Shown piece after piece: positions 1-64,000 of a stretch of 64,000 nucleotides of DNA. The stretch lies in NCBI RefSeq assembly GCF_000733845.1, contig NZ_JPOI01000001.1:3225001-3289000 (forward strand), given 5' to 3'. A program made the translations under genes and the position numbers. The stretch is from Geobacillus vulcani PSS1 (GTDB taxonomy: Bacteria; Bacillota; Bacilli; Bacillales; Anoxybacillaceae). Within the stretch, counting starts at the first letter, position 1, and each line of letters begins with the position of its first letter. The notes under the pieces were generated by a model that saw only the letters and a list, made by a program, of their open reading frames with translations, had not been told where the DNA came from and searched no databases.

Positions 1-187
1 CAAGCACTTCCTCTTTTTGTTCGGTCGTCACTTGACGGACGTTGGAAATTTCTAGTGTCAGCTTTTCGATCTCTTCCTCGGATAAATGTTTATAGACAGA
101 GGCCGACACATCCGGGCCGAGGGAAATAAGCAGGATCGCTGCTTTTTGCCTGCCCGACAGCCCGCCTTTTCGTTCGCGCTTTGCCAT
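1..187 (-). CDS. fliG: Flagellar motor switch protein FliG, N-terminal part only (runs off the window)
   Basis: FliG is part of the C-ring rotor and binds the cytoplasmic tail of FliF; its C-terminal domain interacts with the stator. Only about 62 N-terminal residues are present. They start MAKRERKGGLSGRQKAA and continue with the LISLGPDVSA-type segment typical of FliG N-termini. The start is an ATG just after the fliF stop with a GGGGGAA ribosome binding site in the 12-base gap, so it is cotranscribed with fliF. The family is recognised from sequence and from fliF-fliG order. Confidence 0.93.
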   Translation of the reverse strand, partial: MAKRERKGGLSGRQKAAILLISLGPDVSASVYKHLSEEEIEKLTLEISNVRQVTTEQKEEVL

Positions 188-199
188 ACGCCGTTCCCC

Positions 200-1786
200 C
201 TACTCTTCCGATAGCCACGTTTTTAATAGTTTTGCAAACTCATCCGGCTTTTCTTTCGCCAGCCGCTCAAGCTGTCGGCGGCGCAACGCTGCCTCCGTCT
301 CCGGCGGCTCCGGCAAATCCAGGTCCATCGAAGGCGGTGAAGTGAACAAGTGTTCTTCTTCCTCTTCCTCGTCTTCACGGCGACGCCGCAGCCAGAGGAA
401 CAACAACAAGGCAATGAGCAACAGCGCTCCTGCACCAGCCGCATACCACCACCATGTCGGCCGATCCGGAGTTGATTCGGTGAATGTCGGCTTGCCGTTA
501 AACTTCTGCACCGAAACAACGATGCGGTTGTTGATGTCTTGATCAGTGAGCGTTTGCGCCTCGCTTTTGTCGATTGACGTTCGGACGATCGTTCCTAGCA
601 GTTTTTGAATATCATTGACCGTCTCGGGCGGCAGCGAGTTCGGATCATTAGGGTCAGGCGGCTCGACCATCACTTGAATGCCTAGATCACGGATTTTATA
701 TGGACTTTCGACGATTTGCTTTTTGATTTTGTTTACCTCGTTGTTGATCGTCTCCTCGGTTCGTTCATAGTTGCCGTTTGTTGCGCCGTTGGCGCCTTGG
801 TAGCCCGGCACTTCGTTCGCGCCCGTTCCAGCGGTGCCGCCGGGCGGCGCGCCGCTCCCGGAGTACGTCTCTTTGATGCGCTGGACGCTGACGGCAATTC
901 CCTGTTTCGTTTTTTCATCGACCGGGGCGATCAAATTTTCCTCCCGCTTTTCTTGCGTAAAGTCAATGTCCGCCGTCACGGAAACGACGACTTTATCCTG
1001 CCCCATCATCGTGCCGAGCAGTTGCTGCACCTGGCGCTGAATGTCGCGCTCAATTTGCTTTTTGATTTGTTGCTGCGAGGTGAATGTGGCCCCTGTCGAA
1101 TTTTCTCCATCGTTTTTCAAATCGAAATACTCAAAAAACTGATTCATAATGACGATATTATCTGTAGAAAGGTTGGGAACACTTTTGGCGACGAGATGAT
1201 ACAATGCCCGAATTTGCTCGTCGCTGAATTGGTAGCCCGGCTTCGTCTTCAGCACGATCGAAGCCGAGGCTTCTCCTTTCTCATCAGAAACGAATACGCT
1301 CGGTTGCGGAAGATTGATCATGACTTTGGCGTCCTCGACACCGTCGATCGTCTTGATCAAATTGGCGAGCTCCGTTTGCATCGCCTTCAGCTTCACCATA
1401 TTGAACTCGTTATCTGTCATGCCGAAGCTCGCGTTTTGGCCGAAAAATGAATAGTCAATGACCCCACTGTTCGGGATGCCTTCAGCAGCGAGCTCGACTT
1501 TCAGCGCGTCCACTTGCTCTTTCGGCACTTTGATCGTCGTTCCGCCGTCCGCCACTTCAGCCGGAACGCCGCGCTGGTCAAGCGTGGCTTTAATTTGACC
1601 CGCTTCTTGCGGCGACAAATTGCTGTAGAGCGGCACCATTTCCGTCCTTGTGGCGAAAAAGACGCCGACGCCAACGGCCAAAAGCACGGCCGCCGCCGCA
1701 GCAAGCACGAGCCATTTCTGCTTTTTTGTCCGTTCCTGCCAAAACGCGCGAGCCCGGCTCCACCACTCTTTCCATTTCCTTCTCAT
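200..1786 (-). CDS. fliF: Flagellar MS-ring protein FliF
   Basis: FliF builds the MS ring in the cytoplasmic membrane, the base on which rotor and export gate assemble. The 528-residue protein has the expected two membrane segments, near residues 25-45 and 445-465 (a WWWYAAGAGALLL stretch), around a large external part, and an acidic cytoplasmic tail that should bind FliG. The first half has ring-building motifs similar to SctJ/YscJ proteins (VPLYSNLSPQEAGQI). It lies between fliE and fliG as in Bacillus. Length is normal for the family. Confidence 0.97.
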   Translation of the reverse strand: MRRKWKEWWSRARAFWQERTKKQKWLVLAAAAAVLLAVGVGVFFATRTEMVPLYSNLSPQEAGQIKATLDQRGVPAEVADGGTTIKVPKEQVDALKVELAAEGIPNSGVIDYSFFGQNASFGMTDNEFNMVKLKAMQTELANLIKTIDGVEDAKVMINLPQPSVFVSDEKGEASASIVLKTKPGYQFSDEQIRALYHLVAKSVPNLSTDNIVIMNQFFEYFDLKNDGENSTGATFTSQQQIKKQIERDIQRQVQQLLGTMMGQDKVVVSVTADIDFTQEKREENLIAPVDEKTKQGIAVSVQRIKETYSGSGAPPGGTAGTGANEVPGYQGANGATNGNYERTEETINNEVNKIKKQIVESPYKIRDLGIQVMVEPPDPNDPNSLPPETVNDIQKLLGTIVRTSIDKSEAQTLTDQDINNRIVVSVQKFNGKPTFTESTPDRPTWWWYAAGAGALLLIALLLFLWLRRRREDEEEEEEHLFTSPPSMDLDLPEPPETEAALRRRQLERLAKEKPDEFAKLLKTWLSEE

Positions 1787-1812
1787 ACGATTCCCCCGAT
1801 GATCCAGTGCCT

Positions 1813-1840
1813 GCCGCCATAGCGCAACAACAATGGCGGC
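1813..1840 (-). other. Hairpin in the fliE-fliF spacer
   Basis: An 8-bp perfect inverted repeat (GCCGCCAT / ATGGCGGC) with a 12-base loop lies in the 84-base gap between fliE and fliF. No T-run follows it on the minus strand, so it does not look like a terminator. In the transcript it would fold about 27 bases before the fliF start codon, and might affect mRNA stability or translation. Confidence 0.45.
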
Positions 1841-1870
1841 GGCTTCCGTATGTATTGCGATTCATTGCTG

Positions 1871-2167
1871 CTACAATGGCATGCGCATCATTTCCTGATA
1901 CGCCTCGATCGCTTTGTTGCGGATCTCCAGTGTCAGTTGCAGCGTGATGCTCGCTTTTTGTGCGGCAATCATCACATCATGCAGCTGAACGTTCTCCCCG
2001 CGGACGAGCTTTTCCGTCAGCGCATCGGCTTGAATTTGCGCCTCGTTGACGCGATTGAGCGCCTCTTTGAAAAACGAGGCGAACTGCTTTTGCGCCTCAG
2101 CCGGCTTCGCCGGGGGCAAAACGGTGGAAGACATCGTCAGCCCAATGCGGCTTGCTCCATCAATCAT
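1871..2167 (-). CDS. fliE: Flagellar hook-basal body protein FliE
   Basis: FliE is a small exported protein linking the MS ring to the proximal rod and is needed for export of rod proteins. The 98-residue product shows the family C-terminal pattern (NVQLHDVMIAAQKASITLQL, then EIRNKAIEAYQEMM). The ATG follows a GAGGGGGATAAACG ribosome binding region. It sits 19 bases after flgC, in the standard flgB-flgC-fliE-fliF order. Confidence 0.96.
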   Translation of the reverse strand: MIDGASRIGLTMSSTVLPPAKPAEAQKQFASFFKEALNRVNEAQIQADALTEKLVRGENVQLHDVMIAAQKASITLQLTLEIRNKAIEAYQEMMRMPL

Positions 2168-2186
2168 CGTTTATCCCCCTCGCATG

Positions 2187-2639
2187 CTATTTCCCGATCT
2201 CGAGCGCCTTCATGAGCATTCCTTTTGAAGCATTCAACACTGTGACGTTCGCCTCATACGAACGCGTCGCCCCGATCAAGTCCACCATTTCTTTCAGCGG
2301 ATCGACGTTGGGCAGACGAACATAGCCATCGGCGCTCGCATCCGGATGATCCGGGTCGTAGACGAGTTTAAACGGCGCCGGATCATCGACAATTTCGCGC
2401 ACCCGCACTCCGCCATCCCCCCCGTCGGCCCGGCCGAGCGCCGCCTGCAAATAGCCTGAAAACGATCCGCTGCGCGGTTCGATGATGACCATTTTGCGGC
2501 GGTACGGCTCCCATTGGCCGTTGACAAGGCGGGCGCGCGTCGTATCGGCGTTGGCGATGTTGGAGGCAATTACGTCCATGCGCAGCCGTTGGGCGGTCAA
2601 CGCCGAAGCCGAAATGTTTAGACTTTGAAACAAAGACAC
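2187..2639 (-). CDS. flgC: Flagellar proximal rod protein FlgC
   Basis: FlgC is one of the proximal rod subunits exported through the flagellar apparatus. The 150-residue protein has the N-terminal rod motif (LNISASALTAQRLRMDVIAS, followed by NIANADTT) and the C-terminal heptad-rich segment (VDLIGATRSYEANVTVLNAS). The N-terminal and C-terminal halves would form the coiled coil of the rod. It begins three bases after the flgB stop, indicating translational coupling. Confidence 0.97.
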   Translation of the reverse strand: MSLFQSLNISASALTAQRLRMDVIASNIANADTTRARLVNGQWEPYRRKMVIIEPRSGSFSGYLQAALGRADGGDGGVRVREIVDDPAPFKLVYDPDHPDASADGYVRLPNVDPLKEMVDLIGATRSYEANVTVLNASKGMLMKALEIGK

Positions 2640-2642
2640 CCG

Positions 2643-3032
2643 TTATTTTCCTCCTTTAATCACGGTTTTCAATGTTGTAAATTTGCCGTTGAGCCGCTCG
2701 ATTAAAGCATTGTAATAAATTTGGTTTTCTGCTAGTTTTGACATTTCTTGATCGATATCGACACTATTTCCATTATGATTGTAACTCACCGTCGTGTCCG
2801 TCGTCACGATGATTTTTCCATTTTGTTCGTTTGGAAACGAAAAATGCTTCGGATTCGTCCGTTTGGCCTCAAGCCGAAACGCCCGTTCCAATTCAGTCTG
2901 AAAGCGTACATCTTTCGCCTTATAGCCCGGCGTATCAGCGTTGGCGATGTTGTCGGCGATCGCCTGTTGGCGAAGCGCAGCGTAGCGGAGCCCTTGTTCA
3001 AGCCAACCGATCGTCGCTGAAAAGAGCGCCAA
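2643..3032 (-). CDS. flgB: Flagellar proximal rod protein FlgB
   Basis: FlgB is the first gene of the large fla/che operon and encodes a proximal rod protein. It has the rod signature QQAIADNIANADTPGYKAKD. A longer frame exists upstream, but a GAGGGG ribosome binding site lies 6 bases before a TTG codon, giving MALFSATIGWLEQG and 129 residues, the same length as B. subtilis FlgB. The TTG start is therefore preferred. Confidence 0.93.
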   Translation of the reverse strand: MALFSATIGWLEQGLRYAALRQQAIADNIANADTPGYKAKDVRFQTELERAFRLEAKRTNPKHFSFPNEQNGKIIVTTDTTVSYNHNGNSVDIDQEMSKLAENQIYYNALIERLNGKFTTLKTVIKGGK

Positions 3033-3080
3033 TGGAATCCCCTCTTTTCTCCTATTTTTCGACAATTTCTGCTAGTTTTC

Positions 3081-3109
3081 ATTTTACGGGAAAGAAAACC
3101 CAATGTATA
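3081..3109 (-). promoter_or_regulatory. Candidate sigma-A promoter of the flgB (fla/che) operon
   Basis: On the minus strand TATACA and TAAAAT are separated by 17 bases. The predicted start site is about 40 bases before flgB. In B. subtilis this operon is driven mainly by a sigma-A promoter that CodY can repress; a CodY-like AT-rich sequence is nearby but matches poorly. No convincing sigma-D promoter was found. Confidence 0.5.
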
Positions 3110-3176
3110 GACGGAACTTGGTACTATTTTTCGACGATGCCATAACAGAAAAACGATGCCAAAGATGTTTGCCGAA

Positions 3177-3213
3177 ACAAAAAACCCGCCGGGCCAAAAT
3201 ACCCAGCGGGCTT
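3177..3213 (-). terminator. Intrinsic terminator after codY
   Basis: On the minus strand a 9-bp GC-rich stem (CCCGCTGGG / CCCGGCGGG, one wobble pair) with a TATTTTGG loop is followed by TTTTTTG. It closes the xerC-hslV-hslU-codY unit before the flagellar operon. Confidence 0.9.
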
Positions 3214-3228
3214 AGGCAGCTACGCCGT

Positions 3229-4008
3229 TCAGCTCGATTTCAATTTTTCAAGCTCGCTTAAAAACTTGTCGTTCAATACTTTAATGTACGTCCCTTTCAT
3301 GCCGAGCGAGCGCGATTCGATCACGCCGGCGCTTTCAAGTTTGCGCAGAGCATTGACAATGACTGAACGAGTGATGCCGACGCGGTCGGCAATTTTGCTC
3401 GCGACAAGCAGCCCTTCCGTTCCGTCAAGCTCCTCAAAAATGTGTTCAATCGCCTCAAGCTCGCTGTAAGAAAGAGAGCTGATGGCCATTTGCACGACCG
3501 CCTTGCTGCGCGCTTCCTCTTCAATTTCTTCCGCCTTCTCACGCAAAATTTCCATGCCGACGACCGTCGCACCGTATTCAGCCAAAATGAGATCGTCATT
3601 GTCAAACTCGCGGTCAAGGCGCGACAAAATGAGCGTGCCAAGCCGCTCGCCTCCACCGTTGATCGGAACAATCGTCGTCAAGCCGGTTTTGAACAAGTCA
3701 CGATTTTCCACTGGAAACGCCGTATATTCACTATTAATATCGATATTAGGAGACGTTTCCGTAATGTTGAACAAGTTTTTCGTGTATTCTTCCGGAAACT
3801 GACGCTCCTCAAGCATCCGCTTCATTCGCTCGTTTTCAATCGATTGTTTAATGGCGAATCCCAGCAGTTTGCCGCGGCGGCTGAGAATAAACACATTGGA
3901 TTCAATCACATCGCAAAGCGTTTCTGCCATTTCTTTAAAATTGACCGGCCGACCGGCCGACTTTTGCAACATGGCGTTGATTTTCCGTGTTTTCTCTAGC
4001 AAGTTCAT
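3229..4008 (-). CDS. codY: GTP-sensing transcriptional repressor CodY
   Basis: CodY represses nutrient-scavenging, motility and amino-acid genes when GTP and branched-chain amino acids are plentiful. The 259-residue product is nearly collinear with B. subtilis CodY. It has an N-terminal GAF domain that binds isoleucine/valine ([16 protein letters not shown] region) and a C-terminal winged helix ([20 protein letters not shown]). Two in-frame ATGs exist; GAGGAGGAG is well spaced only for the second ([11 protein letters not shown]), which also gives the family length. It is last in xerC-hslVU-codY. Confidence 0.98.
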
Positions 4009-4024
4009 GGATTTCATCTCCTCC

Positions 4025-5419
4025 TCATAAAATAAACTCGCTTAAATCTTTGTTTTTGACGATGCTTCCGAGTTTTTGCTCGACATATTGCGGCGTGATG
4101 ACAACTTTGTCGATTCCGATGTCCGGCGCCTCAAACAGCAAGTCCTCAAGCAATTTTTCCAAAATCGTGTGCAACCGGCGCGCGCCGATGTTGTCGGTCG
4201 TCTGGTTGACTTCAAACGCCACCTCGGCAATCTTACGAATAGCATCGTCAGAAAATTCAAGACTTATACCTTCCGTTGCCAAAAGAGCTTGATATTGTTT
4301 AATGAGCGCGTTATTCGGCTCGACTAATATTCTTACGAAATCATCAACCGAAAGTTTCGCCAGTTCGACGCGGATCGGGAAACGACCTTGCAGCTCAGGG
4401 ATCAAATCCGACGGCTTCGCCATATGGAACGCCCCGGCCGCGATGAATAAGATGTGGTCTGTTTTGACCGGCCCGTATTTCGTCATGACGGTCGACCCTT
4501 CAACAATGGGCAAAATGTCGCGTTGCACCCCTTCACGCGAGACATCGGCTGAACCGGACACCGCTCCGCTGCGGGCGATTTTGTCGATTTCATCGATAAA
4601 AATGATGCCGGACTGCTCGGCGAGGCGGACGGCCTCTTGCGCCACTTCATCCATGTCGATCAGCTTTTGCGCTTCCTCGTTGATGAGCACTTTGCGCGCT
4701 TCACTCACTTTGAGACGCCGCTTTTTGCGCCGTTTCGGCATGAGGCTGCTCAACGCATCCTGCATGTTCATTCCCATCTGCTCAATGCCTGCCCCTTGCA
4801 AAAAGTCAAACCATAACGGCGTCTGTTCCTCGATTTCAATCGTCACCATCTCGTTTTCCAACTGCCCGTTTGCCAGCTGCCAAGCAACGTGGCGCCGCTT
4901 TTGCTCCACCTGTTCATCTTCATGGCTGTAGCTGTTGTCCGCTTGGGCGCCTTGACCGCCAAACAACAGCTCAAGCGGATTTTTGATGGTCTGCTTTGGC
5001 TTGCCCGGAACGAGCAGTTCAACAAGCCGCTTGTTCGCTTGTTGCTCAGCTCGGTCTTTCACTTCGTTCATTTTTCGTTCTTTCACGAGCCTAACTGACG
5101 TTTCCACCAAATCGCGCACCATCGATTCGACATCGCGCCCGACATAACCGACTTCGGTGAATTTCGTTGCTTCGACTTTGACAAACGGCGCACCGACGAG
5201 TTTGGCGAGCCGGCGGGCGATCTCCGTCTTCCCGACCCCGGTCGGGCCGATCATTAAAATGTTTTTCGGCATCACTTCATCGCGCAATTTTTCATCGAGC
5301 AAGCTGCGGCGGTACCGGTTGCGAAGCGCGATCGCCACCGCTTTTTTTGCCTCTTTTTGCCCGACGATGAACTGATCGAGCTTTTCGACAATCTGCCTTG
5401 GGGTCAACGTTTCCGCCAT
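4025..5419 (-). CDS. hslU: ATPase subunit HslU (ClpY) of the HslUV protease
   Basis: HslU is the AAA+ unfoldase that feeds substrates to HslV. It shows Walker A (GPTGVGKTE), Walker B ([12 protein letters not shown]), the pore motif region GYVGRD, and the C-terminal tail ending NKDLSEFIL that docks into HslV. The I-domain lies between residues of about 110 and 240. The open frame extends further upstream, but AAAAGGAGGAGG precedes the double ATG, and MAETLTPRQ matches the family start (464 residues). The gene starts 17 bases after hslV. Confidence 0.97.
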
Positions 5420-5436
5420 CATCGGCCTCCTCCTTT

Positions 5437-5979
5437 TTACAGCTCTTCGACAATAATATGGCCGTTCGTATAAACGCAAATGTCAGCAGCGATCTCAAGC
5501 GCCGCCTGGGCAATTTCTTTCGCGGTCATCGAGCCGCCGGCGTACTTCTTCAATGCACGTCCGGCAGCCAACGCATACTGACCGCCTGAGCCGATGGCGA
5601 GCATGCCATCATCCGGCTCAATCACTTCGCCTGTGCCAGAGACAAGCAACAAGTGCTGTTTGTCCATGACAATGAGCATCGCCTCGAGGCGGCGCAACAC
5701 TTTATCGCTCCGCCACTCTTTCGCTAGTTCAACCGCCGCGCGCGGCAAGTTGCCATTCAATTGTTCGAGCTTGCCTTCAAACATTTCAAACAGCGTAAAC
5801 GCGTCAGCCACCGAGCCGGCAAAACCGGCGAGCACCTTTCCTTGAAACAGCCGCCGCACTTTTTTCGCTGTATGCTTCATGACAACCGCATTGCCGAACG
5901 TCACTTGACCGTCGCCAGCCATGGCGGATGCGCCGTTATGGCGAATGGCAAAAATCGTCGTCGCATGAAAAGCTCCCAT
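5437..5979 (-). CDS. hslV: Peptidase subunit HslV (ClpQ) of the HslUV protease
   Basis: HslV is a proteasome-like peptidase that forms stacked hexamers capped by HslU. The 180-residue product has the typical core ([56 protein letters not shown]). In B. subtilis the mature chain begins with serine (MSSFHATTI), and that N-terminal serine has been described as the nucleophile. Here the two possible starts give MMGAFHATT or MGAFHATT, with glycine or methionine in that place. The nucleophile may instead be the conserved threonine of ATTIF after processing. Confidence 0.95.
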
Positions 5980-6002
5980 CATTTCCCCTCCTTGCCCACG
6001 GG

Positions 6003-6905
6003 TTACGCCCGCGGATGCGCCTGCAAATAGATATGCCGCAACCGGTCTTTCGTTACATGTGTATACACTTGCGTCGATGACAAATGCGTGTGGCCGAGCA
6101 GTTCCTGCACCGAACGGAGATCGGCTCCTTCGTTGAGCAAATGAGTCGCAAACGTATGCCGAAGCACGTGCGGGCTGATGTTTTGCGTCAGCGCAGCGGC
6201 TTGGACAATCCGATCCAAAATATGGCGCACTCCCCGAGGCGTGAGCGGATTGCCGCGGGTGTTGACAAATAAATAGCGGTGGTCCACCGGCAGCTTTCTT
6301 GTCAGTTCGCGTCGACCCCTATAGATATACCGTTCAAGCGCTTCGCGGGCCGGACGGCCGAATGGAACGTAGCGCTGCTTGTTTCCTTTGCCATGAATGA
6401 GCACGGTTTCCGCAACAAAATCGACATCAGACAGCTGAATGTGACAACATTCACTAACCCGGGCGCCAGTCGCGTACAACAACTCAAGCAGCGCCGCATT
6501 GCGCTGGCCTAGGGCCGTATTTTCATCATTGACAAGAAACAACGCTTCCAATTCTTTCGGGTATAAAAAATTAGGAATTTTTTGCTCTTTTTTCGGCAGC
6601 GTCGCGAGCGCAAACGGATTTTCGGCCGCCCGCCCTTCGCGCAGCAAAAATTTGTAAAAGCTGCGCAAACTCGAAATTTTGCGGGCGACCGAACGGCTGG
6701 CCAACTGTTGTTCGTATAGTTTCGTCAAATATAAGCGGACGTCGCTGTAGGACACTTCATCGAGCGCGCCGATTCCTTCCTCATCCATAAACCGGAAAAA
6801 CTGCTCAATGTCACGCCGGTAACACACAATAGTATATTGTGAATAATTTTTCTCGATTTGTAAATATTCCATGAACAATTGTAACGCAAGTTTCGAATTC
6901 TCCAT
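6003..6905 (-). CDS. xerC: Tyrosine recombinase XerC (CodV)
   Basis: XerC works with XerD to resolve chromosome dimers at dif. The 300-residue protein has an N-terminal SAM-like DNA-binding domain ([18 protein letters not shown]) and a catalytic domain with the expected residues: Arg in ATGARVSE, Lys in [17 protein letters not shown], His in LLGHTHLSS, and the nucleophile Tyr in TQVYTHV. An upstream in-frame TTG exists, but GGGGTGAGG supports the ATG of MENSKLALQ. It is the first gene of the xerC-hslVU-codY unit here. Confidence 0.97.
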
Positions 6906-6930
6906 CGCCTCACCCCGCAACGGCTACTAC

Positions 6931-6960
6931 ATCGTACCATATTCTTCTGTATGAACGCAA
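6931..6960 (-). promoter_or_regulatory. Sigma-A promoter of xerC-hslV-hslU-codY
   Basis: On the minus strand TTGCGT and TACGAT are separated by 18 bases, with an extended -10 (TGG before TACGAT). It lies in the short gap between topA and xerC, where trmFO is found in B. subtilis. Confidence 0.65.
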
Positions 6961-6999
6961 CTATTTTTTATAAAATTCTGAATTGTATCCGATGCCTGT

Positions 7000-9075
7000 T
7001 CAAGCTTCTAGCCGCTCTTCATAATCGCACGCTGTGCATTGTACTTGCACACCTTTTTTCAGCTCTTTCTCCACAAGCAAACCCGCGCATTTCGGGCATG
7101 GGCGGGCGAGCGGTTTATCCCACGAGACGAAGTCGCAATCCGGAAAACGGTCGCAGCCGTAAAACACCCGCTTTCTTTTCGTCCTGCGCTCGACGATGTT
7201 GCCCTCGCGACATTTTGGGCACTTGACGCCGATTTCTTTGATAATCGGCTTTGTATGGCGGCATTCCGGGAATTTCGAGCAGGCGATAAACTTGCCGAAA
7301 CGGCCCATTTTGTACACCATCGGACTGCCGCATACCTCGCAGTCCATGCCGGCCGGCTCATCCTTAATCTCAACTTCGCGCATTTCTTTTTCCGCCACTT
7401 TCAACCGTTTTTCAAATTCGCGGTAAAACTCGTCGACGACTTTGATCCATGCCACTTTCCCTTCTTCAATTTCGTCCAATTCTTTTTCCATTTTCGCCGT
7501 AAACTCGACATCGATAATTTCCGGGAAAAATTCAAGCATCAGCTCTACAACGATCTCGCCAAGCTCAGTCGGAACGAACCGCTTATTCTCAAGGACGACA
7601 TAGTTGCGTTTTTGGATCGTATCAAGCGTCGGAGCATACGTCGATGGGCGGCCGATGCCGAGTTCTTCCAACGTTTTGACGAGGCGGGCTTCCGTATAGC
7701 GCGGCGGCGGTTGGGTGAAGTGCTGCTTCGATTCGATCGCTTCGCTCTCAACGGTTTCTTCTTCTTCCAAATCGGGAAGGATGTGGTCCGGCTCTTCTGT
7801 TTGATCGTCCGTTCCCTCAATATACACCTTCATAAACCCTGGAAATTTCACCTTCGAGCCGCTGGCGCGGAACACGACGCCGTTGTTTTCCAACTCGACG
7901 CTCATAGTATCAAGCACAGCCGGCGCCATTTGACTGGCGATGAACCGTTCCCAAATGAGTTTATACAACCGGAATTGGTCGCGCGTCAAATACGGTTTTA
8001 CTTTGTCCGGGTCGCGAAATGCCGATGTCGGGCGGATCGCTTCGTGGGCGTCTTGGGCGTTCGTGCTTTTCTTCTCTTTCCGCTTTTCTTGGCTGACATA
8101 CATAGCGCCGAACGTCGCCTCGATATACGCCGCCGCCTCTTGCTGCGCCGTCTCGGCGACGCGTGTTGAATCGGTGCGCATATACGTGATCAAACCGACT
8201 GTTCCTTCGCTGCCAAGATCGATTCCTTCGTACAGCTGTTGGGCGATCATCATCGTCTTTTTCGTGCGGAAATTCAGTTTGCGCGCCGCTTCCTGCTGAA
8301 GCGACGACGTCGTAAACGGCGGTACAGGGCTGCGCTTGCGCTCTCGTTTTGTCACCGTTTTTACGACAAATGCCGTTCTGTTTAAGCGGTCCAGCACGGC
8401 TTTCACATCCGCCTCTGTCTTTAAATCGCGTTTTTGTCCATCAATACTGTAAAAAGAGGCGGCAAACGTCTCTCCATCTTTTTGAAACGTCGCTTGAATC
8501 GTCCAATATTCTTCCGGCTGAAATTCGCGGATTTCTCTTTCCCGATCGATGATGAGACGCAACGCCACCGATTGGACGCGGCCGGCGCTTAACCCTTTTT
8601 TCACTTTTTTCCATAAGAGCGGGCTGATGTTATAGCCGACGAGCCGGTCGAGCACACGCCGCGCCTGCTGGGCGTCAACAAGATTCATATTGATCGCGCG
8701 CGGCTGCTGAAACGACTGCTGAATAGCATCCTTCGTGATTTCATGGAAGACGACGCGGCAATCAGAGTGAATGTCCAGATCGAGCATGTGGGCCAAATGC
8801 CAGGCGATCGCCTCTCCTTCACGATCAGGGTCGGCGGCAAGAAACACCTTTTTCGCTTTTTTCGCCGCCGTTTTCAACTCTTTGATCACCTGGCCTTTGC
8901 CACGGATCGTAATGTATTTCGGCTCGTAGCCGCGGTCTATATCAACGCCCATTTGGCTTTTTGGCAAATCGCGGACGTGGCCCATCGACGCTTTGACCGT
9001 ATATTTTTTTCCCAAGTATCGTTCGATCGTCTTCGCTTTCGTTGGCGATTCGACGATAACTAAGTAGTCTGACAT
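7000..9075 (-). CDS. topA: DNA topoisomerase I (type IA)
   Basis: TopA relaxes negative supercoils by single-strand passage. The N-terminal TOPRIM domain starts [20 protein letters not shown] and includes the [11 protein letters not shown] acidic motif. The catalytic tyrosine is in [11 protein letters not shown]. Three C-terminal four-cysteine zinc fingers are visible (CEVCG...C-x4-C, CPKCREGN...CDRFPDC, CPKCAG...CTAC). The start at 9075 is set by AGGGGTGG and the family N-terminus; upstream codons are discarded. The 691-residue length matches B. subtilis TopA. Confidence 0.98.
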
Positions 9076-9115
9076 CCATCTTCCACCCCTAGGAGGTAAA
9101 TTGAAATCTTCATTA

Positions 9116-9144
9116 TTATTAATGATTATTGCTGCATTTGTCAA
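9116..9144 (-). promoter_or_regulatory. Sigma-A promoter of topA
   Basis: On the minus strand TTGACA and TAATAA are separated by 17 bases. The start site would fall about 30 bases before the topA ribosome binding site. This is one of the best consensus matches in the window. Confidence 0.8.
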
Positions 9145-9153
9145 ACATGTGCA

Positions 9154-10035
9154 TTACACGTACGGGAATTCAGCCAAAATGTCCGCCGCTTCTTGCACTA
9201 GTTTTGCCCCTTGTTGAATGAGCGTATTCGGTCCAGCGGATTCCACCAAACCGATCGGACCGGGGACGGCGAACACTTCCCTCCCTTGCTCAAGCGCATA
9301 AGCGGCGGTAATGAGCGAACCGCTTTTTCGTTTCGCCTGCACGACAAGCGTGCCGAGCGACAGCCCGCTGATGATGCGATTGCGCGCGAGAAACTGCCAT
9401 GCCTGCGGACGCGTTGCCGGCGGATGTTCAGCGATAACCAACTGTTCGGTCATCAGCTGCTTGGCGAACGACCGGTGCTCTCTCGGATAAATATGGTCAA
9501 GCCCTCCGGCAATGACGGCGATCGTCGCCCCGCCATGCTGGACAGCGAGTTGGTGGGCGCACACGTCAATCCCAAACGCGAGCCCGCTGACAATCGTAAA
9601 ACCGGCAGCAACAAGCGGCGGGACCAGTTTGTTCAACGCTTCGATTCCTTCCTTCGTCGGGCGCCTCGTGCCGACGATGCTGATCAGCTTCCACTCCTGA
9701 AGCAAAGTGGAGTCCCCCTTGGCATACAGCACCCACGGCGGAGCATAAATATGCCGAAGCAACGGCGGATAGTCATGATCAAACACGGTGACCACATGAA
9801 TGCACCGGTCCATATATGTTTTTATCACATGTTGCACATCGATGGAATGCAAATCATGGAAAAAAGCGGTCCATTGAGCGTCAGGAAGTGGAACGAGCGG
9901 GCGGAGATCAGCGGGGGGCAGAGAAAATGGAGCGGTGAGCGTCGGATCAGCCTTAAGCAAGGAGTGAATGGTCTTCCATCCCGCCCCGCGGCAATGATGG
10001 AGATGGATGAGCCGTTCGCGGACCGTATCGTACAT
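9154..10035 (-). CDS. dprA: DNA processing protein DprA (Smf)
   Basis: DprA loads RecA on incoming single-stranded DNA during transformation. The 293-residue protein has the Rossmann-type DprA core: ISIVGTRRPTKEGIEALNKL, VSGLAFGIDVCAHQLAV, and AGGLDHIYPREHRSFAKQL. An N-terminal extension with an HhH/SAM-like character precedes it. The ATG follows AAGGGGGA. It stands between the sucCD terminator and topA as in B. subtilis. Competence itself cannot be judged from this gene. Confidence 0.95.
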   Translation of the reverse strand: MYDTVRERLIHLHHCRGAGWKTIHSLLKADPTLTAPFSLPPADLRPLVPLPDAQWTAFFHDLHSIDVQHVIKTYMDRCIHVVTVFDHDYPPLLRHIYAPPWVLYAKGDSTLLQEWKLISIVGTRRPTKEGIEALNKLVPPLVAAGFTIVSGLAFGIDVCAHQLAVQHGGATIAVIAGGLDHIYPREHRSFAKQLMTEQLVIAEHPPATRPQAWQFLARNRIISGLSLGTLVVQAKRKSGSLITAAYALEQGREVFAVPGPIGLVESAGPNTLIQQGAKLVQEAADILAEFPYV

Positions 10036-10059
10036 CCTATTCCCCCTTCTTCTCTAAAA

Positions 10060-10100
10060 AATGAAACGATAAACAGCACCCCGCACGCGATCGTGCGGGG
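10060..10100 (-). terminator. Intrinsic terminator after sucCD
   Basis: A 9-bp stem CCCCGCACG / CGTGCGGGG with a 4-base loop follows sucD. The downstream minus-strand sequence is only moderately T-rich (TGCTGTTTATCGTTTC), so efficiency is uncertain. Confidence 0.7.
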
Positions 10101-10109
10101 CCAAACCTA

Positions 10110-11012
10110 TTAATGCGTTTTGCATTTTTCGTACAAGCCGCGCTCTTTCAGGACGGAAATGAGCGTTTCGCCGATGACGGCCGGCGTTTCTGCCACTTTG
10201 ATGCCGCATTCGGTCATTTTTTTGATTTTTTCCGCGGCTGTGCCTTTGCCGCCGGAAATGATCGCGCCGGCATGACCCATCCGTTTGCCTGGAGGGGCCG
10301 TCTGCCCGCCGATGAAGCCGACGACCGGTTTCGTCATGTTCGCTTTCACCCATTCGGCCGCTTCTTCTTCCGCCGTGCCGCCGATTTCGCCGATCATAAT
10401 GACCGCGTACGTTTCTTCGTCTTCATTAAATGCCTTCAGCACATCGATGAAGTTCGTGCCGTTGACCGGGTCGCCGCCGATGCCGACCGCCGTCGACTGT
10501 CCGATGCCGGCTTGCGTCAGTTGGTGAACGGCTTCGTACGTCAGCGTGCCGGAACGAGAAACGATGCCGACATGCCCTTTTTTATGAATGTAGCCCGGCA
10601 TAATGCCGATTTTGCATTCCTCCGGCGTAATGACGCCCGGGCAGTTCGGACCGATGAGACGCGTCTTTTTGCCCTCCATGTACCGTTTCACTTTCACCAT
10701 ATCAAGCACCGGAATGCCTTCGGTGATGCAGACAACGAGGTCGAGTCCGGCGTCGACCGCCTCCATGATCGCATCTGCGGCGAAGGCCGGCGGAACGTAA
10801 ATGACCGAAGCGTTCGCCCCCGTTTTTTCAACTGCTTCCGAAACAGTGTCAAACACCGGCACGCCTTCGACTTCCGTGCCGCCTTTGCCCGGCGTGACGC
10901 CGCCGACAATCTTTGTCCCGTATTCGATCATCTGCTTTGTATGGAACAGCCCTTGCGAACCGGTAATCCCTTGCACAATCACTTTCGTGTCTTTATTGAC
11001 AAAAACGCTCAC
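10110..11012 (-). CDS. sucD: Succinyl-CoA synthetase, alpha subunit
   Basis: The alpha subunit binds CoA and carries the phosphohistidine of the succinyl-CoA to succinate step in the TCA cycle. The 300-residue protein has the CoA-binding Rossmann motif ([14 protein letters not shown]), the ligase motif [16 protein letters not shown] and the histidine motif [10 protein letters not shown]. The start is a GTG with GAGGGAG upstream. It lies 17 bases after sucC. Confidence 0.98.
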
Positions 11013-11029
11013 GTGTCTCCCTCGCTTTC

Positions 11030-12190
<1,161 letters not shown>

Positions 12191-12222
12191 GCGCCAACCT
12201 CCTATGTATAAAGTCAAAAAAG

Positions 12223-12265
12223 TCTTAGCGCTTTCATTTTATACCTAACATTTCACGCTTGTCCA
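12223..12265 (-). promoter_or_regulatory. sucCD promoter with an overlapping CcpA cre-like site
   Basis: On the minus strand TGGACA and TATAAA are separated by 16 bases. Immediately downstream is ATGAAAGCGCTAAGA (12223-12237), which matches the catabolite-responsive element consensus WTGNAANCGNWNNCW at all but one defined position. Its place over the probable start site fits carbon catabolite repression of this TCA-cycle operon by CcpA. The functional role is inferred. Confidence 0.65.
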
Positions 12266-12280
12266 CCGTTTCGCCACAAA

Positions 12281-12321
12281 ATGAAGAAAGCGGAGAATAG
12301 GAAAATTACCCCTTCTCCGCT
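12281..12321 (-). terminator. Intrinsic terminator overlapping the end of ylqH
   Basis: A 9-bp perfect stem AGCGGAGAA / TTCTCCGCT followed by TTTCTTCATTTT on the minus strand. The upstream arm lies in the last ylqH codons, and the terminator separates ylqGH from sucCD. Confidence 0.7.
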
Positions 12322-12593
12322 CTTTCTTCTTTCGCTTCCTGATCAAGCTGATACAAAAAAGCGAACAATTCAGCGACGAGGACGTACAGCTCCTCCGGGA
12401 TCATCTCGTTGATCTCCACCTTGCCAAGAAGCTCAACAAGCGTCGGATCTTGGCGAATCGGCACGCCATGCTGCCGGGCGGCGGCGATAATCGCTTCGGC
12501 GACCTCGCCAATCCCTTTCGCCTTGACGATCGGAGCCGCATCAAGAGCCGCATCGTAAGACAAAGCGACTGCTTTTTTCCGTTCTTCGTTCAT
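12306..12593 (-). CDS. ylqH: YlqH, small protein like the FlhB/YscU C-terminal cytoplasmic domain
   Basis: The 95-residue protein aligns with the part of FlhB just after its NPTH self-cleavage site. It starts near KKAVALSYDAALDAAPIVKA and runs through AAARQHGVPIRQDPTLVELL to the IPEELYVLVAELFAFLYQ end. The membrane region and the NPTH motif are absent, so it cannot act as an export gate. Its ATG overlaps the ylqG stop (ATGA), so the two are coupled. The function is unknown; a role in adjusting type III export specificity is a guess. Confidence 0.85.
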   Translation of the reverse strand: MNEERKKAVALSYDAALDAAPIVKAKGIGEVAEAIIAAARQHGVPIRQDPTLVELLGKVEINEMIPEELYVLVAELFAFLYQLDQEAKEERAEKG

Positions 12594-14140
12594 GCTTGGC
12601 AATCCACCTCGCTGCAACCGTCGGCAAACAGAAAAACGGGAGGCGGAGGGGGAGCAGAGTACTTTGCCTTTACATCAATGCCTGAGAGCGCATAGCCGTG
12701 CGCCTGAAACCGCTCTTTGACAAGCGGGGCCAGCCGAGCGGCCGCAACCGCCAACCGCGGATCATCGTGAAACATGGAGATGTGGACGATCCGTCGTTGC
12801 ACACGCATATCGACGATCACCTCTCCCAGCTCTTCAAGCGTCAGGCAACAAACCATGCGGTTATAATCGGCATCAAGCGGTCCGCCTTGTTTCCTTCTTC
12901 CTTGCCAGCATACAGCCAAATCGCTGCTGCGGCCGCCAACCGGCAATGGAAGCGAAAGCCATATGTGCTCAATGAGCCCATCACCGCCAGCAGCGATAGC
13001 CATGCCATCGAGCTGGTCGAGAAGCGCTTCGGACGCCCGCTTGGCCCCTTCGCTCTCCGATTCATAAAGAAAGCGAAGAAGCAGCCGTTTCAACGACGGA
13101 GCGGAAGAAGGCAAAGCCGCTGTTTTCCCAACACGGACGAGCGCCGCCTCGTCCTCAAGCCCAAGCCGCCCGGCTGCTCGCCTCAGCCAGCAAAACAGCG
13201 ACAGCGCCGGATCTCTCGTCGCTCGAACGGCCACCCACAACTGCGCTTCCGCGGCGGGCAGTCTCCCGCTTTGGTAGGCAGCATCAAGAGCAGCCCATCG
13301 TTCCAAAAACGCCTCCTCGTCCATCAAGCCGAGCTGGCGAATGATATCGGCAAACCGGCGATGTTGCACCGCCTCCCGAAGCGCCAAGCGACGATCTTCC
13401 GGCAGTGGGGCGAGTCCAAGGCGGGCAAGAAGCGCGCGGGCCGTTTCAGCCTCTTCCTCCTCCGACAGCAACAAACGCACCGCCGCCTCGTAAGCAGACA
13501 GCGGCGGGGAAAGAAACTTCTCCATCGCCCGGCTGAGCTCAAGCGCCGCCGGCTCGGCGGAAAGGGCGGCCATGATCTCCTTCAGCTTCCCTAATTGCTC
13601 CGCAAGCGGCGCGCCCGTTTTGGCCGCCCATAGCAAGCGAAACACGGCTGAAGAGAGCGGCAACCGGCGGCGAAACAAATGGGCGAGCACGTCTTCGGCT
13701 GCGTCTGGCTGGCCGGTCTCTTTCACCGCTTCAACCAGTGCAGCGATTTCCTCTTTCGTTGCAGCCGCGCCAGCTTTCAGCACTTGGCGGATCACCGGCA
13801 GCGCCGCATCCGGCAGTTTCCACGCTTTTTGCCACCGGCGCACCGCCTCTTCACCTAACGGAGCAGACGCCCGTTCGGACAGGGGAACGGCTTTCCAATA
13901 AATCGTTCCTTGTCGTTCATGAATTTCAAACAAGTACAAACGCCCGACGGCAAGCGGCGCCTCCAAACGGGCGCGCACAAGCTGTCCACCAGCACGGACG
14001 AGCGCCGCCCGCTCTCCAGTTTCCATCTCCTCGACCCGCTCCACTCGGCCGACGACCGCCTGCCCCGGTTGAAACCGCCGGCTGGATGTTGCGTCGCGGA
14101 CAGCCGTCGTTGGCATCGTCCGCTCCATGCGCTCGACCAT
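12590..14140 (-). CDS. ylqG: YlqG, uncharacterised protein with a FliK-like C-terminal region
   Basis: This 516-residue protein is rich in Ala, Leu, Glu and Arg and has no signal peptide or membrane segment. The N-terminus resembles a small beta-barrel (FQPGQAVVGRVERVEEMETG). The last 110 residues (LTLEELGEVIVDMRVQRRIV, then VKERFQAHGYALSGIDVK) resemble the Flg_hook domain of FliK, the hook-length regulator. It is coupled to ylqH, a FlhB-tail homologue; FliK and FlhB tails are known partners. That pairing supports the FliK-like reading, but the resemblance was judged by eye. Confidence 0.75.
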   Translation of the reverse strand: MVERMERTMPTTAVRDATSSRRFQPGQAVVGRVERVEEMETGERAALVRAGGQLVRARLEAPLAVGRLYLFEIHERQGTIYWKAVPLSERASAPLGEEAVRRWQKAWKLPDAALPVIRQVLKAGAAATKEEIAALVEAVKETGQPDAAEDVLAHLFRRRLPLSSAVFRLLWAAKTGAPLAEQLGKLKEIMAALSAEPAALELSRAMEKFLSPPLSAYEAAVRLLLSEEEEAETARALLARLGLAPLPEDRRLALREAVQHRRFADIIRQLGLMDEEAFLERWAALDAAYQSGRLPAAEAQLWVAVRATRDPALSLFCWLRRAAGRLGLEDEAALVRVGKTAALPSSAPSLKRLLLRFLYESESEGAKRASEALLDQLDGMAIAAGGDGLIEHIWLSLPLPVGGRSSDLAVCWQGRRKQGGPLDADYNRMVCCLTLEELGEVIVDMRVQRRIVHISMFHDDPRLAVAAARLAPLVKERFQAHGYALSGIDVKAKYSAPPPPPVFLFADGCSEVDCQA

Positions 14141-14158
14141 TTCGTCCCACCCTTTCTT

Positions 14159-14938
14159 CTAGAGCTGCTTCGCCTTCAGCACCTCCCTCACCGGTGTGAA
14201 CGAACGACGGTGCTCAGGCGTAATGCCATAGCGGCGGATCGCCTCGACATGTTCCGGCGTTCCGTAGCCCATATGGCGCGCGAATCCATATTGCGGATAG
14301 CGGCGATCCAATTCTTTCATCCATCGGTCGCGCGTCACTTTGGCGATGACCGACGCAGCGGCGATCGAAGCGCTGTTGGCGTCGCCCTTGATGAGGCGCT
14401 GTTGCGGCAACGGGCACGGCACCACCATCGCATCAACAAGCAAATGTTCAGGCGGCGGGGAAAGAGCGCTCACCGCTTTCGCCATCGCTTGCCTTGTCGC
14501 TTCGTAAATATTCCTTTCATCGATCTCCGCCGCGCTGACGATGCCAATGCCGATCGCGACGGCACACGCTTCAATTTGCGCAAACAATGCCTCGCGCTTT
14601 TCCGGCGTTAGCTTCTTCGAGTCGTCAAGCCCCGGCAAATAGGCGTCTTTCGGCAAGATGACCGCGGCGGCGACGACAGGGCCGGCCAGCGGACCGCGCC
14701 CGGCCTCGTCAATGCCGGCGATCCGTCTAACGCCAGCGGCGTATAGTTCCCGCTCATAACGCATCAGTTCTTCCCACCGTTGTTGCTCAGCTTGCCGCTT
14801 TGCCTGTTGCCGTTCAAAACGGGCAAGAAGCGCTTGCACGCTTTTTCGCTCATCCTGCCGCAACATCTCCCAACGCGGGTCGTCTGCACTAAGCTCCGAA
14901 AGCAGCGCTTGAATGTCTTTCACCGTATACCGCTTCAT
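14159..14938 (-). CDS. rnhB: Ribonuclease HII
   Basis: RNase HII removes ribonucleotides from DNA and the RNA strand of hybrids. The 259-residue protein shows IAGIDEAGRGPLAGPVVAAA with the catalytic Asp-Glu pair, DDSKKLTPEKRE, LLVDAMVVPCP and the DANSASIAAASVIAKVTRDR motif. A basic N-terminal extension of about 70 residues is usual for Bacillus enzymes and helps substrate binding. It lies directly before ylqG. Confidence 0.97.
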   Translation of the reverse strand: MKRYTVKDIQALLSELSADDPRWEMLRQDERKSVQALLARFERQQAKRQAEQQRWEELMRYERELYAAGVRRIAGIDEAGRGPLAGPVVAAAVILPKDAYLPGLDDSKKLTPEKREALFAQIEACAVAIGIGIVSAAEIDERNIYEATRQAMAKAVSALSPPPEHLLVDAMVVPCPLPQQRLIKGDANSASIAAASVIAKVTRDRWMKELDRRYPQYGFARHMGYGTPEHVEAIRRYGITPEHRRSFTPVREVLKAKQL

Positions 14939-15000
14939 GCTCCTCTCCCTCTTCTACTTATACTATCGGCTCTGTTCGGCCGACCGTAAAGCACCGCCGG

Positions 15001-15044
15001 CAAAAAACGCCCGCCGGACGCGCTACGTCCGTGAAGCGGGCGTT
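15001..15044 (-). terminator. Terminator overlapping the rbgA 3' end
   Basis: AACGCCCGC and GCGGGCGTT form a 9-bp stem with an inner GGACG/CGTCC helix, followed by TTTTTTG on the minus strand. The upstream arm encodes the last rbgA codons. Confidence 0.85.
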
Positions 15045-15883
15045 TCAAAGCTTAAGCGGCCTAGTTTTTCCGTGCGAATGTCATACAAAACGATGTCAGC
15101 TACTTTATCGTAGTCGACCGCGCCGCCTGACGTCAAGCAGCCGCGCCGCCTTCCGATGGCGTCAAATAAAGCGACGATGTCCTCAGGAATATCATCAAGG
15201 CCATAGCGCTCCGTTAGCCGGTCGGGATAGTGGGCCGCCAAAAAACGGAGAGCATAAACAGCCACGTCTTGCAAATTTAAAATTTCATCCTTAATGGCGC
15301 CGGTCACCGCCAGTTTGTAACCAACGTCTTCATCCTCAAACTTCGGCCATAAAATGCCAGGCGTATCAAGGAGTTCCATTTCCTTTCCGACTTTGATCCA
15401 TTGCTGCGCTTTTGTCACCCCTGGCTTGTCGCCAGTCTTCGCGATATGGCGGCCAGCGAGCCGGTTGATCAGCGTCGACTTGCCGACGTTCGGGATGCCG
15501 ACGATGAGCGCCCGCACCGGGCGCGGGTTTTTAATCCCTTTCGCCCGCATTTTCGCGAATTTGTCTTTCACCATCTCTTTCGCTGCCGCCGCAATTTGCC
15601 GAACTCCTGTTCCGCTTTGAGCATCGATGGGCAAAGCCAGCCGCCCTTGATGGTGGAAATAGCGGATCCACTGTTCGGTCACTGTCTCGTCGGCCATATC
15701 AGCCTTATTGAGCAAAATGAGGCGCGGCTTTTGTCCGAGAATCTCGTCGATCATCGGGTTGCGCGAAGACATCGGCACGCGGGCGTCAAGCAGCTCAAAC
15801 GCCACGTCGATCAACTTTAATTTTTCTTGCACTTCCCGCTTGGCCTTCGCCATATGGCCGGGAAACCATTGAATCACTGTCAT
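15023..15883 (-). CDS. rbgA: Ribosome biogenesis GTPase RbgA (YlqF)
   Basis: RbgA is a circularly permuted GTPase needed for late assembly of the 50S subunit. The motifs run in permuted order: G4 (LLNKADMAD), then G1 ([14 protein letters not shown]), then G3 ([14 protein letters not shown]). The N-terminus [15 protein letters not shown] is diagnostic. Two upstream in-frame starts exist; the ATG of MTVIQWFPG is best spaced from GCAGGTG and gives 286 residues. It follows lepB, 18 bases downstream. Confidence 0.97.
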
Positions 15884-15901
15884 TGGCATCACCTGCCTCG
15901 T

Positions 15902-16456
15902 TTATTTCACAATCCGGGCATCGGCAAGCGGCCAATACACAAGGCTCGCCTTGCCGACGACTTTTGACATCGGAATGAAACCGATATGGCGGCTGTCTTT
16001 GCTGAAGCGGCGATTGTCGCCCATGACAAACAAATGCCCCGGCGGCACCGTGCTCCGTCCGGTCAGCTCCTCCAAGGTGAACGATTCCGTCAGTGGCCCG
16101 CCGTCGGACAATTGCTTTTTATACTCGTCCAAATACGGCTCTTTATACGGTTTGCCATTGATATAGAGCGTATCGTTTTTGTATTCAATTCGGTCGCCCG
16201 GCAGGCCGATGACCCGCTTAATATAGTCTCTCCCTTCTTCGGCGTGAAAAACAATGATATCAAAACGGTGCGGCATGCCGATTTTATACGCCAATTTATT
16301 GACGATCATCCGCTCATGGTTATGTAATGTCGGCATCATCGAATAGCCATCAACAATGATCGGCGCAAAAATAAAGTAGCGGATGCCTCCGGCGAGCAAG
16401 ACGGCAACGACGATCGCTTTCATCCATTCACGCCATTCGCTTCTTTTTTGTTCCAT
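15902..16456 (-). CDS. lepB: Signal peptidase I (LepB/Sip type)
   Basis: This enzyme cleaves signal peptides from secreted proteins at the outer face of the membrane. The 184-residue protein has one N-terminal membrane anchor (near residues 12-32), the catalytic serine in GYSMMPTL, the catalytic lysine in DYIKRVIGLPGD and the MGDNRRFSKDSRHIGFI box. GGGTGGGTGGACA before ATG fixes the start; upstream codons fall in a structured spacer. The position between rplS and rbgA differs from B. subtilis, where no sip gene is found here. Confidence 0.95.
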   Translation of the reverse strand: MEQKRSEWREWMKAIVVAVLLAGGIRYFIFAPIIVDGYSMMPTLHNHERMIVNKLAYKIGMPHRFDIIVFHAEEGRDYIKRVIGLPGDRIEYKNDTLYINGKPYKEPYLDEYKKQLSDGGPLTESFTLEELTGRSTVPPGHLFVMGDNRRFSKDSRHIGFIPMSKVVGKASLVYWPLADARIVK

Positions 16457-16546
16457 TGTCCACCCACCCAAATCAAAGAGTTTGCAGTAGTATATAGATG
16501 CCATTGGAAGCTTTCCCATTTGCAGCTTTTACCGAGGATTGGATCG

Positions 16547-16674
16547 ACTGTCGGAAGACCGAACCACGCCGCTTCCAGGCCCATCGATGGGTCTGTGAAG
16601 CAGGCGGTGGTTCGGTCTTCCGTCACGCCAAGGCGTGACGGAGGCAAGCCACAGGCTTGCCTTCGACAATCGAA
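16547..16674 (-). other. Four-hairpin structured spacer upstream of lepB
   Basis: The 363-base gap between rplS and lepB has no credible gene. Its centre folds as a closed multi-branch structure on either strand. An outer 10-bp helix (TCGACTGTCG with CGACAATCGA, one wobble) encloses three hairpins. One has a 14-bp perfect arm (GAAGACCGAACCAC / GTGGTTCGGTCTTC), extended by inner helices around CCCATCGATGGG. The second is CCGTCACG / CGTGACGG and the third AGGCAAGCC / GGCTTGCCT. It could be an untranslated RNA, a leader element or a non-coding mobile repeat. I do not recognise it. Confidence 0.7.
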
Positions 16675-16765
16675 AATGGACAACCCGCTTTTCCGTCAAG
16701 GATCTGTTCCACTTCTTCGTTGCATCTTATATAGATCGCTACCGTACATCATCATTGACGGTAGT

Positions 16766-16796
16766 GAAAAAAGGAGCTTGAAAGCAAGCTCCTTTT
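16766..16796 (-). terminator. Terminator after rplS
   Basis: A perfect 10-bp stem AAGGAGCTTG / CAAGCTCCTT with a 4-base loop is followed by TTTTCAC on the minus strand. It ends the rpsP-to-rplS region before the structured lepB spacer. Confidence 0.92.
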
Positions 16797-16819
16797 CCAT
16801 TACGATCCACCGTTGTCCA

Positions 16820-17176
16820 TTATTGCGCTGCGTTCGTATTTTCCTTGATGCGCGCTGCTTTGCCACGAAGTTCACGCAGGTAGTACAATTTCGCGCGACG
16901 GACTTTCCCGCGGCGGATGACTTCCAGCTTGGCGATTTTCGGCGTATGCACCGGGAATGTGCGCTCAACGCCGACGCCGTAGGACACTTTGCGGACGGTG
17001 AACGTTTCGCTGATGCCCGCTCCGCGCCGCTTAATGACGATACCTTCAAACACTTGGATGCGTTCGCGGTTTCCTTCGACAACTTTCACATGAACGCGCA
17101 CCGTGTCGCCCGGGCGAAAATCCGGCAAATCCGTCCGCAATTGTTCTTTCGTGATTTCTTGGATTAAATGATGCAT
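16820..17176 (-). CDS. rplS: 50S ribosomal protein L19
   Basis: L19 sits at the interface of the ribosomal subunits. The 118-residue protein begins [20 protein letters not shown], like the known G. stearothermophilus L19, and has [20 protein letters not shown] and [31 protein letters not shown] precedes two adjacent ATGs; the second is chosen. Upstream frame codons belong to the leader RNA. The gene has its own promoter and an L19-type leader. Confidence 0.98.
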
Positions 17177-17273
17177 CATGATCCACTCCTTCCACAGATG
17201 TTCATGCCAATGATCTCTCCATTGCAGCGGAACATCGTTTTCCGTCCTCAAGCCAACCGCTCAAGGTCACACA
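17177..17273 (-). ncRNA. L19 leader RNA (autoregulatory 5' UTR of rplS)
   Basis: The untranslated leader of rplS folds into two helices on the minus strand: CCTTGAGC / GCTTGAGG (with G-U pairs), then GATGTTC / GAACATC enclosing CAATG / CATTG. The latter ends just before the AAGGAG ribosome binding site. This fits the ribosomal protein L19 leader family of Bacillales, where L19 is thought to bind and repress its own translation. The family is named from position and architecture. Confidence 0.7.
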
Positions 17274-17279
17274 AAAGAT

Positions 17280-17308
17280 ATGATAGCATAAACGGTTGAC
17301 CGAGGCAA
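17280..17308 (-). promoter_or_regulatory. Sigma-A promoter of rplS
   Basis: TTGCCT and TATCAT are separated by 17 bases on the minus strand, in the gap between trmD and rplS. It lets rplS be expressed apart from the rpsP operon. Confidence 0.65.
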
Positions 17309-17311
17309 TAA

Positions 17312-18049
17312 CTATTCGCGCTCCTTTTCCCACTCTTTCAGCCATTGCTTTTGCTTGTCTGTAAGCGGATATTCATCGAGCAAGTCCGGACGGCGCAAAA
17401 ACGTGCGCCGAAGCGACTCTTTCTCGCGCCACTCGGCGATGAGCTGATGGTTGCCAGAAAGCAGAATATCCGGCACTTTCATGCCGCGGAAATCGGCCGG
17501 TCTTGTGTATTGTGGGTACTCAAGCAACCCCGAGCTGAACGAGTCATCGACCGGCGACGCCTCATTGCCGAGCACGCCGGGAAGAAGACGGACGACGCTG
17601 TCGACAATGACCATGGCGCCGAGCTCCCCGCCTGTTAGAATGTAATCCCCAATTGAAATTTCATCAGTCGCCAAATATTGGCGAATGCGTTCGTCATACC
17701 CTTCGTAATGACCGCAAATGAGCACCAAATGCCTTTCTTTCGCCAGCTCTTCCGCCTTTTTTTGCGTGTAGCGCTCGCCTTGCGGGCAAAGCAAAATGAT
17801 GCGGGCGCCAGGCGATCCAGCGGTGACGTGCTCGACTGCATCAAAAATCGGCTGCGGCTTGAGCACCATGCCGGCGCCGCCGCCGTACGGATAATCGTCG
17901 ACCGTTTTATGCTTGTTGTCGGCAAACTCGCGGAAATCGACAAGATGGATGTCAACCGCCCCTTTTTCTTGCGCCTTCTTTAAAATCGACTCGTTCAACA
18001 CGCCGGAAAACATGCCGGGGAACAACGTTAAAATATCGATCCGCATCAT
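17312..18049 (-). CDS. trmD: tRNA (guanine-37-N1) methyltransferase TrmD
   Basis: TrmD methylates G37 of tRNAs next to the anticodon, preventing frameshifts. It is a SPOUT enzyme with a trefoil knot; visible motifs are [47 protein letters not shown] and [13 protein letters not shown]. The 245-residue protein starts with ATGATG, the first ATG overlapping the rimM stop (ATGA), so translation is coupled. Confidence 0.97.
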
Positions 18050-18564
18050 TCAAGCAATCCTTCCATCGGGCGGATGATGATCGTTTTCCGCTCCGGATCG
18101 ACGTGCAAAACGACCTCGTCAATGTATGGAATGAGCGCATCGGTGCCGTCTTTGCGCCGGACAACCCAGACATCGTTCGCTCCTGGAGTCAAAATTTCCT
18201 TTACCGCGCCGATGGTCTCTCCGCCTTCTGTCACCACGGTGCAACCGATGATCTCGTGGAAATAATATTCCCCTTCCGCGAGTTCGCCGAGTTGGCTTTC
18301 CGGCACTTTCAGCATCGCTCCCTTAAATCGCTCCACATCGTTGATGCTGTCATAGCCTTCAAACGACAACAAGTCAAACGATTTATGGACGCGGTGGCTT
18401 TTCACCGTGACTTCAATCGGTTCCGCGTCCCGCTCGCGGAAAATGTACAGCTTGTTCCCTTTTTTATACCGTTCTTCAGGAAAATCGGTGCGCGAAATGA
18501 CGCGCACTTCACCGCGAATGCCGTGCGTATTGACGATTTTTCCAACATTAAACCATCGTTCCAT
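18046..18564 (-). CDS. rimM: 16S rRNA processing protein RimM
   Basis: RimM helps mature the head of the 30S subunit and binds S19. The 172-residue protein has the N-terminal barrel ([20 protein letters not shown]) and the C-terminal PRC-barrel ([20 protein letters not shown], then [11 protein letters not shown]). The second in-frame ATG (MERWF) is chosen because GAAGGGA is 8 bases before it. It overlaps trmD by four bases. Confidence 0.96.
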
Positions 18565-18581
18565 CGCTTTCATCCCTTCTC

Positions 18582-18968
18582 TTAGCGAATCTCTTTGACG
18601 ACGCCATCTTCAACGATGATGACGCGCGTTTTTGTCACCTCTTCCCAACGGTCGCCGACGTTCACCTCAACGAGCGCCTCGACTTCCCGCTCTTTCAATT
18701 CGCTCCCTAACGGTAGCATATGTAATTGTTCGAGCTGAAACTCAAGCAGTTTCATTTTCTCCATCCGCTCGTCAATCTCTTTGGCAAAATATTGTTTCAC
18801 TAAAGCGGGTGGATAGTTTCCGCTTTTCTCCATTCGTTTCTGTTCAAAACGAAGCTGGTCGCATTCGCGCTCAAGCTGCTGTTTGCGCGCCAAAAACGCG
18901 GCGGCAAGCTCTTGTTTGCTCCGTTCGGTGACGACTTGCCGCACCTCAACCGTTTGAATGAGCTTCAT
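18582..18968 (-). CDS. ylqD: YlqD family protein of unknown function
   Basis: The 128-residue, highly charged protein is predicted to be largely helical. A probable coiled coil spans residues of about 20-90 ([20 protein letters not shown]), and a short beta-type C-terminus follows ([20 protein letters not shown]). It has no signal or membrane segment. It keeps the B. subtilis place between khpA and rimM, hinting at a translation-related role, but no function is known. Confidence 0.85.
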
Positions 18969-19033
18969 CCTCTTCCCCCTTTTGACAAGGAATGAACAGC
19001 GGGCGGTCCATTTCGCGCCTTTGGCATCATATC

Positions 19034-19063
19034 AAAAAAGGGAGAGGAACATCCTCACCCTTT
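19034..19063 (-). terminator. Terminator overlapping the khpA 3' end
   Basis: GGGTGAGG and CCTCTCCC form a stem with one mismatch, followed by TTTTTTGAT on the minus strand. It lies between khpA and ylqD, so ylqD-rimM-trmD would depend on readthrough or on an unseen promoter. Confidence 0.7.
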
Positions 19064-19297
19064 TTCTTTCACTTGCACGATCACCCGCTTTGGCGATCCG
19101 GCCGCGGCGGCGGCCACGACCGTGCGAATCGCCTGGATCGTCCGCCCTTGTTTGCCAATCACTTTGCCCGTGTCGTCTTCATGCACGGACAGCTCGTAGA
19201 TGACGGCCGTCTCTTCTTCGCGGCGCTCCACCGCCACCGCTTCCGGGTGATCGACAAGCGCCTTGACGATCGTTTCAATGAGCGGTTTCATGTGCAT
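19055..19297 (-). CDS. khpA: KH-domain RNA-binding protein KhpA (YlqC)
   Basis: KhpA is a small RNA-binding protein that pairs with KhpB in Firmicutes and affects cell division and RNA metabolism. The 80-residue protein is one KH domain with the GKQG loop in DTGKVIGKQGRTIQAIR. It begins three bases after the rpsP stop with no clear ribosome binding site, so coupling to rpsP is likely. The start could be either of two ATGs two codons apart. Confidence 0.93.
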   Translation of the reverse strand: MHMKPLIETIVKALVDHPEAVAVERREEETAVIYELSVHEDDTGKVIGKQGRTIQAIRTVVAAAAAGSPKRVIVQVKEKG

Positions 19298-19300
19298 CTT

Positions 19301-19573
19301 TTATTTGCCGTATTTCAAGTTATGAAATTTCTCTAAAATGCCTTGCTTCGACAGCAGGCTGCGCACCGTGTCCGACGGTTTGGCGCCGTTTTGCAGCCAT
19401 TTGAGCGCCAGTTCTTCATCGATTTTCACTTGCGCCGGCTCAGCGACCGGATCGTACGTGCCGATCGTTTCGATAAAACGACCGTCGCGAGGCGAACGCG
19501 AATCGGCTACCACGATGCGGTAGAACGGTTTTTTCTTTGTCCCCATGCGTTTTAAACGAATTTTTACTGCCAT
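19301..19573 (-). CDS. rpsP: 30S ribosomal protein S16
   Basis: S16 stabilises the 5' domain of 16S rRNA. The 90-residue protein begins [20 protein letters not shown] and has [20 protein letters not shown]. The start is set by GGAGGTG upstream and by the family N-terminus. It leads the rpsP-khpA-ylqD-rimM-trmD cluster and has its own strong promoter. Confidence 0.98.
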
Positions 19574-19613
19574 AGTCAGTACGCACCTCCGTATAGAGTT
19601 CACACAAGATAGT

Positions 19614-19642
19614 ATATTAACAATTCTTTTTTCGTTTGTAAA
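19614..19642 (-). promoter_or_regulatory. Strong sigma-A promoter of rpsP
   Basis: TTTACA and TAATAT are separated by 17 bases on the minus strand, between ffh and rpsP, with an A-rich spacer. Confidence 0.8.
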
Positions 19643-19667
19643 GGTTTTTCGCTTAACAGATCTTCTT

Positions 19668-21008
19668 TTACATAAATGGAAAACGGAATCCTTTCTTTTT
19701 CCCTTTTGGCATATTCGTCATCATTTTCATCATTTTTTTCATCTCGTCAAACTGCTTCAAAAGCCGATTCACTTCTTGCACCGTCGTGCCGCTTCCTTTG
19801 GCGATCCGCCGTTTTCGGCTGCTGTTGATGATTTCCGGATGCGTTTTCTCTTCTTTCGTCATCGAGCGGATGATCGCCTCAACACGGGCGATTTGCTTTT
19901 CATCGACTTGAATATTGGCGAGCCCTTTGATTTTGTTGGCACCCGGCAACATTTTAATCAGTTCGTCAAGTGGTCCGAGCTTGCGCACTTGACCGAGCTG
20001 CTCCAAAAAATCGTCAAGTGTGAAGGTAGCCGTGCGCATTTTTTGCTCGAGCTCCTTCGCCTTCTCCTCGTCAACGGCTGCCTGCGCCTTTTCGATGAGC
20101 GTCAACACATCGCCCATTCCTAGAATGCGCGACGCCATTCGCTCCGGATGGAACGGCTCCAACGCGTCAAGCTTTTCGCCCATCCCAGCAAACTTGATCG
20201 GCGCTCCGGTGACGGCGCGGATCGACAGCGCCGCCCCACCCCGCGTATCGCCATCGAGCTTCGTCAAAATCACCCCGGTGATGCCGAGCTGTTCATGGAA
20301 GCTTTGCGCGACATTGACAGCATCTTGCCCAGTCATGGCGTCGACGACGAGGAAAATTTCATCCGGCTTGACCGCTTCTTTCATTTGCTTCAGCTCATCC
20401 ATGAGCGCTTCATCAATGTGGAGGCGGCCGGCTGTGTCAATGAGCACGTAATCATAATGCTCCTCTTTCGCCCGCTCGAGCGCCTGTTTGGCAATCTCCA
20501 CCGGATTGGCGCGCTCGCCTAACGAAAAGACAGGCACGTCGAGCTGCTTGCCAAGCGTCTCAAGCTGCTTGATCGCCGCCGGTCGATAGACGTCGGCGGC
20601 CACCAGGAGCGGCTTCCGATTATGCCGCTTGCGCAACAGGTTGGCCAGCTTCCCGGTCGTCGTCGTCTTCCCGGCCCCTTGCAGCCCGACCATCATCACC
20701 ACGGTCGGCGGTTTCTTCGCGACGGCGATTGGGCTTTGCTCGCCGCCCATTAACGCCGTCAACTCTTCTTTGACAACTTTAATCACCTGCTGGCCCGGCG
20801 TCAAGCTTTTCATCACTTCCTGCCCGACGGCCCGCTCGCTCACCCGATTGATGAAATCTTTGACGACTTTAAAGTTGACGTCGGCTTCCAAAAGCGCAAG
20901 GCGCACTTCGCGCATCATCTCTTTGACATCCGCTTCGGTGACTTTCCCTTTGCCGCGGATGCGGTTCATCACCTGCTGCAAACGTTCAGACAATCCTTCA
21001 AACGCCAC
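19668..21008 (-). CDS. ffh: Signal recognition particle protein Ffh
   Basis: Ffh binds SRP RNA and signal sequences of nascent membrane and secreted proteins. The 446-residue protein has the N domain, the G domain ([48 protein letters not shown]) and a methionine-rich M domain with the RNA-binding [11 protein letters not shown] motif and a KMMKMMTNM tail. It follows ylxM by 14 bases. Confidence 0.99.
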
Positions 21009-21022
21009 GGCGGTCTCCCTCC

Positions 21023-21355
21023 CTAGTCAAGTTCATCAAGCTCATTGACGAGCGCCGCCAATTCGGCGTCAGCGCCGTAGTGCCGGCTGATGTAGTCTTT
21101 CAGCCGCTCGATGATCTGCCGCCGCCGTTCATATTTCCGCAGCAGCCCGAGCTTCTCTTCATACTGTTCCAGCATCGCTTCCGTACGCCGGATGTTATCG
21201 TACACCGCCTGGCGGCTCACCTCATATTGTTCGGCAATTTCCCCGAGGGAGTAGTCGTCCAAGTAGTACAGCGCCATGTAATTGCGCTGCTTCGGTGTCA
21301 ACAGCGCTTGGTAAAAATCGTATAAATAGTTCATGCGCATCGTTTTTTCCAGCAC
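21023..21355 (-). CDS. ylxM: YlxM, helix-turn-helix protein of the SRP operon
   Basis: YlxM is a small HTH protein encoded before ffh in many Firmicutes and reported to act with the SRP. The 110-residue product has a sigma-70 region 4-like HTH ([20 protein letters not shown]) and a helical tail. A GTG start is used with GGAGGAG four bases upstream. Its own promoter precedes it. Confidence 0.93.
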
Positions 21356-21403
21356 CGGACTCCTCCTCCCTCATTGTTAAGTAAAATACCTTTACAACCA
21401 TGT

Positions 21404-21432
21404 AGTGTACCGTCTTTTCGGCAAGGTGTCAA
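21404..21432 (-). promoter_or_regulatory. Sigma-A promoter of ylxM-ffh
   Basis: TTGACA and TACACT are separated by 17 bases on the minus strand, between the ftsY terminator and ylxM. Confidence 0.8.
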
Positions 21433-21474
21433 GGGATGGAACAGACAAAGGGCTTATCGGTTTTCCCGGTGGAC

Positions 21475-21512
21475 GTAACAACAAAGGGCGCTCCATTGGT
21501 TGGGGAGCACCC
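21475..21512 (-). terminator. Terminator after ftsY
   Basis: GGGTGCTCC / GGAGCGCCC stem with one wobble is followed by TTTGTTGTT on the minus strand. It separates ftsY from ylxM-ffh. Confidence 0.8.
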
Positions 21513-21525
21513 TCTGTTTGCTTGT

Positions 21526-22512
21526 TTATTGTTCAAACAAATCGGCAAACAATCCGTAGACGTACTGTTCTGGATCGAACACTTGCAAATCGTCCATCTT
21601 TTCGCCGAGGCCGACGAGTTTCACCGGGATGGCCATCTCGTTGCGAATGGCGAGCACGATGCCGCCTTTTGCCGTGCCGTCCAGCTTCGTCAACACGATG
21701 CCGGTCACATCGGTCGCCTCTTTAAACAGTTTAGCCTGACTCATCGCGTTTTGCCCCGTCGTCGCATCGAGCACAAGCAGCACTTCATGCGGGGCGCCCG
21801 GAATTTCGCGGCTGATGACGCGCTTCACTTTTTCAAGCTCTTTCATTAAGTTCACTTTGTTTTGCAGCCGCCCGGCCGTGTCGCACAACAATACATCGAT
21901 TCCGCGCGCTTTCGCCGCTTGAATCGCATCATACATGACTGCTGCCGGGTCGGAGCCGGCGGCTTGCTTAATGACGTCGACTCCGACGCGCTCGCCCCAT
22001 ACTTCGAGCTGCTCGATCGCCCCGGCGCGGAACGTGTCGCCCGCAGCCAAGAGCACCGATTTTCCTTCCGATTTCAGTTTATAGGCAAGCTTGCCGATCG
22101 TCGTTGTCTTGCCGACGCCGTTGACGCCGACGAACAACATGACCGTCAGCCCGCCTTCTTGTATATTCAAAGCGGAAAGTTCTTTGTCATCCGCGCCGGC
22201 GCGGTAAATGTCAATGAGTTTTTCAGCGATGACATCGCGCATTTGCGCCGGGTCTTGAATGTTGCGGCGCTTCACTTCCATCTTGAGCTCGTCGACCAAC
22301 TCCATAACGGTCGCGACGCCCACATCGGCAGCGATTAAAATTTCCTCAAGCTCTTCAAAAAACTCTTCATCCACTTTCCGATAGCGGGCGATGAGGTCGT
22401 TTACTTTTCCGGCGAGCGAATGTCGCGTTTTGGACAGCCCTTCCTTAAATTTTTCCGTGACGGCATCCGCTTGCTTTGTCCATTTTTCTTTCAATTTTTG
22501 AAAAAAGCCCAT
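21526..22512 (-). CDS. ftsY: Signal recognition particle receptor FtsY
   Basis: FtsY is the SRP receptor at the membrane and pairs with Ffh as a GTPase twin. The 328-residue protein has a short basic A region (FFQKLKEKWTKQADAV), the NG domain with VGVNGVGKTTTIGKLAY, CDTAGRLQNKVNLMKEL, and TKLDGTAKGGIVLAIR. It lacks the long acidic N-terminus of E. coli, as usual in Bacillus. It follows smc by 20 bases. Confidence 0.98.
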   Translation of the reverse strand: MGFFQKLKEKWTKQADAVTEKFKEGLSKTRHSLAGKVNDLIARYRKVDEEFFEELEEILIAADVGVATVMELVDELKMEVKRRNIQDPAQMRDVIAEKLIDIYRAGADDKELSALNIQEGGLTVMLFVGVNGVGKTTTIGKLAYKLKSEGKSVLLAAGDTFRAGAIEQLEVWGERVGVDVIKQAAGSDPAAVMYDAIQAAKARGIDVLLCDTAGRLQNKVNLMKELEKVKRVISREIPGAPHEVLLVLDATTGQNAMSQAKLFKEATDVTGIVLTKLDGTAKGGIVLAIRNEMAIPVKLVGLGEKMDDLQVFDPEQYVYGLFADLFEQ

Positions 22513-22532
22513 CCAAAGCGCCTCCTTTCCAA

Positions 22533-25500
22533 TTATGACCGCACAAGCTCCTTTGAATCTTCCAGACGGACGGAAACAAGCTTGGAGACGCCCGATTCCT
22601 GCATCGTGACGCCATACAGCACGTCCGCCTCTTCCATCGTCCCTTTTCGATGGGTGATGACAATAAACTGCGTGTCGCGGCTGAACCGTTTCAAATATTG
22701 GGCATACCGTTGCACGTTCGCTTCATCAAGCGCCGCCTCGACTTCATCAAGGACGCAAAACGGCACCGGGCGCACTTTCAAAATCGAAAACAAGAGGGCG
22801 ATCGCCGTCAGCGCCCGCTCCCCGCCCGAAAGCAAGCTTAAATGCTGCAGCTTTTTCCCCGGCGGCTGGGCGACGATGTCGACACCCGTTTCAAGCAAGT
22901 CGTTCGGGTCGGTCAGCCGCAAATCAGCGCGTCCGCCGCCGAACAGCTCGCGGAACACCTCGCCGAAATGGGTGCGGATTTGTTCAAACGTCGTAAGAAA
23001 TCGTTTTTTCATTTCTTCATCCATTTCATCGATCACTTGATGGAGCGTCGCCTTCGCTTCTTCCAAATCGGCTTTTTGCTCGCTTAAGAAGCGGTGCCGT
23101 TCGGAAACGCGTTCATATTCATCGATCGCCCCCAAGTTGACGGTGCCGAGCTCCTCCATGGCCCGCTTGATCAGCTTCACCCGCTTGCGCGCCTCATCGG
23201 CGCCGATCTCAAGCGGATAGGCGGAGCGGGCCGCTTCAAACGACAGTCCATACTCTTCACGCAGCCGGACAAGCAAATTCTCAAGCTCCACATCAAGCCG
23301 GTTCAACTTCACTTCTTCGTCTTTCACAACATCGGTGAGCTGTTTATGCTGCCGCTTTGCCTCTTTCCATTCCTGTTCCAAATGTTCAAGACGGCGTTGG
23401 AAATCGAGCCGCTGTTCACGGCGGCTCGCGATCAGTTCCACCGTTTTTTGCTTGTCTTCGAGCTTTTGCTTTCGCAGCTGCTCAATCTCTTTTTCGTTCC
23501 ATTCCGGGGCCTCCATTTCCGCATCCAAGGCGGCCCGTTCGCGCTCCGCTTCTTTGAACCCGCGGATCGTTTCGGCAAGCTCCGCTTCCCATTCTTCCAC
23601 TTTCCGACGCGCATGTTTCACGCGCTCTTTCGTTTCCGCCAAGGCGATTTTTTGCTCGGTGATCGCTGCTTGGAGCGCCTCTTTCGTCGTTTGTTCCGTC
23701 TGTTTTTGCGCCTGCAGCCGGCTGATGTCGTCATCGATCGCCTGCAGTTTCTCGGCAAGCCGCGCCAGCTGTGCGTCAATGGCGTCAAGGCGGCGGTTGA
23801 GCTCTGCCATTTCACGCTCATCGTTCGCCTTTTCTTCATCATACAATGCGAGCCGCTCGTCGATCCGCTTTTTCTGCCATTCGAGCTCGCGCTGCTCGTC
23901 CTTTTGTCCTTGCAGGGCCTCCCGCAACGCTGCAACCTCCTCTTGCAGCGCGGCCGCCTGCGCTTCCTGCTCTGCCTGCTCGCGTCGTTTTGCGGCAACA
24001 TCCTGCTCAAGCCGAGCGATTGTTTCATCCATTTCCTGCAGTTTGGCCGAAAGCGTCTCGAGCTCGCGGTTTCGACTTAGCAACGACGCGGTTTTTTTCG
24101 GCGCCCCGCCGCCGGTCATCGCCCCGCCGGGGCTGACGACATCACCGTCCAATGTCACGAGGCGATAGCGATAGTGAAGAAGCTTGGCCAGCTCATTCGC
24201 GCCTTTTAAATCGGCTGTCACGATGACATGGCCGAGCAAATGGGCGATCGCTGCCCTATAGGCGCGGTCGTATTCCACGAGTTCGCTTGCAATGCCGACA
24301 AACGCCGGATGGCGGTCAATCGCTGCTCTCTCTCGTTCGGAAAGCGCACGCGCTTGAATGACGTCCAGAGGCAAAAACGTCGCCCGCCCGTAGCCGTTCG
24401 TTTTCAAATAGTGAATCGCCTGCCGCGCCGCCTGTTCACTGTCAACGACGATATGTTGCATCGCGCCGCCGAGCGCTGTTTCAATCGCTGTCTCATAGCG
24501 GTCCGGCACGCGAATAAGCTCAACAACGGCGCCATGAATGCCAGGCAGCCGGTCGCGCGCCTTTAATACTTCTTTTACCCCTTGGACAAAACCGGCATAA
24601 TCATGTTGCATCTCTTCCAACCATTGCTTTCGCGCTTTTGTTTGTTGCCGGTATTGGCGCGCCTGGTGCAGCAATGCTTCATGCTGCTCGAGCTCCGTTT
24701 TTTGCGCCGCAAGCGCCGCGGCGAGAGCGGCTTGCTTGTTATTCGCTTCCGCCAGCGCCTGCTCAAGCCGGGCCTGCTCCATCTGCAAGGCGACGCGTTT
24801 TTGCTCAAGCTGTTCGCGTTCGGCGAGATGGCGGCGGTTCGCTTCATCGAGCGCCGTCCGCTTGGCATGCAGCTTGCTGATGGCTTGCTCCACATGCGCC
24901 CGTTCATTTTTCAACGCCGCCTGTTCATGAACAAGGTCGATATAATCGCCTTTTCGCTGCTCGATTTCTTCTTCAAGATCCACTTCATGCAACAAAAGAG
25001 CAGCCTCTCGTTCTTTCAACTCCTGTCCGAGCGCCGCAGCAGCCGCTTCCAATCGTGCCAATTCCCCCCGCTCGGCTTGCAGTTGCTCCGTCAAACGGCG
25101 CTGTTTGGCCGCCAAGGTGAACATGATGTCATCAAGCTGCTCTTTCCGCTTTTGTGCATGCCTTTTCCGCTCTTTCAGCACTTCCTTCCGTCCTTCGAGC
25201 TTCTCAAGCTCTTCGCTCGCCAACAGGAGCACCTGCTGCAGACCGTCGACCGATTCGTCAATGGCGGTCATTTGATCACGCAGCTGCTCGATTTGGGCTT
25301 CCATTTTCTGCAGCGCCGCCGCCAGCGCCACTTCGTCCCGTTGGTGCTCATCAAGCGCTTCCTTCAACTCATTCCATTGCCCGCGCAGCTGCTCAATGTC
25401 GTGAACCATCAGCGCCACTTCAAATCGCTCGAGTTCCTCGCGTTTTTCCAAATACTCTTTGGCGAGCGACGCCTGCATGCGGAGTGGTTCAAGCTGCTGT

Positions 25501-26096
25501 TCGAGCTCGTGCAAAATATCGTTGACGCGGTGCAAGTTGTCCTGCGTTTCCGCTAGTTTCGTCTCTGCCTTTTTTTTCCGCAGCTTGTACTTCAACACGC
25601 CGGCCGCTTCTTCAAAAATGGTGCGCCGCTCTTCCGGCTTGCTGCTTAAAATCTCTTCGACCCGGCCTTGCCCAATGATGGAAAACGCCTCCTTGCCGAG
25701 CCCGGAATCGAGAAACAAATCGACGATGTCTTTCAAACGGCACGGCTGGCGATTGATGAAAAACTCGCTCTCTCCCGAACGATAGACGCGTCGGGTCACG
25801 CTTACTTCCTGGTACTCAAGCGGCAAAAAGCCGTCTTCATTGTCGAGCGTGATCGTCACTTCTGCGACATTGAGCGGCTTGCGCGATTCGCTGCCGGCAA
25901 AAATGACGTCTTCCATTTTCGCCCCGCGCAGCGATTTCGCCGATTGCTCGCCGAGCACCCAACGGATCGCATCGGTAATGTTGCTTTTGCCGCTCCCGTT
26001 CGGACCGACGACCGCCGTCACACCGGGAACAAACTCGATCGATACACGGTCGGCGAACGATTTAAAGCCGATCACATCCAATCGTTTAAGGAACAT
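22533..26096 (-). CDS. smc: Chromosome partition protein SMC
   Basis: SMC is the ATPase of the ScpAB-SMC complex that organises and segregates chromosomes. The 1187-residue protein has Walker A (VVGPNGSGKSNITDA), long coiled coils, a hinge near residues 520-650 (GYGRATFLPLDVIQA), and the C-terminal head with signature LSLLSGGERALTAIA and Walker B FCVLDEVEAALDE. The start at MFLKRLDVIGFKSF is set by GGTGAGG; the earlier in-frame codons are rejected. Length matches B. subtilis. Confidence 0.99.
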   Translation of the reverse strand: MFLKRLDVIGFKSFADRVSIEFVPGVTAVVGPNGSGKSNITDAIRWVLGEQSAKSLRGAKMEDVIFAGSESRKPLNVAEVTITLDNEDGFLPLEYQEVSVTRRVYRSGESEFFINRQPCRLKDIVDLFLDSGLGKEAFSIIGQGRVEEILSSKPEERRTIFEEAAGVLKYKLRKKKAETKLAETQDNLHRVNDILHELEQQLEPLRMQASLAKEYLEKREELERFEVALMVHDIEQLRGQWNELKEALDEHQRDEVALAAALQKMEAQIEQLRDQMTAIDESVDGLQQVLLLASEELEKLEGRKEVLKERKRHAQKRKEQLDDIMFTLAAKQRRLTEQLQAERGELARLEAAAAALGQELKEREAALLLHEVDLEEEIEQRKGDYIDLVHEQAALKNERAHVEQAISKLHAKRTALDEANRRHLAEREQLEQKRVALQMEQARLEQALAEANNKQAALAAALAAQKTELEQHEALLHQARQYRQQTKARKQWLEEMQHDYAGFVQGVKEVLKARDRLPGIHGAVVELIRVPDRYETAIETALGGAMQHIVVDSEQAARQAIHYLKTNGYGRATFLPLDVIQARALSERERAAIDRHPAFVGIASELVEYDRAYRAAIAHLLGHVIVTADLKGANELAKLLHYRYRLVTLDGDVVSPGGAMTGGGAPKKTASLLSRNRELETLSAKLQEMDETIARLEQDVAAKRREQAEQEAQAAALQEEVAALREALQGQKDEQRELEWQKKRIDERLALYDEEKANDEREMAELNRRLDAIDAQLARLAEKLQAIDDDISRLQAQKQTEQTTKEALQAAITEQKIALAETKERVKHARRKVEEWEAELAETIRGFKEAERERAALDAEMEAPEWNEKEIEQLRKQKLEDKQKTVELIASRREQRLDFQRRLEHLEQEWKEAKRQHKQLTDVVKDEEVKLNRLDVELENLLVRLREEYGLSFEAARSAYPLEIGADEARKRVKLIKRAMEELGTVNLGAIDEYERVSERHRFLSEQKADLEEAKATLHQVIDEMDEEMKKRFLTTFEQIRTHFGEVFRELFGGGRADLRLTDPNDLLETGVDIVAQPPGKKLQHLSLLSGGERALTAIALLFSILKVRPVPFCVLDEVEAALDEANVQRYAQYLKRFSRDTQFIVITHRKGTMEEADVLYGVTMQESGVSKLVSVRLEDSKELVRS

Positions 26097-26200
26097 GGTA
26101 TGACGCCTCACCATCTTTCCACTGTGATCCCCCACAAACGACCTGAAGTCCTTTTGGGAAAACGGGACGTTCGATCTGTTCATCCTATCATACGAACCAT

Positions 26201-26233
26201 CAAAAAAACGCCTTTCTTTCCTCGCTCAAGGCG
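26201..26233 (-). terminator. Intrinsic terminator between rnc and smc
   Basis: CGCCTT / AAGGCG stem followed by TTTTTTT on the minus strand, about 105 bases before smc. The stem is short with a 13-base loop, so readthrough is likely. Confidence 0.6.
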
Positions 26234-26239
26234 CACATG

Positions 26240-26476
26240 TTCACCGGAACACCCATGAGCAATGTTTGCTCTCCACCCGAGCGTGAAAACAGCAGCTCCA
26301 TATTCTCGCACGTTCACAGAAAAGTTCCATGGGCAGCGCGATCTGCCCTCCACCCGGGGATGAAAATCCCGCGCCAGTCCTGCATTTTCACAGAAAAGTT
26401 CCATGGGCAGCGTGATCTGCCCTCCACCCGGGCATGAAAATCCCGCGCCAGTCCTGCATTTTCACAGAAAAGCTGA
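26240..26476. repeat. 74-bp tandem repeat in the rnc-smc spacer
   Basis: Two near-identical 74-bp units begin at 26313 and 26387, each starting TTCACAGAAAAGTTCCATGG; a further 16-base start of a unit is at 26461. A diverged 73-bp unit begins at 26240 (TTCACCGG, then CTCCACCCGAGCGTGAAAA). The two good units differ at only a couple of positions. Each contains two small inverted repeats: GGGCAG / CTGCCC and GGGATG-AAAATCCC. The period is not a multiple of three, arguing against coding. The rest of the 397-base spacer holds only the terminator. Confidence 0.9.
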
Positions 26477-26493
26477 CGTAACAGCGCCAGCCT

Positions 26494-27234
26494 TCACTGC
26501 TGATCGGCAGCCCGCAATGTTTCGAGCGCCATTTGCGCCGCATGCTGTTCGGCTTCTTTTTTCGAGCGGCCGACGCCGATGCCAAGCTCTTGGCCGTTTA
26601 ACGCTACGCGGGCGACAAACTCCTTGTTGTGGGCCGGACCTTTTTCCTCCAAAATGGCATATTCAAGCGTTCCACTGCCGTCGCGCTGCACCAATTCCTG
26701 CAGCTGGCTTTTAAAATCCATCACATGAGAAAAAGCACCTTCGTCAATTTTCGGGAACATCGTTTGCTCCAAAAAACGGATGACCGCATCCATTCCTTGA
26801 TCCAAATACAAAGCGCCGATGAACGCCTCAAAGACGTCCGCCAAGAGCGCCGGGCGCGTTCGCCCGCCGGTCAGCTCCTCGCCTTTGCCGAGCAAGACGA
26901 GCTCGCCGAACGACAGAGCGTTGGCAAATTTCACAAGCGACGGCTCGCAGACGATGGCTGCCCTCAGCTTCGTCAATTGACCTTCGCTCATATGCGGGAA
27001 CTTTTGAAATAAATATTGAGAAACGGTCAGCTCCAGCACGGCATCGCCCAAAAACTCGAGCCGTTCATTGTCTTCGTGAAGCCGCCGCCGATGCTCATTC
27101 ACATACGATGAATGGGTGAACGCTTGAATCAGTAGCTTTTCGTTTCGAAAGGTGATGCCGATTTTTTTTTGCAACTCTTGAAACTTCGCCCGCCTCTTTT
27201 CATGGATGCGTTCTCGATCTTTTGGTTTTGACAT
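26494..27234 (-). CDS. rnc: Ribonuclease III
   Basis: RNase III cleaves double-stranded RNA in rRNA processing, scRNA maturation and mRNA turnover. The 246-residue protein has the signature [20 protein letters not shown] with catalytic residues, the [18 protein letters not shown] motif, and a C-terminal double-stranded RNA-binding domain ([20 protein letters not shown], then [17 protein letters not shown]). The ATG follows CGGAGGGC. Confidence 0.98.
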
Positions 27235-27285
27235 AAAAATGCCCTCCGACTTCGTTCCAGAACAAAATGGCCGTGTCTTCCTCTA

Positions 27286-27291
27286 TTATAT
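27286..27291 (-). promoter_or_regulatory. Possible -10 element for rnc
   Basis: A perfect TATAAT is present on the minus strand in the acpP-rnc spacer, but no good -35 element lies at the right distance. Confidence 0.35.
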
Positions 27292-27360
27292 CCGTTCTCC
27301 GGTCCGCTACGCGAGCGAGAATCGTGCGCTTTTTCCACAGCGCCCGCCGAGCATCCCTGA

Positions 27361-27398
27361 AAAAGCAGAGAAAGCCCCGTTCGAAGCAACGGGACTTT
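27361..27398 (-). terminator. Terminator after acpP
   Basis: AAAGTCCCGTT / AACGGGGCTTT stem with a 6-base loop followed by CTCTGCTTTTTC on the minus strand. It closes the fapR-plsX-fabD-fabG-acpP unit. Confidence 0.75.
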
Positions 27399-27411
27399 GC
27401 AAAAAAGCGCA

Positions 27412-27645
27412 TTACAGACGGCTTTTTATGTAGTTCACAGCATCTCCGACTGTGACGATTTTTTCCGCCTCTTCATCGGAAATTTCCATGTTGAATTCAT
27501 CTTCAAGTTCCATGACGAGTTCGACGATGTCGAGCGAATCAGCGCCCAGGTCGTCCTTAAACGATGCCTCAAGCGTCACTTGTGATTCGTCAACCCCCAA
27601 CCGGTCGACGATGATTTTCGTTACACGTTCCAATACATCTGCCAT
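27412..27645 (-). CDS. acpP: Acyl carrier protein
   Basis: ACP carries growing acyl chains on a phosphopantetheine attached to the serine of [18 protein letters not shown]. The 77-residue acidic protein starts at the ATG after GGGAGGTGAACGCA ([10 protein letters not shown]); an earlier in-frame codon is rejected. It is last in the fatty-acid operon under FapR control. Confidence 0.99.
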
Positions 27646-27705
27646 TGCGTTCACCTCCCTTCATGATTATAGTCGATTGGTTGAAAAAATACTAGCACTG
27701 TTTTC

Positions 27706-28449
27706 TTATGGCATCACCATGCCGCCATCGACATGAAGTGTCTGCCCGGTCATGTAGCTTGCCGCGTCCGAAGCGAGGAAAGCAACAACGCGGGCGACGT
27801 CATCCGGCTCACCGAAGCGGGCGAGCGGAATTTGCTTTAACATTTCCTCCTTCAGCTCCGGGCTGAGCGCTTCGGTCATATCGGTCGTAATGAACCCTGG
27901 AGCAACGGCATTGACGGTGATGTTGCGGCTGGCAAGCTCGCGCGCAGCCGTCTTCGTCAAACCGATGACGCCAGCTTTGGCGGCGACATAATTCGCCTGT
28001 CCGGGATTGCCGATCACACCGACGACCGAAGCGACGTTGATGATCCGCCCGTAACGCTGTTTCATCATCGGCCGCACCGCCGCCTTCGTACAAAGAAATA
28101 CCCCTTTTAAGTTCGTGTTCATCACCGCATCCCATTCTTCCTCTTTCATCCGCATCAATAAATTGTCGCGCGTAATGCCGGCGTTATTGACCAAAATGTC
28201 GAGGCGGCCGAATTGGTCAAGCGTCGTTTTCACCATGCGTTCAACATCTTCAGCGCGGGCGACGTCCGCCTGTACGGCGATCGCTTCGCGGCCGAGCGAG
28301 CGGATGGCCGCGACAACCTCATTCGCTTTCGCCTCGCTGCCGGCATAGTTCACGACGACGTTCGCCCCTTGGCGGGCAAGCTCGAGGGCGACCGCCCGGC
28401 CGATGCCGCGCGAAGCCCCGGTGACGAGCGCAATTTTTCCTTCAAGCAT
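27706..28449 (-). CDS. fabG: 3-oxoacyl-ACP reductase FabG
   Basis: FabG reduces 3-oxoacyl-ACP with NADPH in fatty-acid elongation. The 247-residue short-chain dehydrogenase has the cofactor loop [27 protein letters not shown], the catalytic serine region [15 protein letters not shown] and [13 protein letters not shown] with Tyr and Lys. The ATG (MLEGK) is chosen over an adjacent in-frame GTG. It starts within a few bases of the fabD stop. Confidence 0.98.
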
Positions 28450-28453
28450 CACT

Positions 28454-29395
28454 TTATTCCCCTTTCAACGCCGCAACGGTGGCCTCGAAGGAAGCGAGGT
28501 CGTTCACCGCATAAACGCGGGCGTTGCGGTCAATTTTTTTCACAAGGCCGGACAACACTTTCCCAGAGCCGATTTCGATAAAGGTGTCGACGCCAAGCGA
28601 AAGAAGCGTGCGCACCGACTGCTCCCAACGCACCGGCGAGTACAGCTGCTCGATGAGCAAACGGGCGATCTCCTCTTTTTTCGTCACCGGCTCGGCAGTC
28701 ACGTTGGCGACGACCGGAATGGCAGCGTCACGGATCACCAAGCTGTCAAGGACCGTTTTCAGTTTTTCCGCCGCCGGCTTCATGAGCGACGAGTGGAACG
28801 GACCGCTCACCTCAAGCGGAATGACACGTTTGGCGCCGCGTTCTTTCGCCAGCTGCGCCGCTTTTTCCACTCCGGCTTTCGAACCGGAGATGACAATTTG
28901 GCCCGGACAGTTGAAGTTGGCCGGCTCGACCGGATCGCCTTGAGCGGCCACTTCGCTCGTCACCGCTTCAAGCGCCGCGGCGTCCATCCCAAGCACCGCC
29001 GCCATCGTTCCCTCACCGGCCGGCACCGCTTCATCCATTAGCTCGCCGCGGCGGCGCACCGCGTAAACGGCATCGGCAAACGACATGGCGCCGGCGGCGA
29101 CAAGCGCCGTATATTCGCCCAAACTATGGCCGGCGACATAGTCCGCCTTCAGTCCAGCGCCGTCGACAAGTTGGAGCAAGGCGATGCTCGCGGTCAAGAG
29201 CGCCGGCTGGGCGTTGTATGTCAACGTCAGCTCTTCTTGTGGCCCGTCAAACATAAGTTTGGAAAGCGCGAATCCAATCCGCTCGTCAGCTTTCGCGATG
29301 ACGGCGCGAGCGCGTTCGTCATGCACGAAGGCGTCTTTCGCCATGCCGACCGTCTGCGATCCTTGGCCTGGAAATAAAAAGGCGATTTTCCCCAT
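28454..29395 (-). CDS. fabD: Malonyl-CoA:ACP transacylase FabD
   Basis: FabD moves malonyl from CoA to ACP to supply elongation. The 313-residue protein has [18 protein letters not shown], the nucleophile serine in [13 protein letters not shown], and the arginine/histidine region [19 protein letters not shown] precedes the ATG. It is packed tightly between plsX and fabG. Confidence 0.98.
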
Positions 29396-29398
29396 TTT

Positions 29399-30400
29399 TT
29401 ATTCCTCCTTTACCGATTGTGCCCGTTCGAGCTCTGCTTTGATCGTGCCGATGACATCATGAACCACCATCTCTCGCGCCTGGCGGATGGCGTGGAAGAT
29501 GGCGTTCGCATCGGACGACCCGTGCGCTTTAATGACCGGAGCATTTAAGCCAAACAGCGCCGCGCCGCCGTACTCCGAGTAATCCATCATCTTTTTCAGC
29601 CCGGCGAGCTTCGGCTTGAGGACAGCAGCGGCCAATTTCGCAACAGCGCCGCTTGTCAGCGTCTGCTTGAGCAAGGAAAAGAGCGCCATCGCCGTCCCTT
29701 CAATCGTTTTCAACGCGACATTGCCGGCAAATCCGTCGGCGACGACAACATCAGCCACTCCTTGCAGCAGGTCGCGCGCTTCGACATTGCCGATGAAATG
29801 AAGGTTCGTTTCCTTGAGCAAGGCAAATGCCCGCTTGGCGGTTTCATTTCCTTTTTGGTCTTCCGTTCCGACGTTCAACAAGCCGATGCGCGGGTTTTCG
29901 ACGCCGCGCACGTTCTTTGCGTACACATGCCCCATCAAGGCGTACTGCAGCAAATGTTCCGGCTTGGCATCGACGTTGGCGCCGACATCCAGAAAGACAA
30001 AGCCGCGTCCATCCAATGTCGGCAGCGTCGGGGCGAGCGCGGGGCGGTCGATGCCGGCTGCCCGCCCGACGACAAACAGCCCAGCCGCCATCAGCGCCCC
30101 GGTATTGCCGGCGGAAATGCACGCCTCTGCGCGCCCTTCTTTCACTTCTTCCGCCATGCGCACCATCGACGAGTTTTTTTTGCGCCGCACCGCCCGCACC
30201 GGCTCATCATCTGCTTCGATCACTTCCTCGGTGTGGATGATCGAAATGCGCTCTTCACTCGTCAAATGCGGACGAATTTTCGCTTCATCGCCAATCAGCG
30301 TAATCTCGATATCAGGGAAATAGGCAGCGGCTTTTGCCGCACCAAGCACAATTTCGCCCGGGGCACGATCTCCCCCCATCGCATCAACCGCGATATTCAT
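29399..30400 (-). CDS. plsX: Phosphate acyltransferase PlsX
   Basis: PlsX converts acyl-ACP to acyl-phosphate, which PlsY uses for lysophosphatidic acid. The 333-residue protein starts [14 protein letters not shown] and has NTGALMAAG and [14 protein letters not shown] motifs. The chosen ATG lies inside the fapR 3' end (17-base overlap); an upstream ATG has a ribosome binding site too close to it. Length equals that of B. subtilis PlsX. Confidence 0.97.
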
Positions 30401-30980
30401 GGCTGTCCCCATCCTTTTTCTCTATGTTTGAACGGTACATTTCAAACGTCCCTGAAAAGACGAGCTCCTGGCCGACGTAGCTGTTCACCTCAACAATCGT
30501 GCGCCCGTGCGCCGTTTTGCCAGTCACTTTGGCTTTCGCCACGACCCGCTCCCCTTCTTTCACTTGACGCACAAAACGGATCGTCGCTTTCGCTGTCAGC
30601 GCCAGTTCATCATGAATGACGGCCACGGCGAGCGAGTTGGCCTGAGCGAACAAATGGTGGCCGCGGGCGATGCGGGTGCGCCGAAAGACGTGCTCCTCTT
30701 TCACATCGAAGATCGAAATGGCGCTTGCATCCGGCTCGATGTCAATAATGTCACCGATCACTTCTTCAAGCGGCAGCGCCCGCACTTTATCGGCAAACGA
30801 CTGGCGGGCGACATTCTTGATGCGCTCGCGCAGTTCGGGAATCGACAGCTCAAGCCGATCAAGGCGGATCGTCTGCACGCTGACCGAAAACTTTTCGGCG
30901 AGCTCTTCATCGGTGATAAACGGGTTTTCCCGAATCGTCTCCTGCAGCAACCGTTGCCGCTCGCGTTTGCTTTTTCTCAT
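30384..30980 (-). CDS. fapR: Fatty acid and phospholipid regulator FapR
   Basis: FapR represses lipid-synthesis genes and is released by malonyl-CoA. The 198-residue protein has an N-terminal DeoR-like HTH ([20 protein letters not shown]) and a C-terminal hot-dog ligand domain ([20 protein letters not shown]). It starts the fapR-plsX-fabD-fabG-acpP cluster and has a FapR box at its own promoter, so it is autoregulated. Confidence 0.98.
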
Positions 30981-31002
30981 CGCTTTGTGACACCGTCCGA
31001 TT

Positions 31003-31019
31003 TTATGACTAGGTACTAA
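31003..31019 (-). promoter_or_regulatory. FapR operator
   Basis: The 17-bp sequence TTAGTACCTAGTCATAA on the minus strand closely fits the known FapR operator (TTAGTACCTAGTCTTAA type). It is just downstream of the fapR -10 box, over the likely start site, so FapR binding should block initiation. Confidence 0.9.
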
Positions 31020-31023
31020 AGGT

Positions 31024-31052
31024 AATATATAATATCAAAAAACGAAATGCAA
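31024..31052 (-). promoter_or_regulatory. Sigma-A promoter of the fapR operon
   Basis: TTGCAT and TATATT are separated by 17 bases on the minus strand, immediately upstream of the FapR operator. Confidence 0.8.
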
Positions 31053-31215
31053 GAAGAAAAAATGAAAAATCCCCCATGTTTCCCGATGCATCCGCCGTCC
31101 CCACCCAACACCATCCTCGAGGCCCACAAACAAAATAGCGGGACAGGCATCCCCTGCCTCCTCGTCCGAGGGATGAACATATGGGCGTCCACTGGCCAAA
31201 AAGTGAATCAATTCC

Positions 31216-31249
31216 CAAAAAAACAGCGGGGCGCGAATGCGCCGGCCGC
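31216..31249 (-). terminator. Terminator after recG
   Basis: GCGGCCGGCGC / GCGCCCCGC forms a GC-rich stem followed by TGTTTTTTT on the minus strand. A second weaker hairpin (GGAC...AGGCA / TGCCT GTCC near 31139-31170) follows in the spacer. Apart from these and the fapR promoter, the 280-base recG-fapR gap holds nothing I can name. Confidence 0.85.
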
Positions 31250-31263
31250 CTCTTTCCTGTCTA

Positions 31264-33312
31264 TTAATCTAGCTTTTCCCCGTCGAGTACGCCGGACGCT
31301 TCCAGCTCGGCGCGCAGTCCGGCATACGCCTCATCACGCCAAAACGCGGCCGAGGAAACGAGCTTGGCGGCGTCGCGGCGGGCGACTTCCAAAATGCGGT
31401 AATCATGCGCCAGATCACCGTAGCGGAATTCCGGGAGCCCGCTTTGTTTCGTGCCGAAAAAATCGCCCGGACCGCGCAGCTCCAAATCTTTTTCGGCCAG
31501 CACAAATCCATCGGCCGTTTCCGTCATGATGCGCATTCGTTCTTTGCCGACTTCCGATTTCGGGTCGGCGACCAAAATGCAGTACGACTGTGCGTCGCCG
31601 CGACCGACCCGTCCGCGCAGCTGATGAAGTTGGGCAAGGCCAAACCGTTCGGCGTCATAAATAACCATCACCGTCGCATTCGGCACGTTCACCCCGACTT
31701 CCACAACCGTTGTCGAGACGAGCACATGGATGCGGTTTTCGCTGAACGCCCGCATGACGCGTTCTTTTTCATCGGCCGACAGCCGGCCGTGCATCAAGCC
31801 GATCTCATATTTCCCGCGATAATAATGGACAAGTTGACTATGGACATCGATCGCGTTTTGCACATCCAATTTCTCCGACTCCTCAATGAGCGGACAGATG
31901 ACATACGCCTGATGACCACGGCGCAATTCCTTTTCGATAAAATCGAGCACGCGGGCGAACTGATGGTGCTTCACCCAATACGTTTCGACTTTTTTTCGTC
32001 CCGCCGGCATTTCATCGAGCACCGATACGTCCATGTCGCCGAACGCTGTCATCGCGAGTGTGCGCGGAATCGGCGTGGCCGTCATCATCAATACATCTGG
32101 CGCATGCCCTTTCTCACGCAGGATGCGGCGCTGTTCGACGCCAAACCGGTGCTGCTCGTCCGTAATGACAAGACCAAGTCGGCGAAACTGCACTCCTTCT
32201 TGAATCAAGGCGTGCGTGCCTACAACGATATCGATCGTTCCTTCTTCCAGTTCGGCAAGCAACTCTTTCCGCCGTTTTCCTTTCACTGAGCTTGTCAAAA
32301 GCGCCATGGTCACATCGCTATCAGCAAACAGCTCGGCGAGCGAACGGGCGTGCTGTTCAGCCAAAATTTCCGTCGGCACCATCAACGCCCCTTGGAACCC
32401 GGACAAGGCGGCGGCGTAAAGGGCGACAGCGGCGACGACCGTCTTGCCGGAGCCGACATCGCCTTGCAAAAGCCGATTCATCTGCCGCGGCGAGCGCATA
32501 TCGGCCAAAATTTCATCGATGACGCGGCGCTGGGCGTTCGTCAACGAAAACGGCAACTTGGAAAGAAAGGACGAAAGCCGCTCTTCCGAAAACGAGTGGA
32601 CCACGCCGCGCCGCTCATCGCGCATCAACCGCCGGAGCGCTTGCATTTTCAGCTGGTACAACAAAAACTCCTCATAGACGAGCCGGCGTCGCGCCTGATG
32701 CAGCTCTTCACGGGAGCGCGGAAAATGAAGGGCGCGAAGCGCTTCTTGTTTGTCGACAAGGCGATAGGCGCGGCGCAAAGCGGGCGGCAACGGGTCGGGA
32801 ATGTGCGCGCCAAACTGTTCAAACGCCGCCCTCATGAGCCGGCGCATCGTTTTCACCGTCAGCGGGCTGCGCACGGAGTAAACCGGCTCGATTCCGGTGG
32901 TCTCCGGAGCCGGGCCGAACCGAAGCTCGTATGCGTTGATCGTTTGTCGGTGCCGGTCCCATTTGCCGATCACGGTCACCGTTTCGTTCAAGACAATTTT
33001 TTCCTTCAAATATGGGCGATTGAAGCAGACGACGGTGATCAAATAGCGATCGGCCAGCATGCGGAAGGAAAGGCGCGATTTTTTCTTGCCGTAATACGTC
33101 AGCAGCGGGGCGCTGTATACCCTCCCCTCCACTGTCACTTTTTCGTCGTGGCGGACGGCGGCCAAATCTTTTTGTTCGTAATCATCATAACGGTACGGAG
33201 CATACGCAAGCAACTCGCCGACCGTCGCAATGCCGATGTCGGCAAGCAAGGCCGCCGTCTCTTCGCCGATGCCTTTAACCGCCGTCACTGGCTGCTGCAT
33301 CGCTTCGTTCAC
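31264..33312 (-). CDS. recG: ATP-dependent DNA helicase RecG
   Basis: RecG reverses stalled forks and processes branched DNA. The 682-residue protein has an N-terminal wedge/OB domain, Walker A (LQGDVGSGKTVVAAVAL), the DEQH box (VITDEQHRFGVEQRRIL), TATPIPRT, and the C-terminal helicase motif QLRGRVGRG. A GTG overlaps the sdaAA stop (GTGA); an ATG four codons later (33300) is an alternative start. Confidence 0.97.
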   Translation of the reverse strand: MNEAMQQPVTAVKGIGEETAALLADIGIATVGELLAYAPYRYDDYEQKDLAAVRHDEKVTVEGRVYSAPLLTYYGKKKSRLSFRMLADRYLITVVCFNRPYLKEKIVLNETVTVIGKWDRHRQTINAYELRFGPAPETTGIEPVYSVRSPLTVKTMRRLMRAAFEQFGAHIPDPLPPALRRAYRLVDKQEALRALHFPRSREELHQARRRLVYEEFLLYQLKMQALRRLMRDERRGVVHSFSEERLSSFLSKLPFSLTNAQRRVIDEILADMRSPRQMNRLLQGDVGSGKTVVAAVALYAAALSGFQGALMVPTEILAEQHARSLAELFADSDVTMALLTSSVKGKRRKELLAELEEGTIDIVVGTHALIQEGVQFRRLGLVITDEQHRFGVEQRRILREKGHAPDVLMMTATPIPRTLAMTAFGDMDVSVLDEMPAGRKKVETYWVKHHQFARVLDFIEKELRRGHQAYVICPLIEESEKLDVQNAIDVHSQLVHYYRGKYEIGLMHGRLSADEKERVMRAFSENRIHVLVSTTVVEVGVNVPNATVMVIYDAERFGLAQLHQLRGRVGRGDAQSYCILVADPKSEVGKERMRIMTETADGFVLAEKDLELRGPGDFFGTKQSGLPEFRYGDLAHDYRILEVARRDAAKLVSSAAFWRDEAYAGLRAELEASGVLDGEKLD

Positions 33313-34193
33313 TTCGATGCCGCAGAAGCGCCGAAAATGCGGGCCGCAATGGCGCGGCCGGTCGGCGTCGCGGCCAACCCCCCTTGCGCCGTTTCTTTGA
33401 GCGCTACCGGCATGGCCGCCCCGATGCGATACATCGCTTCAATCACTTCATCGCACGGGATGCGGCTTTTAATGCCGGCTAGCGCCATATCCGCAGCGAT
33501 CATGGCGTTCGCCGCCCCCATCGCGTTCCGCTTGACGCACGGCACTTCGACCAGGCCAGCGACTGGGTCGCATACCAATCCCAACATATTTTTTAAGGCG
33601 ATGGCCATCGCTTCGGCCGCTTGGCCCGGCGTCCCGCCGGCCAGCTCCACCAATGCCGCGGCCGCCATGCCAGCCGCCGACCCAACCTCGGCTTGACAGC
33701 CGCCGGCGGCGCCGGAAATCGAGGCGTTGTTGGCGACAATATAGCCAAACGCTCCGGCTGTAAACAAAAACTCAATCATTTCCATTCTTGTCGGCCGCAG
33801 TTTCTCTTTCACGGCAAACAGCGTCCCCGGGACGACGCCGGCCGCCCCAGCCGTCGGTGTGGCGCAAATGACGCCCATCGCCGCGTTCACTTCGTTCGTC
33901 GCCATGGCTTTGCTGACGGCGTCTAAAATCGTCTCCCCAGACAGAAAACGACCGCCCTCAATATAGCGCTGCATCCGCACTGCATCGCCGCCCGTCAGCC
34001 CGGAGCGGGACACAACTCCTTCGAGTCCTCTCTCCACGGCGCGCTCCATGACCGATAAATGGTGATCCATTTGCGCGATCACCTCTTCACGACTTCTTCC
34101 GCTTACCTCCACTTCTTGGCGAATCATCACTTCAGCGATTTTGATGCTGTCCTTTTCGGCCAACGCCACAAGTTCAGCCACATTGCGAAACAT
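33309..34193 (-). CDS. sdaAA: L-serine dehydratase, iron-sulfur alpha subunit
   Basis: SdaAA with SdaAB deaminates L-serine to pyruvate using a [4Fe-4S] cluster. The 294-residue protein has cysteines in ICATPTAGAAGVVPG, SGAAGGCQAEVG and VCDPVAGLVEVPC that should ligate the cluster. AGGTGGGA supports the ATG (MFRNVAEL). A 75-base gap separates it from sdaAB; it overlaps recG. Confidence 0.97.
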   Translation of the reverse strand: MFRNVAELVALAEKDSIKIAEVMIRQEVEVSGRSREEVIAQMDHHLSVMERAVERGLEGVVSRSGLTGGDAVRMQRYIEGGRFLSGETILDAVSKAMATNEVNAAMGVICATPTAGAAGVVPGTLFAVKEKLRPTRMEMIEFLFTAGAFGYIVANNASISGAAGGCQAEVGSAAGMAAAALVELAGGTPGQAAEAMAIALKNMLGLVCDPVAGLVEVPCVKRNAMGAANAMIAADMALAGIKSRIPCDEVIEAMYRIGAAMPVALKETAQGGLAATPTGRAIAARIFGASAASK

Positions 34194-34268
34194 TTTATTC
34201 CCACCTGTCCTCTCTTCATCATGGCTTATCTTTCTTCGATGCACATTAATGATGAAACCGATTTCTTT

Positions 34269-34931
34269 TCAATCCGCAAGCTTCGCCACTTGAATGATGT
34301 TCGGCAGCTGCTCCAATTCTTGAATCAGATCATCGGTCAACGGTTGGTCAACTTCGATCGCCATGAGCGCTTCTTTCCCTTTCTCTTTGCGCGACACTTC
34401 CATATGGCCGATGTTGATCTTTCGTTTCGCCAACACCGAAGCCACCGCCCCGATCGTCCCGTACCGGTCGTTATGCATAATGAGCAGCGCCGGATGATGG
34501 CCAGACAGCTTCAAGGCAAATCCATTCAATTCGACGATTTCAATTTTTCCGCCGCCGATCGAAATGCCGACAAGCTCAAGCTCGCCTTCATCATCGCCAA
34601 TCCGCAGGCGCGCCGTATTCGGATGATGCGGAATCGCCTCCTCGGCGGAAAACGACACATCTACACCTTCCGCTCGGGCGATCTCAAGCGCATTGGGAAG
34701 ACGTTCATCGAACGTGTCAAATCCGAGCAACCCGGCGACAATGGCAACATCGGTGCCATGCCCCCGATACGTCTCGGCAAACGAGCCATAAAACGAAATG
34801 CGCGCCCACGCCGGCTTTCGGCCAAATAATTTGCGCGCGACTAAACCGATGCGCACCGCCCCGGCCGTATGTGAGCTTGACGGCCCGACCATCACCGGGC
34901 CAATAATATCAAAGACGCTTTTGTATTTCAT
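34269..34931 (-). CDS. sdaAB: L-serine dehydratase, beta subunit
   Basis: This subunit contains the GPSSSHTAGAVRIG motif shared with the fused bacterial serine dehydratases, and a C-terminal ACT domain (HNDRYGTIGAVASVLAKR, then INIGHMEV) that may sense serine. The 220-residue protein starts at an ATG after GGAGGA. A strong terminator lies between it and fakA, only about 22 bases upstream of its start. Confidence 0.96.
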   Translation of the reverse strand: MKYKSVFDIIGPVMVGPSSSHTAGAVRIGLVARKLFGRKPAWARISFYGSFAETYRGHGTDVAIVAGLLGFDTFDERLPNALEIARAEGVDVSFSAEEAIPHHPNTARLRIGDDEGELELVGISIGGGKIEIVELNGFALKLSGHHPALLIMHNDRYGTIGAVASVLAKRKINIGHMEVSRKEKGKEALMAIEVDQPLTDDLIQELEQLPNIIQVAKLAD

Positions 34932-34952
34932 TGGCGTGATTCCTCCATCAAA

Positions 34953-34984
34953 CAGAAAAATAGAAGGGAAGGCTCCCTTCTATT
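34953..34984 (-). terminator. Intrinsic terminator between fakA and sdaAB
   Basis: An 11-bp perfect stem AATAGAAGGGA / TCCCTTCTATT with a 4-base loop and a T-rich tail on the minus strand. It is placed between fakA and sdaAB with no promoter visible after it. Confidence 0.88.
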
Positions 34985-34995
34985 ATTCTAACATA

Positions 34996-36672
34996 TTACT
35001 CGACGGAAATGATGAATGAATAAAGCGGCTGCTTTCCGTTATGCACTTCCACCTCAACCCGATCGTGTTCTTTTTCCAAATAAGCGACGACCGTCTCCAC
35101 TTCGACTTCGGTCGCATCTTCGCCGTATAAAATGGTTACGATTTCACTTTCTTCATCAATGAGCGCATCAAGCAGCCGCTTCGTTACGTCGAGTTTGTCT
35201 TTGCCAGCGGCGATAATGCGATCATCCCATAACCCCATGTAATCGCCCTTTTCAATCTCGATGCCGTCAATCGTCGTATCGCGCACGGAAAACGTCACTT
35301 GCCCCGTTTTCACTCGCGACAGCGCCGCCGTCATCGCCCGCTCGTTCTGCTCGGTCGATTGCACTGGGTTAAACGCCAACAGCGCCGCCAATCCTTGCGG
35401 GACCGTTTTGGACGGGATGACGACAACTCGTTGTTCAGACAACTCTGCCGCCTGTTTTGCCGCCATTACAATGTTTTTGTTGTTCGGCAGCACGAACACT
35501 GTTTCCGCGTTGGCACGACGGATGGCGTCAGCGATTTCTTCCGTGCTCGGGTTCATCGTTTGCCCGCCTTCAATGATGGCGTGGGCACCGATGCTCCGAA
35601 ACAGTTCGGCCACGCCAGCGCCCATGGCGACGGCGACGATGCCGTACGGCTTTTTGTCCTCTCTGGCTGCCCCGTCCCTAGGCAGTGAAACCGCCTCTTT
35701 GCCGACAATGTTGACATGTTGTTCGCGCATGTTTTCGATTTTAATGTTGATCAAGCTCCCGTAGCGTTGACCGTATGTCAGCACCTCACCCGGCGTTTCC
35801 GAATGGATATGCACTTTAACGAGCTCGTCATCCGCGACAACGAGCAAGGAGTCACCGAACTTGCTTAACTCTCGGCGGAACGTTTCTTCGGAAAACGGGT
35901 GTTCAGCCAGTTTGTCCGGTTCAAAGCGGACCATGAACTCCGTGCAGTAGCCGAATTCGATTTCATCGGTATGAATATGGCTTTGCGCGCTTTGATGGTG
36001 CACGATTTTCACCAAGTCATCCAGCGGCACCCTAGCGCGCTCTTCGCTCACCGTTTCCCCTTTCAAAGCGGCGAGAAACCCTTCGTAGACATAGACAAGC
36101 CCTTGACCGCCGCTGTCGACGACACCGACTTCCTTTAAAATCGGAAGCAATTCCGGCGTGCGTTTGAGCGCCGCTTTCGCCTCGGCGAGCGCCGCTTCCA
36201 TCACGGCGATCACGTCGCGCTCTTTTTTGGCCACCTCCACCGCCTTGCGCGCCGCTTCTTTGGCAACGGTGAGAATCGTCCCCTCAACCGGCTTCATCAC
36301 CGCCTTATAGGCCGTGTCCACCCCCGCCTGCAAAGCGGCGGCGAACTCGAAGCTGTTCACCGCTTGTTTGCCTTCGACTGCCTTGGCAAATCCACGGAAC
36401 AGCTGCGACAAAATGACGCCGGAATTGCCGCGCGCCCCCATCAATAGCCCTTTTGCCAGCGCCGCGGCGACGTTGCCGATATGGTCGGAGGCATTCGCCT
36501 GCACTTCTTTCGCCCCGGACGTCATCGACAAGTTCATGTTCGTTCCTGTATCGCCATCTGGAACCGGAAAGACGTTCAACGCATCGACCGCCTTGGCGTT
36601 GTTCGCCAAATGAGCGGCCCCTTGCTGCACCATATCGGCAAACCGTCTTCCGTCAAGCGTCCTCATTGTCAC
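34996..36672 (-). CDS. fakA: Fatty acid kinase subunit FakA (YloV)
   Basis: FakA is the ATP-binding kinase subunit that phosphorylates fatty acids held by FakB. The N-terminal DhaL-type domain has ALNVFPVPDGDTGTNMNLSM with metal-binding Asp residues and GARGNSGVILSQLFRG. A long middle and C-terminal region follow, as in the 550-residue family. The start is a GTG, because AAGGAGGAG is 7 bases before it and too far from the next ATG. Confidence 0.95.
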   Translation of the reverse strand: MTMRTLDGRRFADMVQQGAAHLANNAKAVDALNVFPVPDGDTGTNMNLSMTSGAKEVQANASDHIGNVAAALAKGLLMGARGNSGVILSQLFRGFAKAVEGKQAVNSFEFAAALQAGVDTAYKAVMKPVEGTILTVAKEAARKAVEVAKKERDVIAVMEAALAEAKAALKRTPELLPILKEVGVVDSGGQGLVYVYEGFLAALKGETVSEERARVPLDDLVKIVHHQSAQSHIHTDEIEFGYCTEFMVRFEPDKLAEHPFSEETFRRELSKFGDSLLVVADDELVKVHIHSETPGEVLTYGQRYGSLINIKIENMREQHVNIVGKEAVSLPRDGAAREDKKPYGIVAVAMGAGVAELFRSIGAHAIIEGGQTMNPSTEEIADAIRRANAETVFVLPNNKNIVMAAKQAAELSEQRVVVIPSKTVPQGLAALLAFNPVQSTEQNERAMTAALSRVKTGQVTFSVRDTTIDGIEIEKGDYMGLWDDRIIAAGKDKLDVTKRLLDALIDEESEIVTILYGEDATEVEVETVVAYLEKEHDRVEVEVHNGKQPLYSFIISVE

Positions 36673-36689
36673 CAGCTAACTCCTCCTTA

Positions 36690-37052
36690 CTACGGGTTCA
36701 ACACTCGAACCCCTTGAACGTAAATATTGATCGACTGAACCGCCAGCCCGAGCGTCTGATCAAGCGTATACTTCACTTTCGACTGCACGTTATGGGCAAC
36801 TTCGGAAATTTTCGTTCCATAGCTGACGATGATGTACATATCGATATGTACTTCACCGTTTTCTTCTCGGACGATAACCCCTTTGGAAAAATTCTCCCGG
36901 CGCAAAATTTCCGACAACCCATCGCGAATTTGGTTTTTCGACGCCATTCCGACAATGCCGTAACAATCGACGGCTGCTCCCCCCGCGATCATCGCAATCA
37001 CTTCATTGGCCACTTCGATGCGCCCGTATTTCGTCTGCCATTCAATCGACAT
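36690..37052 (-). CDS. yloU: Asp23/YloU family protein
   Basis: The 120-residue protein belongs to the Asp23 (DUF322) family (YGRIEVANEVIAMIAGGAAV, VDMYIIV-type strand HIDMYIIVSYG, VQSKVKYTLDQ). Family members are linked to envelope stress in Gram-positives. It precedes fakA by 17 bases and is probably cotranscribed with it. Exact function is unknown. Confidence 0.9.
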   Translation of the reverse strand: MSIEWQTKYGRIEVANEVIAMIAGGAAVDCYGIVGMASKNQIRDGLSEILRRENFSKGVIVREENGEVHIDMYIIVSYGTKISEVAHNVQSKVKYTLDQTLGLAVQSINIYVQGVRVLNP

Positions 37053-37144
37053 GCTCGTTCCCCCTTTGCGTATCTCGCACAGTTACCCCTATTGTACTAT
37101 AACGCTTTCCGTTTTCAAAGCGCTTCCCGTCCGCCCACTAGTAT

Positions 37145-37174
37145 TATTTAGCCGAAAACTGAAAGATATGTCAA
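37145..37174 (-). promoter_or_regulatory. Sigma-A promoter of yloU-fakA
   Basis: TTGACA and TAAATA are separated by 18 bases on the minus strand. It is divergent from the rpmB promoter; the two are separated by a palindrome. Confidence 0.7.
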
Positions 37175-37177
37175 GGA

Positions 37178-37198
37178 CAGTTTCTTGAAAGAAAACTG
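37178..37198. promoter_or_regulatory. Palindrome between divergent yloU and rpmB promoters
   Basis: CAGTTTCTTGAAAGAAAACT-G is a near-perfect inverted repeat (CAGTTT / AAACTG outer, CTT / AAG inner, one bulge). It touches the upstream edge of the yloU -35 box and lies 9 bases from the rpmB -35. It could be an operator; no known regulator is recognised. Confidence 0.4.
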
Positions 37199-37206
37199 CA
37201 CGTCTA

Positions 37207-37240
37207 TTGCAATCCCTACGGTTGTATGGTAAATTATAAT
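37207..37240 (+). promoter_or_regulatory. Promoter of rpmB
   Basis: TTGCAA and TAAATT are separated by 17 bases; an overlapping perfect TATAAT lies at 37235-37240. Either can serve as -10. It precedes rpmB by about 45 bases. Confidence 0.65.
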
Positions 37241-37281
37241 AGTGTTTTTAGCAGGGATGTGAAAGCAAGGAGGGAAAGACG

Positions 37282-37467
37282 ATGGCGAAATGCTTTGTGA
37301 CCGGCAAGAAGAAATCGTTCGGCAACTCGCGTTCGCACGCCATGAACGCCAGCCGCCGTACATGGAAAGCCAACTTGCAAAAAGTGCGCATTTTAGTTGA
37401 CGGCAAACCGAAACGCGTCTGGGTTTCGGCGCGCGCGCTGAAATCTGGAAAAGTGAAACGCGTCTAA
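37282..37467 (+). CDS. rpmB: 50S ribosomal protein L28
   Basis: L28 is a small basic protein of the large subunit. The 61-residue product begins [20 protein letters not shown] and ends [11 protein letters not shown], typical of Bacillus L28. GCAAGGAGGG precedes the ATG. It is a monocistronic plus-strand gene between two minus-strand blocks, as in B. subtilis. Confidence 0.98.
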
Positions 37468-37483
37468 CAGCTTGACGAAAAGA

Positions 37484-37557
37484 AGCCGCCCCAAAAGGCG
37501 TTCCTCCTTTTGTTCGGCGGCTCCACAAAAAAAGCACCAAAAATGGTGCTTTTTTCT
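37484..37557. terminator. Terminator region shared by rpmB and spoVM
   Basis: An AGCCGCC / GGCGGCT hairpin is followed by AAAGCACCA / TGGTGCTTT with a T-run on the plus strand and, in reverse, T-run on the minus strand. The second hairpin can end both the rpmB and the spoVM transcripts. Confidence 0.9.
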
Positions 37558-37637
37558 TATCCTTTTTTAAATGCGTTCAACACCGCCCGCACGATTCCGC
37601 CTAAAAATCTCGGCAGCTTGATCGTATAAAACTTCAT
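37557..37637 (-). CDS. spoVM: Stage V sporulation protein SpoVM
   Basis: SpoVM is a 26-residue amphipathic helix that recognises positive curvature of the forespore and anchors SpoIVA at the start of coat assembly. The product reads MKFYTIKLPRFLGGIVRAVL then NAFKKG, almost the same as in B. subtilis. GAGGAGGGA precedes the ATG. The gene lies between rpmB and thiN. No clear sigma-E promoter could be read in the 81-base spacer. Confidence 0.97.
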   Translation of the reverse strand: MKFYTIKLPRFLGGIVRAVLNAFKKG

Positions 37638-37718
37638 CCCGATTCCCTCCTCACACCGATCATGACAAGCTTCCCGCCGTTTCGTTATTCAGTATATTCC
37701 TTACCGGGCTAAGCGCGA

Positions 37719-38369
37719 CTACGGGCAGCCGGCAAAATCGCTGCTCCTTATCATCATTAATATGCCTTCTGAAAACGAAAAAGTACCAGAAGATTGGATA
37801 AGTTCGTTACTAATACATAATGTCGAACCTCGGGAAATATGACAGTTTGTTAGCGGATATTTAAATCCGGTAAGCGTAAGCTCTGCCACTGTTTCAGAAA
37901 TCGGGATGTACGATACATAGCGGTATCGCTCGTCGCGCATAACCGTATGCATGCCGGGCAGATGGACGGTGAGCACGTTTTGCTGGTCGATGAGTTCAAT
38001 GGGCCGCCCGGCGTACTTTAACAGCAGCTCGACGTTGCCAAACAAATGGTCGAGCCGCCCGCCGGTCCCCCCAAACAGGCGGATGGCCCCGTCTGTCTGC
38101 TCAACGGCCCAGTCAAGAGCGATCTCCATATCCGTTTTGTCTTTTTCCGCCGGCCAAATGTCAATCTCCGGCAGCATCTCCCTTAGCCGCTTGACCTCCT
38201 CAGCCGGCAGCGAATCAAAATCGCCAAACGCCCGCACTGGGCGGAGCCCGAAATCCATCAGCGCTTTCGTGCCGCGGTCGACGCCGACCCACTGCACATC
38301 TTTCCCGTCATAAAGGCGCAAATCCGGGAGAAGCTCGCGCGGGCCGCCGCCGACAATATGGATGATCAT
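37719..38369 (-). CDS. thiN: Thiamine pyrophosphokinase ThiN
   Basis: ThiN converts thiamine to thiamine diphosphate with ATP. The 216-residue protein has IIHIVGGGP, VGVDRGTKALMDFG, FGDFDSLPAEE, the KDKTDMEIALDWA motif and FGGTGGRLDHLFGNV. The ATG (MIIHIVGG) after GGGGGAAGAAGG is chosen; an earlier in-frame ATG overlaps rpe and is disfavoured. Confidence 0.95.
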   Translation of the reverse strand: MIIHIVGGGPRELLPDLRLYDGKDVQWVGVDRGTKALMDFGLRPVRAFGDFDSLPAEEVKRLREMLPEIDIWPAEKDKTDMEIALDWAVEQTDGAIRLFGGTGGRLDHLFGNVELLLKYAGRPIELIDQQNVLTVHLPGMHTVMRDERYRYVSYIPISETVAELTLTGFKYPLTNCHISRGSTLCISNELIQSSGTFSFSEGILMMIRSSDFAGCP

Positions 38370-38395
38370 TCCTTCTTCCCCCTTCGCCGCAACCG

Positions 38396-39052
38396 CTACT
38401 TCGTGCATGCTTCGCGAAGCGCACGAATGGCGGCGGCTCGATCCGGTTCATTGTAGATGGCCGAACCGGCGACGAGCACGTTCGCCCCGGCCTCCGCGCA
38501 AAGCGGCGCCGTTTCCGCGTTGATGCCGCCGTCAACTTCAATATCGATCACCTTGTTTTGCTCGCTGGCCATCCGGGCAACCTCGCGGATTTTTGGCACG
38601 ACCGCCGGAATAAACGCCTGTCCGCCGAACCCTGGATTGACCGTCATCAACAAGACGAGATCGACATCCGCGATTACATGGCGGATCATCTCGACCGGTG
38701 TATGGGGATTGAGCACCACCCCGGCTTTGACGCCTTGTTCCTTGATGAAATGAATCGTCCGATGCAAATGCACGCATGCCTCAACATGGACGGAAATCAC
38801 ATCCGCGCCCGCTTTCGCAAACGCCGGGATGTATCGGTCCGGGTCGGCGATCATCAAATGAACGTCAAGCGGCAGCTTCGTCACCGGTCGAATGGCGGCC
38901 ACGACCGGTGGACCGAACGTCAAATTCGGCACGAAATGACCGTCCATAATATCGACATGAATCCAATCCGCCCCGCCTTCCTCGACCGAACGAATTTCCT
39001 CGGCCAAGCGGGCGAAATCGGCTGATAAAATCGATGGCGCAATTCGAATCAT
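38396..39052 (-). CDS. rpe: Ribulose-phosphate 3-epimerase
   Basis: Rpe interconverts ribulose-5-phosphate and xylulose-5-phosphate in the pentose phosphate pathway. The 218-residue TIM barrel has ILSADFARLAEEI, HVDIMDGHFVPNLTFG, MTVNPGFGGQAFIP and DIEVDGGINAET, which include the metal and acid/base residues. The ATG after GAGGTATTGAAC is used rather than an upstream TTG. It follows rsgA closely. Confidence 0.98.
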   Translation of the reverse strand: MIRIAPSILSADFARLAEEIRSVEEGGADWIHVDIMDGHFVPNLTFGPPVVAAIRPVTKLPLDVHLMIADPDRYIPAFAKAGADVISVHVEACVHLHRTIHFIKEQGVKAGVVLNPHTPVEMIRHVIADVDLVLLMTVNPGFGGQAFIPAVVPKIREVARMASEQNKVIDIEVDGGINAETAPLCAEAGANVLVAGSAIYNEPDRAAAIRALREACTK

Positions 39053-39054
39053 GT

Positions 39055-39936
39055 TCAATACCTCGGCTTTCGTTCTTTCATTTCAGCAACAAAACTGACG
39101 TAGTGGTCATAGCGGTACGATGGAATCTCACCAGCCTCGACCGCCTCGCGCACGGCGCATTTCGGCTCGGCGATATGAAGACAGCCGCGGAATTTGCATC
39201 CTTCCCCATGCGTCCGAAATTCAGGAAAATAATGCGGCAATTCGTCAAGCTCGATATGGTCGAACTCGAGCGCACTAAACCCTGGAGTGTCGGCGACAAG
39301 CCCACCGGCAACCTCAAGCAGTTCGACATGGCGGGTCGTATGCTTGCCGCGCCCTAAATGGGTGGAAATGTCGCCGGTTTTCAACCGCAAATCGGGACGG
39401 AGCGCGTTTAGCAGCGACGATTTGCCGACGCCGGACTGCCCGGCGATGACGGAGACGCGGCCGCGAAGGCGGGCCGCCAGCTCATCGAGCCCCCCTTTTG
39501 TCACCGCCGACGTCTCGATAACGTCGTAGCCGATGCGCCGGTAATCATGCACGTAGCGGGCAATCTCTTCTTTCGATTCGTCATCCAACAAATCGATTTT
39601 GCTGATGACAATGATTGGCGTGATTCGTTTTGATTCAACCAAGACAAGAAAACGGTCAAGTAGCTTGGCGTTGAAGTCCGGGCTTACAGCCGAAAAAACT
39701 AAAATCGCCTGCTCGACGTTGGCGATCGGCGGCCGCACAAGCTCATTTTGCCGCTCGCCAATCTCCAAAATATAGCCTTCCGTTTCACTCGTCGCCTGAA
39801 AAACGACGCGGTCGCCGACGAGCGGCGTCACTTTTTTCTTGCGGAACACACCGCGCCCACGGCATTGAAACACACGGCCTTCGGACAGGACGTAATAAAA
39901 TCCGCTTAACGCTTTAATGATTTGTCCTTCCGCCAT
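39055..39936 (-). CDS. rsgA: Ribosome small-subunit GTPase RsgA (CpgA)
   Basis: RsgA is a permuted GTPase that helps 30S maturation; in B. subtilis it is a PrkC substrate. The 293-residue protein has an OB fold at the N-terminus, G4 (VISKIDLLDD), then G1 (GQSGVGKSSLLNAL), G3 (DTPGFSALE) and a C-terminal zinc knuckle (GCKFRGCLHIAEPKCAV). GGGGTGAGG precedes the ATG. It starts four bases after the prkC stop. Confidence 0.97.
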   Translation of the reverse strand: MAEGQIIKALSGFYYVLSEGRVFQCRGRGVFRKKKVTPLVGDRVVFQATSETEGYILEIGERQNELVRPPIANVEQAILVFSAVSPDFNAKLLDRFLVLVESKRITPIIVISKIDLLDDESKEEIARYVHDYRRIGYDVIETSAVTKGGLDELAARLRGRVSVIAGQSGVGKSSLLNALRPDLRLKTGDISTHLGRGKHTTRHVELLEVAGGLVADTPGFSALEFDHIELDELPHYFPEFRTHGEGCKFRGCLHIAEPKCAVREAVEAGEIPSYRYDHYVSFVAEMKERKPRY

Positions 39937-39940
39937 AGCC

Positions 39941-41911
39941 TCACCCCTTTTTTCCATCATTTCCTGGGTATGGGATCGCTCCTTCCTCTTTGACGACATT
40001 ATTGACAATGACGCGGTAATAAGCGGTCTCCCCGTATGGAATTTCAAACTCGACCATCTCAGTCGCTGGCGCCGTCAGCCGGTATGTTTTGTATGGCGTT
40101 GTCATATTGTGAGTGGCATCTTGGATGTAAAGCTGGGCTTCAACGATTTGCCCCGGCATCGCCGGTTCATATGGGATCATAATCTCTTTCACTACCGTTT
40201 TGGACGGCTTCGGCTCCGGCCCGCGGGAAATGACAACAGTGATGGTTTCCCCTTTTTTTACCTGCTCGTTCGCCGCTGGGGTTTGCGAAATGACAAGCCC
40301 TTCTGGCACCTCGTTCGAATACTCGTACTTCACATCAATGCGCAGTCCTTGATCCGCTCCGTAGTCGCGCACGCTTTTTTCCGTATAGCCGGTCAAATCT
40401 TTAACAGTGACCTTCTCCGGCCCGAGGCTGACAGTGAACATCACTTCTGTTTCATCAGGCACGACTTCATCGCCCGCGTACGGGTATTGATCCAAAATCG
40501 TCCCTTCCGGCTTGTCGCTGTAGCGGCCGCTGCGTGTGATGCGGGCAAACCCTTCGGCGCGCAGCTCTTCCTCCGCTGCAGCAATATCATCGCCAATGAA
40601 GCTCGGAAATTCGATTTTCTTTTTTCCAATGCTCTTATAAATAATGACGCCGGCCCCTTTCTTCACCGTCATGCCGGCTTCCGGATCGGTGCGCACGACT
40701 TTTCCTTCTTCTATGTGGTCATCTTCCACATCGATCGTATCTTTGATTTCCAAACCGAGCGACGACAACTGTTCAACAGCGTCGTCATAGTTTTTATTGA
40801 CCACGTTCGGCATGGTCACTTCTTTTGGAAAAATGAGGTCCGGAATCCATGTGACGGCGCTGACGCCGGCAGCTCCAATGAACAGCAAGGCAGCCACAAG
40901 CCAAGCGATCCATGCCCGCTTCCGCTTCGGTTTTGGTTCGCCCGTCGTATGAACCGGTTCGCTCGTTTTTTCTTCGTACACAAGCGTCTCTTGCTCCAAC
41001 GCCGCGCTTTCCGCATGTTTGATCATTGGAATGGCTTTCGTTGCCTCTTCATCGTCATCGGGAATGATGAATTTCGGCTCGTTTCGCCGCCTTGGATCAA
41101 GCGCCGTCCGAATGTCTTCGTTCATTTCGCGAGCAGACGCATAGCGGTAAAACGGGTCTTTCGCCGTCGCTTTCAAAATAATGTTTTCCACGCTTTGGGG
41201 AAGATCCGGATTCCACGCTTTCGGCGACGGGGTTTCCGCCTGCAAGTGCTTCAACACGATCGAAACGGCTGATTCTCCGGAAAACGGCAACCGGCCGGTG
41301 ACGAGTTCAAACATGACAATGCCGAGCGAATAAATATCCGACTTTTCTGTCGCAATGCCCCCGCGCGCCTGTTCTGGCGACAAATAATGGACCGAACCGA
41401 GCACCGAGTTCGTCTGTGTAATCGTTGTCCCGCTCATCGCCACGGCAATCCCGAAGTCGGTGACTTTCACATTGCCTTGCTCATCAAGCAAAATATTTTG
41501 CGGTTTAATGTCGCGATGAATGATGCCGTTCTCATGGGCATGGGCGATCGCGGATGTCAGCTGATCCATGATGCCAAGCGCCCGTTCGACCGGAAGCGGA
41601 GCATGCTGCTGAATGTATTGCTTGAGCGTCGCGCCGCGCACATATTCCATGACGATGTAATAGACGCCTTCCTCTTCGCCGACATCATAAATGGAGACGA
41701 TATGTTCATGATTTAAACTCGTTGCCGCCTGGGCTTCACGGCGAAACCGTTTAATGAATTGATCATCGTTGGTAAAGTCGAGGCGGAGCACTTTGACAGC
41801 AACATCGCGCTCCAAAATCATATCGCGGGCCAAATACACATTGGCCATGCCGCCGCCGCCGATGAGGCTGATGATTTTATAGCGGTCATTCAATCGTTTT
41901 CCAATGAGCAC
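39941..41911 (-). CDS. prkC: Membrane serine/threonine protein kinase PrkC with PASTA repeats
   Basis: PrkC senses muropeptides and wakes spores, and phosphorylates several proteins. The 656-residue protein has the kinase domain (GGGGMANVYLARD, HRDIKPQNILLD, DFGIAVAMSG), a membrane segment near residues 335-357, three PASTA domains (TMPNVVNKNYDDAVEQL, then two more) and an extra C-terminal domain ending GNDGKKG. A GTG giving MLIGKRLNDRYKI matches B. subtilis; a GTG three codons earlier, overlapping the prpC stop, is the alternative. Confidence 0.96.
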   Translation of the reverse strand: MLIGKRLNDRYKIISLIGGGGMANVYLARDMILERDVAVKVLRLDFTNDDQFIKRFRREAQAATSLNHEHIVSIYDVGEEEGVYYIVMEYVRGATLKQYIQQHAPLPVERALGIMDQLTSAIAHAHENGIIHRDIKPQNILLDEQGNVKVTDFGIAVAMSGTTITQTNSVLGSVHYLSPEQARGGIATEKSDIYSLGIVMFELVTGRLPFSGESAVSIVLKHLQAETPSPKAWNPDLPQSVENIILKATAKDPFYRYASAREMNEDIRTALDPRRRNEPKFIIPDDDEEATKAIPMIKHAESAALEQETLVYEEKTSEPVHTTGEPKPKRKRAWIAWLVAALLFIGAAGVSAVTWIPDLIFPKEVTMPNVVNKNYDDAVEQLSSLGLEIKDTIDVEDDHIEEGKVVRTDPEAGMTVKKGAGVIIYKSIGKKKIEFPSFIGDDIAAAEEELRAEGFARITRSGRYSDKPEGTILDQYPYAGDEVVPDETEVMFTVSLGPEKVTVKDLTGYTEKSVRDYGADQGLRIDVKYEYSNEVPEGLVISQTPAANEQVKKGETITVVISRGPEPKPSKTVVKEIMIPYEPAMPGQIVEAQLYIQDATHNMTTPYKTYRLTAPATEMVEFEIPYGETAYYRVIVNNVVKEEGAIPYPGNDGKKG

Positions 41912-41916
41912 GCCGA

Positions 41917-42666
41917 TCACCCACCTTCACGTTCCGTTGAAACATCGATGACCGCCAGCGAAATGTTGTCTTCCCCGCCCCGCCCGTTGGCGAGCTCAAT
42001 GAGCGCCTCCGCCTTCTCTTCCAGCGTGCCGGCACCCGTCAAAATATGCACCATGTCTGCTTCCGACACTTTGTTGGACAACCCGTCCGAACATAGCAGC
42101 AACATATCCCCTTCGTCGAGCGCCACCGTTTTAACGTCGATTTTCACCGCCGGTTCCGTGCCGAGCGCCCGCAACAGCACGTTTTTGCGCGGGTGATGTT
42201 CAGCCGCTTCTTTGGAAAGTTGCCCGCTTTTGACGAGCTCATTGACCAACGAGTGGTCATCCGTCAGCTGCTGAATTCCGCTTTGGTTGAGCACGTAGCA
42301 GCGGCTGTCGCCAATATGCGCAACCGTCGCGAACGGACCGGCGCAAACGGCAGCGACAATCGTCGTCCCCATTCCTTGGCATTCCGGATGGAAACGGGCA
42401 TGTTGAAACAATTGTTCGTTCGCCGCCGCAATCTGCGTCTTGAGCCATTGCTCCGCCTCAGCAGGCGAAGCAAGGCCATTCTCTTTCTCCCAGCACTCCT
42501 GCAAATACGTCACCGCCATGGAGCTGGCTACGTCGCCGGCACGATGCCCTCCCATCCCATCAGCGACGATCGCTAAATATTGACCGCGTTGATTGACAAA
42601 CACGCCGCCGCTGTCTTCGTTATGTTCGCGAATTTGGCCGATGTCAGTTCGGAAAACGGCTCGCAT
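41917..42666 (-). CDS. prpC: PP2C-type protein phosphatase PrpC
   Basis: PrpC reverses PrkC phosphorylation. The 249-residue PPM phosphatase has the metal-binding motifs IREHNEDSGG, VADGMGGHRAGD, HIGDSRCYV, LCSDGLSNKV and GGEDNISLAV. The ATG after GAGGTGAATCGG (MRAVFRTD) is chosen over an earlier GTG. It lies directly before prkC with near-overlap, the usual kinase-phosphatase pair. Confidence 0.97.
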   Translation of the reverse strand: MRAVFRTDIGQIREHNEDSGGVFVNQRGQYLAIVADGMGGHRAGDVASSMAVTYLQECWEKENGLASPAEAEQWLKTQIAAANEQLFQHARFHPECQGMGTTIVAAVCAGPFATVAHIGDSRCYVLNQSGIQQLTDDHSLVNELVKSGQLSKEAAEHHPRKNVLLRALGTEPAVKIDVKTVALDEGDMLLLCSDGLSNKVSEADMVHILTGAGTLEEKAEALIELANGRGGEDNISLAVIDVSTEREGG

Positions 42667-42671
42667 CCGAT

Positions 42672-43769
42672 TCACCTCGTCTCTTCTTTTCGCTCCTTCG
42701 CGCGAAGCTGTCCGCAGGCGGCATCGATGTCGTGTCCATGTTCGCGGCGAATGGTGACATTGATTCCATGTTTTTTCAACGCCCGTTCAAAAGCGAAAAT
42801 TTGACTGCGCGGCGTGCGCACATAGTTGCGCTCCGGCACGTAGTTGACCGGAATCAAATTCACATGGCATTTCAGTCCTTTAATCAGCGCAGCCAGCTGC
42901 TCGGCGTGCTCAAGCTGGTCGTTCACCCCGCCGAACAATCCGTACTCAAACGTCACGCGCCGGCCGGTTTTTTCAATGTAATACCGAACTGCCTCCATCA
43001 GCTTCGGCAGCGGGTACGCTTTATTGATCGGCATGAGTTTCGTCCGCAGCTCATTTGTCGGTGCGTGCAAAGAAATGGCAAAGTTGATTTGCATTCCTTC
43101 ATCCGCGAATTGGTAAATTTTAGGTATTATCCCGCTGGTAGAAACAGTGATATGACGAGCGCCAATGTTCAACCCTTTTGGGTGGTTGATGATGCGCAAA
43201 AACTTGATGAGTGCATCGTAGTTGTCAAACGGCTCGCCGATGCCCATGACAACGATGCTGCTGACGCGCTCGCCTGTTTCATCGAGCGCCTTCTGCACTT
43301 GCACGACTTGGGCGACAATCTCGCCCGCCTCTAAATGACGCTTAAGGCCGCCGAGCGTCGAGGCGCAAAACGTGCAGCCGATGCGGCAGCCGACTTGCGT
43401 TGTGACGCACACCGAATTGCCGTAGTTATGGCGCATGAGCACTGTCTCGATCGAATAGCCATCATGAAGCTCAAACAAAAATTTGATCGTTCCGTCTTTG
43501 GACGTTTGTTTGACCACCGTTTTCAACGTCGTGATCAAAAACGATGCCGCTAGCTGTTCGCGCAACCGTTTCGGCAGATTCGTCATGTCGGCAAAATCGG
43601 TCACGCGCTTCTGATACAACCATTCGTAAATTTGCGTGGCCCGAAACGGCTTTTCACCTTGAGCGGCAAGCCATTCCTTCAATTCGTCCAGCGTAAGCGA
43701 ATAAATCGATGGCAACGGGGGCTGCGTTTCGCCGACAGAGCGGCGGGCAGCCGGACGAACCATTTCCAT
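42672..43769 (-). CDS. rlmN: 23S rRNA (A2503-C2) methyltransferase RlmN
   Basis: RlmN is a radical SAM enzyme that methylates A2503 of 23S rRNA and A37 of some tRNAs. The 365-residue protein has the cluster motif CRIGCTFC within [33 protein letters not shown] and the catalytic cysteine near [18 protein letters not shown] sets the ATG (MEMVRP). It lies between rsmB and prpC. Confidence 0.97.
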
Positions 43770-43773
43770 GCTT

Positions 43774-45108
43774 TTACACCTTCTTTCGCAGTCGGGCGAT
43801 AAAAAACCCGTCAGAGTCAAAATGATGCGGCAACAACTGAAGCATGCCGCCTTTCACATACGGCCGCACCGGTTCCGGCATCCGCTCGGCCAGCTGGCCA
43901 TCAAGGGAAAAGTCGCGGTGGTCGGCTAAAAAGCGGGCGATGGTTTCTTCGTTTTCCTCGCGCTCCACCGTGCATGTGCTGTAGACAAGCGTACCGCCTT
44001 TTTTCAAAAGCGGGGCGGCCGCCCGTAAAATGGCTTGCTGCACCTCAGCAAGCGCGGCGACATCATCGCTCCCTTTCGTATATTTGATCTCCGGTTTACG
44101 GCGAATGACGCCGAATCCCGTACACGGCGCATCAACTAAAATGCGGTCAAACGATTCCGGGGCGAACCGTTCACCGAGCCGGCGGCTGTCAAGGGCGATG
44201 GCCATGATGTTATCAAGTCCAAGCCTTTGCGCCTGTTGTTTGATCAGCTTTACTTTATGCTCATGAACATCGACGGCGACTACTTCGCCACGGCCGTCCA
44301 TCCGCTCCGCGATATGGGTCGTTTTTCCGCCCGGTGCCGCGCAGCAGTCAAGCACCCGCTCGCCGGGGGCTGGATCGAGCGCTCGGGCGACAAGCATGGA
44401 GCTTTCATCTTGAATCGTCAGCCATCCGGCGCGAAACGCCTCGGTATGAGCCAAGTTTCCTTTTTCCGCGCGAATGGCTTCGGGCGCCATTCGGCCCAAT
44501 TCGGCCTCAACTCCTTCAGCGCGCAGCCGCTCGAGCGCTTCTTCGACGGTCGCGCGCAGCCGGTTGACGCGGGCCGTTGATTGCGGCGGGCGCAAGTTCA
44601 TCTCGCACATGCGCGCGGTCTCCTCGAAGCCGTATTGCGCGATCCAGCGCCGGACGAGCCACTCGGGATGGCTGGTGGCAATGGCAAGCCGCTGGCTCGC
44701 GTCATCAACCGCCTCGATCGCCGGCAACCCTTCGCGGCTGATCGTGCGCAAGACGCCGTTGACAAGTGAAGCGATGCCGCGATGGCCGCGCCGCTTAGCG
44801 ATTTCAACCGCTTCAAAGACGGCGGCGCGGTCGGGGACGCGGTCCAAATACACCATTTGGTACAGCGTCAAGCGAAGAAGTATGCGCACCCACGGCTCAA
44901 GTCGGCGCGCTTTGCGCAAAAACGGCGCTAAATAGTAGTCGAGCGTGTCGCGCCGCTGCATCGTGCCGTACACGATTTCCGTCAACAGCGCCGCATCGCG
45001 GCTGTCAACATGCCCTTTGCGAATCGCGTCGTTCAGTTCGAGATGGCTGTATGCCCCTTTTTCTTCAATTGCCAACAGTGTATCCAAAGCAAGTTCACGT
45101 ACGTTCAT
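43774..45108 (-). CDS. rsmB: 16S rRNA (C967-C5) methyltransferase RsmB
   Basis: RsmB makes m5C967 in 16S rRNA. The 444-residue protein has an N-terminal NusB-like domain ([20 protein letters not shown]) and a C-terminal SAM domain with [15 protein letters not shown], the first conserved cysteine in [13 protein letters not shown] and the catalytic cysteine in [14 protein letters not shown]. It overlaps fmt by 14 bases at its start. Confidence 0.97.
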
Positions 45109-46054
45109 GATCCTCTCCTAGCTTCATGCCGACCGCCAGCCGGCTGCCGGCGCCGCGCAAAAATTCGCCTGCCGCCATCCGTTTTTTTCCGGCCGGCTGC
45201 AATTCGGTGATGCGAATGGCCGTCTCATTGCCCGTGGCCACGACGATGCCGTTTTCCTCGAGCGCCAAAATCGTGCCTGGCGGCGCCGAATATGGCGCTG
45301 GCACTTTTTCTCCCCACCATATTTTCCAAACATTATCTCCCGATGTCGTATACGTCACCGGCCACGGATGGAAGGCGCGAATATGGTTGTAAATGGCTTC
45401 GCCGGGCTGCGTCCAATCGATCCGCTCCTGCTCGCGACGGATGTTCGGCGCATACGTCGCTTTCTCCTCATCTTGCGGAACGGGCGTAATGTTTCCTTCC
45501 AATAAAAGCGGAAGCGTTTCTGATAATAGTTTAGCCCCGGCGGCGCTCAATTTATCATGAAGTGTGCCAACCGTATCCGTCTCGTCGATCGGCACTTCCA
45601 CTTGCGCCAGCATGTCGCCGGCGTCAAGTTTTTCTACCATGTACATGATCGTAACGCCTGTTTTCGTTTTTCCCTGCCAAATGGCGTAATGGATCGGCGC
45701 GCCGCCGCGCAGTTCCGGAAGAAGCGAAGCATGGACGTTGATGCAGCCGTATTTCGGCGCCTCAAGCAGCGCCTTTGGCAAAATTTGCCCATACGCTGCC
45801 GTGACAATCAAATCGGGCGCAAACGCCAGCACTTGTTCATACTGCTCCGGCTCGCGAATTTTCGTCGGCTGCAGCACCGGGATGCCGCAGCGCTCCGCCT
45901 CGACTTTGACCGGCGGCGGAACAGGCTCGCGCTTTCGCCCTTTCGGCTTGTCCGGCTGCGTGACAACCGCTACAACCCGATGCCCGTCATCAAGCAGCTG
46001 CCGCAAAATCGGTACGGCAAAGTCAGGTGTTCCCATAAAGACAATGTTCGTCAT
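45095..46054 (-). CDS. fmt: Methionyl-tRNA formyltransferase
   Basis: Fmt formylates initiator Met-tRNA. The 319-residue protein has [17 protein letters not shown], the folate-binding motif [16 protein letters not shown] and a C-terminal tRNA-binding domain. The ATG (MTNIVFMG) after GGAAGGA is preferred over one two codons upstream. It is paired with def, which removes the formyl group. Confidence 0.97.
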
Positions 46055-46060
46055 TGGCAT

Positions 46061-46540
46061 CTATCCTTCCAATTCTTCAAGATCGCAATAGCGAATCACT
46101 TTCGACGTAAACAACACGCCGTGCAAATGGTCGATTTCATGCTGCAGGGCGCGCGCCAAAAAACCGGTCGCAGAAAGCGTAAAGGGGCGGCCGCGCCGGT
46201 TTTGCGCCCGTACTTTCACATATTTCGCACGCGGCACTTCGCCAAACAAACCGGGAAAGCTCAAACATCCTTCCACATCCACTTCTTCGCCGCGCGTTTC
46301 GATCACGACCGGGTTGATGAGCTCAATGCGTCCGTGCTCATCTCCGACATCGACGACCGCAATCTGTTCGGCGATGCCGACTTGCGGAGCGGCGAGCCCG
46401 ACTCCATCAGCAGCAAGCATCGTTTCATACATATCGTCAAGCAGCCGCCCGAGCCGACGGTCAAATATCGTTACCGGCGCGCACGGCTGTTCTAAAATCG
46501 GATTCGGATACGTGACAATGGACAAAATCGACAACGCCAT
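46061..46540 (-). CDS. def: Peptide deformylase
   Basis: Def removes the N-formyl group from new proteins. The 159-residue metalloenzyme has the three motifs: GVGLAAPQVG, EGCLSFPG and QHEIDHLHG with metal-binding Cys and His. GGAGG is too close to the first ATG; a TTG two codons later (46534) is better spaced and may be the real start. It precedes fmt. Confidence 0.96.
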   Translation of the reverse strand: MALSILSIVTYPNPILEQPCAPVTIFDRRLGRLLDDMYETMLAADGVGLAAPQVGIAEQIAVVDVGDEHGRIELINPVVIETRGEEVDVEGCLSFPGLFGEVPRAKYVKVRAQNRRGRPFTLSATGFLARALQHEIDHLHGVLFTSKVIRYCDLEELEG

Positions 46541-46551
46541 TCCTCCATCTT

Positions 46552-48957
46552 TTACATCATCATATAGGGGTTCGTATCGACGGTAATGGTGACACCGCCA
46601 TGGGCGGCGTCCGCTTGGTAGCGGTCGACCACCGCTTTAAGCGCCGCCGTGACGTTCGGCTCCCGCTTGTATTTTATCATGCATTGGTAACGATATCTAT
46701 CATGAAGCCGAGCGATCGGCGAGGCGACCGGACCGAGGACGACCGCTTCCCTTGACAGCTGCTTGCGCAAATAGACGGCGATTTTCTCCGCCGCTTTGGC
46801 CGCAGCCGGCGCCTCTTCGTGAGCGACGGTAATAAGTGCCAAATAATAGTACGGTGGATAACCGTGCGCTTTGCGCAGCGCCATCTCCCTCCGATAAAAA
46901 GCGCGATAGTCGTGGCGGGCGGCCAGTTCAATGCTGTAGTGTTCGGGTGTATACGTTTGAATGATGACTTCGCCGGGCAGCTCGTGCCGTCCGGCGCGTC
47001 CGCTCACTTGCGTCAGCAGCTGGAACGTTTTCTCCGCAGCCCGGAAATCGGGCAGGTGAAGCATCGTATCGGCCGCCAGCACACCAACAAGCGTGACATC
47101 CGGAAAGTCAAGTCCTTTGGCGATCATTTGCGTGCCGAGCAAAATATCGGCTTCTTTCGCGGCAAAGCGGGACAGCAGCTCCTCATGCGCCCCTTTCCGC
47201 CCGGTCGTGTCGACGTCCATGCGGATGACACGCGCCTTCGGCAGCAACTTCGCCAGCTCTTCTTCCACTTTTTGCGTGCCGGTGCCGAAAAAGCGGATAT
47301 GTTCGCTTCCGCACGACGGACAGCGGGGAACAAGCGGCTCTTCATGGCCGCAATAATGGCATTTCATCCGCTCACCGGCGCGATGGTACGTGAGCGAAAT
47401 GTCGCAGTGCGGACAACGGATGACATAGCCGCAGCCGCGGCACATGACAAACGTTGAATAGCCGCGCCGGTTTAAAAATAGCACCGCCTGCTCGCCGCGG
47501 TCGAGCCGAAGGCGCAGCTCCTCGAGCAATCGCCGCGAAAACATCGAACGGTTGCCGCTGCGCAACTCCTCGCGCATATCGACCACATGGACGTCCGGCA
47601 AGCCGCGATTGCTGATGCGCTCCGGCAGTTCGAGCAGCTCGTACACCCCTTTGACGGCGCGGGCAAACGTCTCCAGTGAGGGAGTGGCGCTGCCGAGCAC
47701 GACCGGACAGCTGTGGTGGCGGGCGCGGTAAATGGCGACATCGCGTGCATGATAGCGCGGCATTTCTTCTTGCTTGTAGCTCGTCTCATGCTCCTCATCG
47801 ATAATGATCATTCCTAAATTTTCAAACGGGGCGAACACCGCCGACCGCGCGCCGACAACAAGCTGCACTTCTTTCCGATGGATTTTCCGCCATTCGTCAT
47901 ATTTTTCGCCGACCGACAGCCCGCTGTGAAGCACCGCTACTTTCGGGCCGAACCGGCTTTTGAAGCGCTCAACCATTTGCGGTGTCAGCGAAATTTCCGG
48001 CACAAGCACGATCGCTTCCTTCCCTTGACGCAGCACTTCATCGATCGCCTGCATATACACTTCCGTCTTTCCGCTGCCGGTGACGCCATACAACAAAAAC
48101 GTGCGATGCTCTCCGGCGCGCACCGAAGCGACGACCTTCGCCAAGGCTGCCGCTTGCGCCTGGGTGAGCGCCGGCGGCTCGCTCGGCTGAAACGTGCGAT
48201 GCGCATACGGATCGCGATACACCTCGACATCGCGAGCAACAACCAATCCTTTCTCCACAAGCGCCTTCAGCGGGGCAGAGGAAATGCCGAGTGTTGCTTG
48301 CAGTTCGGCAATGGGGACAGCTTCCCCCCGCTTGAGCAAAAACGACACCACTTCTTTTTGCCGCGCCGGCAGCGAATGAAGCGCCTGTTCCGCCTGTTCG
48401 GCCGAAACGGCAAGAGCGGCGGACTTCACCGTTTTCTTGCCCGCTTTTTCCTTCACCTTATAGACCGCCTCAAGCACGCCTTGCTGCACCGCTTTTTGCG
48501 CCGCACGCCATAAACCGGCCGCCTCAACCTCTTTCCACGCCGCCTCCGTCCGTCCGGCAAACAGCGGCTGCAGTTCATCGGGAAGCTCGCCCCGCCTTTC
48601 CTCTTCCGTCAGGCGGAGCGTCTTTTCATATTTCGCCCGCATCGCCGCCGGCAGCATCGCCTGGTACGCGGAAATGGCAAAACAAAGCGTCGTTTCCGTC
48701 AAATAGCGGCCAAGATCAAGCAGCTCGCCGTTTAACACCGGCACGACATCAAGCACCTCTTCAATCGCCTTCAATGACTCGATCTCAGAATGATCTTTTA
48801 CGTCCACAACAAACCCTTGCAAGCGCCGCGCCCCAAACGGCACCGTCACCCGCATGCCCGGCTGGATGACGCCTCGCCAGCGCTCCGGAATCCAATAATC
48901 GAATGGACGGTCCGTCTGCCGGGACGGGACATCGACAATCACAGATGCGACTTTCAT
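46552..48957 (-). CDS. priA: Primosomal protein PriA (replication restart helicase)
   Basis: PriA restarts replication at abandoned forks. The 801-residue protein has the N-terminal DNA-binding domain (VIVDVPSRQTDRPFDYWIP), Walker A (GVTGSGKTEVYMQAI), the DEEH box, a zinc-binding insertion (CRGCGYVIRCPHCD, then CHYCGHEEPLVPRCPSCG) and the QVSGRAGRH helicase motif. The ATG overlaps the coaBC stop (ATGA), so they are coupled. Confidence 0.98.
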   Translation of the reverse strand: MKVASVIVDVPSRQTDRPFDYWIPERWRGVIQPGMRVTVPFGARRLQGFVVDVKDHSEIESLKAIEEVLDVVPVLNGELLDLGRYLTETTLCFAISAYQAMLPAAMRAKYEKTLRLTEEERRGELPDELQPLFAGRTEAAWKEVEAAGLWRAAQKAVQQGVLEAVYKVKEKAGKKTVKSAALAVSAEQAEQALHSLPARQKEVVSFLLKRGEAVPIAELQATLGISSAPLKALVEKGLVVARDVEVYRDPYAHRTFQPSEPPALTQAQAAALAKVVASVRAGEHRTFLLYGVTGSGKTEVYMQAIDEVLRQGKEAIVLVPEISLTPQMVERFKSRFGPKVAVLHSGLSVGEKYDEWRKIHRKEVQLVVGARSAVFAPFENLGMIIIDEEHETSYKQEEMPRYHARDVAIYRARHHSCPVVLGSATPSLETFARAVKGVYELLELPERISNRGLPDVHVVDMREELRSGNRSMFSRRLLEELRLRLDRGEQAVLFLNRRGYSTFVMCRGCGYVIRCPHCDISLTYHRAGERMKCHYCGHEEPLVPRCPSCGSEHIRFFGTGTQKVEEELAKLLPKARVIRMDVDTTGRKGAHEELLSRFAAKEADILLGTQMIAKGLDFPDVTLVGVLAADTMLHLPDFRAAEKTFQLLTQVSGRAGRHELPGEVIIQTYTPEHYSIELAARHDYRAFYRREMALRKAHGYPPYYYLALITVAHEEAPAAAKAAEKIAVYLRKQLSREAVVLGPVASPIARLHDRYRYQCMIKYKREPNVTAALKAVVDRYQADAAHGGVTITVDTNPYMMM

Positions 48958-50159
48958 CGAATCGCCTCGATATACGCATGAATTTCCTTTAAAATTTCCC
49001 TAGCGGCCTCCTGTTTCGTCATGAGCGGCAACGGCCGGACGACGCCATCGCGGCGGAAGATGGTGACGATGTTCGTATCGCCGGCAAACCCTGCCCCCTC
49101 TTCGGTGACATTGTTGGCAACGACCATATCCAACCGCTTTTCTTCGAGTTTTTTTAACGCATACGGCTCGAGGTTGTCCGTCTCAGCAGCAAATCCGACC
49201 AAAATCTGCCTTGTTTTTCGCTCACCAAGCGCTTTCAAGATGTCCACTGTCCGCTCCATCTCTACCACATAGTCACCTGGCTGCTTTTTTATTTTGGACG
49301 CCGCCACATATTTTGGCCGATAATCGGCGACCGCCGCCGCCTTGATGACGATGTCCGTTTCCGCAAACCGAGCCATCACTGCTTCGTACATTTCAGCGGC
49401 CGACTCAACCGACACCGTCTCGACGTCATCCGGCGAAGAAAGCGCGGTCGGTCCAGCAACAAGCGTCACCGAAGCGCCAAAGCGGGCCGCTGCTTCGGCG
49501 ATGGCATAGCCCATTTTGCCGCTCGAATAATTGGAAAAATAGCGGACCGGATCAAGCCGCTCCCTTGTCGGCCCAGCGGTGACAAGGATGCGCCGACCGC
49601 GAAACAGCGGCGGATCATCAGCGAAAAAGCGCTCGATATGGGCGATGATTTTCTCCGGCTCCTCCAGCCGCCCTTTGCCGATATAGCCGCACGCCAAATA
49701 GCCTTCCGACGGCTCGATAAACCGGTAGCCGAATTGGTAGAGCCGCTCGATGTTGGCTTGGACGGCCGGATGCTCGTACATATGGACGTTCATCGCCGGA
49801 GCGATCCAGACGGGCGCTTTCGTCGCCAAAATCGTTGTCGTCACCATATTGTCAGCGATGCCGGCGGCCAGCTTCGCGATCGTATTGGCCGTCGCCGGTG
49901 CGACGAGAACAAGATCGGCCCAGTCCGCTAAGTCAATATGGGCGATGACAGCCGGGTTGTTTTCGGCAAACGTATCGACATACACTTCCTGGCGCGACAA
50001 TGCTTGGAACGTGAGCGGCGTAATGAACTGGCACGCCCCTTCCGTCATGATCACTTTCACTTCGGCGCCGCGCTGGGTGAGCTGGCTGGTGAGCACCGCC
50101 GCCTTGTACGCCGCCACCCCCCCGGTCACGCAAAGCAAAATATGTTTTCCGTTGATCAT
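48954..50159 (-). CDS. coaBC: CoaBC, phosphopantothenoylcysteine synthetase/decarboxylase
   Basis: This fusion makes 4'-phosphopantetheine for CoA. The N-terminal CoaC flavoprotein domain has CVTGGVAAYKAA, the active His in AVIAHIDLADWAD and APAMNVHMYEHP; the CoaB domain has VTAGPTRERLDPVRYFSNYS with KMG and later NNVTEEGAGF. The 401-residue start is at MINGKHILL after GGGGGTGG. A strong terminator lies directly upstream. Confidence 0.97.
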   Translation of the reverse strand: MINGKHILLCVTGGVAAYKAAVLTSQLTQRGAEVKVIMTEGACQFITPLTFQALSRQEVYVDTFAENNPAVIAHIDLADWADLVLVAPATANTIAKLAAGIADNMVTTTILATKAPVWIAPAMNVHMYEHPAVQANIERLYQFGYRFIEPSEGYLACGYIGKGRLEEPEKIIAHIERFFADDPPLFRGRRILVTAGPTRERLDPVRYFSNYSSGKMGYAIAEAAARFGASVTLVAGPTALSSPDDVETVSVESAAEMYEAVMARFAETDIVIKAAAVADYRPKYVAASKIKKQPGDYVVEMERTVDILKALGERKTRQILVGFAAETDNLEPYALKKLEEKRLDMVVANNVTEEGAGFAGDTNIVTIFRRDGVVRPLPLMTKQEAAREILKEIHAYIEAIR

Positions 50160-50179
50160 GTTGGCCACCCCCGACATTG

Positions 50180-50212
50180 AAAAAAATAACAACCTAAAGC
50201 TAGGTTGTTATT
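50180..50212 (-). terminator. Intrinsic terminator between rpoZ and coaBC
   Basis: A perfect 12-bp stem AATAACAACCTA / TAGGTTGTTATT with a 4-base loop and TTTTTTTC on the minus strand. The T-run ends only about 20 bases before the coaBC ATG; no promoter fits after it. Confidence 0.9.
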
Positions 50213-50408
50213 TGTCTTCTTCCACTAATTCGACCTTGTCACCAGCGATTTCCTCGAGCGCCTGGCCGACAAATTTTTTCGACACCGGCTTTTTCACCAT
50301 CAGCTCCGCACCGTCCTGAAGCTCGCGCGCCCGTTTGGCCACCACCGTGACGAGCTTATATTTCGAATCGACTTTTTGCATCAGCAGATCGATGGAAGGA
50401 TACAGCAT
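50208..50408 (-). CDS. rpoZ: RNA polymerase omega subunit
   Basis: Omega helps fold and stabilise the beta-prime subunit. The 66-residue protein begins [20 protein letters not shown] and has [28 protein letters not shown] precedes the ATG. It follows gmk by two bases. The last codons lie against the terminator stem. Confidence 0.97.
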
Positions 50409-50410
50409 CG

Positions 50411-51300
<890 letters not shown>

Positions 51301-51364
51301 GACACGCCCACCTGCCATATTCGATATTGTTGCCGCCGGCAAGCCGTTTTAAACCGTTATTCGA

Positions 51365-52240
51365 CTATTCGACGTTTTGCACCTGTTCTTTCATCTTCTC
51401 GATCGCGCTTTTCATCTCCACGACTTGCGCGGCAATCAGGCTGTCGTTTGCCTTGGCGCCGATCGTGTTGACTTCCCGGTTCAACTCTTGCACCAAGAAG
51501 TCGAGCTTCCGCCCAACCGGTTCGTCCATTTCTAAGGCGTCCGCCATTTGCGCCAAATGGCTGCGAATGCGTTTCAACTCCTCGTGAATGTCCGCCTTTT
51601 CGGCAAACACCGCCACTTCCGTCAGCAAGCGCGCTTCATCGATCGGAGCGGGCGCCCATTCGCGCAGGCGGCGCTCAAGCCGCTCACGGTATTGTTCCAT
51701 GACAAGCGGTGCCCGCTGTTCAATGGCTTCCACCCCGGCTTCGACTTCATGAAGCCGGGCGCGCAAATCCGCGGCAAGCGCCTCTCCTTCGCGTCGACGC
51801 ATGGCAACAAGCGCCTTTGCCGCCTCGTCGATGGCATCTAAAAGCAGCGGCTCTACTTCTTCATTCGCGCCTTCTTCTTCGACGACCTCGACCGCCCCAT
51901 CAAGTCGAAGCAGTTCGGCGGCCGTCACGCCGCCGTCAATGGCAAATCGCTTTGCGGCTTCCTGCACTCCGGCCCAATACTGGCCAAGCAAATCCCAATC
52001 AATATGTACGCTCCGTTTCACAAGACCGTCGCCGGCGATCGTGACGAACACTTCCACTTTTCCGCGCCGCACGTACGATGAAATTGCTTTTTTTATTTTA
52101 TCCTCAAACACAAGCCATTGTCTAGGGAGGCGGATGGAAATTTCGCAAAACCGATGGTTGACGGATTTCATTTCCACCGCCACCATCAAGCGATCCGTTT
52201 TTTTCACACTCGCGCCGAAGCCGGTCATGCTGTAAACCAT
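51365..52240 (-). CDS. yicC: YicC/YloC family endoribonuclease
   Basis: The family, long uncharacterised, has been reported to have endoribonuclease activity. The 291-residue protein starts MVYSMTGFGASVKKTD and has EMKSVNHRFCEISIRLPRQW and the C-terminal EPVGRKLDFLVQELNREVNT, then GAKANDSLIAAQVVEMK. It opens the yicC-remA-gmk-rpoZ run. A terminator lies about 25 bases upstream. Confidence 0.94.
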   Translation of the reverse strand: MVYSMTGFGASVKKTDRLMVAVEMKSVNHRFCEISIRLPRQWLVFEDKIKKAISSYVRRGKVEVFVTIAGDGLVKRSVHIDWDLLGQYWAGVQEAAKRFAIDGGVTAAELLRLDGAVEVVEEEGANEEVEPLLLDAIDEAAKALVAMRRREGEALAADLRARLHEVEAGVEAIEQRAPLVMEQYRERLERRLREWAPAPIDEARLLTEVAVFAEKADIHEELKRIRSHLAQMADALEMDEPVGRKLDFLVQELNREVNTIGAKANDSLIAAQVVEMKSAIEKMKEQVQNVE

Positions 52241-52267
52241 ATCATCACATCCGTTGCTGTCATGATG

Positions 52268-52309
52268 AAAAAGAAAAGGTCATAGAGCTTGCCTCTATCA
52301 CCTTTTTCA
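52268..52309 (-). terminator. Intrinsic terminator after yloB
   Basis: AAAAGGT-ATAGAG / CTCTAT-ACCTTTT stems with one mismatch, followed by CTTTTTC on the minus strand. It ends 25-30 bases before yicC. A TATAAT overlaps its upstream edge but would read straight into the hairpin. Confidence 0.85.
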
Positions 52310-52327
52310 TTATACCATAACCACGTT

Positions 52328-55000
52328 TTATTTTCTCGCCCGAAACGAGCCAGCAAACAAAAATGTCGGCAAGGCAGACAGACCTACGATGAGCAGCCAA
52401 TCGACCGCGGCGAGCGGCTTCGTATGGAACACCGCAGCCAGCGGCGGATAGTAGATGACAACCAACAGCAATACAAGCGACACGGCCACCGCCGCGACAA
52501 GATACATGTTCCCGAATGGACTGCGGTCAAAAATCGAACGATCGCAGCGGCAGTCAAACACATGGATGAGCTGCGCCAACACCAACGTCGCAAACGCCGC
52601 CGTCTGGGCGTAAACGAGATCCTCGCCGCTCCGTTCATAGGCCGTCAAAAACGCGGCCAACGTCACCACGCCGATCAAAACGCCGCGGCTTATGATTTTC
52701 CAGCCGAGCCCACGCGCGAACACCCCTTCATCGGGGCGGCGCGGCGGCCGCTTCATCACGTTTTCTTCCGGCCGGTCGAGCCCGAGCGCCATCGCTGGCA
52801 AACCGTCGGTGACAAGATTGACCCATAAAATTTGAATCGGCACGAGCGGCAGCGGCAACGCCAGCAGCATCGCAAACAACATGACAAGAATTTCCCCGAC
52901 GTTCGAGGCGAGCAAGTAGCGGATAAACTTGCGAATGTTTTCGTAAATGTTGCGGCCTTCTTCAATCGCAGCCTCAATCGTCGCAAAGTTGTCATCCACC
53001 AAAACGAGCGACGCCGCCTCTTTCGCCACTTCTGTCCCCGATCGGCCCATGGCGACGCCAATATCGGCTGCTTTCAGAGCAGGTGCATCGTTCACCCCGT
53101 CCCCTGTCATCGCGACGATATGGCCGCGCCGTTTGAGAGCGTTGACGATTTTCAGCTTATGCTCCGGAGCAACGCGGGCGAACACGTAAATCTCATCGAC
53201 GGCGCGTTCCAACTCATCGACCGACAGCTTCGAAAGCGTCGCCCCGTCCATCACTTTGCCGCCGGGCGGGAGCACGCCAAGCTGTTTGGCGATGGCGGTG
53301 GCTGTCAACACGTGGTCGCCGGTGATCATCACCGTTTTCATGCCCGCTTCTTTGCAGCGCGCCACCGCTTGCTTCACCTCAGGCCGCGGCGGATCGATCA
53401 TGCCGGCGACGCCGAGGAACCGCAGCTTTGTCTCCGCCTCCTTCTCCGACCCGATCCGTTCTGTCTCCGCAAGCGGCCGGTACGCGACGGCAATCGTGCG
53501 CAAGGCGGAAGACGCCATCTGCCGAATCGCCTTCTCAATCGTCTCTTTCCAAGCCGGCGTCAGCACCTGTTCGCGGCCGTTCCATTCAAGGTGGTCCGCC
53601 CGCTCAAGCAGCACATCGGGCGCCCCTTTTGTCACGACCAACCGGCGGCCGTTTCGGTCGCGAACGATCACCGTCATCATTTTTCGCTCCGAATCAAACG
53701 GAAACTCCTGCTCGACCGTATACTCGCGCCAAACCATCCCTTTCGCCAATCCCGCTTTCGCCGCCGCGACGAGCAGCGCCCCTTCGGTCGGATCGCCGTC
53801 GACATAGCGCCGCCCGTTTTCCTCTTTCAACTCCGAACGATTGCAAAGCACCGCCATCGTCAATAGACGGGCGAGCTCGGGAACACGGTTTGGATCCACC
53901 GCCCGGCCCCGTTCGGAAAACTCGCCGGCCATGTCAAAGCCAACGCCGCTGACCGCAAATGTCCGTCCGCCTGCCCATACTTGCGTGACGGTCATCATGT
54001 TTTCCGTCATCGTCCCCGTTTTGTCGGAACAAATGACCGAAGCGCAGCCGAGCGTTTCCACCGCCGGAAGCTTGCGGACGATGGCGTTTCGTTTGATCAT
54101 CCGCTGCACGCCAAGCGCCAAGACGACCGTCACAATGGCCGGCAACCCTTCCGGAATAGCGGCAACAGCGAGCGATACGCCGGCCAAAAACATTTCATAC
54201 ACGTCGTGTCCTTGAACGACCCCGACGGCCACCACCATGGCCGTCAGCGCCAAGGCGACGACAAGCAAAATTTTCCCAAGCTGCTCGAGCCGGCGCTGAA
54301 GCGGGGTTGCTCCCGCATCCGCCTCTTCAAGCATCGTCGCGATTTGCCCCATCGCCGTTTTCATCCCCGTGGCGATGACAATGCCGATCCCATTCCCTCT
54401 TGTCACCAGCGTCCCCATAAACGCCATATTGTGCAAATCCCCCAACGACGCCTGTGCGGTGCGAAGAGGGGCAGCCGATTTGGCCACCGGCACCGATTCG
54501 CCCGTCAGCGCCGACTCCTCGATTTCCAAGCCGGCTGCCTCAATCAAGCGGACGTCGGCCCCGACCCGGTCGCCGCTTGCCAGCCGCACCACATCGCCGA
54601 CAACAAGCTCGCGCGCCGGGACTTTCACCCACTCCCCGCCGCGCAGCACCACCGCTTGCGGCGCGGACAACCGTTTTAAAGCAGCGAGCGACTTTTCCGC
54701 CCGCCGCTCTTGGATAAACCCGAGGATGGCGTTCATGATCACAATGACAACAATCGCCACCGCATCGACGTACTCGCCCAAAAACGCGGAAATCACCGTT
54801 GCCAACAGCAGCACCAACACCATAAAATCTTGAAACTGGCGAAAAAAGACGACGATGGCCGACTCCTTCTTCCCTTCCGCCAGCTCATTGTACCCGAACT
54901 GCCGCAGCCGCTTTTCCGCCTCGGCTGCGGTAAGCCCGGTCTTGACGTTCGTCTTCGTTTCGTGCGCGACATCGCTGGCCGCGAGCGTATGCCACTGCAT
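52328..55000 (-). CDS. yloB: P-type calcium-transporting ATPase YloB
   Basis: The 890-residue pump belongs to the SERCA-like type II P-ATPases. It has the actuator motif ALTGESVPV, the phosphorylation motif [31 protein letters not shown] in a membrane segment, [18 protein letters not shown], and about ten membrane segments. In B. subtilis the homologue forms a calcium-dependent phosphoenzyme. GGAGGGGGAGACCA precedes the ATG. It is divergent from rqcH. Confidence 0.95.
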
Positions 55001-55192
55001 TGGTCTCCCCCTCCGTCCTCTCCGTCTTTTCAGCGCACTGTTTCCGCTTTTCTATGCTTATTCACTCCTGTCCGAAAAAATGATCGATTGGGCGGCATAA
55101 ACAAACGACCGAAATCGCTTTGCCGCGCATTTCCTTTTTATATAACCGTTTGGATGAACATCGCCCTTCATCCCCCGAAATGTTCGCAAAAA

Positions 55193-55221
55193 TGTTCAAC
55201 ACAGCGGATCTATGGTAAGAT
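55193..55221 (+). promoter_or_regulatory. Candidate promoter of rqcH
   Basis: TAAGAT with an extended TGG upstream and a weak TGTTCA -35 at 17 bases. The 258-base yloB-rqcH gap shows no other clear feature. Confidence 0.45.
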
Positions 55222-55258
55222 CGAAGTAGTAACGAAACAAATTAGAAAGGTGTTTTCC

Positions 55259-56998
55259 ATGTCGTTTGACGGAGTGTTTACATACGCCATTGTCGGGGAA
55301 CTCGAAGAGGCGCTTGCGGGCGGGCGGATCACAAAAATTCACCAGCCGTCGGCGCATGAGATCGTCATGCTCGTGCGCGCCCGCGGCCGTAACCATAAAG
55401 TGATGCTGTCGGCGCATCCGACGTACGCGCGCGTCCATTTGACAAACGAAACGTACGACAACCCGCTCGAGCCGCCGATGTTTTGCATGCGGCTGCGCAA
55501 ACAGTTGGAAGGAAGCGTCATCGAAGCGGTTCGCCAAGTCGATTTTGACCGCATCATCGTCATCGATGCAAAAGGGCGCGACGAACTCGGCGACGTGCAA
55601 ACAAAGCGGCTCATCATCGAAGTGATGGGCCGACATAGCAACATCATCCTCGTTGATGCGTCGACCAACACGATCATCGACAGCTTGAAACATTTGCCGC
55701 CGTCCGTCAACCGCTACCGGACGGTGCTCCCGGGGCACCCGTACGTCGCCCCGCCGACGCACGGCAAGCTGAACCCGCTTGAGGCAACGGAAGAAACGGT
55801 GCTGAAAAAACTTGATTTTCACGCCGGCAAGCTCGCCCATCAGCTCGTTTCCGCCTTCAGCGGCCTTTCACCGCTGTTCGCCAACGAGGTCGTCTTCCGC
55901 GCCGGGCTCGCCAACCGGGCGACGCTGCCGAAAAGCTTCCTCGCGCTCATCGATGACGTCCGGCACCGCCGCTTTGCCCCGATGATGTACACGAACGGGG
56001 AAAAAGAATGGTTTTACGTGTTGCCGCTTACGCACATAAAAACCGAAGGCCAACCGTTTGCGAGCGCAAGCGAGCTGCTCGACCGCTTTTATTTCGGCAA
56101 AGCCGAGCGCGACCGCGTCAAGCAGCAAGCGCATGACATCGAGCGGCTCATGGCGAACGAAAAAGCGAAAAACGAGAAAAAGCTCCTCAAGCTTGAACAG
56201 ACGCTCGAAGAAGCCAAAAAAGCCGACGTTTACCGACTGTACGGGGAGCTGCTCACCGCCCATTTGTACGCCATCAAGCGCGGCATGACGGAAATCGAAG
56301 TCACCAACTACTATGATGAAAACGGCGGTACGGTCACGATTCCGCTCGACCCGCAAAAATCGCCGTCGGAGAACGCGCAACAGTACTTCCAAAAATACCA
56401 AAAAGCGAAAAACTCGCTCGCCGTCGTGCAAGAACAAATCGAGCGGACGAAAGAAGACATCGCCTATTGCGACACGATTTTAAGCCAGCTCGAAACCGCC
56501 TCGCCGAAAGATGTCGCGGAAATCCGCGACGAGCTCATTGAACAAGGCTACTTGCGCCCGCGCGCGGCGAAAGGAGCGAAAAAGCGAAAACCAACCACGC
56601 CTGAGCTGGACCGCTACGTCGCCAGCGACGGCACGGAAATAGTGGTCGGCAAAAACAATAAACAAAACGACTATCTCACGACCAAACTCGCCCATAAGGA
56701 CGAGGTTTGGCTGCATGTGAAAAACATTCCCGGCTCGCACGTCGTCATCCGGAGCAAGCAGCCGTCTGACGGGACGCTCTTGGAAGCGGCGAACTTGGCC
56801 GCCTACTTCAGCAAAGCCCGCCACTCCGGCTCCGTGCCGGTCGATTACACGCGCGTCCGCTACGTGAAAAAACCGAGCGGCGCCAAGCCAGGGTTTGTCA
56901 TTTACGAAAACGAACAAACGCTCTACGTCACACCGGACGAAGAGCTCGTCCGCGCCATGAAACAGCGGCAAAAAGAACACGAGGCGAAACAGCCTTGA
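55259..56998 (+). CDS. rqcH: Ribosome quality control protein RqcH (NFACT family, YloA/FbpA)
   Basis: RqcH binds stalled 50S subunits and adds alanine tails that mark nascent chains for ClpXP. The 579-residue protein has NFACT-N (MSFDGVFTYAIVGELEEAL), helix-hairpin and coiled-coil middle domains (KLLKLEQTLEEAKKADVYRL) and NFACT-R (NDYLTTKLAHKDEVWLHVKN, then IPGSHVVIR). AGAAAGGTG supports the ATG; a longer open frame upstream enters the yloB region and is rejected. The TGA stop lies within the right end of the adjacent insertion element. Confidence 0.96.
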   Translation: MSFDGVFTYAIVGELEEALAGGRITKIHQPSAHEIVMLVRARGRNHKVMLSAHPTYARVHLTNETYDNPLEPPMFCMRLRKQLEGSVIEAVRQVDFDRIIVIDAKGRDELGDVQTKRLIIEVMGRHSNIILVDASTNTIIDSLKHLPPSVNRYRTVLPGHPYVAPPTHGKLNPLEATEETVLKKLDFHAGKLAHQLVSAFSGLSPLFANEVVFRAGLANRATLPKSFLALIDDVRHRRFAPMMYTNGEKEWFYVLPLTHIKTEGQPFASASELLDRFYFGKAERDRVKQQAHDIERLMANEKAKNEKKLLKLEQTLEEAKKADVYRLYGELLTAHLYAIKRGMTEIEVTNYYDENGGTVTIPLDPQKSPSENAQQYFQKYQKAKNSLAVVQEQIERTKEDIAYCDTILSQLETASPKDVAEIRDELIEQGYLRPRAAKGAKKRKPTTPELDRYVASDGTEIVVGKNNKQNDYLTTKLAHKDEVWLHVKNIPGSHVVIRSKQPSDGTLLEAANLAAYFSKARHSGSVPVDYTRVRYVKKPSGAKPGFVIYENEQTLYVTPDEELVRAMKQRQKEHEAKQP

Positions 56999-57155
56999 CA
57001 CTCCACACACCTAAAGACGTGGGATTCTTGGGTCGTTCGCGCCCTCATCCATTTCTGGTTCGGACAACGCCCAAGTTCAGGGGTGTGTCATCACCCCGTC
57101 CCATCGGGTTACGATGTACCCCAATGGGCTGCGTACCTGTGACCAGTACGCTAGG
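56995..57155 (-). ncRNA. Predicted omega RNA (reRNA) of the TnpB element
   Basis: The 158 bases between the tnpB stop and the right end are predicted to be the TnpB guide-RNA scaffold. On the minus strand several hairpins can form: GCGTAC / GTACGC, CCCAT...GGGT / ACCC...ATGGG, GGGGTG / CACCCC, and CTTGGG / CCCAAG. The guide would be the next bases past TCAA, beginning GGCTGTTTCGCCTCG, antisense to the end of rqcH. The 5' end of such RNAs usually lies inside tnpB. Confidence 0.6.
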
Positions 57156-58211
57156 TTAAGCGGCAAAGCCTGAAATCGCCTTGGCAATGTTGATCGCGCC
57201 ATTCAAGTCGGCATGGAGGGTGTAGCCGCACGTTTGGCATCGGAAGCGGATGCCGTTTCGGTTTGCTTTCTCCCGATGCCCACATCGGCATGTTTGGCTT
57301 GTATAGGTCGGCTTCACCCACTCCACCCGAATACCTGCCATGTCGGCTTTATAGGCAATCATTGTTTGCAGTTGGTGAAACGCCCAAGAATGAAGGCTTC
57401 GTCCTGCTTCTTTGGCTGATGTTGCCCGCTTTCGAATGCCGCTCAAATCCTCCATGCGAATGACGCCAACACCGTTGGCGAGGGCAAAGTTGACGATTTG
57501 ACGGCTGATTTTGTGGTTCTGATCTTTCATCCAACGCGACTCTTTGTTTCCGATTTTTCGAATCATATGGGGCTTCTTGTTTTTGCCGAGTTTTCGCCGC
57601 AACGCCGCATATCGCCGGCGTACAAAGGCGCATCGGTTGCCTTTGAAAAACAACGATTTCGTTCCCACGCTGGCAACGGCGATATAGCGAAGTCCAAGGT
57701 CAACCCCCATCACCTTGGTTTCGTGTCGCGGCTTGACTTCAAACGTGATCGCCATCGCCAAGTACCATTTCTTTCTTTTTTTGTAGAGTTTGGCCGCCCC
57801 TTGTTTGGCAGTTCCATTGATCAGCCGATTCAGCCACGCCTCTTGATAGGGACGAGTTACAACAGGCACACCTATTTTTTTCTCTAGCGTGGGAAAAGCA
57901 ACCGTGTAGAAATCTCCTTTCTTTTCTACTTTTACGTTTTGATTATTGAAGCAACACCAGAGTTTTTTAAACCTTTTTACCTTCTGATTTTTCTTTTGAG
58001 ACTTCGCTTCACGAATAGTCTGATTAACGATGGCGGAAGGAAACTTTTGTGACGAAAAGTCTTTAAATATCTTGCTTGTTGCTTTGTTTAATTCAGGATG
58101 ATTCAATAGCCAATTCGCAAACGCGGTATTCATTTCTGTCATCCGTTCATACATGTCTTGTTTGACTTTCGTTGGGTTGTGCAGCTCCAGCTTTAGTGTG
58201 ATGGTCGGCAT
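57156..58211 (-). CDS. tnpB: RNA-guided nuclease TnpB of an IS605-type element
   Basis: TnpB is the ancestor of Cas12, cutting DNA guided by RNA from the transposon right end. The 351-residue protein has an intact RuvC triad: Asp in KVMGVDLGLRYIAVAS, Glu in IRMEDLSGIRKRA, Asp in LHADLNGAINIAKA. A four-cysteine zinc finger is also present (CRCGHREKANRNGIRFRCQTCG). AAGGGGGGTGA precedes the ATG. It overlaps tnpA by 19 bases. No frameshift or stop interrupts it, so it may be active. Confidence 0.95.
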   Translation of the reverse strand: MPTITLKLELHNPTKVKQDMYERMTEMNTAFANWLLNHPELNKATSKIFKDFSSQKFPSAIVNQTIREAKSQKKNQKVKRFKKLWCCFNNQNVKVEKKGDFYTVAFPTLEKKIGVPVVTRPYQEAWLNRLINGTAKQGAAKLYKKRKKWYLAMAITFEVKPRHETKVMGVDLGLRYIAVASVGTKSLFFKGNRCAFVRRRYAALRRKLGKNKKPHMIRKIGNKESRWMKDQNHKISRQIVNFALANGVGVIRMEDLSGIRKRATSAKEAGRSLHSWAFHQLQTMIAYKADMAGIRVEWVKPTYTSQTCRCGHREKANRNGIRFRCQTCGYTLHADLNGAINIAKAISGFAA

Positions 58212-58615
58212 GGATTCACCCCCCTTTTCTTTTGAGATTCCACATAGCGTTTGATTGTTTCACTTGATACATTCCCTGCTGTGCTCACGAAGAAAGAGCG
58301 TGTCCAAAGACTTGGCAGATGAGACAAGTGTTTAAATTCCTGTCTTAATCGTCTGGAAGTCACTCCTTTCACTCTTGCCATCATATCTGATGGAGAATCA
58401 GAAGGGAGGCAATTCAAGAACAAATGGCCATGATCAGGCATCACTTCCATCGCCAGGATGACCCAATCATTCTCTTGGCCAATTTCTTCTACTAACTGCT
58501 TGAATCGCTCTTCCACTCTGCCTACTAACACCTTTCTTCGATAACGCGGACAGAAACCAAAATGATCGTTCATCAACGATACCGTTGTTTTCGTTCTTCG
58601 ATATTCTTGTTCCAT
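58193..58615 (-). CDS. tnpA: Y1 HUH transposase TnpA of an IS200/IS605 element
   Basis: TnpA is a small single-strand transposase. The 140-residue protein has PRYRRKVLVGRVEERFKQLV, the HUH motif in EVMPDHGHLFLNC and the likely catalytic tyrosine in ETIKRYVESQKKRG. It is complete and in the usual tnpA-tnpB order. With tnpB intact, the element may still move. Confidence 0.92.
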   Translation of the reverse strand: MEQEYRRTKTTVSLMNDHFGFCPRYRRKVLVGRVEERFKQLVEEIGQENDWVILAMEVMPDHGHLFLNCLPSDSPSDMMARVKGVTSRRLRQEFKHLSHLPSLWTRSFFVSTAGNVSSETIKRYVESQKKRGVNPCRPSH

Positions 58616-58671
58616 ATGATAGACTGTATCGGTTTAATGGTTTATACTGCAACACCTAAGAGGCGGGTGAT

Positions 58672-58915
58672 TTAATCGTGGATACGGCTTTACAATGTTA
58701 TTTCTCAATTAGAAAAACCCTGTTGCATCGGTCCTGCTTTTCGCTCATTCTCCCATTGATTAACGGAATCAGCCGTTTTTCACCGGCCTTCTAAAGAGAA
58801 AAATGGTGGCTCTAAGGATGGTGTTGCAAAACTAGAGTAAAGACTCGAAGTTATGCATAATGATGCAACATAACACGTACATATCAATGACTACATTTTT
58901 GGGGGAGTTATAAAA
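58672..58915. other. Spacer with possible old insertion-sequence remnants
   Basis: The sequence between the left end of the element and the lipoprotein gene has no convincing gene. Two similar GTTGCA-containing segments (near 58731 and 58824) and a palindrome GTTATGCAT / ATGCAACATAAC (58850-58878) suggest debris of a mobile element or an operator. A short open frame from a GTG at 58678 encodes 38 residues of no recognised kind. Confidence 0.4.
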
Positions 58916-59266
58916 TTGAAGAAAATTATTGTGATCCTGTTGTTATTGTCAATCACTTTGGTTTTTGTCAGCTGCAATTCAAGCAATTTGAGCAATGCAA
59001 ACAATCCTAACTTACCTATCATTCAAGCTGCTTATGATTCATTATCAGTTTCGGAAAAGAAGGAAATTAATGGAGATTGGAGAGACGCTAATGTAGACGA
59101 AAGGGTGGTAACGAAACGAAATGGTTCATTAACTGATCCAAATTATGATGGAAAAGAAGTCTATGTGGTCACTTTTAGTTCTAAAAGAAGCAATGTGTTA
59201 GGAGACATTAGTGTTTATGTGTCTAAAGATAAAAAGAAAGTAATCGGTAAGGGATATCGTGAATAA
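58916..59266 (+). CDS. Small predicted lipoprotein of unknown function
   Basis: The 116-residue product starts at a TTG after GGGGGAG with a signal peptide (KKIIVILLLLSITLVFVSC). The lipobox VSC makes Cys20 the likely lipidated residue. The mature part is polar, with a C-terminal strand region (GKEVYVVTFSSKRSNVLGDI, then VYVSKDKKKVIGKGYR) that looks like a PepSY-type fold. The gene is AT-rich compared with its neighbours, suggesting acquisition. A strong terminator follows it. Confidence 0.8.
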   Translation: MKKIIVILLLLSITLVFVSCNSSNLSNANNPNLPIIQAAYDSLSVSEKKEINGDWRDANVDERVVTKRNGSLTDPNYDGKEVYVVTFSSKRSNVLGDISVYVSKDKKKVIGKGYRE

Positions 59267-59314
59267 AAACGAAGGAATAAAGCAAAACGATGCTTTATTC
59301 CTTCGTTTTTTTTA
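59266..59314 (+). terminator. Terminator after the lipoprotein gene
   Basis: AAAACGAAGGAATAAAGC / GCTTTATTCCTTCGTTTT is an 18-bp perfect stem with an 8-base loop and a run of T. It could also work in the other direction. Confidence 0.95.
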
Positions 59315-59318
59315 TTGA

Positions 59319-59459
59319 TTATTGTTCGGTTAGCTGGTTCTCCATGTCGGATAGTGATATATCTAAATTATCCTTTTCTCCTTTCTCATGGTGGCGCTTA
59401 ACTTTATTTTGTTTTTCATCAACCTGTAGATGAGCATTTTTTATTACAACAATTTCCAT
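59319..59459 (-). CDS. Possible small protein of 46 residues
   Basis: A short open frame gives MEIVVIKNAHLQVDEKQNKV, then KRHHEKGEKDNLDIS and an acidic end LTEQ. The composition is plausible for a real, charged protein, and it is AT-rich like the lipoprotein gene. The ribosome binding site is weak. A second small frame (59463-59585, ending MGGTLFVS) lies just upstream on the same strand; the two could be fragments of a lost gene. No family is recognised. Confidence 0.35.
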   Translation of the reverse strand: MEIVVIKNAHLQVDEKQNKVKRHHEKGEKDNLDISLSDMENQLTEQ

Positions 59460-59587
59460 TCTCTAAGAGACAAACAGGGTACCTCCCATAGTCATCAAGT
59501 CTTCGCTAGTTCGAATGACTTTGGCCGTTCTATCGCCATTTCCGTCATCATCGGAAGCGACGGAAGTCCCGTTCGCCAATAACACAT

Positions 59588-59621
59588 GACAAAAGCGCGA
59601 ACCATCCTTTGGTCCGCGCTT
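59588..59621 (-). terminator. Terminator after pyrE (end of the pyr operon)
   Basis: AAGCGCG-ACC / GGT-CGCGCTT stem with one mismatch followed by TTGTC on the minus strand. Confidence 0.8.
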
Positions 59622-59633
59622 CTTTCTTCTCGT

Positions 59634-60253
59634 CTATTTCCCCCACTTTTCCGGATTTTCCCGCCATTGCCGCAATGCCGCCAGGTCGTGTTCGCTGACG
59701 GCGCCAAGGCGGACGGCCGTTTCGATGAGTGTGTCGTAGTCGGTGAGGGTGTAGGCAGGCACATTCGCTTCGGCAAACGCCTGCTTCGCTTTTTCGAGTC
59801 CGTACGTGAAGATGGCGGCGACGCCAAGCACCTCGCAGCCTGCGTCTTTCAAGGCGCGCACGGTCGTGAGCGAGCTGCCGCCGGTCGAGATTAAGTCTTC
59901 GATGACGACGACGCGTTGGCCCGGTTCGGCTTTGCCTTCGATTTGCTTCCCTTTTCCGTGCGCTTTCGCTTGGCTGCGGACGTAGCACATCGGCAAACCA
60001 AGCCGCTCGCTCACCCACGCGGCGTGCGGGATGCCGGCGGTCGCTGTGCCGGCGATGAGGTCCGCTTCGGGGAAATGGGTGCGGATGAGGTCCGCGAGAC
60101 CGTCGGCGATCAGGCGGCGCACATCCGGATAAGCGAGCGTCAGGCGGTTGTCGCAATAAATCGGCGCTTGTAAGCCCGATGACCAGGTGAACGGGTCGTT
60201 CGGCCGCAAAGCGACCGCTCCTATTTCAAGCAGTTGGGCGGCAATGTCGTATT

Positions 60254-60257
<4 letters not shown>
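59634..60257 (-). CDS. pyrE: Orotate phosphoribosyltransferase
   Basis: PyrE makes OMP from orotate and PRPP. The 207-residue protein has [32 protein letters not shown] and the PRPP-binding motif [27 protein letters not shown] sets the ATG (MKYDIAAQ), which overlaps the pyrF stop (ATGA). It is the last gene of the pyr operon. Confidence 0.98.
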
Positions 60258-62652
<2,395 letters not shown>

Positions 62653-62656
<4 letters not shown>

Positions 62657-64000
62657 GACCGCACCAACTCTTCCGTCATCGCCGTTGTCGAGAACGTCAT
62701 CGATTCGAGCACTTGCAGCATCGCCCGTGCGGTATCGAGCGACGTCAAGCACGGAATGCCGTTTTCGACCGCTTCGCGGCGGATGCGGAAGCCGTCGCTT
62801 TCCGGCTGTTTCCCTTTCGTCAACGTGTTGATGACGACTTGCGCCTTCCCTTGACGGATGACATCCAAAATGTTCGGCGACGCCGAATGGATTTTATTGA
62901 CGACCGTCACCGGGATGCCGGCCGCTTTCAGCGTTTCCGCCGTGCCGTTCGTCGCCAGCAGCTGATAGCCGATGTCCGCAAAGCGGCGGGCCAGCTCGAC
63001 CGCTTCTTCTTTGTCTTTGTCCGCGACCGTCAACAGCACCGCCCCGTGCGGCTGGATGTGGATGCCCGAGGCGACAAGTCCTTTATAGAGCGCTTTTTCA
63101 AACGTCACATCCTTACCGATCACTTCACCGGTCGATTTCATTTCCGGGCCGAGCGAAATGTCGACATTGCGCAATTTCGCAAACGAGAACACCGGCACTT
63201 TCACGTACACGCCTGGACGGACCGGGCGAACGCCGGTTTCATAGCCCATCTCAGCCAGCTTCGCCCCTAAAATGGCCTTGGTGGCGAGGTTGGCCATCGG
63301 CACGCCGGTGATTTTGCTTAAAAACGGCACGGTGCGGCTTGAACGCGGGTTTACTTCCAACACGTAGACATCGCTTCCCGAGACGACGAACTGGATGTTT
63401 AAGAGCCCGACGATGCGCAGCCCGCGCGCCAGCCGGATCGTGTCATCCGCGATCTTATCGATCACTTCGACACTTAACGTTTGCGGCGGGTAGACGGCGA
63501 TCGAGTCGCCGGAATGGACGCCGGCCCGTTCGATATGCTCCATAATGCCCGGGATGACGACCGTCTCGCCGTCGGAAATGGCGTCGACTTCGACTTCCTT
63601 GCCGGTGATGTAGCGGTCGACGAGCACCGGGTGCTGCGGGTTGACGCGCACGGCGTGCTCCATGTAATGGAGCAGCTCCTCACGATTGTACACAATCTCC
63701 ATCGCCCGGCCGCCGAGCACGTACGACGGGCGGACGAGCACCGGATAGCCGATCTCTTCGGCGATGGCGACCGCTTCTTCGACCGAAACGGCCGTTTTGC
63801 CGGCCGGTTTGGGAATGCCGAGTTCGGAAAGCGCCTGTTCAAATTTGTCGCGGTCTTCGGCGCGGTCCAAATCCTCCAGCGTCGTCCCGAGCAAGCGGAC
63901 GCCACGCGCCTCGAGTTCGGCCGCCAAATTGATCGCCGTCTGGCCGCCAAACTGAACGATGACGCCGACCGGCTTCTCAAGGTCGATGACATGCATCACG
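62653..64000 (-). CDS. carB: Carbamoyl-phosphate synthase large subunit, C-terminal part (runs off the window)
   Basis: CarB makes carbamoyl phosphate for pyrimidine synthesis. Only the last 448 residues are present: the second ATP-grasp half ([53 protein letters not shown]) and the C-terminal MGS-like regulatory domain ([20 protein letters not shown]). It is followed by pyrK-pyrD-pyrF-pyrE, so it is the pyrimidine copy. The PyrR attenuators expected upstream lie outside this window. Confidence 0.97.

Follow-up and report, generated by a model that had tools for sequence, protein, structure and literature searches.

The window analysed here, a 64,000-nucleotide stretch of the Geobacillus vulcani PSS1 genome, contains a dense cluster of hairpins between rplS and lepB, and the question is what this structure is. 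The initial annotation had offered two readings, a structured RNA in the lepB leader or a palindromic nonautonomous mobile element. The multi-hairpin fold itself is real. The minimum free energy of positions 16540-16680 was −97.7 kcal/mol on the plus strand and −92.8 kcal/mol on the minus strand, and shuffled plus-strand sequences gave −49.4 kcal/mol (sd 4.3). The z-scores were −11.1 (plus) and −11.2 (minus), and none of 200 shuffles was equally stable on either strand. An outer helix of 9 bp (P1), in which 16545-16553 pair with 16664-16672, encloses three hairpins. Hairpin I is long, with its apex around CCCATCGATGGG (16557-16617, recognised from inverted repeats and the fold), and is followed by hairpin II (TCCGTCACGCCAAGGCGTGACGGA, 16619-16642) and hairpin III (GGCAAGCCACAGGCTTGCC, 16643-16661). 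As a whole, the interior of the element is a single long and imperfect inverted repeat whose core forms a four-way junction. The flanks are also as had been described: a perfect 12-bp inverted repeat lies after rplS at 16769-16796, and it is present in 13 of 13 relatives, although the terminator scan reported no site in the whole stretch. Neither the promoter scan nor the terminator scan found a site within the element; the single promoter-like site was at 16778-16806 (plus strand), outside it. At gathering score, Rfam matched nothing in the window except the L19 leader (RF00556) at 17195-17238 on the minus strand.

A DNA search with the hairpin element gave many dispersed matches in its own genome. 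When these copies were aligned with their flanks, the similarity ran in both directions to inverted ends, TATAGATGC...GCATCTATA. A pattern search for the left end, allowing up to three mismatches, found 18 places in this genome and none for the reversed control; two of the 18 were reduced copies without the full core (L067 and L068). In addition, a covariance model built from 25 cores gave 31 matches at 20 distinct places, the other 11 being reverse-strand readings of the palindromes. Across the bacterial family, the model matched 31 of 41 genomes at E ≤ 1e-4. An accidental cluster of inverted repeats that belongs to no family, for which we found no supporting point, is ruled out by the 20 genomic places and runs against the family-wide matches, and we give it practically no credence. 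The initial annotation had named many scattered copies as the outcome that would make the element a mobile repeat instead of a lepB regulator, and by that condition it is a mobile repeat.

The repeated unit is larger than the hairpins. The initial annotation had placed the paired core correctly and had drawn the boundaries too narrowly, since the copy alignment, the ends and the empty sites define a mobile unit of 239 bp at 16493-16731 (plus strand, the orientation used for all alignments). Its terminal inverted repeats are TATAGATGC...GCATCTtATA. The left arm (16493-16544) begins with TATAGATGCCATTGGAAG and resembles the ends of IS630 group A, and the right arm (16673-16731) closes with ...CTTCGTTGCATCTTATA. 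Outside the arms lie the left (16491-16492) and right (16732-16733) copies of a duplicated target TA. The unit is thus a dispersed repeat with 20 core-bearing places, too short to encode a transposase. The orientations of the copies relative to genes in this genome were mixed, by a rough estimate based on open reading frames whose choice was visibly wrong at lepB. The longest lepB reading frame (15902-16519, minus strand) begins within the element; translation probably starts instead from the ATG at 16456 (MEQKRSEW...), which is outside it.

To see the site before insertion, the locus was fetched through rplS from all 14 genomes of the genus, including the own one. The element was absent between the repeat after rplS and lepB in 13 of 13 relatives. 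Thus, among the genomes seen, the insertion is private to the lineage of G. vulcani PSS1. The filled site reads GCAGTAG[TA]element[TA]GATCGC and the empty site GCAGTCG[TG]GATCAC, so the relatives carry TG, not TA, at the insertion point. Once a 2-bp duplication is allowed for, the filled site without the element is as long as the empty one. We also compared the joined flanks of ten other copies of the own genome with seven relatives. A 2-bp step was seen for L068 (CA), L004 (TG) and L070 (TG, with the right copy now TA), and the alignments of L060, L077, L067 and L012 showed no clear duplication.

The target duplication was examined further in 137 de-duplicated near-full-length copies, 93 of which had a profile match spanning both ends. 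Identical 2-bp flanks were found in 79 of these 93 copies (71 TA, 6 TG and 2 CA; some copies in the set are orthologous to each other, which makes these counts less than fully independent) and were missing in the other 14. Random re-pairing of the flanks gave a mean of 61.2 identical pairs, and none of 10,000 re-pairings reached 79. Even where the left flank was not TA, the right flank still matched it in 8 of 17 copies. Furthermore, the flanking target consensus is palindromic around C-TA-G (W-T-C-[TA]-G-A-W, WTCTAGAW-like). Both empty orthologous sites and a 2-bp TA target duplication, as expected of an IS630/Tc1-mariner-type MITE, were found, and insertion into TA with TA duplication is described as a hallmark of the IS630/Tc1-mariner group (PMC2170065).

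The terminal sequences agree with this group. DDE_3 (PF13358) transposases were present in all 18 genomes searched. Ends of the group A type (TATA[CAG]ATGC...TTAAC) occurred at both sides, 1189-1202 bp apart, in 7 of the 30 IS630 loci examined (L182, L187, L188, L193, L194, L196 and L198). All six MITE ends (Geobacillus, A. amylolyticus G030, G032) scored best with group A. The left ends scored 18.4-21.6 and the next group 15.2, and the right ends were weakly group-specific (13.6 for A and 13.0 for B in Geobacillus; 13.6 for A and 13.4 for E in G032). All background 28-mers with scores of this height were either copies of the MITE or remnants resembling its left end. It is the first ~25 bases of the ends that are common to local IS630 elements. 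The MITE shares its terminal inverted repeats with an IS630-family element, with weak specificity at the right ends; inspection by eye recognised nothing of IS630 in the rest of the MITE. The DDE_3 hits of this genome (G000, 2 hits), of G030 and G032 (group A) and of G016 (group B) showed no IS630 whose ends are of the matching group. Thus, the mobiliser may have been lost there or may belong to another group, and it is from the ends and the target, not from a resident pair, that we infer a mobilisation in trans by an IS630 transposase.

Taken together, the ends, the 2-bp TA duplication, the empty sites and the dispersed copies identify an IS630/Tc1-mariner-type MITE. It is highly probable that the hairpins are the core of this 239-bp noncoding element, which moved in trans into a TA between rplS and lepB in the own lineage only. 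The palindromic nonautonomous mobile element of the initial annotation is therefore borne out by 20 dispersed core copies, an empty site in 13 of 13 relatives and a 2-bp target duplication. Points against this reading are the IS630 of the matching group that was not seen in these genomes, the weak group specificity of the right ends, the four other sites with unclear alignments, the 14 copies with unlike flanks and the TG of the relatives at the lepB site. In the mechanism that we propose, an IS630/Tc1-mariner transposase would bind the ~25-bp ends (TATAGATGCAA...), excise the MITE and insert it at a TA within a WTCTAGAW-like target, by which the TA would be duplicated. Such an insertion would have placed the MITE between the rplS terminator and lepB. 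Template switching of the DNA would then renew the pairing of the hairpins, homogenising the arms and flipping the loops, as the mutation patterns described below suggest.

The other reading, in which the lepB leader contains a conserved small or cis-regulatory RNA preserved for the fold of its transcript, has two points in its favour. The fold is very stable on both strands, and its pairs covary. In the 25-core alignment (25 of 40 listed representatives), changes on both sides occurred in 10 of 53 pairs (19 cells), shuffles gave 5.6 and 6.4, 11 of 500 shuffles reached 10 pairs, and slid controls gave 5-8 pairs. In the model-fitted alignment A3 (21 rows), they occurred in 32 of 53 pairs (93 cells), with 14.3 and 21.5 for shuffles and 9-12 pairs for slid controls, and 92.8% of cells remained paired; as A3 was fitted to the model structure and leans towards it, these pair counts are inflated. 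These two alignments were used for counting in place of a 128-row MAFFT alignment, whose gaps made the RNAalifold structure meaningless, and a first model alignment of 40 rows, which held reverse-strand partial matches, was left out.

However, an element that is absent at lepB in 13 of 13 relatives cannot be a conserved lepB leader, and it lies at 19 other places in its own genome. In addition, no Rfam family matched the element at gathering score (in a relaxed scan the core scored at most 18.3 bits, where the gathering score is 58). Moreover, the stem mutations can be used as a test of RNA selection. On one strand, C-to-T and A-to-G changes in stems leave G-U pairs and G-to-A and T-to-C changes leave A-C mismatches; for the other strand it is the reverse. 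Selection on a transcript would be expected to make one kind more frequent than the other. In 100 distinct Geobacillus-type cores, the ratio of G-U to A-C was 11:10 among singletons; variants present in at most 3 copies gave 40:33, and those in at most 5 gave 61:55. It was 90:137 over all variants, where shared ancestry dominates. The density of singletons was also alike in paired (50 over 106 positions) and unpaired (10 over 22) parts. Since G-U is not in excess over A-C, RNA pairing does not act as a filter on recent mutations in the stems, whichever strand is read. We therefore regard a lepB regulatory RNA as very improbable and rejected it on the empty site in all 13 relatives, the equal G-U and A-C counts and the 20 genomic places; this single copy might still have an incidental effect on lepB expression. 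This removes the false lead of a riboswitch-like RNA at lepB. It is also a warning that covariation alone can arise in palindromic mobile DNA without RNA selection, for which the counts of G-U and A-C are a simple control.

The loops of the hairpins tell more about how the pairing is renewed. Among 147 copies, hairpin II carried the loop CTTG 45 times and the reverse-complement loop CAAG 35 times; for hairpin III the counts were 41 for CTGTG and 30 for CACAG. Furthermore, in 4 of 14 groups of orthologous copies found by both flanks, a loop was present in both orientations (L033/L112; L032/L202/L038; L227/L238; L218/L231). The clearest flip was between L032 and L038, in which the loop differs as ACA and TGT and the flanks of 250 bases each were 99.6% and 99.2% identical. 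Template switching between the arms of inverted repeats is described to homogenise the arms and invert the spacers (PMC8604942). These known effects account for the flips and for a large part of the covariation, with no need of RNA selection. The alignment check suggested for the element thus did find covarying pairs, and with flipped loops and no excess of G-U, template switching of DNA fits them better than a selected RNA. Orthologous copies with flipped loops could be used as a natural assay for template switching. In some orthologous pairs (L254/L232, L218/L231 and L220/L014), the flanks are nearly identical and the elements differ at 41-69 columns; L254/L232 differ at 69 of 239 columns, and their flanks share about 95% identity. 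Such differences may also owe something to re-insertion, to conversion by other copies or to recombination between species.

The family of the MITE is spread widely. The highest number of matches was in G032 (81, both strands counted), and recent bursts are evident from copies that are almost identical within G030, G032 and G016. With 31 of 41 family genomes matched, its ends, target and empty sites are now defined. There were no matches in the 50,697 phage records searched, and 3 of 72,556 plasmid records matched. One of the plasmid copies (L283 on A. amylolyticus pDSM15939_2) lies within what is annotated as the end of an HNH/ENDO VII nuclease gene; part of the annotated protein may thus derive from the MITE.

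Two further repeats were seen. A repeat of ~100 bp (CTATATAGACTTCCATGACG...TTTTCAGGATAG) directly abuts five copies of the own genome at the TA end (L003, L005, L009, L013 and L016), three of them on the left side and two on the right. A different repeat of ~200 bp (TATATACATGCAACATGAAG...CATGTATATA) occurs at G000:C1:1123533 and 1241086 (L072 and L074); its ends match IS630 group A, and from its sequence it looks like an internal deletion derivative of a group-A IS630.

G016 (genus g4), which had 45 covariance-model matches, carries a related core with a second type of end. Its core is identical to that of Geobacillus at 83 of 141 aligned columns, and its best BLAST piece with the core of A. 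amylolyticus spans 37 bases at 84%. The outer helix recurs in it, and so do three hairpins, the long one with the apex CAGACAAATGAATTTGTCTG, with compensatory changes. Of 20 copies fetched, 19 had near-identical ends, and L345 had a diverged core and different flanks. Both ends scored best with IS630 group B (TATAxATTCAG...TTCCGACAT), at 20.0 and 21.6; the next groups reached 13.6 and 18.4, and none of 247 background sequences scored as high. As the G016 ends fit group B and the Geobacillus ends group A, related cores are carried by elements with ends of two IS630 groups. The ends may have been swapped between group-A and group-B elements, or may have diverged together with the transposase. 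A core common to two end types raises the question of what part the fold plays in transposition.

One answer would be that the fold is selected as a DNA module, for example as a single-stranded or cruciform aid to transposition or as a site for a host factor, beyond its upkeep by template switching. The outer helix and three hairpins were kept in G016 in spite of the low identity and the other end group, and the 92.8% of paired cells and 93 cells with both-side changes in the model-fitted set point the same way. Against this, template switching alone homogenises the arms of inverted repeats, the fitting of A3 to the model structure inflates the pair counts, and inserted copies decay freely. 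The core energies in the own genome ranged from −95 to about −35 kcal/mol, a spread that looks like such free decay. We thus think that selection as a DNA module is rather unlikely. A fuller version, in which a four-way-junction DNA core has stayed together as a module while the transposase changed and is selected as folded DNA, with hairpins as flip-flops that record template switching in thermophiles, seems to us slightly less likely still. In any case, for the IS630-type MITE favoured here, the fold is kept over long evolutionary distances, and the three-hairpin core, the flipping loops and the two end types are unusual.

As far as our searches of the literature go, this MITE family is new and its kind is already known; in the openly licensed literature we found no description of this repeat or MITE in Geobacillus. 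The following comparisons are by description only for RUP, the Correia elements and bcr1. RUP of Streptococcus pneumoniae is, like this MITE, described as a small intergenic repeat in many copies with IS630-like ends and insertion at TA, and its mobilisation in trans was proposed on indirect grounds (PMC3049150, PMC2229807). However, RUP is 107 bp long, and this MITE is about 238 bp with a three-hairpin core. The Correia elements (NEMIS) of Neisseria are likewise a MITE that has TA at its termini and is highly paired inside, and processing by RNase III is described for them (PMC2229807), but they belong to another genus and size class. Meanwhile, bcr1 of the Bacillus cereus group is presented as a folded, mobile-looking Bacillaceae repeat of ~150 bp (PMC2267715), similar to this MITE in these respects, and the title of the original paper calls it specific to the B. 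cereus group. Finally, ISY100-type IS630/Tc1-mariner elements are reported to insert almost exclusively at TA, which is duplicated, as in this MITE; ISY100 has 24-bp imperfect inverted repeats, and 30 bp per end was enough for transposition (PMC2170065). Unlike such IS630/Tc1-mariner insertion sequences, the MITE between rplS and lepB carries no transposase gene.
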